A stretch of 36,039 nucleotides of DNA, from the NCBI GenBank assembly GCA_018396995.1, contig JAGTQB010000014.1:1-36039 (forward strand), written 5' to 3'. Below, in pieces: positions 1 to 36,039 of the stretch; the first letter of the stretch is position 1, and every line of letters begins with the position of its first letter. The translations under genes and the position numbers were made by a program. The notes below the pieces were generated by a model. That model was not told the origin of the DNA, did not search any database, and saw nothing but the letters and a program-made list of their open reading frames with translations. The stretch is from Candidatus Bathyarchaeota archaeon. Lineage in GTDB: Archaea; Thermoproteota; Bathyarchaeia; Bathyarchaeales; DTEX01.

Positions 1-1
1 G

Positions 2-130
2 CCTCATAGAACTATTGTTACGATCGAGGAGATGGAGAAGGAGAGACGCAAGTTAATTAGGGACACATTCATTAAACTACTAAGAAATGAATTCTTTGAG
101 GGCGGGGATGAGTACATTGGATCCAAATAG
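2..130 (+). CDS. 3' end of an unidentified protein (partial)
   Basis: An open frame enters from the left edge and ends in TAG at 128-130, giving the last 42 residues of a protein. The piece is charged and helical-looking, with a cluster of Glu, Lys and Arg around EEMEKERRKLIRD, and ends in GGDEYIGSK. I do not recognise the family. It is accepted as coding because the frame is open to the edge, has a charged amphipathic composition, and is followed by an A/T-rich spacer. The next gene is convergent. Confidence 0.45.
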   Translation, partial: PHRTIVTIEEMEKERRKLIRDTFIKLLRNEFFEGGDEYIGSK

Positions 131-290
131 AAATATGAGTACTCAGGTACCCCGCGCACTAAAATAAAATTCTCTTGAGGATAAAAAATAAATCTCCTTT
201 CTATCTTGTTTGGTTTTGGTTGGTGGTTATCTCTCAGGGTTGAGTGGTGGTTTTATTGATGGAGTCTAGAGGGGTCTCCTTATTTTATTC

Positions 291-1058
291 CTACGAAACT
301 TTTTCCGCCGAGGGGGCCACTATTTTGAAGGTCTCCGGGATTCCGGTAACTTCCTCAAAGCTCATGTAGTCTCCTCCTACGATCTTGAGTTTCGCTTCAA
401 TCCTCTTACCCCTCAGCTCTATAACGTTATATGAATTTAGGAAGAAGCCTCTCAATCTCTCGCAGGAGACGCTTCCTGCATGGAGCACCTGTATATTCTC
501 TATTCGCCATCTCCATGGCCTATGGCGGTGCCCACATAAAACTAGATCCACCCTCCCTTTTATGAGAGTTCTGAGAACGTCGCCTGCATCTAGGACAGTG
601 ATCTGATCTGCGCCGGTATCTGGGACTGGGACTATATGGTGGTGTATAGCGACAATCTTCATGTGATCTCTGTAATCCTCTAATGTGTTCTCAAGCCAGA
701 GGTTTTGTCTATGCCCAACCTCTCCATCATCTCTATCAGGACGAGCGCTGCTTAACACAATTATTACAATATCTCCAATTTCAGTAACTTGATTGAATGG
801 GAAGAGCTGCTTGAAAAGTAGATAACCCGTAGATCTATAGTCATGGTTTCCGCTAATATAGATGACCTTTTCAGCCCTCAGCCGCTTAAACTCTTCACGC
901 GCCATCTTGAACTCAGAGAGTATACCATTCTCTGTTATATCGCCAGTTACTATTACGACGTCAGGTGATAACGCGTTTATCTCCTCCACAGCGGTGCGGA
1001 AGCTACCGTAATTAAACATTGGTCCACAATGAATATCAGATATTTGAATGATGAGCAT
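291..1058 (-). CDS. Calcineurin-like metallophosphoesterase
   Basis: A 255-residue soluble phosphoesterase. The dimetal motifs appear in the family order: D8-x-H10 (SDIHCG), GD at 39-40 (VTGD), GNHD at 70-73, the His run at 139-141 (IHHHIV) and GHRH at 176-179. Members hydrolyse phosphomonoesters or phosphodiesters, and the substrate cannot be told from sequence. The ATG at 1058 has a strong ribosome binding site (GGAGGGG, about 6 bases upstream). The gene lies 11 bases after the stop of a small membrane-protein gene on the same strand, so the two are probably co-transcribed. Length and motif spacing fit a minimal single-domain enzyme (YfcE or Icc-like); the exact subfamily is open. Confidence 0.85.
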   Translation of the reverse strand: MLIIQISDIHCGPMFNYGSFRTAVEEINALSPDVVIVTGDITENGILSEFKMAREEFKRLRAEKVIYISGNHDYRSTGYLLFKQLFPFNQVTEIGDIVIIVLSSARPDRDDGEVGHRQNLWLENTLEDYRDHMKIVAIHHHIVPVPDTGADQITVLDAGDVLRTLIKGRVDLVLCGHRHRPWRWRIENIQVLHAGSVSCERLRGFFLNSYNVIELRGKRIEAKLKIVGGDYMSFEEVTGIPETFKIVAPSAEKVS

Positions 1059-1069
1059 GGACGCCCCTC

Positions 1070-1441
1070 CTAAGTAAACTTGTTCCTCTCTACTATCGCG
1101 TAGGCTAATAATGTTATCGAAAGAAGGATATATGCGACAAATCCCGTGAGCACTAGCACGCTTATAAGATCATGGTTGAAAGTGAGGATCATAGCAGCTA
1201 GCGCTGTGGATCCAAAGACGAGACTAATAAGTGAGACGGAAATTAACGTGTAGAACATCCACTTCTTCTTAATATGTACTCCACATGAGGAAATAATGTT
1301 AAGCAAGCCAACAAAGCTGGCATGTACAGGTATATACTTTGATTGGGCGGAAACAATTAATAATGTTATTCCAGCAACGAAGTAGGCTACTGAAAGTATA
1401 AATATATATGGAACAGTTGTCCCCTTCCTTTCCTCTGTCAT
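1070..1441 (-). CDS. Small four-helix membrane protein, unknown function
   Basis: A 123-residue protein with about four predicted membrane segments (roughly residues 11-31, 38-54, 61-85 and 91-115), short loops, and Lys-rich patches at 58-60 and near the C-terminus. No catalytic motif is visible and I do not recognise the family. The ATG at 1441 follows a GGGGGAGGGA purine tract that serves as Shine-Dalgarno. It is the first gene of a probable two-gene unit with the metallophosphoesterase, and diverges from the ureohydrolase across an 85-base spacer. A role at the membrane linked to the phosphoesterase would be speculation. Confidence 0.6.
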   Translation of the reverse strand: MTEERKGTTVPYIFILSVAYFVAGITLLIVSAQSKYIPVHASFVGLLNIISSCGVHIKKKWMFYTLISVSLISLVFGSTALAAMILTFNHDLISVLVLTGFVAYILLSITLLAYAIVERNKFT

Positions 1442-1487
1442 CTCCCTCCCCCTTCATACTTCCTAAACACTTTTCGTTAAGTAAAGC

Positions 1488-1496
1488 ATATTTAAA
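1488..1496 (+). promoter_or_regulatory. TATA-like box before the ureohydrolase gene
   Basis: An ATATTTAAA box lies about 31-39 bases before the ATG at 1527, which would place transcription start near 1518 and leave a very short leader. The position suits an archaeal TBP site. No operator-like repeat was seen here. Confidence 0.4.
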
Positions 1497-1526
1497 GCAG
1501 TTTCTTATTCTTGCCAGGGTATAGTA

Positions 1527-2420
1527 ATGAGCAAAGTAAACCTCTTCATATCGCCAACACTATTTTTCAGCGGTTATCAAAGGGAATTTAGAGATGCAGA
1601 ATATATTATTTTCGGAGTACCGTTTGACGCAACAAGCACATACCGCTCCGGGGCTAGGTTCGCGCCCACGGCTATTAGGGAAGCATCCCTCAACATAGAG
1701 ACATACAGCTTTAGATCTGGAGTAGACTTAGAGGACTTGAAGATACATGATGCTGGTGATCTACATGTAAGCGGGAATATTAGCGAAACCTTAAGGAGAA
1801 TAGGGATTGTTTGCCGGGAAATCCTTGAGGAAGGTAAGATGCCAGTAATGATTGGTGGAGAGCATACAATAACTTTTGGTGCAGCAAAGGGAATTAATGG
1901 TAATTTTGCAATAATAAGCTTCGACGCGCACTTAGACTTAAGAGACGAATATATGGGTGAAAAGTTTTCCCATGCAACATTTTTAAGAAGGATAAATGAG
2001 GAGATAAAGCCTAGGAGAATAATTGTGGTTGGTGTTAGAGCGGCATGCAGAGAGGAGCTAAAGTATGTTTCTGAGTCAGGTAACATTAAATACATAACCT
2101 CACAAAAGATTATACGCGACGGGGCTGAGGGCGCTCTGAAAGATATGCGGGTTTTCCTCTATGACTGCGACAAACTCTATGTTACGATTGACATGGATGT
2201 CCTAGACCCATCCTTTGCACCAGCAGTTCAAAATCCTGAGCCAGAGGGAGTCTCAATAACAGCGCTCCTAGATATGCTCTTAGGGATCTGTGACACTCGG
2301 TTGGCAATGTTTGACCTGGTAGAAGTTACGCCACACTATGATAATGGCATAACGGCCGTATCCGCCGCCAAAATAATATTTGAGCTTCTGATGCACCACT
2401 ATAAAGTTAGAAAGAGATAA
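1527..2420 (+). CDS. speB: Agmatinase / SpeB-family ureohydrolase
   Basis: A 297-residue member of the arginase/agmatinase superfamily, which cleaves guanidino groups to release urea using two Mn ions. The metal ligands are visible: GGEH with H113, FDAHLD with D133, H135 and D137, and TIDMDVLDP with D222 and D224. The usual APGTGTPEPGG loop after the last Asp pair reads APAVQNPEPEG here, so substrate-loop residues differ from textbook agmatinases. The likely role is agmatine to putrescine, or the aminopropylagmatine reaction, in archaeal polyamine synthesis. Haloarchaeal agmatinase-like enzymes have also been linked to hypusine formation, and a deoxyhypusine synthase lies about 18 kb away in this window. 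Formimidoglutamase or guanidinobutyrase activity cannot be excluded. Confidence 0.82.
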   Translation: MSKVNLFISPTLFFSGYQREFRDAEYIIFGVPFDATSTYRSGARFAPTAIREASLNIETYSFRSGVDLEDLKIHDAGDLHVSGNISETLRRIGIVCREILEEGKMPVMIGGEHTITFGAAKGINGNFAIISFDAHLDLRDEYMGEKFSHATFLRRINEEIKPRRIIVVGVRAACREELKYVSESGNIKYITSQKIIRDGAEGALKDMRVFLYDCDKLYVTIDMDVLDPSFAPAVQNPEPEGVSITALLDMLLGICDTRLAMFDLVEVTPHYDNGITAVSAAKIIFELLMHHYKVRKR

Positions 2421-2489
2421 CCATGAAATTTATTTATTAAACTTAAACTTTGAGGGAAGAGACCAGTTACATGGTACATACACTGGCTT

Positions 2490-2726
2490 CTAGCGCCAGC
2501 CGAGTGGCGGGGGATACATCATGTGTCTTTTAGGCGTCATCTGTATAGCGCCCTGTGGGCAGTGAACCTTACAGAGCTGGCAGCCAAAACAGTCCTCACT
2601 ATACTTTATAATTGCCCTCTTTGTATTCTCATCAATTCTAATGACATCTGCTGGACAAATTTTTACGCATGTTCCGCAACCGGTACATAAGTTATGGTTA
2701 ATCCAGTTACTGCACAAGCCGATCAC
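2490..2726 (-). CDS. Two-[4Fe-4S] ferredoxin subunit, partner of the flavoprotein
   Basis: A 78-residue bacterial-type ferredoxin with clusters at C14-C17-C20-C24 and C46-C49-C52-C56, plus an extra Cys5. The start chosen is the GTG at 2726. It lies two bases after the TAG of the upstream flavoprotein gene and is preceded by AGGAG at 7 bases, inside the end of that gene. An upstream ATG would extend 30 residues back over the flavoprotein gene and looks spurious. The tight coupling makes it an electron-transfer subunit of the flavoprotein, as AprB is to AprA. Unlike AprB, it is short and lacks a long C-terminal tail. Confidence 0.85.
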   Translation of the reverse strand: MIGLCSNWINHNLCTGCGTCVKICPADVIRIDENTKRAIIKYSEDCFGCQLCKVHCPQGAIQMTPKRHMMYPPPLGWR

Positions 2727-2728
2727 CC

Positions 2729-4387
2729 CTATTCTCCTGGAAACCTCCTTGGGTATCTTTCTTCGTATGCAGTAGATAGATCTGGCCACCATTTTTTGGG
2801 TATAGGCTCCCTCCAAAGTTTCATACGGCCGCCATCATCTCTGAGTTTTGTCCAAGCAAGCCATTCTGGATCAGACCTCCTGGGATAATCCTCCCTATAG
2901 TGAGTGCCGCGGCTCTCAGTTCTAAAAAGCGAACATCTAAGGAAAATTTCGACATTCAAAACTATATTTTTGATTTCATGAACTAGCAGGAGCTCATGAA
3001 GATCCTTAGCATACATCCTTGGAACTATATGATCCTTAATAAATTCTATGAAAGTTAAGGCAGCTTTTAAGCGATCCCCATGCTTAACAGCATAAATATA
3101 ATAGGGTGTCATTATACTATTTATTATTTCAAGAACCCATCTCGGCTCAAACCCCTTCCCCCGCTTAAGAGGAGCATAAATTCCCTCTTTTAGATTAATT
3201 AGCTCTTCCTCATCTATATCGGGTTTATCTGCTTTAGCAGCATATTCAGCAGCACCAATGCCAGCTCTGGCACCAGTAACGGCAGCTGAAGCAAGCCCAA
3301 ACCCAGAGACTATATGAAATGCTCCGACGGTTCTCGTACCAGCGCAATCTCCGGCTGCATAAAGCCCGGGGATCTCAGTAGCACACTTTTTATTAATCAG
3401 CCATGCTCCCCCCATACTATTTAAGAGCATCCATGCTCCCCCGAACATCCTTATTTTGCCGCCTCGATTCGGGTCAAAGCCCATATATCCATCATGTGAA
3501 AGCATACGCTTTTTCATCCTCTCAACATCTTCTGGGGTGGCGCTGTCTAAATCCCAGTAAATTGGCGCTCTACCCTCATGAACAAGAAACTCTAATGAAA
3601 GGTCTATTATTTCCGACCTAGGATCATGCTTTACCGGAAGCCCTTCTGCATCAATAAACTTCATATAGACACATCTGGCTGCCGCAAGAGACATGTCTAG
3701 ATTGGGGTCATGCCAAGGCCAAACAAATATAAATTCTCTGCTTGTAATTGTGGCGCCAGCCTTATATGCTAGAGCATCCCCATTACCAGTATTCCTCATA
3801 TAAAAGGAGCACAATCCGGTGGCTAGGACCGTTGCTTTAGCCCTAAAAACATAGCAATCCCCAGTATCCAGTGAGAACCCTATGGCCCCAATAACTTCCC
3901 CACCGCTCTTTAACAAGTCGGTTATCATAATTCGATCCAAAATTTTGACTCCAATAGTCTCCGCCCTCTCCCTACATGCAGGGCCCACTCCCTTCAGCCC
4001 AAGACGAACTGTGGTGAATGGGGGCACATCCCTCGCAAACATGCTTCCGTTCTCACTTCTGCAAAAATCAGCCCCCCAGGAGGCAAGCTCCTGATATCTA
4101 TCCCAAGATTCCCTTAACACTATCTCAGTCCACTCGGGGTCATTTATATACTCACCTCTCAACGCAACAGCTTTTAGGCAAGTATTCAGAGCGCCCTCAT
4201 CCTCATTAGGATTGAAAACTAGGAAGTTTAGTGTGGCAAATCTTGTAGCATAGGAGTAACCAACGTAGCTTTTATCCACTAAGACTACATTTAACCCCCT
4301 TTCCCTAGCTCTCACGGCGGCAAAACACCCGGCGACGCCGCCCCCGATAACTAGCACATCACAATTCACAGTTTTCGTAGTCGACAT
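2729..4387 (-). CDS. FAD-dependent oxidoreductase, AprA / fumarate reductase flavoprotein type
   Basis: A 552-residue flavoprotein with an N-terminal FAD Rossmann motif (VIGGGVAG, residues 13-20), a GLYAAGDCAG FAD-contact motif in the middle, and a C-terminal helical domain with the family signature RTESRGTHYRED starting near residue 489. This architecture is shared by fumarate reductase/succinate dehydrogenase A, aspartate oxidase and adenylylsulfate reductase alpha. The adjoining ferredoxin favours an AprAB-like two-subunit enzyme. It is shorter than true AprA (usually over 600 residues) and no sulfate-reduction gene lies nearby, so the substrate is unknown. A TATA-like box at 4421-4428 suggests its own promoter, with a GGTGA site before the ATG. 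Confidence 0.75.
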   Translation of the reverse strand: MSTTKTVNCDVLVIGGGVAGCFAAVRARERGLNVVLVDKSYVGYSYATRFATLNFLVFNPNEDEGALNTCLKAVALRGEYINDPEWTEIVLRESWDRYQELASWGADFCRSENGSMFARDVPPFTTVRLGLKGVGPACRERAETIGVKILDRIMITDLLKSGGEVIGAIGFSLDTGDCYVFRAKATVLATGLCSFYMRNTGNGDALAYKAGATITSREFIFVWPWHDPNLDMSLAAARCVYMKFIDAEGLPVKHDPRSEIIDLSLEFLVHEGRAPIYWDLDSATPEDVERMKKRMLSHDGYMGFDPNRGGKIRMFGGAWMLLNSMGGAWLINKKCATEIPGLYAAGDCAGTRTVGAFHIVSGFGLASAAVTGARAGIGAAEYAAKADKPDIDEEELINLKEGIYAPLKRGKGFEPRWVLEIINSIMTPYYIYAVKHGDRLKAALTFIEFIKDHIVPRMYAKDLHELLLVHEIKNIVLNVEIFLRCSLFRTESRGTHYREDYPRRSDPEWLAWTKLRDDGGRMKLWREPIPKKWWPDLSTAYEERYPRRFPGE

Positions 4388-4420
4388 CCCAGTTCACCGA
4401 AGTCTTCTGGTGCTTCACAA

Positions 4421-4428
4421 TATTTAAG
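4421..4428 (-). promoter_or_regulatory. TATA-like box before the flavoprotein/ferredoxin pair
   Basis: Read on the minus strand, the box is CTTAAATA, 34-41 bases before the ATG at 4387. It separates the flavoprotein/ferredoxin pair from the Suf genes transcribed in the same direction just upstream. Confidence 0.35.
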
Positions 4429-4495
4429 ATTTTGTAGCCATTTAAGTGAGCATAAAAGTGAGTTTCATGACTGATGGAGATCTTATGGGGAAGCT

Positions 4496-5719
4496 TTATA
4501 GTGCACCTAGAGCGACTGCGTCAATCATCCCCTGAATTGTTTTCTCAAGGTCTTTTGGTAGTCCTAGTATACTCACGTCCATGAAGCCCCTAACAATGAG
4601 AGCCTCCGCTTCACTTCTCGAGAAACCTCTGGCCATTAGGTATTGAACTTGTTCCTCAGATATTTTTCCAATGGCGGCCTCGTGTGTTAGCTCGGCGCCC
4701 TGCACTTTGGCTACAAGCTCTGGGATGGCGTGGATCATGGCTCCATTAGATAATAGTAAGCCCCTGCACTCTAAATGAGCCTTTGTATCGCCGTGCTCAC
4801 TCAGTAAGAAGCCCCTGGCATAAATCTGCGCCCTATCCCTCGCAATAGCCCTAGAAATTATTTCACCCCTACAGCCCTCATTCTGAAGAACTATCTTTGA
4901 GCCAACGTCAATGTATGAGTCGCCCAGCCCATAAACAATAGAGTTAAATCTGACACGAGCATTCTTCCCCACACAATATGCAACTGGATATGCTTGTAGG
5001 CTCTTAAGTGGCTTAAAGCATACATAGTTGCTCACGAATACACCGTTATCTTCGATTATCGCCCCAGACCTAGGTCTGGAGTCAAATTTCTGAGCCCAGT
5101 TATGAATCATTGTGAATGTTAATTTTGCGTCCCGCTTAACGTAAAACTCTGTTATGCCAACATGGAGCCCACGTTGGACTGTTGGGTGTAGGGTGCAGCC
5201 AGTTATTATCTGCGCCTCTGAGCCGGGCTCAGCAATTATTATGTTATGAACATTCTGGTTTAAGTTATCAGTCGATATAAAGAGACATGCCTGTAGAGGT
5301 AAGATAACTTTTTGATCCTCAAGTATCCTAATAAAGTATCCCTGGTCTAATGCGATCTCCGCTATAGCAGTATACTTATCTTTATCAACTTCTACCGTCT
5401 TCCACCAATACTCCTTTAGCCAATCATATTTTGAGAGAGCTTCTTTAATGCTCATTACTTCAATTTTATTCTCAAATGCATTTTGAATCGCCTTAAAAAT
5501 TAATGAATGATCTATTTGGAAGTATGTTGCAGCTCTTTCTTTCTCGTCGGCTGTTACGCCGACACTCAGCGCTCTCTCTAAAATATCCTTTGGGAGATTA
5601 GATAGTAAACATGCCTCCCAGACTTTTGCCTCTCTAGAATACTGGCTTATATCAAGGTCCGGGCCATATTCAGATGGCTTATTTATAGCTCGCAACGCTC
5701 TATCCTTGCTTGTATACAT
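4496..5719 (-). CDS. sufB: SufB/SufD-family Fe-S cluster scaffold
   Basis: A 407-residue SufBD-family protein, the scaffold component that builds [4Fe-4S] clusters with the SufC ATPase. The C-terminal core holds the conserved run THEAAIGKISEEQVQYLMARG (H346) and the LECRGLLLS segment with C318. These look like the His and Cys positions essential in SufB, so SufB is preferred over SufD. The gene follows sufC with a 37-base overlap (ATG at 5719, GGTGTGAG upstream). A TTG nine codons in would shorten the overlap and is an alternative start. No SufS, SufD or SufE homologue is visible, giving the minimal archaeal SufCB set. The organism's many Fe-S proteins explain the need. Confidence 0.88.
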   Translation of the reverse strand: MYTSKDRALRAINKPSEYGPDLDISQYSREAKVWEACLLSNLPKDILERALSVGVTADEKERAATYFQIDHSLIFKAIQNAFENKIEVMSIKEALSKYDWLKEYWWKTVEVDKDKYTAIAEIALDQGYFIRILEDQKVILPLQACLFISTDNLNQNVHNIIIAEPGSEAQIITGCTLHPTVQRGLHVGITEFYVKRDAKLTFTMIHNWAQKFDSRPRSGAIIEDNGVFVSNYVCFKPLKSLQAYPVAYCVGKNARVRFNSIVYGLGDSYIDVGSKIVLQNEGCRGEIISRAIARDRAQIYARGFLLSEHGDTKAHLECRGLLLSNGAMIHAIPELVAKVQGAELTHEAAIGKISEEQVQYLMARGFSRSEAEALIVRGFMDVSILGLPKDLEKTIQGMIDAVALGAL

Positions 5720-6423
5720 TTCTCACACCACGCATAACCTTCGTTAAGTATCTGGCCTAAAATCTTTGTTGGTAAGCCAGAACAGACTATTGTTCCGTTC
5801 ATTAGCACATGTGCCAATTTAGCGTCAATGTATTGGAGAATGACCCCTAGATGCGTAATTATTAATGCTGAACGGTTACGTAAAGTCTCATTTATAACCG
5901 TACCTAAAATCCTTAAGTTCTCTACATCAACACCAGAGTCGGGCTCATCAAGTATAATAAAGTCGCCACCATGGGCTAAAACCTGTAGGATTTCAGACTT
6001 CTTAATCTCTCCACCTGAAAATCCTAGGTTTACGTCTCTTTCAAGGAAGCTTTGCGGGAACTTAACCTTGTTAAGCAGATCGATGATCCTTTTCTCGTCT
6101 GGCGTTAAATGTCTCAGGATTTGACCGAGCTTAACGCCCCTAATTGCTGGCGGATGCTGGAAAGCTACACTTATACCCATCTTAACCCTTTCATCGGTAG
6201 GGAGGTCAGTTATATCTTTACCCTTAAAGAATATTCTTCCGGAAACAATTTTATAGGCTGGAAAACCTAGGAGAGACATCACTAGCGAGCTCTTCCCAGA
6301 GCCATTGGGCCCAAAAAGTACGTGAACCTCGCCCTCAGGTATCCGTAAATTAACGCCATTCAATACTCTTTTACCAGATACCTCCACACTTAAGTCATGT
6401 ATCTCAAGTATATTGTCTGTCAT
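5683..6423 (-). CDS. sufC: SufC, Fe-S assembly ATPase
   Basis: A 246-residue ABC-type ATPase that powers cluster assembly on SufB. Visible motifs are Walker A GPNGSGKS (38-45), a Q-loop at Q89, signature FSGGE (135-139), Walker B FIILDEPDSG (155-164) and switch H191. The FSGGEIKKSEILQ pattern is typical of SufC rather than of transporter ATPases, and there is no permease nearby. It is first in the sufCB operon. The ATG at 6423 follows an AGGG site 8 bases upstream. A TATA-like box and a 12-base palindrome lie upstream, inside the edge of a transposon remnant. Confidence 0.93.
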   Translation of the reverse strand: MTDNILEIHDLSVEVSGKRVLNGVNLRIPEGEVHVLFGPNGSGKSSLVMSLLGFPAYKIVSGRIFFKGKDITDLPTDERVKMGISVAFQHPPAIRGVKLGQILRHLTPDEKRIIDLLNKVKFPQSFLERDVNLGFSGGEIKKSEILQVLAHGGDFIILDEPDSGVDVENLRILGTVINETLRNRSALIITHLGVILQYIDAKLAHVLMNGTIVCSGLPTKILGQILNEGYAWCEKCIQARIERCEL

Positions 6424-6460
6424 AATCGATACCCTATTTCCTCAATATTGAAGAAGAACG

Positions 6461-6472
6461 CGTTAATTAACG
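6461..6472. promoter_or_regulatory. Perfect palindrome in the sufCB promoter region
   Basis: CGTTAATTAACG is a perfect 12-base palindrome lying 38-49 bases before the sufC ATG. An A/T-rich box (TTTTAATTATTA on the minus strand, 6480-6491) lies roughly 20 bases further upstream, so the palindrome sits close to the expected transcription start. That is where an archaeal repressor would bind. The regulator is unknown, and an A/T-rich 12-mer could arise by chance. Confidence 0.35.
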
Positions 6473-6484
6473 TTTCCCTAATAA

Positions 6485-6749
6485 TTAAAAGGACTGTCTA
6501 CAGGTTGTTTTTTTATTTATTTGGGATATTTCTATGAATTTCGGGTTTAGTCCCAGGTATCTTGCCGTGAGCATGTATGCGGATGCTGTGTTTGTCTAAT
6601 CCTAGCTCCCTGGATAAGCGGTTGCCAACCACGGATGTATAGGCTGGATCAACCAAGTACGCTTTGAAACCGTACTTCAAAGCCATGACAACCGAACGGT
6701 AGAGTCTACCGCCACTCTTCGCCGATGGCTCTGGGGATCCAGCGACCCC
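6485..6749 (-). pseudogene. Decayed TnpB (IS605/IS1341 OrfB) C-terminal fragment
   Basis: The minus strand encodes GRLYRSVVMALKYGFKAYLV, then DPAYTS, then LGLDKH, and after a shift of frame TASAYMLTARYLGL. Together this matches the C-terminal RuvC-like end of archaeal TnpB proteins (VDPxxTS and GLDKHTASAY motifs). The junction reads CACAGC where CACACAGC would keep frame, so a two-base deletion broke the gene. The shifted frame ends at the TAA at 6485-6487 and the unshifted one at 6513. A stop at 6750-6752 and non-coding sequence precede the fragment, so the N-terminal ~300 residues are gone. It is a dead remnant, and its 3' edge overlaps the likely sufC promoter. Confidence 0.7.
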
Positions 6750-6759
6750 CTAGAGCCAT
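6725..6759. repeat. Strong hairpin beside the TnpB remnant
   Basis: An 8-base stem (ATGGCTCT at 6725-6732 with AGAGCCAT at 6752-6759) is extended by GGGG/CCCC with a single bulge, around a loop of about 9 bases. A second hairpin follows at 6780-6798 (ACGGGT with ACCCGT, 7-base loop). Both are far more stable than the surrounding A/T-rich DNA. They may be insertion-sequence end structures or part of a guide-RNA-like region, or may act with downstream T-runs as a terminator for the PfkB gene. Confidence 0.5.
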
Positions 6760-6802
6760 AAGCGGGGGAACGGGGACAAACGGGTGGGGTGAACCCGTGC
6801 CC

Positions 6803-6838
6803 AGAAAAAACCAAAACAGCCAAAAATAACTAAAATAA
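6803..6838 (-). terminator. T-rich tracts downstream of the PfkB gene
   Basis: On the minus strand, 27-62 bases past the PfkB stop, there are several T runs, including runs of five and six T. Oligo-T runs are the core of archaeal intrinsic terminators. The hairpins at 6725-6798 lie just beyond. Together with the TnpB remnant this accounts for the 6424-6864 gap. Confidence 0.35.
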
Positions 6839-6864
6839 CTTAGCTAATGGACACGGGCAACCAC

Positions 6865-7788
6865 TCATTTAATATAGTCCATTATTCTTTTCTGCATTCC
6901 CCCCTCCTTCAACCCAATGACATAGTTAATTACCTCGTCAACCCCTTTAAATTTCAGATTTAGGAGCTTGCTGAATCCCCAACCAGTACATTTTATACTT
7001 GAGATAACTGATGCTACAGTCACAGATTTCATTAAGTCGCCTGTCTGCTTATAGGCTGCTAGAAAGGAGCCGCACCACGTATCCCCAGCGCCAGTTGTAT
7101 CTACAACCCTCTCGACAGGTATCCTTAATGCTGGAACGAGCTGTATATCTCCATCCCTATTAACTATTGCTCCCAGATCACCCAACGTTACAACTAGAGT
7201 TTTAGACTCTAAAAGCTTTAGAGCCGTCGCTAGGCTCCTCGCATTTGTTAGAGCCTTTGCCTCAGAATCATTCACGATGAAGAAATCTACCTTTGAAGCT
7301 ATCTCCCTAAGAACATCTTTGTTCACACCCTTAATATATCCTATCCAAGTATTAACCGATATTTTTACTTCAGGCTTCTTCTCCCTAATTAAATCAACAA
7401 TCTTCTTAACCCTTGGAGGCGAGAGAGGGGAAATATGCACCATGCTCCCAGAGCTAAAAACTTCTACTGGAATTAGTAGTGGCGATATCCTTAGCCCAGA
7501 ACCATATTTCGCCTCCAGATACTTTGCCTCCCACCGCTCATTATACCTTATATTGAACCTCGTTGAGGGGGCACTTGAGATCTTTATAAACCTCTTGGAG
7601 AAAATATCAAGAACCTCTAAAAAGGGATAATCCTTACCTACAACAGAAATTAAATAAACATTCTCTAATAGAGTTTTAGCAGCTATAGCTGCATAAAGAG
7701 CTGCTCCTCCAGGTTGTAGATTAGATCCATTGATATTATGAACTTTATCAATTGAAACATGACCAATAAAGAATAGCCCATCAATCAT
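6865..7788 (-). CDS. PfkB-family sugar/nucleoside kinase
   Basis: A 307-residue ribokinase-fold kinase. The N-terminal substrate region has a GG pair at 27-28 (QPGGAALYAA). The C-terminal PfkB signature is DTTGAGDTWCGSF (230-242), with D236 the expected catalytic base and GAGD the anion hole. ATP-dependent phosphorylation of a sugar or nucleoside is expected, but the substrate cannot be read from motifs. It diverges from the ECF transporter/AIR-synthase-like pair across a 184-base spacer. A nucleoside substrate would suit that context, but this is only a hint. The ATG at 7788 has no strong Shine-Dalgarno site. Confidence 0.85.
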   Translation of the reverse strand: MIDGLFFIGHVSIDKVHNINGSNLQPGGAALYAAIAAKTLLENVYLISVVGKDYPFLEVLDIFSKRFIKISSAPSTRFNIRYNERWEAKYLEAKYGSGLRISPLLIPVEVFSSGSMVHISPLSPPRVKKIVDLIREKKPEVKISVNTWIGYIKGVNKDVLREIASKVDFFIVNDSEAKALTNARSLATALKLLESKTLVVTLGDLGAIVNRDGDIQLVPALRIPVERVVDTTGAGDTWCGSFLAAYKQTGDLMKSVTVASVISSIKCTGWGFSKLLNLKFKGVDEVINYVIGLKEGGMQKRIMDYIK

Positions 7789-7910
7789 ATTAAAATCCCA
7801 TTTTCCTTTCTAATTTTCATCGATTTTAAAGAACATTGATTATGGGAAGATATACTCAACTGTATTATCTAATACTATTTTTCTGCCAGCTTATTTTGTT
7901 AATGAGAAAA

Positions 7911-7918
7911 GTTTAAAT
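7911..7918 (+). promoter_or_regulatory. TATA-like box of the ECF S-component operon
   Basis: GTTTAAAT preceded by GAGAAAA has the look of an archaeal BRE plus TATA element. Transcription would start near 7938-7942, inside the palindrome at 7921-7945, about 30 bases before the ATG at 7973. Confidence 0.55.
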
Positions 7919-7920
7919 GT

Positions 7921-7945
7921 TTATGGATGGATAATCCATCCATAA
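7921..7945. promoter_or_regulatory. 12+1+12 perfect inverted repeat, candidate operator
   Basis: TTATGGATGGAT (7921-7932), one A, then the exact complement ATCCATCCATAA (7934-7945). Each arm contains a GGATGGAT-like direct repeat. It starts 3 bases after the TATA-like box and covers the expected transcription start, the usual position of an archaeal repressor operator. It could control uptake of the substrate handled by the following two genes. No regulator gene is adjacent. Confidence 0.6.
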
Positions 7946-7972
7946 CGGAAATTCCAGAAGGAAGAATCATCT

Positions 7973-8461
7973 ATGTCGCCTGAAAAAGGCAATTATTCAA
8001 AGACTCGTTTAATCTCCGAGACAGCGCTTTTCTCCGCGTTAAGCGGTGTAGGTGCCATGATTCCTGTTCCAAGCCTGGTTGGCTCAGTGGCTTTAGACTC
8101 CTTTCCAGGATATTTCATAGCCCTTTGGAGAGGCTCCTTAAGTGGTGCTTTAGTTTGCGCCATTGGGCATTTACTTTCTGCATGGAGGGCGAGTTTTCCT
8201 CTGGGTTATTTGCATGTTCCAGTAGCGCTGCTGATGGCGTTGGTGGGAGCCACAACCGCAGCAGTAAAGAGAAAAATAGGTGTGATTGCTGGTTTAACCG
8301 CTGGAATCTCTATAAACACTGCAGGAGTTGTTCTCGCCGTGCCCACTATGGGATGGGGAATCTTACCGATCTTTACACCAATTCTATTTGTAGCTTCTTT
8401 AATTAATGCAGCAATAGCAGGAATAATCTATGAAGCCATAAAAAGAATCATGAAAAGTTAA
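7973..8461 (+). CDS. ECF-type transporter S component, candidate alpha-ribazole transporter (CblT-like)
   Basis: A 162-residue integral membrane protein with about five to six helices, Gly/Ala-rich loops and a basic C-terminus (EAIKRIMKS), in the style of vitamin-binding S components of energy-coupling factor transporters. The start ATG at 7973 follows AAGGAAG. The next gene, 30 bases downstream on the same strand, is an AIR-synthase-like protein. In Firmicutes the alpha-ribazole transporter CblT is paired with the AIR-synthase-like kinase CblS, so the same job is proposed here by context. The shared EcfA/EcfT energising subunits are not in the window. Thiamine-precursor or other vitamin uptake remains possible. 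Confidence 0.6.
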   Translation: MSPEKGNYSKTRLISETALFSALSGVGAMIPVPSLVGSVALDSFPGYFIALWRGSLSGALVCAIGHLLSAWRASFPLGYLHVPVALLMALVGATTAAVKRKIGVIAGLTAGISINTAGVVLAVPTMGWGILPIFTPILFVASLINAAIAGIIYEAIKRIMKS

Positions 8462-8491
8462 AGTTAGAGTTTTCATGTTAAGTGAGCAATT

Positions 8492-9280
8492 ATGCTCCGA
8501 AAAATAAGCAATGAAAATTCGTCTTCCATATTTTCATATAGGGACGTGTTAATTAAACCATTATCAGACGACAAGTTTCTAGTTGTAGGCTGTGATTCTT
8601 CAGGATCCGTGGGTCCGAAGCCTGAGGACTTGATCAGAGTTAGCGGTGAGGTTCTTGGAAAATTCATTGTAAGAACAGCTCTTATGGAGATCCTAGCCGT
8701 AAGAGCAAAACCGTTATGCATTGCATGTGGTTTAGGGGTAGAGCCAAAACCTACCGGAGCTAGCATCCTTAGAGGCATAAAAAGAGAAATGAGAAAGGTG
8801 GGGTTAAATCCAAAGTGTGACCTAGTTATTAGCACGGAAAAGAATTTCAGCACCATTCAGACTGGAATTGGTGTCGCCGCTATTGGGCTCGTTGAGAAAA
8901 GCGAGCTGCTTATAGGAAAATGTGAAAAAGGTGACACGGTGATAGGAATAGGTTTACCTTCAGTAGGAATGGAAGTCATTGAAAATGAACGGAAAAACGC
9001 GATAGCTGACCTTGAGGACCTACTTAAGTTGTTATCTATGACACCGTTAGGTTTTGTACACGCAATAATACCCGTAGGTTCAAAAGGGATAGGCTATGAA
9101 GTCAATGTTCTTGCTAAGGAATCAAAGTTAAAGTTAAGATTTCGTGAGCAAGTGCCAGTGAATCTAGATAAATCCGCTGGGCCGAGTACAGTTATATTAG
9201 CCGCTATTAAAGAAGACTATTATAGAACATTAAAATCATTATTTAAAAAGCCGATATATGAGGTAGCAACTTTAATTTAA
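8492..9280 (+). CDS. AIR synthase-related (PurM/ThiL-like) protein, candidate alpha-ribazole kinase (CblS-like)
   Basis: A 262-residue protein of the PurM/ThiL/SelD fold superfamily. Supporting segments are VVGCDSSGSVGPKP (an early metal/ATP Asp region), VRTALMEILAVRAKPLCIA (the dimer/ATP helix with the ALMEILA pattern) and IGVAAIGLV. It is shorter than PurM and lacks the canonical ThiL and PurM signatures, so it is not an obvious purine or thiamine enzyme. It follows the ECF S component in an apparent operon (ATG at 8492, GTGAG upstream). CblS, which phosphorylates alpha-ribazole in some Firmicutes, belongs to this AIR-synthase-related group, and CblS-like function is inferred. A dedicated nucleoside kinase would let the cell salvage the lower base of cobamides used with MtrH. 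Confidence 0.55.
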   Translation: MLRKISNENSSSIFSYRDVLIKPLSDDKFLVVGCDSSGSVGPKPEDLIRVSGEVLGKFIVRTALMEILAVRAKPLCIACGLGVEPKPTGASILRGIKREMRKVGLNPKCDLVISTEKNFSTIQTGIGVAAIGLVEKSELLIGKCEKGDTVIGIGLPSVGMEVIENERKNAIADLEDLLKLLSMTPLGFVHAIIPVGSKGIGYEVNVLAKESKLKLRFREQVPVNLDKSAGPSTVILAAIKEDYYRTLKSLFKKPIYEVATLI

Positions 9281-9417
9281 AATTTGTTCGCTTTTAAACG
9301 GAATAGAATTGTTTAGGAGGAAGTCGTTTAGTTCCAGTATAAAATGGGGACAGATTTTCTATAAAGATTTTTATTAAAGTAAATGAGCGCAATTATTTAT
9401 AAGTTGTATTTGTCGAA

Positions 9418-11127
9418 TTGGTGAGGCTTACTGATTTGAGGAGCGATATCGTTAAGTTTGGTGTTGAAAGAGCCCCACATAGGGCTATATGGAAGTGTCT
9501 AGGAGTTACAGATGAAGATTTCAACAAGCCATTTATCGGTATAGCGAATAGTTTCACAGAGCTTGTTCCTGGGCACATGCACCTAGATAAGCTTGTGGAA
9601 TATGTTAAGGCAGGTATTAGAGCTGCTGGCGGAGTCCCATTTGAATTCAACACAATCGCGATATGTGATGGTTTAGCCATGGGCCATAAGGGTATGCATT
9701 ACTCGCTTCCCTCTAGGGAGATAATAGCTGATTCAATTGAGGTTATGGCTGAAGCATACAATTTCGATGGGCTGGTTCTATTAACAAACTGCGATAAAAT
9801 AACGCCTGGCATGATTATGGCCGCTGCCAGACTGGATATTCCGGCGATAGTTGTAACTGGTGGACCAATGCTTTCTGGCAGGTACGGGCGTAGGCTTATT
9901 GATGTTACAGCGATATTTGAGGCTATAGGCGAATACTCTTCTGGAAAAATGAGTCTGGAGGAGTTGAGGAACCTTGAAGAATATGCGTTTCCAAGCTGCG
10001 GCTCATGTAACGGAATGTACACGGCTAATACGATGGCATGTATAGCTGAGGCTATGGGTCTATCCCTCCCTGGCTGTGCAACTGCCCTGGCAGTTTCATC
10101 TAAGAAAGCCAGAATAGCTAAGAGAAGCGGGGAAAGAATTGTAGAGATGGTTAAGGAAGATCTTAAGCCAAGCATTATTCTGAAAAGAGAAGCATTTGAG
10201 AACGCTATAGTGGTTGATGCAGCTTTAGGCGGATCAACAAACGCTGTCCTCCACTTAAAGGCTATAGCAGAAGAGGTTGGCGTAGATCTTCCATTGGAAG
10301 TCTTTGATAAGGTTTCTAGAAGTGTTCCACATATATGCGATATGAGACCAAGTGGCCCCCATGATATGGAGGATCTTGATGCAGCTGGCGGGATACCAGC
10401 AGTTATGAGTATCCTCCGCGATAAGATCCACTTAGATGCTCTTACAGTTACTGGTAAAAGCGTCGGCGAAAACATTAAGGATGCTAAGGTTTACGACTGG
10501 GAGGTTATTAAGCCCCCCTCAAACCCAGTCCATAGGGAAGGTGGAATAGCAATTCTTTTTGGAAACCTTGCTCCTAGAGGAGCCGTCACAAAAGTTACGG
10601 CGATATCACCAAAAGCGCTCGTATTTAAAGGCCCGGCTAGAGTATTTGATTCAGAGGAGGAGGCGATGAAGGCCATCTTGAATAAAGACATTAATCCCGG
10701 TGATGTAATCGTCATCAGGTATGAAGGACCTAAGGGGGGACCTGGGATGCGCGAGATGCTCTCACCAACGGCGGCCATAGTTGGGATGGGGCTGAGCGAG
10801 TCCGTGGCGATGGTTACTGATGGACGTTTTTCAGGAGCGACGAGGGGCCCATGTATTGGACATGTTTCACCAGAGGCTGCTCAAGGTGGGCCCATAGCTG
10901 CGCTTAGGGATGGAGATATAATATACATTGATGTTCCTGGTAGGAAATTAAACGCCGAGCTCAGCGATGATGAGATTAATAGGCGTCTCAAGTCATGGAA
11001 GCCTAAGCCGCCAAGAATATTTAAGGGATATTTAAGGAGATACTGGTATTTTGTGCACTCGGCTGATAGAGGTGGCGTATTAGGGCGCCAGCCACAATTC
11101 TCAGAGCTGGAGGTGAACAACAGTTGA
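9418..11127 (+). CDS. ilvD: Dihydroxy-acid dehydratase
   Basis: A 569-residue IlvD, which dehydrates 2,3-dihydroxy-isovalerate and dihydroxy-methylvalerate in valine and isoleucine synthesis. Motifs are [10 protein letters not shown] (C125), [15 protein letters not shown] (C194 and C197), [10 protein letters not shown], and [20 protein letters not shown]. The first region reads [10 protein letters not shown] without the extra Cys of [2Fe-2S] enzymes, so an oxygen-sensitive [4Fe-4S] form is likely. The start is uncertain: TTG at 9418, GTG at 9421, or TTG at 9436 (just before [10 protein letters not shown], with GGTGAGG upstream). A TATA-like TTTATAAG lies at 9396-9403. The 3' end overlaps the ACT-domain gene, placing amino-acid regulation in the same operon. 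Confidence 0.95.
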
Positions 11128-11600
11128 AGTTTAGCCTAACCTTAGCCCTTCCCGATAAACCCGGCCAGCTACTAAGAGCACTTGAGCCAATAGCTAAGAA
11201 CGGTGGTAACATAATATCTATAATTCATGAGAGGGATAGACCCATCGAAGGTTATGTTCCAGTAAGTTTAATAGTGGATTTCATATCCTATCAGAGTTTC
11301 AAGAAAACCATTGAGGATTTAGTTAGTCTCGGCATATCTATTTTGCGGTCAGAAGAGGTGATTGAGCGGCGTAGGCTTGTATTCATTTTGGTTGGAGGCA
11401 TGGACGTTAAGAGAGTTATTGAGTCTAGGCTTGGGGGCGTAGATTTAATAAATATTGAGGCTACCATGTCAAAGACGGGTGGCACTTCAATTAAATTAGA
11501 AGTTGAAGTACCAGCCAATGAAGCTGAGAGGGTTATTGAGGAGCTTAAAAAAGTTACTAGCGAGCAGGGTGCCCTACTAATCCCATCAATAGAAGTATGA
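11124..11600 (+). CDS. ACT-domain protein, predicted allosteric regulator of homoserine dehydrogenase
   Basis: A 158-residue protein opening with an ACT domain (residues 1 to about 75: [20 protein letters not shown], then [12 protein letters not shown]), followed by a second, more divergent ACT-like beta-alpha region ending [16 protein letters not shown] domains bind amino acids. The archaeal family next to homoserine dehydrogenase is known as a predicted regulator of that enzyme, and the gene order here matches. The TTG start at 11124 shares bases with the ilvD stop (TTGA), and a perfect GGAGGTGA site lies 7 bases upstream, which decides the start. Feedback by threonine or isoleucine is plausible but not shown. 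Confidence 0.8.
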
Positions 11601-11616
11601 GATTGAGGGTTTAGCT

Positions 11617-12609
11617 ATGAGACTTGCAATTATCGGTTTCGGTTTCCTCGGGAGAAATTTATTGAAGATAATTTGGGAAAAAATGTCCCTCATTAGGGAA
11701 ATCGACAAGGACTTTCTTATCGTTGGGGCGGCGAACAGTAAGGGCTATATTTATAACGGGGATGGCTTAAATGTGGAGAGACTAATTACCACAAAAGACA
11801 TTTCGAAACTCTCGGGGTTCAGGGCTGAGCCAGCCCTCAACTTAATTAAAAATGACTTATGCGACATTATTGTCGAGGCAACGCCGACAAATATTAATGA
11901 TGGTGAGCCGGGATTAACCCATATTAGACTCGCGTTAAGCAAAGGTATACATGTTATTACCCCGAATAAGGGCCCCCTTGTCCTAGCCTTTAGGGAGCTA
12001 ACGGAGCTGGCTAAAAAGAATGATTGCGACCTCCTATATGAGGGGGCTGTCGCTGGAGCAATCCCAATATTCTCGCTTGTCAGAGAGTGCTTGCAGGGTG
12101 ACAAAATAATTAGGTTATATGGAATATTGAACGGCACAACGAACTATATCCTCTCAAGGATGTTCTTTGAGGAGATAAGCTTTGAAATAGCCCTTAAAGA
12201 GGCCCAGGAGAAAGGTATTGCGGAAAGAGATCCGTCTTACGATGTTGATGGTATAGACGCTGCCTGTAAAATTGTTATTCTCTCAAATGCGCTCATGGGG
12301 CGAGATGTAAAGATTAATGATGTTGAGAGGGTTAGCATACGTGGCATAACCCAAGAGGCGATAAGCCTAGCTAAAAAGGCGAATTATGCAATAAAATTGA
12401 TTGGAACGATAAATAAGAGACTTGAGGTTGCGCCGAAGCTCATTCCAATAAACCATCCATTATGCGTGCATGGAACCTTAAACGCAATACACCTTGAAAC
12501 AGACTTAGCAAGAGAAATAACATTAGTGGGCTATGGAGCTGGGAAAGAAACCATTTCAGCAATACTAAATGACATAATAACCGTGTTGAAAAGGAGGACG
12601 CGAAAATGA
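11617..12609 (+). CDS. hom: Homoserine dehydrogenase
   Basis: A 330-residue monofunctional enzyme that reduces aspartate semialdehyde to homoserine with NAD(P)H. It has an N-terminal Rossmann motif GFGFLG (7-12), the VITPNKGPL segment with a conserved Lys, YEGAVAGAIPIF, and the signature GILNGTTNYILSRM with DPSYDVDGIDAA after it. It has no C-terminal ACT domain, matching the separate ACT protein encoded 16 bases upstream. The ATG follows GAGGG at 7 bases. With IlvD it gives a threonine/isoleucine/valine-oriented operon. No aspartokinase is visible. Confidence 0.93.
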   Translation: MRLAIIGFGFLGRNLLKIIWEKMSLIREIDKDFLIVGAANSKGYIYNGDGLNVERLITTKDISKLSGFRAEPALNLIKNDLCDIIVEATPTNINDGEPGLTHIRLALSKGIHVITPNKGPLVLAFRELTELAKKNDCDLLYEGAVAGAIPIFSLVRECLQGDKIIRLYGILNGTTNYILSRMFFEEISFEIALKEAQEKGIAERDPSYDVDGIDAACKIVILSNALMGRDVKINDVERVSIRGITQEAISLAKKANYAIKLIGTINKRLEVAPKLIPINHPLCVHGTLNAIHLETDLAREITLVGYGAGKETISAILNDIITVLKRRTRK

Positions 12610-12611
12610 TG

Positions 12612-12630
12612 GTGCTAGCAACTTTAGCAC
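12612..12630 (+). terminator. Hairpin after the ilvD-ACT-hom operon
   Basis: GTGCTA (12612-12617) pairs with TAGCAC (12625-12630) around a 7-base loop, three bases after the hom stop. Pyrimidine- and T-rich runs follow at about 12672-12694. This is a plausible terminator region before the polyferredoxin gene. Confidence 0.4.
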
Positions 12631-12723
12631 TAACACCTATTCAATCACAAGTAGCATAAAATTGGCGTAAAGTTCTTATTTTTCTTCATTTCTTAGTAGT
12701 TAAAATATGTCTTTGGCGGGCTG

Positions 12724-13620
12724 ATGGATTTGCCAGTTAAGCTGATTAAAAATGAGGATTCTTCTTCCCTCCTACTTGAAAGGATTATGTATACCAAGCG
12801 TTATACGCTCTTTCTTGACAGGAATAGGTGTGTTGGTTGCGAGCTCTGCGAGATAGCGTGCCCGAAGGAGGCAATTAAAGTTATTAAGCCATCCGAGTTC
12901 AAGGAGATGGAAGAGCCGCCAAAAAAGATAACCGCAACGGTCTCTGAGGATAAATGCAACTTCTGTGGTATATGCTCTGAAATATGTATATTTGGAGCCT
13001 TTAAGCAGAGCGTGGATGGGAAAGACTTTATTCCAGTGCTTGAGAGCGAAAGTTTTCCGAGAATAATCCATGAAGTTAAAATTGATGAGAGTAAATGTCC
13101 TCCAGGGTGCCGAATATGTGAGGAAGCTTGCCCATTACACCTCATAAATGTCAAATTTGACTCTGAGAGAAAAGTTATTAAGGTTGATGTTGATAGTGAA
13201 CATTGCCCCGGCTGTCGAATATGTGAAGCTAAATGCCCATATAACGCAATACATACAAGGAAAATAATCACTGGAGTCATAAAAATTAATGTAGATTTAT
13301 GCCCTGAAGGGTGTCGCTACTGTGTTGATGCTTGCCCGATACCAGATGTTTTATCTATTGCCGATGACGGGAAAGTTAGGGTTAATGAATCATTCTGTGT
13401 TTATTGTGGGGCATGCAAAAAAGCTTGTCCAGTTAATGGCGCCATAGAGCTCAAGAGAATCTCCTTCTATCATGCTCCAGTTAAATCAGGAGCTTGGAAT
13501 AAAGCATTAGAGAAGTTAACATCAACATTAGATATGAGTAAGGAGCTACGGAGCAAATCATTCCTTAAAGCTTATGACTCAGTTAAAAGATTGCATATGG
13601 GGGGTAAGACTAAGAGATGA
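12724..13620 (+). CDS. Polyferredoxin with six [4Fe-4S] motifs
   Basis: A 298-residue soluble polyferredoxin. Cysteine quartets are at 36/39/42/46, 78/81/84/88, 125/129/132/136, 161/164/167/171, 193/197/200/204 and 225/228/231/235. The third and fifth use the CxxxCxxCxxxC form (CPPGCRIC and CPEGCRYC), the rest CxxCxxCxxxC. There is no signal peptide or membrane helix. It overlaps the HdrA-MvhD gene by four bases (ATGA), so the two are translationally coupled, and it probably carries electrons to or from HdrA. MvhB-type polyferredoxins do this beside the F420-nonreducing hydrogenase in methanogens, but no hydrogenase gene is present here. The last ~50 residues are cluster-free. Confidence 0.88.
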   Translation: MDLPVKLIKNEDSSSLLLERIMYTKRYTLFLDRNRCVGCELCEIACPKEAIKVIKPSEFKEMEEPPKKITATVSEDKCNFCGICSEICIFGAFKQSVDGKDFIPVLESESFPRIIHEVKIDESKCPPGCRICEEACPLHLINVKFDSERKVIKVDVDSEHCPGCRICEAKCPYNAIHTRKIITGVIKINVDLCPEGCRYCVDACPIPDVLSIADDGKVRVNESFCVYCGACKKACPVNGAIELKRISFYHAPVKSGAWNKALEKLTSTLDMSKELRSKSFLKAYDSVKRLHMGGKTKR

Positions 13621-16055
13621 GCGTTAAATCTAATGTAGAAGATATTAGGATAGGCGTCTTCGTCTGCCACTGCGGTCTAAATATTGCTGGTGTGGTAAAC
13701 GTTAAGGAAGTGACGGAGTATGCGCGTACATTACCAAACGTTGTCTTCGCTATAGATAACAGGTACACGTGCTCAGATCCTGGTCAGGAAGAGATTAAGG
13801 ATGCTATAAAGAAATATAATCTTAACCGTGTTGTCGTAGCGGCATGCTCCCCCAGGATGCATGAATTCACCTTTAGGAGAACCATTGCCGAAGCTGGCTT
13901 AAATCCATATCTTCTAGAAATGGCTAATATAAGGGAACATTGTTCATGGGCCCACCCGAGCCACCCGAAGGAGGCAACCGAGAAGGCTAAAGAACTGATT
14001 AAGATGGCGGTTGCTAAGGCTAGGCTCCTAGCACCGTTAGAGCCAATAAAGGTTCCAGTTACATCAACAGCTCTTGTCATAGGTGGCGGGATAGCTGGCA
14101 TAAATGCCGCCCTAGAGTTAGCTGAAATGGGCTTCAAAGTCTATTTGCTTGAGAAGAAGGAGAGCATAGGCGGGCACATGGCACAGCTAGACAAAACATT
14201 CCCAACACTTGACTGCTCAATCTGCATTGAGGGGCCAAAAATGGTTGATGTAGCCAGACACCCAAACATCGAGATAATCTCATTCGCCGATCTAGTGAAA
14301 GTTGATGGCTATATTGGAAACTTTACTGTAAAGATTAGGAAGAACCCGCGGTATGTGCTTGAGGATAAGTGCACTGGCTGTGGTGAATGCGTTGCTGTAT
14401 GTCCAATCGAGTATCCTAATGATTGGGACATGAACCTAGGTGTTAGGAAAGCCATATCAGTGCCATTTCCACAGGCTGTTCCATTGGTCTATAGAATAAA
14501 CCGAGACTATTGCATAGAATGTTATAAATGTGTTGACGCTTGCGGTCCGCGCCAGGCAATAGATTTTGATCAGAAGCCTGAGGAGATAGAGCTCAAGGTT
14601 GGCGCAATAGTTGTTGCGACAGGATATGACATATATCTTCCTGAAGAGGGTAACTTATATGGGTATGGAAAGTACACTAATGTGATAACTAGCCTAGAGT
14701 TCGAGAGGCTAATTTTGGCTGCTGGTCCAACTGGCGGTCATGTTATTAGGGCATCTGATGGCAAACGGCCGAAGAGTGTAGTTTTCATACAGTGTGTCGG
14801 TTCAAGGGATGTAAACAAATACCCGTACTGCTCAAACTTCTGCTGCATGTACACGTTAAAGCATACTATTCAATTAAAGGAGCATTATGGAGCAGATATC
14901 GACGTCTATGTATTTTATATGGATCTACGAAGCCACTTCAAGGGATATGAGGAATTCTATCAGAGGGCTAGGGAGATGGGCGTAAACTTCATTAGGGGTA
15001 GGGTAACGAGGATAGAGGAGGATCCGAAGACAAAGAACCTCATAGTATACGCTGAGGACACGTTTCTTGGAGAGCCAATAACATTGGAGGCAGAAATGGT
15101 TGTTCTTGCAACAGCAGCTATTCCGACCAAGGGCTCAGAGGAGATTGCGAGGCTCTTGAATATACCGAGGGGGACGGATGGCTTCTTTCTCGAAAGCCAT
15201 CCGAAGCTAAAGCCATTGGACACGCCTGTTGATGGAATCTTCCTGGCAGGAGCCTGCCAGGGGCCGAAAGATATTCCATATAGCGTTGCACAGGGCTGTG
15301 GTGCGGCTGCAAGGGCTGCTACAATACTCTCAAAGCCCTATGTTACAATTGAACCAATAGTAGCTGTTGTTGACTCAGATAAGTGTAGGAATACTAAAGT
15401 TAAGTGTGGTATATGTGCAATGAAGTGTCCTTATGGTGCGATCACCGCGGATCCTGGTAAACCAGCGGTTGTTACGCCAGCTAAATGTCATGGTTGTGGG
15501 ACATGTGCCGCTGAGTGCCCAGCTGATGCTATAACCCAGATGCACTTCACAGATGCGCAAATACTTGCTCAGATAGATGCAGCGCTGGAGGAGAATCCTG
15601 AGGATAAAATCCTGGGTATATGCTGCAACTGGTGCGCTTATGCTGGCGCTGACTTAGCGGGGACAAGCCGGTTTGAGTATCCACCAAATATAAGGATGGT
15701 TAGGGTGATGTGCTCTGGACGCGTTGATAGAGACTTCGTGTTATATGCGCTTAAAAAAGGTGCTGGAATGATTTTGATAGGAGCGTGCCATCCATACGAC
15801 TGCCACTACATAGATGGTAACCTTAAGATGAGGGTTAGGATGGAGGCGTTGCAAAAAGCCCTTGAGAAGTTGGGCATGACGCCAGATAGGCTGAGAATTG
15901 AGTATGTCTCAGCGGCTGAGGGCATTAAGTTCGCTCAAATAGTGAAGGAGATGACGTCTAAGCTGAAGGAGCTGGGTCGAGAGAGAATAAAGGCTGAGAA
16001 CGAAAAGCTCCGCCCACACATAGAACGTATGCTAAGTAGAAAATCAGCGGCCTAA
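13617..16055 (+). CDS. hdrA: HdrA-MvhD fusion, flavin-bifurcating heterodisulfide reductase-type subunit
   Basis: An 812-residue fusion. The N-terminal HdrA domain has CHCG (17-20), the FAD Rossmann motif GGGIAG (156-161), the GGHMAQLDKTFPTLDCSIC segment (185-203), and ferredoxin clusters at C252-C255-C258-C262 and near C299-C309. Two further clusters lie at C590-C597-C600-C604 and C624-C627-C630-C634. From about 665 an MvhD/FrhD-type delta domain follows, with C669, C670, C673, C699, C724 and C729. HdrA bifurcates electrons at its FAD, and MvhD delivers them from an oxidoreductase such as a hydrogenase or formate dehydrogenase. The methanogen HdrA2 is a similar fusion. Partner HdrB and HdrC are absent from the window. 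Confidence 0.92.
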   Translation: MSVKSNVEDIRIGVFVCHCGLNIAGVVNVKEVTEYARTLPNVVFAIDNRYTCSDPGQEEIKDAIKKYNLNRVVVAACSPRMHEFTFRRTIAEAGLNPYLLEMANIREHCSWAHPSHPKEATEKAKELIKMAVAKARLLAPLEPIKVPVTSTALVIGGGIAGINAALELAEMGFKVYLLEKKESIGGHMAQLDKTFPTLDCSICIEGPKMVDVARHPNIEIISFADLVKVDGYIGNFTVKIRKNPRYVLEDKCTGCGECVAVCPIEYPNDWDMNLGVRKAISVPFPQAVPLVYRINRDYCIECYKCVDACGPRQAIDFDQKPEEIELKVGAIVVATGYDIYLPEEGNLYGYGKYTNVITSLEFERLILAAGPTGGHVIRASDGKRPKSVVFIQCVGSRDVNKYPYCSNFCCMYTLKHTIQLKEHYGADIDVYVFYMDLRSHFKGYEEFYQRAREMGVNFIRGRVTRIEEDPKTKNLIVYAEDTFLGEPITLEAEMVVLATAAIPTKGSEEIARLLNIPRGTDGFFLESHPKLKPLDTPVDGIFLAGACQGPKDIPYSVAQGCGAAARAATILSKPYVTIEPIVAVVDSDKCRNTKVKCGICAMKCPYGAITADPGKPAVVTPAKCHGCGTCAAECPADAITQMHFTDAQILAQIDAALEENPEDKILGICCNWCAYAGADLAGTSRFEYPPNIRMVRVMCSGRVDRDFVLYALKKGAGMILIGACHPYDCHYIDGNLKMRVRMEALQKALEKLGMTPDRLRIEYVSAAEGIKFAQIVKEMTSKLKELGRERIKAENEKLRPHIERMLSRKSAA

Positions 16056-16129
16056 AAGAAAATCGCTGTACCATCGCTTACTACTCTCCCAATCTTTTAA
16101 CCTACAGCACCATTAGAGCCTCTCCTCTG

Positions 16130-16229
16130 ACAGCGAGAGCTATAGCCTCCGCCCTAACCCTCAGTGTTTGAGAGCTATTTTGTTGATGCTTTTGTATCCA
16201 CTCTAAGAAAAAATAACTAGAAATATTAG
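16130..16229 (-). other. Possible remnant open frame in the HdrA/transaldolase spacer
   Basis: The spacer 16056-16264 contains, on the minus strand, an open stretch reading LEWIQKHQQ, then SQTLRVRAEAIALAVRGEAL, ending in a TAG. The Ala/Arg/Glu-rich helical composition looks coding, but no start codon or ribosome site is present and the frame is closed by a stop upstream. It may be a leftover of a lost gene, possibly another mobile-element protein, and its identity is unknown. Confidence 0.25.
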
Positions 16230-16264
16230 TCTAATACTGGAATTTATGAAGAAAATGTTATTAG

Positions 16265-17191
16265 TCATCTGTGTTCAAATATGTCCCTATATTGGGGCAC
16301 AACGTCAGCCATAAAGTCTCTCATCCCCTCTAGAGTTTTTGGATGTCTAACCATATCCCTTAAAACTTCAAAGGGAACCGTGACTATATCGACACCAATC
16401 TCGGCAACCTCCCTAACCTGCCTAGCATTCCTAATGCTTGATGCAATCACTTGAGCCTTAAAATTATATGTCTTGAAGATCCTCACTATTTTGGCGACAA
16501 GATCTACGCCGCTAATAATTCCATTGTCCTGGGTTTCTTGATCAAGTTTCCTTATATCTTGGCTCTTATAGGCATCAATCACAGAGCCATATTGAGATGC
16601 ATGTTCATTAAGCTTCAGGTCCCGTATCCTGCTGAGTAAGTTATAATCGAAGTAGTCCTCTTTTCTATAATCAATTCCAGTTTTCATACCCATCTTCACC
16701 CTAATGTAATCATCTATTCGACCCGCGAAGGGGCTTACGTATCTTGCACCAGCCTTCGCCGCTAAAATTGCCTGCTCTGGCGTCATGACCAATGTACAGT
16801 TCACTGGTATTCCCTCTCTATCCAGCTGCCTTATAGCTTTAAGGCCATCGAAATCCAAATCATCGCCCTCATTTAGGCTTGGGTTTACAGGTATCTTTAT
16901 GACAACCTCGCCATATGGACTAAACTTTTCATACAATATCCTAGCTTGCTTAATCATCTCCTCAGCCCTCACGCCTATCACCTCTAAACTTACTGGCCCC
17001 GGAACAGTCCTAAGGATCTCTTTAATATAGTCCTCCATCGACACCTTTCCGCCCCTCTTCTCTACAGCTTTCCTAATTAGTGTAGGGTTAGTTGTAGCTC
17101 CATCTATGATACCCCATTCACAAGCACGCCTTATCTCATCAAGGTCTGCTGAATCAATAAATATCTTCAGGGAAAACACCCCCCGAAACAA
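16265..17191 (-). CDS. Transaldolase / fructose-6-phosphate aldolase-like protein
   Basis: A TIM-barrel aldolase of the transaldolase family, 308 residues from the longest start. KIFIDSADLDEIRRACEWG opens the barrel, GATTNPTL (31-38) carries the conserved Thr-Asn, VVIKIPV places the Schiff-base lysine at K99, and NCTLVMTPEQA and RYVSPFAGRIDDY follow. At about 300 residues it is longer than MipB/FSA (about 215) because of an insertion after the SPFAGR motif. It would act on C3/C6/C7 sugar phosphates. The start is unclear: TTG 17191, GTG 17179, or CTG 17170 directly before KIFIDSAD. It is last in a three-gene minus-strand set with radical SAM and DUF2148, about 14 bases after the latter. Confidence 0.8.
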   Translation of the reverse strand: MFRGVFSLKIFIDSADLDEIRRACEWGIIDGATTNPTLIRKAVEKRGGKVSMEDYIKEILRTVPGPVSLEVIGVRAEEMIKQARILYEKFSPYGEVVIKIPVNPSLNEGDDLDFDGLKAIRQLDREGIPVNCTLVMTPEQAILAAKAGARYVSPFAGRIDDYIRVKMGMKTGIDYRKEDYFDYNLLSRIRDLKLNEHASQYGSVIDAYKSQDIRKLDQETQDNGIISGVDLVAKIVRIFKTYNFKAQVIASSIRNARQVREVAEIGVDIVTVPFEVLRDMVRHPKTLEGMRDFMADVVPQYRDIFEHR

Positions 17192-17205
17192 TTAGGGAAG
17201 AACTT

Positions 17206-17784
17206 TTACTTAGAGGTTATTGGCCAAATCCTATCAAAGTATATATTCTTTCCTCTGGCTGAGAGGGGTATGCCAAGTATTATTGTGGCATCTGGTATTA
17301 AATTCATCTTCATTGCCGCTGTTCCAACCCGATACATAACTCTATTGTCAATGTTTAGGATACTGGCAATCTTCACAGCGGATCCTATAGCTATGCCGAA
17401 GTTTATGGCCTTAAAGATGCATGTGGGTCCTTTAAAGTCATGCCCAGACCTTTTCTCCATTCCATCAAATTCCTTACAGTCCTTGTAGCCACATGCTCCG
17501 CAATTTAAGCCTGTACTTTTATCTCCCTTAACCCCTATCAAGAAAACAGCCTCTGAATCCCTAACGTTCTTTGCATCCCGCTTAAATAGATCTATTTTTC
17601 TTTCCTCCGCTATCTCCTCCATCACCTTGGCTATAGCATTCTTCTCCTCACCATAAACAATCAGTGTAAAAATATCGTTTATGCCATAAGCCTTCGGCGC
17701 AGTTCTAGCGGCAACCTGCATAAACCTTGCGGCATCAAAAATAGCTTGCCTCTCTCCCTCCTCACTTCTAATAATCGGGCTCAC
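17206..17784 (-). CDS. DUF2148 ferredoxin-like domain protein
   Basis: A 192-residue protein with the DUF2148 cysteine pattern GLNCGACGYKDC followed by a fourth Cys in GPTCIFK, forming a probable [4Fe-4S] site, within otherwise soluble alpha/beta sequence (IAIGSAVKIASILNIDNRVMY). Its function is not established. The GTG start at 17784 directly abuts the TAA of the radical SAM gene, with GGAGGAG six bases before it, so translation is coupled. It may supply electrons or a cluster to the adjacent radical SAM enzyme; this is inferred from neighbourhood only. Confidence 0.8.
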   Translation of the reverse strand: MSPIIRSEEGERQAIFDAARFMQVAARTAPKAYGINDIFTLIVYGEEKNAIAKVMEEIAEERKIDLFKRDAKNVRDSEAVFLIGVKGDKSTGLNCGACGYKDCKEFDGMEKRSGHDFKGPTCIFKAINFGIAIGSAVKIASILNIDNRVMYRVGTAAMKMNLIPDATIILGIPLSARGKNIYFDRIWPITSK

Positions 17785-18834
17785 TTAACACTCCTCCACC
17801 CGATCATAAGATTTACCAGCAATAATATAGTCTATGCCTATCTGCGCCATGATCTCCATAATATCCCTTTGTGAGGGTTTTCTCGGGAAGTTGTATATTG
17901 GGCCACGTGGCTCCTCGTTATAGTATGGTCTATTGCAGCCTGGGCAACCCGATGTCAAAAATGGCTCCCCGGAAAGAATTATCTTTTTTAGGTCTTCCCC
18001 CGAGATGCCGAAATCTATCAGCCGCCCATTCTTAAATCTCATTTTCTCATATCGTCCTAGAGAGCGTGTTATAATATAGTGGGCCACTTGAATCCTCCTA
18101 TATGAGTCGATCGGCGGCCTTGGATAATTCGCCATTCTTGTTCCAGGTATAGGCGTGAAGGCAAATACTGCTGGGAATACTCCCATATCATGGCATTTTT
18201 GAACCATATAGATAAATTCCTTCTCACTCTCACCTAAACCAGCTATTAGATGCGTTGTAACCCTGCCTCTACCAAGAACTTGGAGAGCGCTCCTCAGGGC
18301 CTCGAGGTGTCTGTCCCAGCGATATGGGCCCCCAGCTCCCTCACCCTTAACCTCAGAGAATATTTTTTCTGTGGCTGCATCTAATGCTATGCTCACCCTA
18401 TCGACACCAGCCTCCGCCAGCATTCTGATCCCCGTTGGGTTAAGGGGTTGGCATGAAACGGATATCGGAACATAACATTCGCTGTGAATACTTTTAACCA
18501 GTGATAGTATGTCATCCTGAACTCCGGGATAGTTTAGCGCTTGGATGCATACCCTCTCTATCTTACCATCCTCAAATGCCCTTTTAATGCCAGCTGTAAC
18601 ATCTTTAACCTCAAAGTCCGGCCATATAACCCTTGAGAGCATATCCGTTCTAGAGCTACTGCCCCTCGCCTGCGGGCAGAAAGCACAGTTCGCGGTGCAG
18701 CGTCCCTCAAAGTATGTGAGGAGATACGCTGTTGTTGGCTCAGCGTTAATTTTCCCCTCGCCCAGACCCAACACTATAGCTGTTCCAAGCGAAACCCTAA
18801 CCCTCTTAACCCTATCCCCTGAACTCACCGCCAT
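17785..18834 (-). CDS. Radical SAM protein, biotin synthase-related; candidate half of archaeal lipoyl synthase (LipS1/LipS2)
   Basis: A 349-residue radical SAM enzyme. The cluster motif CTANCAFC (C46, C50, C53) binds the SAM [4Fe-4S] cluster, and ARGSSSRTDMLSR and ISVSCQPLNPTG follow in the TIM barrel. The C-terminal motif SGCPGCNRPYYNEEP (C297, C300) looks like an auxiliary cluster site. It resembles the biotin synthase-related COG2516 group. Archaeal lipoyl synthase is made of two such biotin-synthase-like proteins (LipS1 and LipS2), and a second one lies at 21352. True BioB is unlikely because no biotin genes are near. ATG at 18834 with AAGGTG upstream. Which LipS it might be, and whether it is one, is not settled by sequence reading. 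Confidence 0.7.
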   Translation of the reverse strand: MAVSSGDRVKRVRVSLGTAIVLGLGEGKINAEPTTAYLLTYFEGRCTANCAFCPQARGSSSRTDMLSRVIWPDFEVKDVTAGIKRAFEDGKIERVCIQALNYPGVQDDILSLVKSIHSECYVPISVSCQPLNPTGIRMLAEAGVDRVSIALDAATEKIFSEVKGEGAGGPYRWDRHLEALRSALQVLGRGRVTTHLIAGLGESEKEFIYMVQKCHDMGVFPAVFAFTPIPGTRMANYPRPPIDSYRRIQVAHYIITRSLGRYEKMRFKNGRLIDFGISGEDLKKIILSGEPFLTSGCPGCNRPYYNEEPRGPIYNFPRKPSQRDIMEIMAQIGIDYIIAGKSYDRVEEC

Positions 18835-18904
18835 AAGTTACACCTTTCACACAATCTTCATATTAATGATCCCTCAAATAATAGCATTAATGGGGGCGTA
18901 CCTA

Positions 18905-19771
18905 ATGTATATTGTTTTTTCAGAGAAGTGTCTCGAGTACTGGAGCCCCGGGCACCCAGAGTCGCCTGATAGAGTATATCAAACATATAAGTTACTGGCT
19001 GAGAAGGGCTATAAGTTCATTCAGCCAGAACCCTGCAGCGAAGAAGACCTGCTCTTAGTTCACAGCGAAAACTATGTTAAGACTATAAGAGAGGGGTTGT
19101 TCTTTGATCCTGATACGCCGTCTCTTCCGGGGATATACGAGTACGCCAAGCTTGCTGCTGGAGCCGCATTAAAAAGCATGGAGATAGCCTTAGGCGGTGA
19201 ATTTGCTTTCTCTTTAATGAGACCCCCAGGACATCATGCTGGCGTGAATGGAAGGGCTCTCGGCGCACCTACGCTCGGATTCTGTTACTTTAATAATGTT
19301 GCGATTGCATGTAAGAAAGCGCTACATAAAGTAAATAGGGTTGCGATAGTAGATATAGACTGTCACCATGGCAATGGGACGCAGGAGATATTTCAAGGTG
19401 ACCCTCATGTTCTATTTGTCTCCCTCCATAGAGTTGGGGTATACCCCGGAACTGGAATGACGTCCAGTGGAAACTGCCTAAATTATCCATTCATGTGGGC
19501 TGTTGGTGACGATGAGTACCTTAAGATTTTGGGTAAGGCTTTAGAGGAGGTTACTAAGTTTGACCCCGATTTAATAGCTGTTTCAGCCGGGTTCGACACA
19601 TACAAGTATGATCCAGTATGTTCTATTGGCTTAAGCATGGATGCATATATTAAAATAGGGAAGATGATTGCTAGCCTCGATAGGAAAACGTTTGCCGTTC
19701 TGGAGGGAGGGTACGGAAGAGATATGCCGCAATGCGTTTTAAACTTTCTGAGGGGACTTGAGTTGAAGTAG
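18905..19771 (+). CDS. HDAC-like deacetylase / acetylpolyamine amidohydrolase
   Basis: A 288-residue Zn amidohydrolase of the histone deacetylase/acetoin utilisation superfamily. It has MRPPGHHAG (H110 and H111), VDIDCHHGNGTQ with ligands D152 and H154, AGFD with D231, and a C-terminal LEGGYG. The start is ATG 18905, at the conserved YIVFSEKCL opening, with a GGGGGCG site; the ATG at 18890 is an alternative. Longer starts would run over the divergent radical SAM gene. Archaeal members deacetylate acetyl-lysine, acetylpolyamines or other amides. The gene lies 47 bases before deoxyhypusine synthase on the same strand, which makes a polyamine- or hypusine-related substrate attractive but unproven. 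Confidence 0.88.
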   Translation: MYIVFSEKCLEYWSPGHPESPDRVYQTYKLLAEKGYKFIQPEPCSEEDLLLVHSENYVKTIREGLFFDPDTPSLPGIYEYAKLAAGAALKSMEIALGGEFAFSLMRPPGHHAGVNGRALGAPTLGFCYFNNVAIACKKALHKVNRVAIVDIDCHHGNGTQEIFQGDPHVLFVSLHRVGVYPGTGMTSSGNCLNYPFMWAVGDDEYLKILGKALEEVTKFDPDLIAVSAGFDTYKYDPVCSIGLSMDAYIKIGKMIASLDRKTFAVLEGGYGRDMPQCVLNFLRGLELK

Positions 19772-19818
19772 TGCATAACGGCTTTAAACAAATATAGTTT
19801 TTGCGTGAGGAGAGGGTT

Positions 19819-20769
19819 ATGATAGTTGAGGATAACGCCGTTAGGGATTATAGGCTTTATGAGGGGATAACTGTAAACGACCTTATTGAGCAGATGAGAT
19901 TTGCTTGGGGCTTTACAGCTGGGAAGGTTGTGGCTGGGATAGATATATTGGAGGAGATGATCCTCGATAAGGAGTGCCTTAAGTTCCTTTCCTTCCCAGC
20001 ATGTATAGTTGCTACGGGGACGAGAGGAGTAGTTGTTGAGATGGTTAAGCGCCGCCTCATAGACGTAATCGTGACGACCTGCGGCACCCTCGACCACGAT
20101 TTAGCGAGGAGCTGGAGAAGTTATTACCGCGGATCATTTGAGATGGATGATGTGGAGCTACATAGAATGGGGGTAAACAGGCTTGGAAACATATTGATAC
20201 CGAGCGAGAGCTATGGTGTGATAATTGAAGAGAGAATGAATAAGCTTCTCACAGACCTCTGGGATAGCGGTATCAGGGAGATCTCAACGAAGGAGCTCTG
20301 TTGGGCAATAGGTTCAAAGATGTGTAATGAGGATTCTATACTCTACTGGGCGGCAAAGAATAATATACCAGTCTATGTGCCCGGAATCACTGATGGAGCC
20401 GTAGGCTACCAGATATGGTTATTCTCTCAGGATCATAAAATGAGGATAGATGTGCTTAAGGACGAGCAAGAGTTAAACGATATGGTTTTTAGCGCTAAGC
20501 GCACTGGGGCGCTGATAATTGGCGGTGGGATCTCTAAGCACCACGTAATATGGTGGAATCAGTTTAGGGGAGGGTTAGACTATGCTGTTTATATAACTAC
20601 TGCAGTTGAGTGGGATGGAAGCCTCTCCGGGGCGAGGGTTCGTGAAGCCATTTCATGGGGGAAGGTTAAGGAGACTGCGAGACACGTAACCATTGAGGGG
20701 GATGCAACGCTAATACTCCCATTAATTATGGCGGCGCTAATACAGAGAATCTCAAAAGGCAGATGTTGA
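19819..20769 (+). CDS. dys: Deoxyhypusine synthase
   Basis: A 316-residue enzyme that transfers the aminobutyl group of spermidine (NAD-dependent) to a lysine of aIF5A. Key regions are VATGTRGVVVEM and VTTCGTLDHDLARSW, NIPVYVPGITDGAVGYQ, GGGISKHHVIWWNQ, and AISWGKVK, where K282 matches the enzyme-intermediate lysine. The ATG at 19819 is preferred because GAGGAG lies six bases before it; the TTG at 19801 would add six residues. It follows the HDAC-like gene. Haloarchaeal DHS may use agmatine instead of spermidine, so the SpeB-family enzyme at 1527 could matter for the substrate. The end coincides with a 28-base palindrome. Confidence 0.95.
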   Translation: MIVEDNAVRDYRLYEGITVNDLIEQMRFAWGFTAGKVVAGIDILEEMILDKECLKFLSFPACIVATGTRGVVVEMVKRRLIDVIVTTCGTLDHDLARSWRSYYRGSFEMDDVELHRMGVNRLGNILIPSESYGVIIEERMNKLLTDLWDSGIREISTKELCWAIGSKMCNEDSILYWAAKNNIPVYVPGITDGAVGYQIWLFSQDHKMRIDVLKDEQELNDMVFSAKRTGALIIGGGISKHHVIWWNQFRGGLDYAVYITTAVEWDGSLSGARVREAISWGKVKETARHVTIEGDATLILPLIMAALIQRISKGRC

Positions 20770-20788
20770 GAGCATGCTCTCAACATCT
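20761..20788. terminator. Perfect 28-base palindrome on two convergent stop codons
   Basis: The 14-base arm AGATGTTGAGAGCA is followed directly by its exact complement with no spacer. It spans the TGA of deoxyhypusine synthase (20767-20769) and most of the TAG of the convergent C_GCAxxG_C_C gene (20787-20789). A bidirectional terminator is the simplest reading, with CTCTTTACCTGCTCTTTT following on the plus strand and CCTTTTGAGATTC on the minus. The TGCTCTCAACA arm could instead be a protein-binding site. Confidence 0.6.
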
Positions 20789-21299
20789 AGCTCTTTACCT
20801 GCTCTTTTATACTCTTGTCCTCTAACAGTATTTCAACAACCCACTTAGCCACCTTACCAGCAATGTCAGTACATTTATCTAAGCGTCCACCCATCTCCTC
20901 AAACTTTTTATAATCCTCTGAGTCCCAGAGGTTAAATGATCTCCCGAAAATCTTTGTTTGAACATCATTACAGACGCAGCTACCAAACTCTTTAACGAAT
21001 TTATCGTAGAGCTCTTTCGCCTTAACATATGATTTAAGGAATCTACCCTTATCCATATCTTCTAGGCTTCTGCCATAAAATATCCCGAGAGCTAAAACTC
21101 CTCCGGAGAGAGCGCCGCATGTTCCATTCCCGCTTAGTCCGAGACCTCCGGCTAAAGCATGCGCAGACTTGATGACGATTTCTATACCCTTAAGATTGAG
21201 CACCTCATATATAGCCCTTAAGACCGCTTGTGGACAACTCCCGTACATAGCCTCATACTTGAAAGCTAGGTTATAAGCCATTTCAGCCTCTTCACTCAT
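20787..21299 (-). CDS. C_GCAxxG_C_C family redox protein
   Basis: A 170-residue protein with the spaced cysteines that name the family: C22 (YGSCPQAV), C61 within GNGTCGALSGG, the C108-x-C110 pair (GSCVCND) and C143. Such proteins are small, helical and predicted to bind a cluster or do thiol redox chemistry, and their substrate is not known. The ATG at 21299 is chosen because GGTGGG lies six bases upstream; a GTG six codons earlier is an alternative. It ends on the shared palindrome opposite deoxyhypusine synthase and diverges from the radical SAM gene at 21352. Confidence 0.85.
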   Translation of the reverse strand: MSEEAEMAYNLAFKYEAMYGSCPQAVLRAIYEVLNLKGIEIVIKSAHALAGGLGLSGNGTCGALSGGVLALGIFYGRSLEDMDKGRFLKSYVKAKELYDKFVKEFGSCVCNDVQTKIFGRSFNLWDSEDYKKFEEMGGRLDKCTDIAGKVAKWVVEILLEDKSIKEQVKS

Positions 21300-21351
21300 G
21301 CCAAGCCCACCAAACACTTATAATGCTACCAACAAATAATTTAGTCTTAAC

Positions 21352-22347
21352 GTGAAAAATGTTGCTGTGGGGGAAATGAATATCTCGAGAGATGAATTAG
21401 AAAGGGCTAGAGAGTTAAGTTGGAAATCTTTTGGCAAGGTGATACATTTTTATGTACCGGGCTTCACATATTACTATAACAAGTACTTCAAATCTTCTCC
21501 ACTAATCTTCCCATCCATATCCATTACCGGCTCCTTTTGCTCCCTCAAATGCGAGCACTGCGGCGGCACGATTCTTAGGACGATGATCCCCGCCACAACA
21601 CCAAGCAAGCTGCTAAAGGTTTGCTCGGAGCTTAAGGAGCATGGTGCTATTGGCTGTCTGATAAGTGGGGGGTGCCTGCCAAATGGCTCCGTTCCAATAG
21701 ATAGGTTCATAGATGCCATATCAGAGGTTAAGAGAAGATTTGGGCTAACTATTGTTGTGCACACGGGCTTAATAAACTTTGAGACCGCCAAAAAACTTAA
21801 GGATGCCGGTGTAGACGCCGTTTCCGTCGACATAATAGGCTCTAATGAGACTATAAGAGAAATTTATCATCTTAGCTGCGGCATAGAAAAGTATGCTGAG
21901 ACGCTTGAAGCATTGAAGAAGGTTGAGATACCATTCACACCACATGTCCTCATAGGTTTACATTATGGCAATATTAAGGGTGAGGTTGAAGCGCTAAAAC
22001 TAATATCAAGGTATGATCCATCAGCCCTAATACTTATAGTATTCTTTCCAATAAGGGGCACGAGAATGGAGTCTATTAAGCCCCCACCCCCGGAAGCAGT
22101 GTTAGACATATTATCGAAGGCGAGACTCCTGATGCCGAAGGTTCCAATAGCCCTTGGATGCGCAAGGCCTAAGGGGCAACATAGGGTTAAGACAGATGTA
22201 TTGGCTGTGGAAGCCGGAGTTAATGCAATAGCCTTTCCAAGTCTAGAGGCTATAGAGAGAGCAAAAGAGCTAGGATTAGAAACAAGGTTCTCGCAAGTCT
22301 GCTGCTCCCAAATTTATAGAGACGCTCACCTTAAAGCTCCGGAATAA
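21352..22347 (+). CDS. Second biotin synthase-related radical SAM protein; candidate half of archaeal lipoyl synthase (LipS1/LipS2)
   Basis: A 331-residue radical SAM protein with CSLKCEHC (C63, C67, C70), GCLISGGCLPNGSVPIDRF, VVHTGLINFETAKKLKDAGV and VSVDIIGSNETIREIYHL, and a terminal cysteine pair (SQVCCSQ, C317 and C318) that could ligate an auxiliary cluster. It resembles the biotin-synthase-homologue COG1856 group, complementary to the COG2516-like protein at 17785. Two such proteins jointly form the archaeal lipoyl synthase in Thermococcus. No BioB partner genes are near. The GTG start at 21352 has no clear Shine-Dalgarno, and an ATG at MNISRDEL (21376) is a possible later start. Confidence 0.7.
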   Translation: MKNVAVGEMNISRDELERARELSWKSFGKVIHFYVPGFTYYYNKYFKSSPLIFPSISITGSFCSLKCEHCGGTILRTMIPATTPSKLLKVCSELKEHGAIGCLISGGCLPNGSVPIDRFIDAISEVKRRFGLTIVVHTGLINFETAKKLKDAGVDAVSVDIIGSNETIREIYHLSCGIEKYAETLEALKKVEIPFTPHVLIGLHYGNIKGEVEALKLISRYDPSALILIVFFPIRGTRMESIKPPPPEAVLDILSKARLLMPKVPIALGCARPKGQHRVKTDVLAVEAGVNAIAFPSLEAIERAKELGLETRFSQVCCSQIYRDAHLKAPE

Positions 22348-22358
22348 AAATTCCTTTA

Positions 22359-22868
22359 TCAAAGGGGTTCTGCAGAGATCTTTTCCCCAATCCTATAGAA
22401 TATCTTTCCAGAGTAGTGGAGAACTGGCTTAAAGTCTACTTTATTTACATGCTCCTCAACAACTCTACCGATGACGAGATAATGGTCTCCGAATCTCTCC
22501 ATGAGCTCAACAGTGCATTCGAGCTGAACTGGGCAGCCCCTTATCCTTGGTGGCCGAACCTTTAAGCTCCTTTCAACTTCAAGCCCGGCTAAAGTAAACT
22601 TATCAACGTTTCTGCCAGACCTCGTGCCGCATATCCATACCTCTTTAAGCATCCTTTCATCCGGGATATTTACAACAAATTCCCTAACTTCATTAAGATT
22701 TTTGAAGGTATATCTCTCCGGAGCTACTGAAAATGCCAAGTACTTGGGTTCAAAACTGATCGGCATTAGAAAGGAGAATGATGCAACATTAGGTTTTCCA
22801 TCCTTATCGCAAGTGGTTATGAGAGCTGTCATCCTAGGGAACATAAGTTTACTAATGGTCTCAACCAT
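22359..22868 (-). CDS. Flavin reductase-like (flavoredoxin) FMN-binding protein
   Basis: A 169-residue split-barrel flavoprotein. The N-terminal PRMTALITTCDKDGKPNVAS and ISFEPKYLAFSVAPERYTFKNL match the FMN-binding region of the flavin reductase-like family, and VNIPDERML with an LVIGRVVEEHV strand follows. Members reduce flavin or pass electrons in low-potential chains (flavoredoxin), and the partner here is not known. The ATG at 22868 lies one base after the antiporter stop, so it is the second gene of that operon. The convergent radical SAM gene ends 11 bases away. Confidence 0.88.
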   Translation of the reverse strand: MVETISKLMFPRMTALITTCDKDGKPNVASFSFLMPISFEPKYLAFSVAPERYTFKNLNEVREFVVNIPDERMLKEVWICGTRSGRNVDKFTLAGLEVERSLKVRPPRIRGCPVQLECTVELMERFGDHYLVIGRVVEEHVNKVDFKPVLHYSGKIFYRIGEKISAEPL

Positions 22869-22869
22869 A

Positions 22870-24129
22870 TTAGAAAATATGTCTCCTTCTATACATAAGG
22901 GTTTCTTGCTTATGCAAACCTTTTCTACTAACTAAGTATTTCCTCAGAGTTATTGGCGTTAGTGCTGTTATCGCGTTATTTATAATGATCGTGTTTGTCA
23001 CAATTAGCGGATACATAGGTGCAAGGGGGTTCTGTAGCTCCAACATCTTATTATAGACTAGTAGACTTATAGTAGCATTAGCCAGCCCAGTCCCACACAT
23101 TAGAGTCATGAAACCCCTATACCTGCAAAGTGGATAACCGCGGATTAATATTCTGGTAGCTAGGTATCGAAGTGTAAGATTAATAATTATTATGACCACG
23201 GCAACAATGAGACCATAAGTTGACGGAGAATAAATTAGCCCCAATATCACGAGGAAGAAGGATCTTATTAGAAATACCATCTCGTCCTGAAACCTCCTTA
23301 TGTTCTCAATGACTTTTGAAATGGATTTCGCATTTATCTTGATTCCCAACCTATTCGCCATCTCATAGTTCCCAAGGATTAATCCAAAGAGCAATGCTGA
23401 GAGGGAGCCGCTCCCCCCAAGGAACTCTGTACCGGAATAACAGAAGAATAATGCCGCGATGGTAAGAATATATACATACTCTTGGTTATATATGGCGTTC
23501 AAAATTTTTATCCAGAGAAGCCCCAAGAGGAAACCACAAAATATTCCTATTGCAAACTCCGATACCAGCGCAGATGCTATGTTTTGAAGATTGACGCTGC
23601 CCTGAAGATATATCTTTAAAAAACTCATTACTAAAATTATGTTGAGGACATCTGAGACGACGGATTCTAGTGAAAGCATCGTCTTAACCTCATCGGGCAC
23701 GTTAAGCTTAGACAATAGTGGCACAATTATAACAGAGCATGTACCAGCCATCATTGAGCCCAGTATCATTGCTTCAATCCAGCTGAACCTTAGAAAAATA
23801 TGCCCAAAGAATGAAACAAATAATATTGCAAAGGTTACGTAAAGGAAGCCCAGAGCTGCCGCCGTTATACTTAGTGACAACACCTCATGAATCCTCATTG
23901 ATAACCCACCTTGAAACAGAATTAATGTTAATGCGAGAGAGCCGAAAAACGGTGTTAATGGTAGGAGCTCTTTTGGTGAGATTATATTGAGCAGAGGGCC
24001 GAAAACAACTCCAATCAATATTAGGAATAGTGAGTCGGGAATCCCTGACTTCTTGAAGATAATGCTTGTTATAAAACCAGCTAACATTATTATGCCAGCT
24101 AAAGCAAAAGCTACGGCAGTCTCAGACAA
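22870..24129 (-). CDS. Na+/H+ (cation/proton) antiporter, CPA family
   Basis: A 419-residue protein with about 12-13 membrane helices and no soluble regulatory domain, so it is close to the minimal antiporter length. The ion-site helix reads SLESVVSDVLN (E155, S159, D160). The usual CPA1 ND pair is SD here and the CPA2 DD is absent, so D160 is the single probable ion-binding carboxylate. FQGGLSMRI (72-80) is also typical. Function in pH and sodium homeostasis is expected. The TTG start at 24129 has a GAGGGGGA tract just before it. A TATA-like box (GCTATAAACT on the minus strand, 24162-24171) lies upstream. Confidence 0.88.
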   Translation of the reverse strand: MSETAVAFALAGIIMLAGFITSIIFKKSGIPDSLFLILIGVVFGPLLNIISPKELLPLTPFFGSLALTLILFQGGLSMRIHEVLSLSITAAALGFLYVTFAILFVSFFGHIFLRFSWIEAMILGSMMAGTCSVIIVPLLSKLNVPDEVKTMLSLESVVSDVLNIILVMSFLKIYLQGSVNLQNIASALVSEFAIGIFCGFLLGLLWIKILNAIYNQEYVYILTIAALFFCYSGTEFLGGSGSLSALLFGLILGNYEMANRLGIKINAKSISKVIENIRRFQDEMVFLIRSFFLVILGLIYSPSTYGLIVAVVIIIINLTLRYLATRILIRGYPLCRYRGFMTLMCGTGLANATISLLVYNKMLELQNPLAPMYPLIVTNTIIINNAITALTPITLRKYLVSRKGLHKQETLMYRRRHIF

Positions 24130-24241
24130 TCCCCCTCATCCCATAATCTTAAAAAGAGAAGTTTATAGCATAAATATCTTCTAAAAATCTCGGAAATCCG
24201 AAACTTAGAAATATCCTTCAAAAACATAATATCGAATTAAT

Positions 24242-25369
24242 ATGGGTTGTGTCGGGAAAATCAGTGTTTTCATTCCAGTTTATAGAGAATCTGACCTCCT
24301 TAAACAGACATTAACGCTTCTCCTAAGTGATCCGTATAAAGAGAAGGAGATCTTTGTTGTAATTGATGAACCTACACAGAGAAGTATGGAGATAGTTAGG
24401 GAATTTTCTTTAAATGGGGTTCACTTCAAGCTAAATGGTGAGAGGAGAGGTAAAGTTAATGCATTGAACGAAGTTATTAGAGAGGCTAGTGGCGACATTT
24501 TTCTCTTCTTAGACGCTGACGTCTTAATAGATAACGCCTCATCTGACAGCTTTCTTGAAAGGATTGTCAAAGAGATGGAAAATGCGGAGATAGTTGAGGT
24601 TAAGAAAGAGGTTCTCAGGGATTCGTTCGTGGCTAAAGTTGCTGGCTACGATTATATAGGCTTCGCCTTAGCTAATCTATTTTTCTCCCGAAAAGTGGGG
24701 CGGTGCTTAGCTATAAATGGTGCAGCCTTCGCAATAAAAAGGGAAACCTTCGAGGCTCTAGGAGGTTTCAGGAGAACTATATGTGAAGACCTGGACATTG
24801 CTACAAGGTCCTTTATTAATGGTGCGCGCTTCAAATTCATAGACGACTTAGTTGTATTAACTAAAGCACCCTCTTCATGGAGGGAGTGGTTTAATCAGAG
24901 GAAGAGGTGGGCCATTGGTGCAGCTTTTTGGATTAAAGATCACTTTAAGACTCTTAGGAGGGCTTTAAGAAAATACCCTAGAATTATAGCCACATCGCTA
25001 CTTTTAGCCTTCCCCTCTACTCCCCTCTTCCTCATAAGTCTCTTTATACCAGATGAAATATTTGTCAAAACACTATACATGTTACTTCTATTTTTCTCGG
25101 CTAAAGCAAGCCTACTTATTTTCCCAGCAGCCTTCACTTCAGTTATAGTCCCCGCCATAAAAAGCCTTACAGTACTCCTCGGAAACTTTTTCGGATACTC
25201 AGCAATATTTTATATCCTCGCTAAAAAGCTAAAATTTCATTTTAACCTTTCCGAGTTTACAGCCTACTACTTTATTATGGCTCCGCTGTGGCTCATACTA
25301 ATAGTAGCGAGTTTAATTAGGATTTGCATTAAGAGGGGCAGTAAAGTTAACCTTGACTGGAAGATCTAA
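24242..25369 (+). CDS. Membrane glycosyltransferase family 2 protein
   Basis: A 375-residue GT2 enzyme with the GT-A motifs in order: VFIPVYRES (9-17), DAD at 91-93 for metal/nucleotide-sugar binding, ED at 182-183, and QRKRW (219-223), the QxxRW motif of processive cellulose/chitin/hyaluronan-type synthases. Three or four helices follow from about residue 250 (IATSLLLAFPSTPLFLISLF and others), anchoring it with the catalytic domain in the cytoplasm. It would add sugars to a lipid or extracellular polysaccharide; donor and acceptor are unknown. It stands alone, divergent from the antiporter. Confidence 0.88.
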   Translation: MGCVGKISVFIPVYRESDLLKQTLTLLLSDPYKEKEIFVVIDEPTQRSMEIVREFSLNGVHFKLNGERRGKVNALNEVIREASGDIFLFLDADVLIDNASSDSFLERIVKEMENAEIVEVKKEVLRDSFVAKVAGYDYIGFALANLFFSRKVGRCLAINGAAFAIKRETFEALGGFRRTICEDLDIATRSFINGARFKFIDDLVVLTKAPSSWREWFNQRKRWAIGAAFWIKDHFKTLRRALRKYPRIIATSLLLAFPSTPLFLISLFIPDEIFVKTLYMLLLFFSAKASLLIFPAAFTSVIVPAIKSLTVLLGNFFGYSAIFYILAKKLKFHFNLSEFTAYYFIMAPLWLILIVASLIRICIKRGSKVNLDWKI

Positions 25370-25435
25370 ATTAAAGTTAATATTGCATTATGCGACTACT
25401 TAAATGGCTATAAGCCAGATAAAGAGAAAAAAGAG

Positions 25436-25448
25436 TAAATTTTATTTA
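25436..25448 (+). promoter_or_regulatory. TATA-like box before mtrH
   Basis: The A/T-rich TAAATTTTATTTA lies 31-43 bases before the mtrH ATG, giving a transcription start a few bases upstream of the GAGGCG ribosome site at about 25471. Confidence 0.35.
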
Positions 25449-25478
25449 GATATTAATCTTCTGGATATTTGAGGCGCT

Positions 25479-26384
25479 ATGTTTAGGTTTAGCAGGGAAC
25501 AGAAGATCTTCAATATCGCCGGGGTCAAGGTTGGAGGGCAGCCAGGCGAGCTCCCAACAGTGATGATAGGATCCATTTTCTATCATAAGCACAAAATAGT
25601 TTATGATGAGAAGACCGGGGAATTTGATAGACAGAAGGCTGAAGAGCTTTTAGTGAAGGAGAGGGAGATATCTGAAAGAACAGGCAACCCAAGGATAGTT
25701 GATGTCTGTTGCGGGTGGCCTCAGGCCTTTGAGAAGTTCATAGACTTTATCGCGAAGACGATTGATGGACCCTTTTCAATAGACGGAGTCACGGCTGAGG
25801 TGAGGATAGCGGGGGCAAAATATGTTGGGGAGACTGGTCTCTCAGACAGAGTTGTCTATAACTCCATCACACCTGAGGCAAAAGAGGAGGAAATCTTAGC
25901 CATTAGGGATGCTAAAATAAAGTCTGCGATACTCTTAACTGTCAATACGAAGAACCCAACGTTATCTGGTAGGCTACAGGTTATTGATAAATTGATTGAT
26001 ATAGCGAAAAGAGCTGGAGTTGAAAATATGCTAGTTGACACATGCGTCCTTGATATACCAGATCCAGGTCCAGTGAGCAAAGCAATTTACTATGTCAAAG
26101 AGAGATATGGTCTGCCAGCGGGGGCTGGGATACATAATGCTGTTGATATGTGGAAGAAAAGGCGCAAATTAGATCCAACCAAGTATATGCTGGCCAGCAC
26201 CGTGGCCAACATAACCTCTATAGTATCCGGGGCAAACTTCCTACTCTATGGGCCCATAGAGAATGCTGAGGTAACATACTTTACATGCGCATTAGCGGAC
26301 GCATACATGGCTTATAGCGTAAGGCAGGAGTATGGGGCGAAACCGCTGACAACAAATCATCCAATTTTCAAAGTCTTTCGCTAA
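25479..26384 (+). CDS. mtrH: MtrH, methyl-tetrahydromethanopterin methyltransferase subunit (solo)
   Basis: A 301-residue protein matching the MtrH subunit over its length: opening FSREQKIFNIAGVKVGGQPG, GSIFYHKHKIV, NPRIVDVCCGWPQAFEKFI, FSIDGVTAEVRI, and VDTCVLDIPDPGP. In methanogens MtrH moves the methyl group between methyl-H4MPT and the corrinoid of MtrA. The membrane subunits MtrA-G are absent here, as in several non-methanogenic and Bathyarchaeia-like genomes, where MtrH homologues are thought to pair with soluble corrinoid proteins. No corrinoid protein or MtaB/MttB gene is in the window. A GAGGCGCT site precedes the ATG. The cobamide-salvage-like operon at 8 kb suits its corrinoid need. 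Confidence 0.92.
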   Translation: MFRFSREQKIFNIAGVKVGGQPGELPTVMIGSIFYHKHKIVYDEKTGEFDRQKAEELLVKEREISERTGNPRIVDVCCGWPQAFEKFIDFIAKTIDGPFSIDGVTAEVRIAGAKYVGETGLSDRVVYNSITPEAKEEEILAIRDAKIKSAILLTVNTKNPTLSGRLQVIDKLIDIAKRAGVENMLVDTCVLDIPDPGPVSKAIYYVKERYGLPAGAGIHNAVDMWKKRRKLDPTKYMLASTVANITSIVSGANFLLYGPIENAEVTYFTCALADAYMAYSVRQEYGAKPLTTNHPIFKVFR

Positions 26385-26437
26385 CTCGCCACCTTAAAAT
26401 ATAATTAAAGATTTCTTTGATGGAGATTATTCTGTAA

Positions 26438-27121
26438 TTAGGGTTCAGAGAATGGTCTTATAATGCCTTTATGGTAGTTGCTATAGAGGGCGATAACTGG
26501 ATTATGCCCTAAAAGGCGATCTTTAACTATTAGCGTTGTTACTGGAGCCTTTGAGTACATTGTGAAGAGTATGTCATGGCCGATGCATAGTCCGACAATT
26601 ATGTTTAAATCTGTTCCAGCCTCATTTAATATATAAGCCTGGGCTACTGGGTTACATGCAGCCTCATACTTAGCTGGACCCTGTATTTTATATTCGCTTG
26701 GAATCGAAAGTTTCATTTTATCTATCGCACCGCACTTACACCTAACGGAGAGCACGGTGAAACCAGACCCCTCAAGAACATCCACAACCCTCGCTGCCTC
26801 ATCTTGAAGACCTGTGCAGAAGGCAACACCCAACTTTTTAGCGCCAATTAAGCTGCAAAATTCTATAACCTCCCTTATCCTTGGATACACTGGCATCAAC
26901 GTACCTCTAACAATATCATATGCCCTTTTCTCCGTAATTGATGAGGCCAAATAGATCTTCTTTATGCGCTCATCATTATATGCGAGAAGGGCGGACTCGA
27001 TCACTTGTTCAGCGTTTCTCATTGGACAGAAACTTGGGAGTAGGCTTTTATCGATCTCTTCCACTGGTGAATTTAGGCAATAAGCCCTTTTACATCTTGC
27101 ACATTGAGGATGACTGCTCAA
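26438..27121 (-). CDS. DUF1847 cysteine-rich metal-binding protein
   Basis: A 227-residue protein with an N-terminal Cys set (CARCKRAYC, residues 7-15, and C32 in SFCPMRN) and later cysteines at FCTG, RCKCG, AACNP and GLCIGHD. This is the DUF1847 pattern, a predicted metal- or cluster-binding family of unknown role that is common in anaerobes. The start is TTG 27121: GTGAGGG lies 7 bases upstream and the nearby ATG leads directly to a stop. The gene follows fibrillarin by 10 bases on the same strand, so it may be co-transcribed with nop5-flpA, and it is convergent with mtrH. A role with corrinoid/WL-pathway proteins is only a guess. Confidence 0.82.
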   Translation of the reverse strand: MSSHPQCARCKRAYCLNSPVEEIDKSLLPSFCPMRNAEQVIESALLAYNDERIKKIYLASSITEKRAYDIVRGTLMPVYPRIREVIEFCSLIGAKKLGVAFCTGLQDEAARVVDVLEGSGFTVLSVRCKCGAIDKMKLSIPSEYKIQGPAKYEAACNPVAQAYILNEAGTDLNIIVGLCIGHDILFTMYSKAPVTTLIVKDRLLGHNPVIALYSNYHKGIIRPFSEP

Positions 27122-27131
27122 GGCATTTCCC

Positions 27132-27836
27132 TCACTGATTAGGCAGATATTGTGCCAAAATCATCGCGTGGTCTTTATCATAGGGCTCTAAATGTATCAC
27201 TTGGTGTATCTTAAATTCATTCCTTTCTAAGACAGCTATCTCCCTTTTATATACTTCACTAGGCTCCTTTGTAACATCTATACTCCTAGCTTTTATCGCA
27301 AGCATTATCCACCCACCCCTCTTAAGGAAGATCTTAGCATTATCTGCCAGCACTTGAGCCTGCTCTGGCTGCGCTATGTCGCAATAAATTACGTCTACCT
27401 TCTCAATGAGATAAGCATATTTTTCAGGGAACCTTGCGTCAGCCAAGATTGGCGACATGTTAGGTCTATACCTACAGACGTTGTTTATGAGTTCCTTTAA
27501 GGGTCTCGGAGCAAACTCTATGCAATAGACGTGTCCTTCCTCGCCAACTATGTCTGAGACATGACTTGCAGTTGTACCGGAGGCGGCTCCCAAATATAGA
27601 ACTTTGTGACCTGGCTTTATTGGCATCGCCTTCAGCCCCTTTAATATTGCCGCTGCAATCTTACTCCTATATGGATCCCACAACCTATATTCTACGTCCT
27701 TATATCTTATAAGACGCTCCCCATAGACATCTCTACCCGGAGCAAGATTCTTTGAAGCTATTCTTTTACTACCATCCTCAAGGGTAACCTGATAGACGCC
27801 ATCAAATTGAGGTATTGGTTCAACCTTAACACTCAT
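27132..27836 (-). CDS. flpA: Fibrillarin-like rRNA/tRNA 2'-O-methyltransferase
   Basis: A 234-residue archaeal fibrillarin, the SAM-dependent catalytic subunit of C/D-box RNPs that adds 2'-O-methyl groups guided by sRNAs. It has the N-terminal fibrillarin domain (PQFDGVYQVTLEDG), then SKIAAAILKGL, the SAM-binding motif LYLGAASGTTASHVSDIVG, VYCIEFAPRPLKEL, DVIYCDIAQPEQA and the AIKARSIDV strand with the catalytic Lys. The ATG at 27836 is chosen because GGGGGTGA sits five bases before it; a GTG three codons earlier is an alternative. It lies downstream of nop5 in the classic archaeal pair. Confidence 0.95.
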   Translation of the reverse strand: MSVKVEPIPQFDGVYQVTLEDGSKRIASKNLAPGRDVYGERLIRYKDVEYRLWDPYRSKIAAAILKGLKAMPIKPGHKVLYLGAASGTTASHVSDIVGEEGHVYCIEFAPRPLKELINNVCRYRPNMSPILADARFPEKYAYLIEKVDVIYCDIAQPEQAQVLADNAKIFLKRGGWIMLAIKARSIDVTKEPSEVYKREIAVLERNEFKIHQVIHLEPYDKDHAMILAQYLPNQ

Positions 27837-27854
27837 AACTGTCACCCCCTTAAA

Positions 27855-29069
27855 CTATTTGCCTTTAGCCTTTTTAGCAGCCTTTTTAACGGGCTTCTTA
27901 ACCTTAGGGGGGGTAGGATACTTCTCCTCAATTTCTTTAACCCTCTCCATCAGCTCCTCCCTAAGTTTATCTCCTATATAGTTGCCAGTAAACGCATCAG
28001 TTCTAGCTGCTATGGAAAGTTTTCCAGCGAGGGCTCTTGCGATCTTGCCCCTTAACCACTTCTTAGCCCTGAATATTAAAGAGTGTTGGAAGATTACTCC
28101 ATGCTTAGGTGGTTTGCTGCCAGTTCTAAGAGCCCTAAACAGAGCCTTCTCAGCCCCTAGAACTTGAACGGTGCTCGCAGGTAACTTTGCAAAGTTCTCC
28201 AATCCGCCCGCAAGAGCTATTAATCTGGCGCCAAGGGATGAGCCTGCCAGAGCCTTAATGTTTGGAGCAACCTCCTCCATAAGCTCATCAATATACTTCT
28301 CTATATTAGCTCTGATCTCATATAACTGCATTATCTGCTTTGAGAGTCTCCTCAGTTGCTCTATGTCTTTGTCTTCGAGGTCTGCGCCCATAGATGATTT
28401 GGCAGACTCAACTATCTGCACTATTTTGCTCTTCGGAAAACCCTCTTTCTCAAGTCTCTCTGATGTGAAGTTCTCCCTGCGTCCAAAGAGGTAAACTAGC
28501 CTAATGTATGTCTCATGTTTATCTATTAAACGGCTTAGCTCAGGGAAATGTATTCCATACCATTCACGTATGCGGCTTGCAAACAAATTTAATGTTTGAT
28601 CAAGGTCGTCTAGAGTATGAACCGCCTGGATTACTAGGAGATCTCTCTTCTCAGTAGCCCTCTTTATCCTAAGCTTTGAGAGCTCTATTGTTGTCTCACG
28701 CACCCACCTAGTTATTTCGCTTGGCTCATTGATGAAGCCAACCTCAACACCAACCCTACCCATATTCTCCCGTAACCTTTCGGTTAAACTGACTAGGGAT
28801 TTAACCTCAGCATTTACTTTAAACTCCTCCTTAATGAGGTTAACGAGCTCTGGGCTATCAAGTATCAATGTGAACCCCTTTCCCTTAAGTCTCTCTACGA
28901 GCTTTCTTACTTCAGGTATGATCTTGCCCTGTTCTAAGGCGAAGAGTTTCTCGGCGATCTTACCGGCATCCCTCTCAAAAACCTCTTTATCAACTATCCC
29001 ACCGTCCTCATCTATAGCTAAAATCCCCACAACAGTTGGTATGAGAGCAACTCTCAAGAGACTCACCAA
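27855..29069 (-). CDS. nop5: Nop5 (Nop56/58-like) C/D-box RNP scaffold
   Basis: A 404-residue scaffold that bridges fibrillarin to the C/D sRNA-L7Ae complex. The N-terminal domain is followed by a coiled-coil region (about 190-260) and the Nop domain (AGSSLGARLIALAGGLENFAKLPASTVQ region, VLGAEKALFRAL, GVIFQHSLI). The C-terminus is a Lys-rich tail (KKPVKKAAKKAKGK), as is usual. The start is TTG 29069 or GTG 29066 with no clear Shine-Dalgarno. A TATATTTTC box roughly 26-34 bases upstream on the minus strand would make the transcript nearly leaderless. It is first in the nop5-flpA(-DUF1847) operon. Confidence 0.95.
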   Translation of the reverse strand: MVSLLRVALIPTVVGILAIDEDGGIVDKEVFERDAGKIAEKLFALEQGKIIPEVRKLVERLKGKGFTLILDSPELVNLIKEEFKVNAEVKSLVSLTERLRENMGRVGVEVGFINEPSEITRWVRETTIELSKLRIKRATEKRDLLVIQAVHTLDDLDQTLNLFASRIREWYGIHFPELSRLIDKHETYIRLVYLFGRRENFTSERLEKEGFPKSKIVQIVESAKSSMGADLEDKDIEQLRRLSKQIMQLYEIRANIEKYIDELMEEVAPNIKALAGSSLGARLIALAGGLENFAKLPASTVQVLGAEKALFRALRTGSKPPKHGVIFQHSLIFRAKKWLRGKIARALAGKLSIAARTDAFTGNYIGDKLREELMERVKEIEEKYPTPPKVKKPVKKAAKKAKGK

Positions 29070-29136
29070 GTTCCACTTATAAGTTAAAGCAAGAAAATAT
29101 ATGTATTTACTTTTATACGTACCTTACGGGGGTGTA

Positions 29137-30075
29137 ATGAAGGAAATAGTTAACCTTTTTGGAGCCATTGATTTGAGTGTGCGTTTAGCCGGGCTATTTA
29201 TGCCCAACCCAACAATGCTCGCCTCAGGCATACTTGGAATGTCCGCTGAGACCCTGAGGAGGGTGGCTGAAGCTGGTGCTGGGGCAGTGGTAACCAAGTC
29301 AGTTGGATTAAGAGCTAGCAGCGGATACCCAAACCCAACGGTAATACAAGTCGAATGCGGCTTCCTAAACGCCGTTGGACTACCAAACCCTGGAATACAC
29401 AAATTTGTTGAAGAGATAAAGGCATTAAAGGACTTAGGGATACCAGTAATAGTTAGTGTTTTCGGTTTCTCGCCTAAGGAGTATGCCGAGGTCGCCGGGC
29501 TCGCCGCCGATGCTGGTGCAAGTGCCATCGAGCTAAACCTATCTTGCCCGCATGTCAAGGGAACTGGCGCCGAGATCGGCCAGAATCCGAGGATGGTTAA
29601 GATGACTGTTGAGGCTGTTAAGGGTAGTGTTAGTAAACCAGTGTTCGCTAAGCTAACGCCGAATACTTCAGATATAGTGGGTCTTGCAGAGGCCGCCGCA
29701 TCAGCTGGGGCAGATGCTGTTACTGCAATAAACACTATTAGGGCTATGGCAATAGACGTTGAAACCTTTAGGCCAATATTAGCCAATAGGGTTGGTGGCC
29801 TCTCGGGACCAGCAATAAAACCTATAGCTCTGAGGTGTGTTTATGAAATTTATGAAGCTGTGAGCGTGCCGATAATTGGATGCGGCGGGATAATGGGCTG
29901 GAGGGATGCTGTCGAATTCATTCTTGCTGGTGCAAGCGCAGTCCAAATAGGTTCAGCTGTAGCCTTCGGGGGCCTCTCAATATTCAAATCCATAAACATG
30001 GGCTTAGCGGAATACCTCGCTAGGAAGGGCTTCAGGAGTGTGAGTGAGATAGTTGGATTGGCCCATAAAAAATAA
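29137..30075 (+). CDS. pyrD: Dihydroorotate dehydrogenase, catalytic subunit (PyrD, class 1B)
   Basis: A 312-residue FMN-dependent enzyme oxidising dihydroorotate to orotate in pyrimidine synthesis. FMN and substrate motifs are MLASGILG, VTKSVGLRA with K54, NAVGLPNPG, the active-site Cys in ELNLSCPHVKG (C137, class 1B rather than the Ser of class 2), and AVQIGSAVAFGG near the end. ATG 29137 fits the usual length and has GGGGGTG just upstream; the in-frame ATG at 29101 adds a non-conserved tail. pyrK follows four bases after the stop. Confidence 0.95.
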   Translation: MKEIVNLFGAIDLSVRLAGLFMPNPTMLASGILGMSAETLRRVAEAGAGAVVTKSVGLRASSGYPNPTVIQVECGFLNAVGLPNPGIHKFVEEIKALKDLGIPVIVSVFGFSPKEYAEVAGLAADAGASAIELNLSCPHVKGTGAEIGQNPRMVKMTVEAVKGSVSKPVFAKLTPNTSDIVGLAEAAASAGADAVTAINTIRAMAIDVETFRPILANRVGGLSGPAIKPIALRCVYEIYEAVSVPIIGCGGIMGWRDAVEFILAGASAVQIGSAVAFGGLSIFKSINMGLAEYLARKGFRSVSEIVGLAHKK

Positions 30076-30079
30076 TTTA

Positions 30080-30877
30080 ATGCGCGTTGTCAAGATATTA
30101 GACGTTAAGTCCGAGAACCCATACGTTAAGACAATATTTTTTAAGGATGAGATATGCCTTACAGCTGAGCCTGGCCAATTTATAATGGTCTGGATACCTG
30201 GGGTAGATGAGATACCGCTTAGTATTTCATCCGTGTATGAGGATGGTTCCTCATCGGTAACCGTCGCCGCCGTGGGAGAAGCCACAAAAGCCCTTACAAG
30301 CATGAAGCCCGGAGACTTAATTGGTGTTAGGGGGCCGTTTGGCAGGGGTTTTAGGATTAATGGCGGGAGATCTCTAGTCGTTGGGGGTGGAACCGGCATG
30401 GCCCCCCTCATGCTGCTTATAAATAGGCTCATTAAGGAAAACTCCGATGTAACTGTTGTTAATGGGGCTGATACTAAGGATAAAATAGTCTTCCTAGATA
30501 GGCTTGAGGACTTATCAAAGGTGGGTAAGATTAGAGTATATTTTACTACTGAGGATGGTAGCTATGGGTTTAGGGGGTTAACGGTAGACCTTGCTGAAAG
30601 GATTATCAGGTCGGAGGAAGTTAATGTTTTATACGCGTGTGGGCCCGAAAGAATGATTAAGAGACTTTATTGCTTAGCTAAAACATTTTCAATATATATG
30701 CAAGCAAGTCTCGAGCGATACATGAGATGCGCTATGGGAATCTGTGGGAGCTGCGCTATAGGAAAGTATAGAGTGTGTAAGGACGGCCCAGTCTTCATGA
30801 TGGAGGAGCTTAGGGAGATAGAAGATTACCTTGGGCTCGTAAAATATAATGAAAGGGGAGAGAAAATTCCGGTCTAA
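30080..30877 (+). CDS. pyrK: Dihydroorotate dehydrogenase electron-transfer subunit (PyrK)
   Basis: A 265-residue FAD/[2Fe-2S] protein that passes electrons from PyrD to NAD. An N-terminal FAD-binding barrel (IPLSISSV, RGPFGRGF) is followed by the nucleotide-binding VVGGGTGMAPLM (100-111) and CGPERMIK, and a C-terminal [2Fe-2S] site at C217, C222, C225 and C233 (RCAMGICGSC, then RVC). The ATG at 30080 is chosen: it lies four bases after pyrD, while the upstream in-frame ATG at 30053 would overlap pyrD's conserved end. The last four bases overlap the convergent PH-domain gene. Confidence 0.95.
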   Translation: MRVVKILDVKSENPYVKTIFFKDEICLTAEPGQFIMVWIPGVDEIPLSISSVYEDGSSSVTVAAVGEATKALTSMKPGDLIGVRGPFGRGFRINGGRSLVVGGGTGMAPLMLLINRLIKENSDVTVVNGADTKDKIVFLDRLEDLSKVGKIRVYFTTEDGSYGFRGLTVDLAERIIRSEEVNVLYACGPERMIKRLYCLAKTFSIYMQASLERYMRCAMGICGSCAIGKYRVCKDGPVFMMEELREIEDYLGLVKYNERGEKIPV

Positions 30878-31773
30878 AGCCGCTCAGCGCCGCTTTCCGC
30901 CCCCTTCTTTTCCCTCTCCTCCCTCAGAAGGCCCTCAATCCTCCTTAGTATCGGCGCCTCCTTCATCTCAAGCATCTTACTACCTATTATGCCCCGGATC
31001 CTCCTTGGATCCGGCACACCATAAAGGCTAAAGTATGTTGCGGCCCTAGGTCTACTTACACTCCTCTTTCCGCCAACAGTTATTCCAATGGAACCTCCTT
31101 TTGCAATTGTCCCTGCGGAAGCGGTTGCCAGCGAGGCGTCCTCACCAAGCCCAAAGCCTGACTCAGAGACTGGTATAATTGTGCCATAGTTAAATATCCT
31201 ACCCAGCAGCCCCTGATGCATATAGAGATCAGAGATTTTGTCATACATTACTTCCCGAACCTCTTTTCCAATAAACCTCTTTATAGCAATAATTCTGTAG
31301 TTTGTTAGGAGGAATTCATGCCCGCGCCGGTAAATGTCCACCAAGATTAGCCCTATTACTGTAGAAAGGAATAATATAGCGGATTTCGTAGCTGGTTCCG
31401 GATACAGATAAATCTCTAGTATTGTCCCGGAGGCGCCTATAAGGATCATGTAGAGTAATGGCATCTTGCTAACCCATAGGACTCCCATTAAGAGACCACT
31501 TAACACCAGTATCGCCCAGAAAATTATTAGTGAAACCATCTCCTCAGATCTTAATCCAGGCACAATGCTAAACAATAAGTTTAGGAGCCATGCTATGCTT
31601 GGATTTGACCATACGTTCTGACGAAGCCATTGACATATTATATGAAACGCTATTGCTATCAGGGATAGATAGAGACATGCGAGATAATACTTTAGGAAGG
31701 AGAGTGGATGCGGCTTAAGAGAGACCTCCACCCGCTCACTACTGAATAGATCAAAATCCTTTAAGTTAACCAT
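30874..31773 (-). CDS. Membrane protein with bacterial PH (bPH2/DUF304) domain
   Basis: A 299-residue membrane protein with about four helices in the first 145 residues (for example FLKYYLACLYLSLIAIAFHI and LIIFWAILVLSGLLMGVLWV), then a bPH2-type soluble domain: HEFLLTNYRIIAIKRFIGKE, VMYDKISDLYMHQGLLGRIF, NYGTIIPVS. A Gly/Ser/Ala-rich linker (GLGEDASLATASAGTIAKGG) and a charged C-terminal helix follow. bPH2 proteins occur in membrane-envelope systems of unknown mechanism. It is convergent with pyrK (four-base overlap) and downstream of ileS on the same strand (45-base gap). Confidence 0.82.
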   Translation of the reverse strand: MVNLKDFDLFSSERVEVSLKPHPLSFLKYYLACLYLSLIAIAFHIICQWLRQNVWSNPSIAWLLNLLFSIVPGLRSEEMVSLIIFWAILVLSGLLMGVLWVSKMPLLYMILIGASGTILEIYLYPEPATKSAILFLSTVIGLILVDIYRRGHEFLLTNYRIIAIKRFIGKEVREVMYDKISDLYMHQGLLGRIFNYGTIIPVSESGFGLGEDASLATASAGTIAKGGSIGITVGGKRSVSRPRAATYFSLYGVPDPRRIRGIIGSKMLEMKEAPILRRIEGLLREEREKKGAESGAERL

Positions 31774-31818
31774 TACTCAGCCCACAGAAATTAGTAATGT
31801 ATATAGCAGAAATAAATG

Positions 31819-34800
31819 TTATGAACTGGCCTTTTTAAGCCATATAACCAGCTTTTCTCCTGCCAGCTGGTATATCGCCTGATGGGACTCAACGTTCGGT
31901 CTCCCCCTCCTTATGAATACGGAGAGAGTCTCAGCAGCAATATATTCTCCAAATGTCTCGAAAACTTCTGACAATATTGGTCCAGCCTCATAATATACCT
32001 CTATTTGATCAGCTATGTTGAAGCCAGCCGCCTTTCTCTGATTCTGTATCCGCCTGACTATGTCCCTAGCAAGCCCCTCAAGCCTTAGCTCCGGCGGTAT
32101 GACAGTGTTTACTGCAACGAGTATTCCATTCTCCTCCTGGATCTCCCATCCACTCTTAGGCTGCTCTATAATCTTAACCTCCTCTGGGAGTATCTTTATC
32201 TCTTGCCCATCGACAGTTATCGTTAAGCTTCCCTCCCTGATAGCTTTTATAGCTTCAAGGGGATTTATGTTGGCCATAGCCTCCTGTATCTTTGGGAACA
32301 ACTTACCGTACTTCTTGCCCAGAATATCTGGAACTGGCTTAATGAGATAATCCATTAACTCAACCCTATCCATGGCATAAGATAGTCTCTTTACATTAAG
32401 CTCGTCGAGTATTAAATACTCGAGTCTCTTTATCCGATTAATTATTTCCTCACCTGCCACCACCTTAGTCTCTGTAAGCGGTTGACGCAACTTAATCCCA
32501 GCTCTATTACGCGCCGCCCGCCCAAGACTACAAACCTTAATAACTAAGTCCATGTCCTTCATCAAATCTTCATTAATTAAGCTTTCATTTGGGGATGGCC
32601 AATCATTATGGTGAACGCTTTCAGGCGCCTCTGGATTAACCCTCCGCACAATATTCTGATAGATTTCCTCCGTAAGGAAAGGTATGAAGGGTGCTAGGAG
32701 CTTTATTAGCGTTGTTAGGCATGTATAGAGCGTCGTATAGGCGGCGTTTTTATCCTCGTCCCGCTCGCTTTTCCAGAACCTCCGCCTAGACCTCCTAATA
32801 TACCATGTAGAGAACTCATCAATGAACTTCTCTATGGCTATAGCTGCATCATATGGATTAAAGTCCTCAAGGAAACGTGTGACATCTATTATGAGAACAT
32901 TAAGTTTTGAGAGGATCCACTTGTCTAGTGGCGATAGCGCCTCATATGGCACGGAGTTCTTTGGCGTCCACTCATCGAGGTTCGCATATGTTACAAAGAA
33001 GACATATATGTTCCATAGGGGTAGTATAAAGCGCTTCTTAACTTCCTCAGCCTTCTTCCATCCGAATAGCAGATTTGACTCAGGTTTTGTTGTACAATAT
33101 ATCCAGCGCATAAGATCCGCGCCAAGCTTCTCCACAGCCTCATCAAACCATATTACGTTTCCCCAAGACTTATGCATCTCCCGCCCCTGCTCATCTAAGA
33201 CAAGCCCATGCCCAAAACACACCTTAAATGGAGGCTCACCCTCCATAACTGTGCTCATCGCTAGCATAGCGTAGAACCAGTTTCTAAATTGCCCTGGCAG
33301 GGACTCACATACAAACTCCGCTGGGAACCACTTCCTCCAGTATTCGCGGTCATATCTATAGCGTAATGTTGAGTAGGCGACTATTCCTGCATCGAGCCAC
33401 GGGTTTCCGACATCTGGTATGCGCGACATCAATGAGCCGCATTTCGGGCACTTTATCTTTACGGCGTCAATCCAAGGTTTGTGGGGTGTATGCCCGTTGA
33501 ATATCTCCCATCCTTCAACAGCCTTCTCCCTCAGCTCCTCCTTACTGCCTATAACCTCAAAGTATTCACAGTTCTTACATTCCCATATTGGTAGAGCTAG
33601 ACCCCAGTAACGCTTCTTCGATATCATCCAGTCCTCCATATTCTCAAGCCAATTTAACTCATGCTGCAACCCATAAGATGGTATCCAGCGAACCTTGTTG
33701 GCAACCTCCATAATCTGGTATCTTAGGTTCTGGGACTTCTCTTCATCCGTTAGTTCTTCTAGGGATTTATTGAGCTTCTTACCCATTGATATAAACCACT
33801 CATCAACTAAGCGGAAGACAAGCTCGCTGCCACAACGCCAACAAACTGGATAGCGGTGAAGGTAATCCTCAACCTTAAATAATAGACCCTTATCCCTAAG
33901 TTCCTCAATTATCGGTTTAGCTGAATCGTAAACGTGCATACCAGTATACTTGCCAAATCCCTCAATAAATACTCCAAACTCGTCTAATGGGGCTATCGTA
34001 GGCAGATTATATATTTTTCCGAGCTCAAAGTCCTCTTTACCACAGCCCGGCGCTATATGAACTATACACGTTCCCTCCTCCTCCGTCACCCCATCCCACA
34101 GTATAATTCTATGAGCATCAACGGCACCAGTCTCTCTCTGGGCTGGAAGATCATCAAAGGGTCCATCATAAGACCATCCCTCCATATCGCTCCCCTTAAT
34201 CTCCTCAATTACTTCATAGCTACCCTCAGGGAGGATTCTATTAAGCGCTGGTCTGCCAAGATAATAATATTCGTCTCCACATCTCACCTTAACATAAGTG
34301 ATTTCTGGGTGAACTGCAGCTGCAACGTTGGATGTTAGCGTCCAAGGTGTCGTCGTCCACACTAGAAGATACTCCTTCTCCCTGCCCCTAAGCGGGAACT
34401 TAACTGTTAAGCCTGGGTGCACTATCTCCCTATAACCTTCAGTAACGATCTCGTGCTCCGAGAGGGCTGTTGAACACCTCGGGCACCACGGCATGACATC
34501 CCTGCCCTTATAAATCCAGCCTCTCTCCCAACACTTCTTAAGAAAAGTCCATATCATGTAATTATTCTCGTCAGAGAAAGTGAAATATGATCCTCCTATC
34601 TCTGGAGAGCCGAGTCGCCCAACAATCCTCTCAACAGTGTCCGTTATTATCTGGTCGTTGGCACCTTTGATCGTTATCACTTGATCGGGTTTCTCTAGGG
34701 CATCTGCAAGCCAACGTAGGAAGTCTGGGTCATTCCAATCCATCCAATATCCTAGACGAATAGACTGTTCGGTCTGTTTAGCGGCGTATCGTAGAACCCT

Positions 34801-35175
34801 TTGTTTGCACTTCTTAACGAACTCAGCTATACCATATGCCTCAATATCCCTCTTAGATTTGAAGCCAAGCTCCTTTTCAACTTCAACCTCAACCCAGAGC
34901 CCCTGGCAATCAAAACCATTCTGATAACGCAGATCATAGCCCTGCATCGCCCTAAACCTCTGAAACAAGTCTTTATATGTACGGCCCCATGCATGGTGAA
35001 CCCCCATAGGATTATTAGCCGTAATGGGGCCATCTATGAAGGAGTAAGGCTTCTTCCCTCTATTCATCTCCATACGCTTCTTAAAAGCGCCCGTCTTCTT
35101 CCAGAACTCTAGTATTTTGTGATCTAGAGATGGTAGGTTTGGCGTTGACGGGACATCAGCATATATTTTCCCCAT
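31819..35175 (-). CDS. ileS: Isoleucyl-tRNA synthetase with altered HIGH motif
   Basis: An 1118-residue class I synthetase charging tRNA-Ile. The catalytic HIGH segment is replaced: PMGVHHAWGRTYKD puts GVHH (58-61) where HxGH is expected. The KMSKS loop reads EMHKSWGN (666-673). The CP1 editing region carries LVWTTTPWTLTSN (271-283). Zn-type pairs are at CPRC (231-234), CWRC (445-448), CKNC (533-536) and CPKC (576-579). The anticodon-binding and C-terminal domains are present. ATG 35175 is chosen because GGAGG lies six bases upstream; an ATG two codons earlier and a longer frame exist. A GXHH swap is known in some IleRS2 enzymes that strongly resist mupirocin, so the enzyme should be active. 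Confidence 0.95.
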   Translation of the reverse strand: MGKIYADVPSTPNLPSLDHKILEFWKKTGAFKKRMEMNRGKKPYSFIDGPITANNPMGVHHAWGRTYKDLFQRFRAMQGYDLRYQNGFDCQGLWVEVEVEKELGFKSKRDIEAYGIAEFVKKCKQRVLRYAAKQTEQSIRLGYWMDWNDPDFLRWLADALEKPDQVITIKGANDQIITDTVERIVGRLGSPEIGGSYFTFSDENNYMIWTFLKKCWERGWIYKGRDVMPWCPRCSTALSEHEIVTEGYREIVHPGLTVKFPLRGREKEYLLVWTTTPWTLTSNVAAAVHPEITYVKVRCGDEYYYLGRPALNRILPEGSYEVIEEIKGSDMEGWSYDGPFDDLPAQRETGAVDAHRIILWDGVTEEEGTCIVHIAPGCGKEDFELGKIYNLPTIAPLDEFGVFIEGFGKYTGMHVYDSAKPIIEELRDKGLLFKVEDYLHRYPVCWRCGSELVFRLVDEWFISMGKKLNKSLEELTDEEKSQNLRYQIMEVANKVRWIPSYGLQHELNWLENMEDWMISKKRYWGLALPIWECKNCEYFEVIGSKEELREKAVEGWEIFNGHTPHKPWIDAVKIKCPKCGSLMSRIPDVGNPWLDAGIVAYSTLRYRYDREYWRKWFPAEFVCESLPGQFRNWFYAMLAMSTVMEGEPPFKVCFGHGLVLDEQGREMHKSWGNVIWFDEAVEKLGADLMRWIYCTTKPESNLLFGWKKAEEVKKRFILPLWNIYVFFVTYANLDEWTPKNSVPYEALSPLDKWILSKLNVLIIDVTRFLEDFNPYDAAIAIEKFIDEFSTWYIRRSRRRFWKSERDEDKNAAYTTLYTCLTTLIKLLAPFIPFLTEEIYQNIVRRVNPEAPESVHHNDWPSPNESLINEDLMKDMDLVIKVCSLGRAARNRAGIKLRQPLTETKVVAGEEIINRIKRLEYLILDELNVKRLSYAMDRVELMDYLIKPVPDILGKKYGKLFPKIQEAMANINPLEAIKAIREGSLTITVDGQEIKILPEEVKIIEQPKSGWEIQEENGILVAVNTVIPPELRLEGLARDIVRRIQNQRKAAGFNIADQIEVYYEAGPILSEVFETFGEYIAAETLSVFIRRGRPNVESHQAIYQLAGEKLVIWLKKASS

Positions 35176-35424
35176 AACCATCCTCCACAGAGATATTATT
35201 TTACCGAGAGGAGTAATTTGCAGCATATAAAAGCTGTGCTGAAAGCCCCACTTAAACTAAATTCGGAACGAGCATATTTATCTGTAAATTTGGCATCCAC
35301 CTTTCATCCAAACACCATTAAAAGGCATAATCTTGAGAAAAATAAAAAAGTATCGTCTGTTGCGGATAATTATGCTAGCTCGGGAACAACAATTTAATCT
35401 CATAGTTAAAGGTTAAGTGATTTA

Positions 35425-36036
35425 ATGGATAAGTTGGTTATGGGAAGCCATTTTTCTGGCTGCAGGCTTGTTGAGCAGGGTTTCAAGCCGGATGCCTGCC
35501 TAACATATTGTGATGGTGAATGGAAGCCAGCGTGCAAGGCTACACTAGCGCGGCGAAATAACACTCTCTACAGATTGATCCACTCCTATGCCCATAAATC
35601 GCCTGAACAATATCTCTCAATCTACCAGTCAGGGTGCAACTGGAGCTGCAAGAAATGTCACTCATGGCGTTTCACACGCTATGCATCTGGAACGTGGATG
35701 TCCCCAAAAGATATTGCTAAAATCTCTAAGGAATATTACATGCGGAATAAAAAGAACATGTAGAAAGAATCAAGATCGAACGTCACGAGCTGGCACGCAC
35801 ATGAATTATGCCGAGGATGTGGCTCATGTATATTATTTGGTAAAAGATCAAAATACTGCCCAGGAAAGCTGAGGCTCAACCAATTAACCCTACTGGACGA
35901 TTTAACGTGGGGCCCCGCTAGAAATATAATATCTTTTACTGGAGGGGACTTAGCATGCAATCCAGAATTAAACAAGAACCTATTATTTGGAAAATATTTA
36001 GAAACTTATCGTTATATAAACGTTAAAACTTTTTAA
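35425..36036 (+). pseudogene. Radical SAM activase-like gene interrupted by in-frame TAG and truncated
   Basis: The frame opens MVMGSHF-like (VMGSHFSGCRLVEQGFKPDA), then TYCDGEWKPACK and the SAM motif YQSGCNWSCKKCHSW (C71, C75, C78), with SPKDIAKISKEY. A TAG at 35761-35763 (codon 113) stops it, but the same frame continues for 90 codons with family sequence: TSWHAHELCRGCGSC (C129, C132, C135), YCPGKLRLNQ, GPARNIISFTGGDLACNPE. After this the match breaks down, the segment before the expected ETNGYGL region seems deleted, and a TAA follows at 36034. Intact members extend well past this. A pseudogene is most likely; readthrough or pyrrolysine decoding cannot be excluded. Confidence 0.6.
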
Positions 36037-36039
36037 CAG

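Follow-up and report, generated by a model that had tools for sequence, protein, structure and literature searches.

The locus raises the question of whether an archaeon salvages alpha-ribazole with the two proteins that do so in bacteria, and how the genes would be controlled. CblT-CblS salvage of alpha-ribazole was reportedly described by Gray and Escalante-Semerena in 2010 for Firmicutes (Listeria, Geobacillus, Lactobacillaceae). In the literature that we found, alpha-ribazole salvage was a matter of bacteria only, mainly Firmicutes; a large survey of cobamide pathways left out archaea (PMC6461909). The window analysed here is a stretch of 36,039 nucleotides from a member of the Bathyarchaeia, for which the initial annotation had suggested a CblT/CblS pair. 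Sequence, gene pairing and genome context support that suggestion. We consider it very probable that the pair at 7973-9280 forms an archaeal cblT-cblS operon serving cobamide lower-ligand salvage, with an operator shared with other cobamide loci. From these data we infer alpha-ribazole as the substrate, the kinase activity and the direction of regulation. The features discussed below are as follows.

6865-7788, minus strand: PfkB-family sugar/nucleoside kinase, divergent from cblTS (PF00294, E 9e-28)
7912-7919, plus strand: TATA-like element TTTAAATG, 5 nt before the operator core (6/8 match to TTTATATA, consensus match only)
7923-7943, no strand: candidate operator, perfect 21-bp palindrome ATGGATGGATAATCCATCCAT (none in shuffles; recurs at cobamide genes)
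7973-8461, plus strand: cblT, ECF S component, probable alpha-ribazole transporter (PF12822, archaeal CblT profile)
8492-9280, plus strand: cblS, AIR-synthase-fold protein, probable alpha-ribazole kinase (tblastn, profile test, motifs, PurM-like fold)
25479-26384, plus strand: MtrH-family methyltransferase subunit, corrinoid-linked context, outside the operon (PF02007, E 2.9e-86)

The S component and the AIR-synthase-fold protein

The genes cblT and cblS lie on one strand, separated by 30 bp. We judge them to be real genes because they are conserved as a pair in other genomes. The pair is kept in the nearest named relative at this locus, the Candidatus Bathyarchaeota MAG SKYB89 (L012; 71% and 66% identity), and is also found in several families of Thermoproteota, in Thermotogota and in Firmicutes. 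The divergent PfkB-family kinase gene, 134 bp from the palindrome, is not found at the corresponding place in SKYB89; its product could be a nucleoside kinase, a cobinamide kinase or a chance neighbour. A partial PfkB protein, weakly similar to it (38% over 84 aa), was observed near cblT and an RHH-fused CblS in another genome (L122). Elsewhere in the window, we observed a LipS2-type lipoyl synthase (355 bits, cut-off 270) and a DUF2148 ferredoxin-like protein (17785-18834 and 17206-17784) with an adjoining transaldolase-family protein. Within 12724-16055, a polyferredoxin gene precedes that of an HdrA2-type heterodisulfide reductase subunit (1115 bits against a cut-off of 1100), which has a fused FlpD/MvhD domain.

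The first gene of the pair encodes 162 residues that matched Pfam ECF_trnsprt (PF12822) with E 6e-8 and 33.3 bits, above the cut-off of 30.7. A profile of archaeal CblT gave 74 bits for CblT of L. plantarum, 73 for that of Cytobacillus and 108 for that of Mesoaciditoga, as opposed to at most 10 bits for other S components; the B12-type S components of the host genome and of L. plantarum went unreported in this search. In sequence, the window S component thus resembles bacterial CblT more than it does the other S components compared, and this grouping rules against the transporter for another vitamin that the initial annotation had weighed. The host genome holds an ECF module, with EcfT at G000:C12:35672 and two ATPase genes in front of it, and CblT is predicted to be able to use this EcfA-EcfA'-EcfT module.

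The second protein, of 262 residues, matched the N-terminal AIRS domain (PF00586) weakly, with 20.0 bits against a cut-off of 24. Together with the PF12822 match, this bears out the reading of the locus as an ECF S component followed by an AIR-synthase-like protein. The best NCBIfam match was ThiL, with 14.9 bits against a cut-off of 301, and SelD gave no NCBIfam match for this protein. In tblastn against plasmids, the protein matched plasmid pMF1298-5 of L. plantarum MF1298 (E 5e-26 over 94% of its length); genes of Listeria monocytogenes and Cytobacillus, each located among cob genes, were matched as well. A CblS profile built from archaeal proteins only was scored on bacterial homologues and on E. 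coli AIRS enzymes. It gave 171 bits for Listeria, 170 for L. plantarum, 156 for Mesoaciditoga and 125 for Cytobacillus, versus 5.6 for PurM, 4.8 for SelD, -0.7 for HypE and -1.2 for ThiL. The identities ThiL, SelD, PurM and HypE were rejected on these scores; the protein groups with neither ThiL nor SelD, the two possibilities raised earlier.

The protein keeps the motifs C34-D35-S-S-G..GxK..D46 and STEKN..TxQTG, and further conserved CblS motifs are PVGSKG and KSAGP. Asp35, within C-D-S-S-G, is retained in all stand-alone homologues covering the position, window CblS included. An AF2 model made from a three-row alignment (pLDDT 80) adopts a PurM-like fold. Compared with the PDB, the model gave E values of about 1e-12 to HypE, ThiL, PurM and SelD, and its TM-scores to ThiL, SelD, PurM, PurL and HypE, about 0.55-0.69, place it about equally far from each. 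When the PDB was searched by sequence with the CblS profile, only repeat artefacts and a marginal PurM came up. The structural comparison with CblS, ThiL and PurM proposed in the initial annotation therefore yielded the PurM fold, but the fold alone cannot choose among these families, whereas the sequence profiles do: ThiL, SelD, PurM, PurL and HypE share the fold with archaeal CblS and have no subfamily-level sequence similarity to it. Bacterial CblS is an alpha-ribazole kinase (PMC6461909, PMC5064896), and we assign 8492-9280, from its sequence, as CblS and a probable alpha-ribazole kinase.

Gene neighbourhoods and the cobamide pathway of the host

Of 398 Thermoproteota genomes, 30 yielded a CblS domain, counting RHH-fused forms. 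Family f20, which belongs to another class of the phylum, has cblT-cblS and cobY-cobS in convergent orientation at three loci (L111, L114, L118). The order cobZ-cblT-cblS, divergent from btuF, occurs at L119; the pair of G022 is likewise divergent from btuF and lies upstream of a cobD-like gene, cbiB and a CbiZ-CobZ fusion of the CbiS type. Among bacteria, the pair ends a cobU-cobS-cobQ-cbiB-cobD cluster in Mesoaciditoga (Thermotogota; names read from translations). L. plantarum carries cobS downstream of the cblTS pair, and the pMF1298-5 operon was named cblT-cblS-cobS-cobC by the authors of that genome (PMC6722938). The CblS homologue of Cytobacillus lies within a cob operon, and in Listeria the CblS gene is followed by cobU and cobS. 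Two genomes (G032 and G038) hold CblS together with a weak CobT match, so CblS is not always a replacement for CobT.

Window CblS groups with SKYB89 and family f20 (100/99), apart from the CblS of most other Bathyarchaeia, and bacterial CblS branches are long in the tree. Among the 21 genomes of its family that were searched, the host is the only one with CblS. With its closest relatives including another class, the gene may be a recent acquisition, and the tree is most simply explained by lateral transfer within Thermoproteota.

The host genome measures 1.46 Mb and is 98.5% complete; gene absences are based on family searches, and a gene scored absent could sit in a gap. CobT (PF02277), for which the initial annotation had advised a genome check, gave no match in the host genome (G000), with Methanocaldococcus jannaschii as a positive control. 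CbiC and CbiB also gave no match in the host genome, with positive control genomes. A PduO-type adenosyltransferase was not found there either, a weak negative since Methanocaldococcus too is without that type. The host keeps BtuFCD, CobS, CobY, CobZ, the ECF module and several corrinoid proteins; the BtuF, CobS, CobY-type guanylyltransferase and CobZ families are located on contig C3 (L029). Six B12-binding proteins scored above the cut-off, and several adjoin MtaA/UroD-like methyltransferase genes, as read by eye. The same genome has a further ECF S-component-like gene (L128 2208-2705) that adjoins genes for a corrinoid protein and a methyltransferase. The corrinoid-linked MtrH noted earlier was confirmed by a PF02007 match. 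The picture is that of a corrinoid auxotroph or salvager finishing the nucleotide loop from imported parts. The enzyme that supplies the phosphorylated corrinoid of CobY is missing from this picture: CbiB was not detected and no cobinamide kinase was identified. The btuFCD-cobS-cobY run includes genes for an asparagine-synthase-like protein without a glutaminase domain and a Dph6-like ATP pyrophosphatase (L029 2256-2939 and 2958-3920), which also occur in L009 and L011 beside a variant operator site. It is possible that these amide-forming enzymes substitute for CbiB or carry out a corrinoid amidation step.

In the proposed mechanism, CblT would import alpha-ribazole, or a related alpha-riboside, via the EcfA-EcfA'-EcfT module, and CblS would phosphorylate alpha-ribazole to alpha-ribazole-5'-phosphate without CobT. 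CobS would couple this product to the GDP-activated corrinoid from CobY, after which the 5'-phosphate would be removed by CobZ.

A palindrome at cobamide loci and the rival readings

The interval singled out by the initial annotation also contains the 21-bp palindrome, which was left unremarked there. It is located in the cblTS promoter, between the divergent PfkB kinase gene and cblT, and its 17-bp operator core, GGATGGATNATCCATCC, spans 7925-7941. None of the dinucleotide shuffles of the window reproduced the palindrome. Of 39 comparable promoters, most have a TATA-like 8-mer whose end lies 0-7 nt upstream of the palindrome; given this position, the candidate operator is expected to lie over the transcription start, in the manner of a repressor site. 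The core occurs in the whole host genome as two exact copies and one copy with one mismatch, versus 0.0003 and 0.015 expected. The three sites lie before cblT, between cobZ and the run btuF-btuC-btuD-(asparagine-synthase-like)-(Dph6-like)-cobS-cobY, and 1 bp upstream of the start codon (ATG) for a 200-aa S-component-like protein, which is followed by a DUF4430 protein. The 200-aa protein gave no Pfam match and was assigned to B12-type ECF S components by eye; the pair that it forms with the DUF4430 gene resembles the ECF transporter beside cblTS in L. plantarum, in which an S component lies near DUF4430.

Allowing up to two mismatches, we found the site in 55 of 61 genomes, host included, with a reversed-pattern control near zero; most of these sites precede cobamide genes, and some two-mismatch sites inside genes are probably due to chance. 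Sites read by hand in relatives precede btuF, cbrT-like S genes, cobZ, cobD-like and cobN-like genes, and cblT. Operator sites were located at L029 7761-7777, at L030 8721-8737 and at many relatives' loci (L036-L075), in Bathyarchaeia and in another class. In the cblTS promoter, the start region would be covered by a palindromic operator common to btuFCD-cobS-cobY/cobZ and the B12-type ECF S gene. Since the operator is common to three loci, a putative DNA-binding protein probably represses all three at sufficient cobamide.

Three candidates for this control were rejected. Riboswitch control of cblTS was dismissed as the leader had no Rfam match: Rfam models, such as that of the cobalamin riboswitch, gave none up to E 1 within 6000-10500. 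The HTH-DUF7839 protein, encoded beside a site in G032, is absent from the host and from most operator-carrying genomes, which argues against a general regulator. RHH-fused CblS was discarded as the binder of the GGATGGAT operator: the operator is present in genomes without this fusion, and the adjoining cblT promoters hold another palindrome. Concerning HTH-DUF7839, the regulator gene of one genus also has a GGATGGAT-like site some 60 bp in front of it (L067 622-1437; relatives L083-L092), and in other genera the upstream sites are degenerate.

Other readings of the pair and its promoter have to be weighed against the salvage operon. The pair could salvage another alpha-riboside, for instance of a purine or a different benzimidazole, so that the resulting cobamide would carry another base. 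The sequence does not determine the base, and we regard this as unlikely yet worth keeping in mind; such a reading modifies the main explanation and keeps its mechanism. A kinase acting on the corrinoid, i.e. a cobinamide kinase supplying CobY without CbiB and CobU, would fill a formal gap, with CobY present and CbiB undetected, and would suit the operator that cblS has in common with btuFCD-cobS-cobY. We find it very unlikely all the same: CblS homologues occur alongside CobU (Listeria, Cytobacillus, Mesoaciditoga) and CbiB (G022, Mesoaciditoga), where a second cobinamide kinase is unneeded, a small S component is paired with stand-alone CblS throughout, and the reported function of bacterial CblS is that of an alpha-ribazole kinase.

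Salvage of thiamine or another vitamin by a ThiL-like kinase and a thiamine-type S component seems extremely improbable to us. The NCBIfam match to ThiL falls far below its cut-off and ThiL is one of many equal fold matches, but ThiL has a negative score on the CblS profile, the S component has no match among the other S components tested, and the cblTS promoter bears the cobamide operator. The operator role of the palindrome is itself predicted from sequence, so the palindrome might be a chance or unrelated repeat, leaving the operon unregulated or otherwise controlled. We give this little credence in view of the excess of observed over expected copies, the location of all three at cobamide genes, and the recurrence of the site across genomes against the reversed-pattern control. 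The alpha-ribazole salvage operon with a shared operator is thus our preferred reading.

RHH-fused CblS and relation to known systems

Twenty CblS homologues, one of them cut by a contig end, carry an N-terminal ribbon-helix-helix domain (RHH; PF01402, CopG) and form one clade (95/93); examples are L009 10810-11748, L011 10583-11512 and L010 503-1441. No RHH-CblS was found in the host genome. The position of Asp35 is Ser or Thr in all RHH-fused paralogues. RHH-CblS is encoded divergently beside cblT at L009, L011, L103, L105, L109 and L122, and the cblT promoters there lack the GGATGGAT operator. Of 19 RHH-CblS genes, 13 have upstream, at a distance of 17-42 nt from the start codon, a site that agrees with CRYATTACAWWTGTARTRYG in at least 16 of 20 positions; this count is descriptive and not a test, the consensus having been drawn from a few of the same sites. 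From sequence features, we infer that RHH-CblS is a kinase-derived sensor-repressor and a candidate alpha-ribazole-sensing family. Since many RHH-CblS genes are not adjacent to cblT, other genes may be under the control of their products. We lean, with some reserve, towards two alternative controls of alpha-ribazole salvage in Thermoproteota: the genome-wide operator GGWTGGATNATCCAWCC with its putative repressor, or a kinase-derived RHH repressor that arose by duplication, fusion and loss of the aspartate, and that, bound to a palindrome of its own, would sense alpha-ribazole or the phosphate of this compound.

ThiR-type archaeal regulators consist of an HTH fused to an enzyme domain. Like them, the RHH-CblS of relatives would combine an enzyme-derived sensor with a DNA-binding domain; it differs in that RHH takes the place of HTH and an alpha-ribazole kinase domain that of a thiamine enzyme, and in being absent from the host. 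To our knowledge, Bathyarchaeia were unknown when Rodionov et al. (2003, J Biol Chem 278:41148) reportedly proposed a CBL-box for a hypothetical archaeal B12 regulator. Like the present operator, the CBL-box is reported to be a DNA site located upstream of archaeal genes for the transport and synthesis of B12. The two may be the same element, and the inclusion of cblTS among the targets appears new.

With the Firmicutes CblT-CblS system, the archaeal pair shares the two families, their order, the linkage to cobS, the motifs and a genome without CobT. It differs in its archaeal host, in CobY and CobZ in place of CobU and CobC, and in a promoter that has a DNA palindrome and matched no Rfam model, that of the cobalamin riboswitch included; in some archaeal relatives, control is apparently exerted by the CblS-derived RHH protein instead. 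The cblTS pair is an archaeal member of a known salvage system, and its regulation is the more novel part; the arrangement of a shared operator or RHH-CblS was not found in the literature searched. For archaeal B12 regulation, these data offer a handle, namely a concrete candidate operator, target genes and a candidate sensor-repressor family. The presence of cblTS in Bathyarchaeia and other Thermoproteota implies that such anaerobic archaea acquire ready-made B12 side pieces from neighbours, on which the host would depend for its B12 building blocks.
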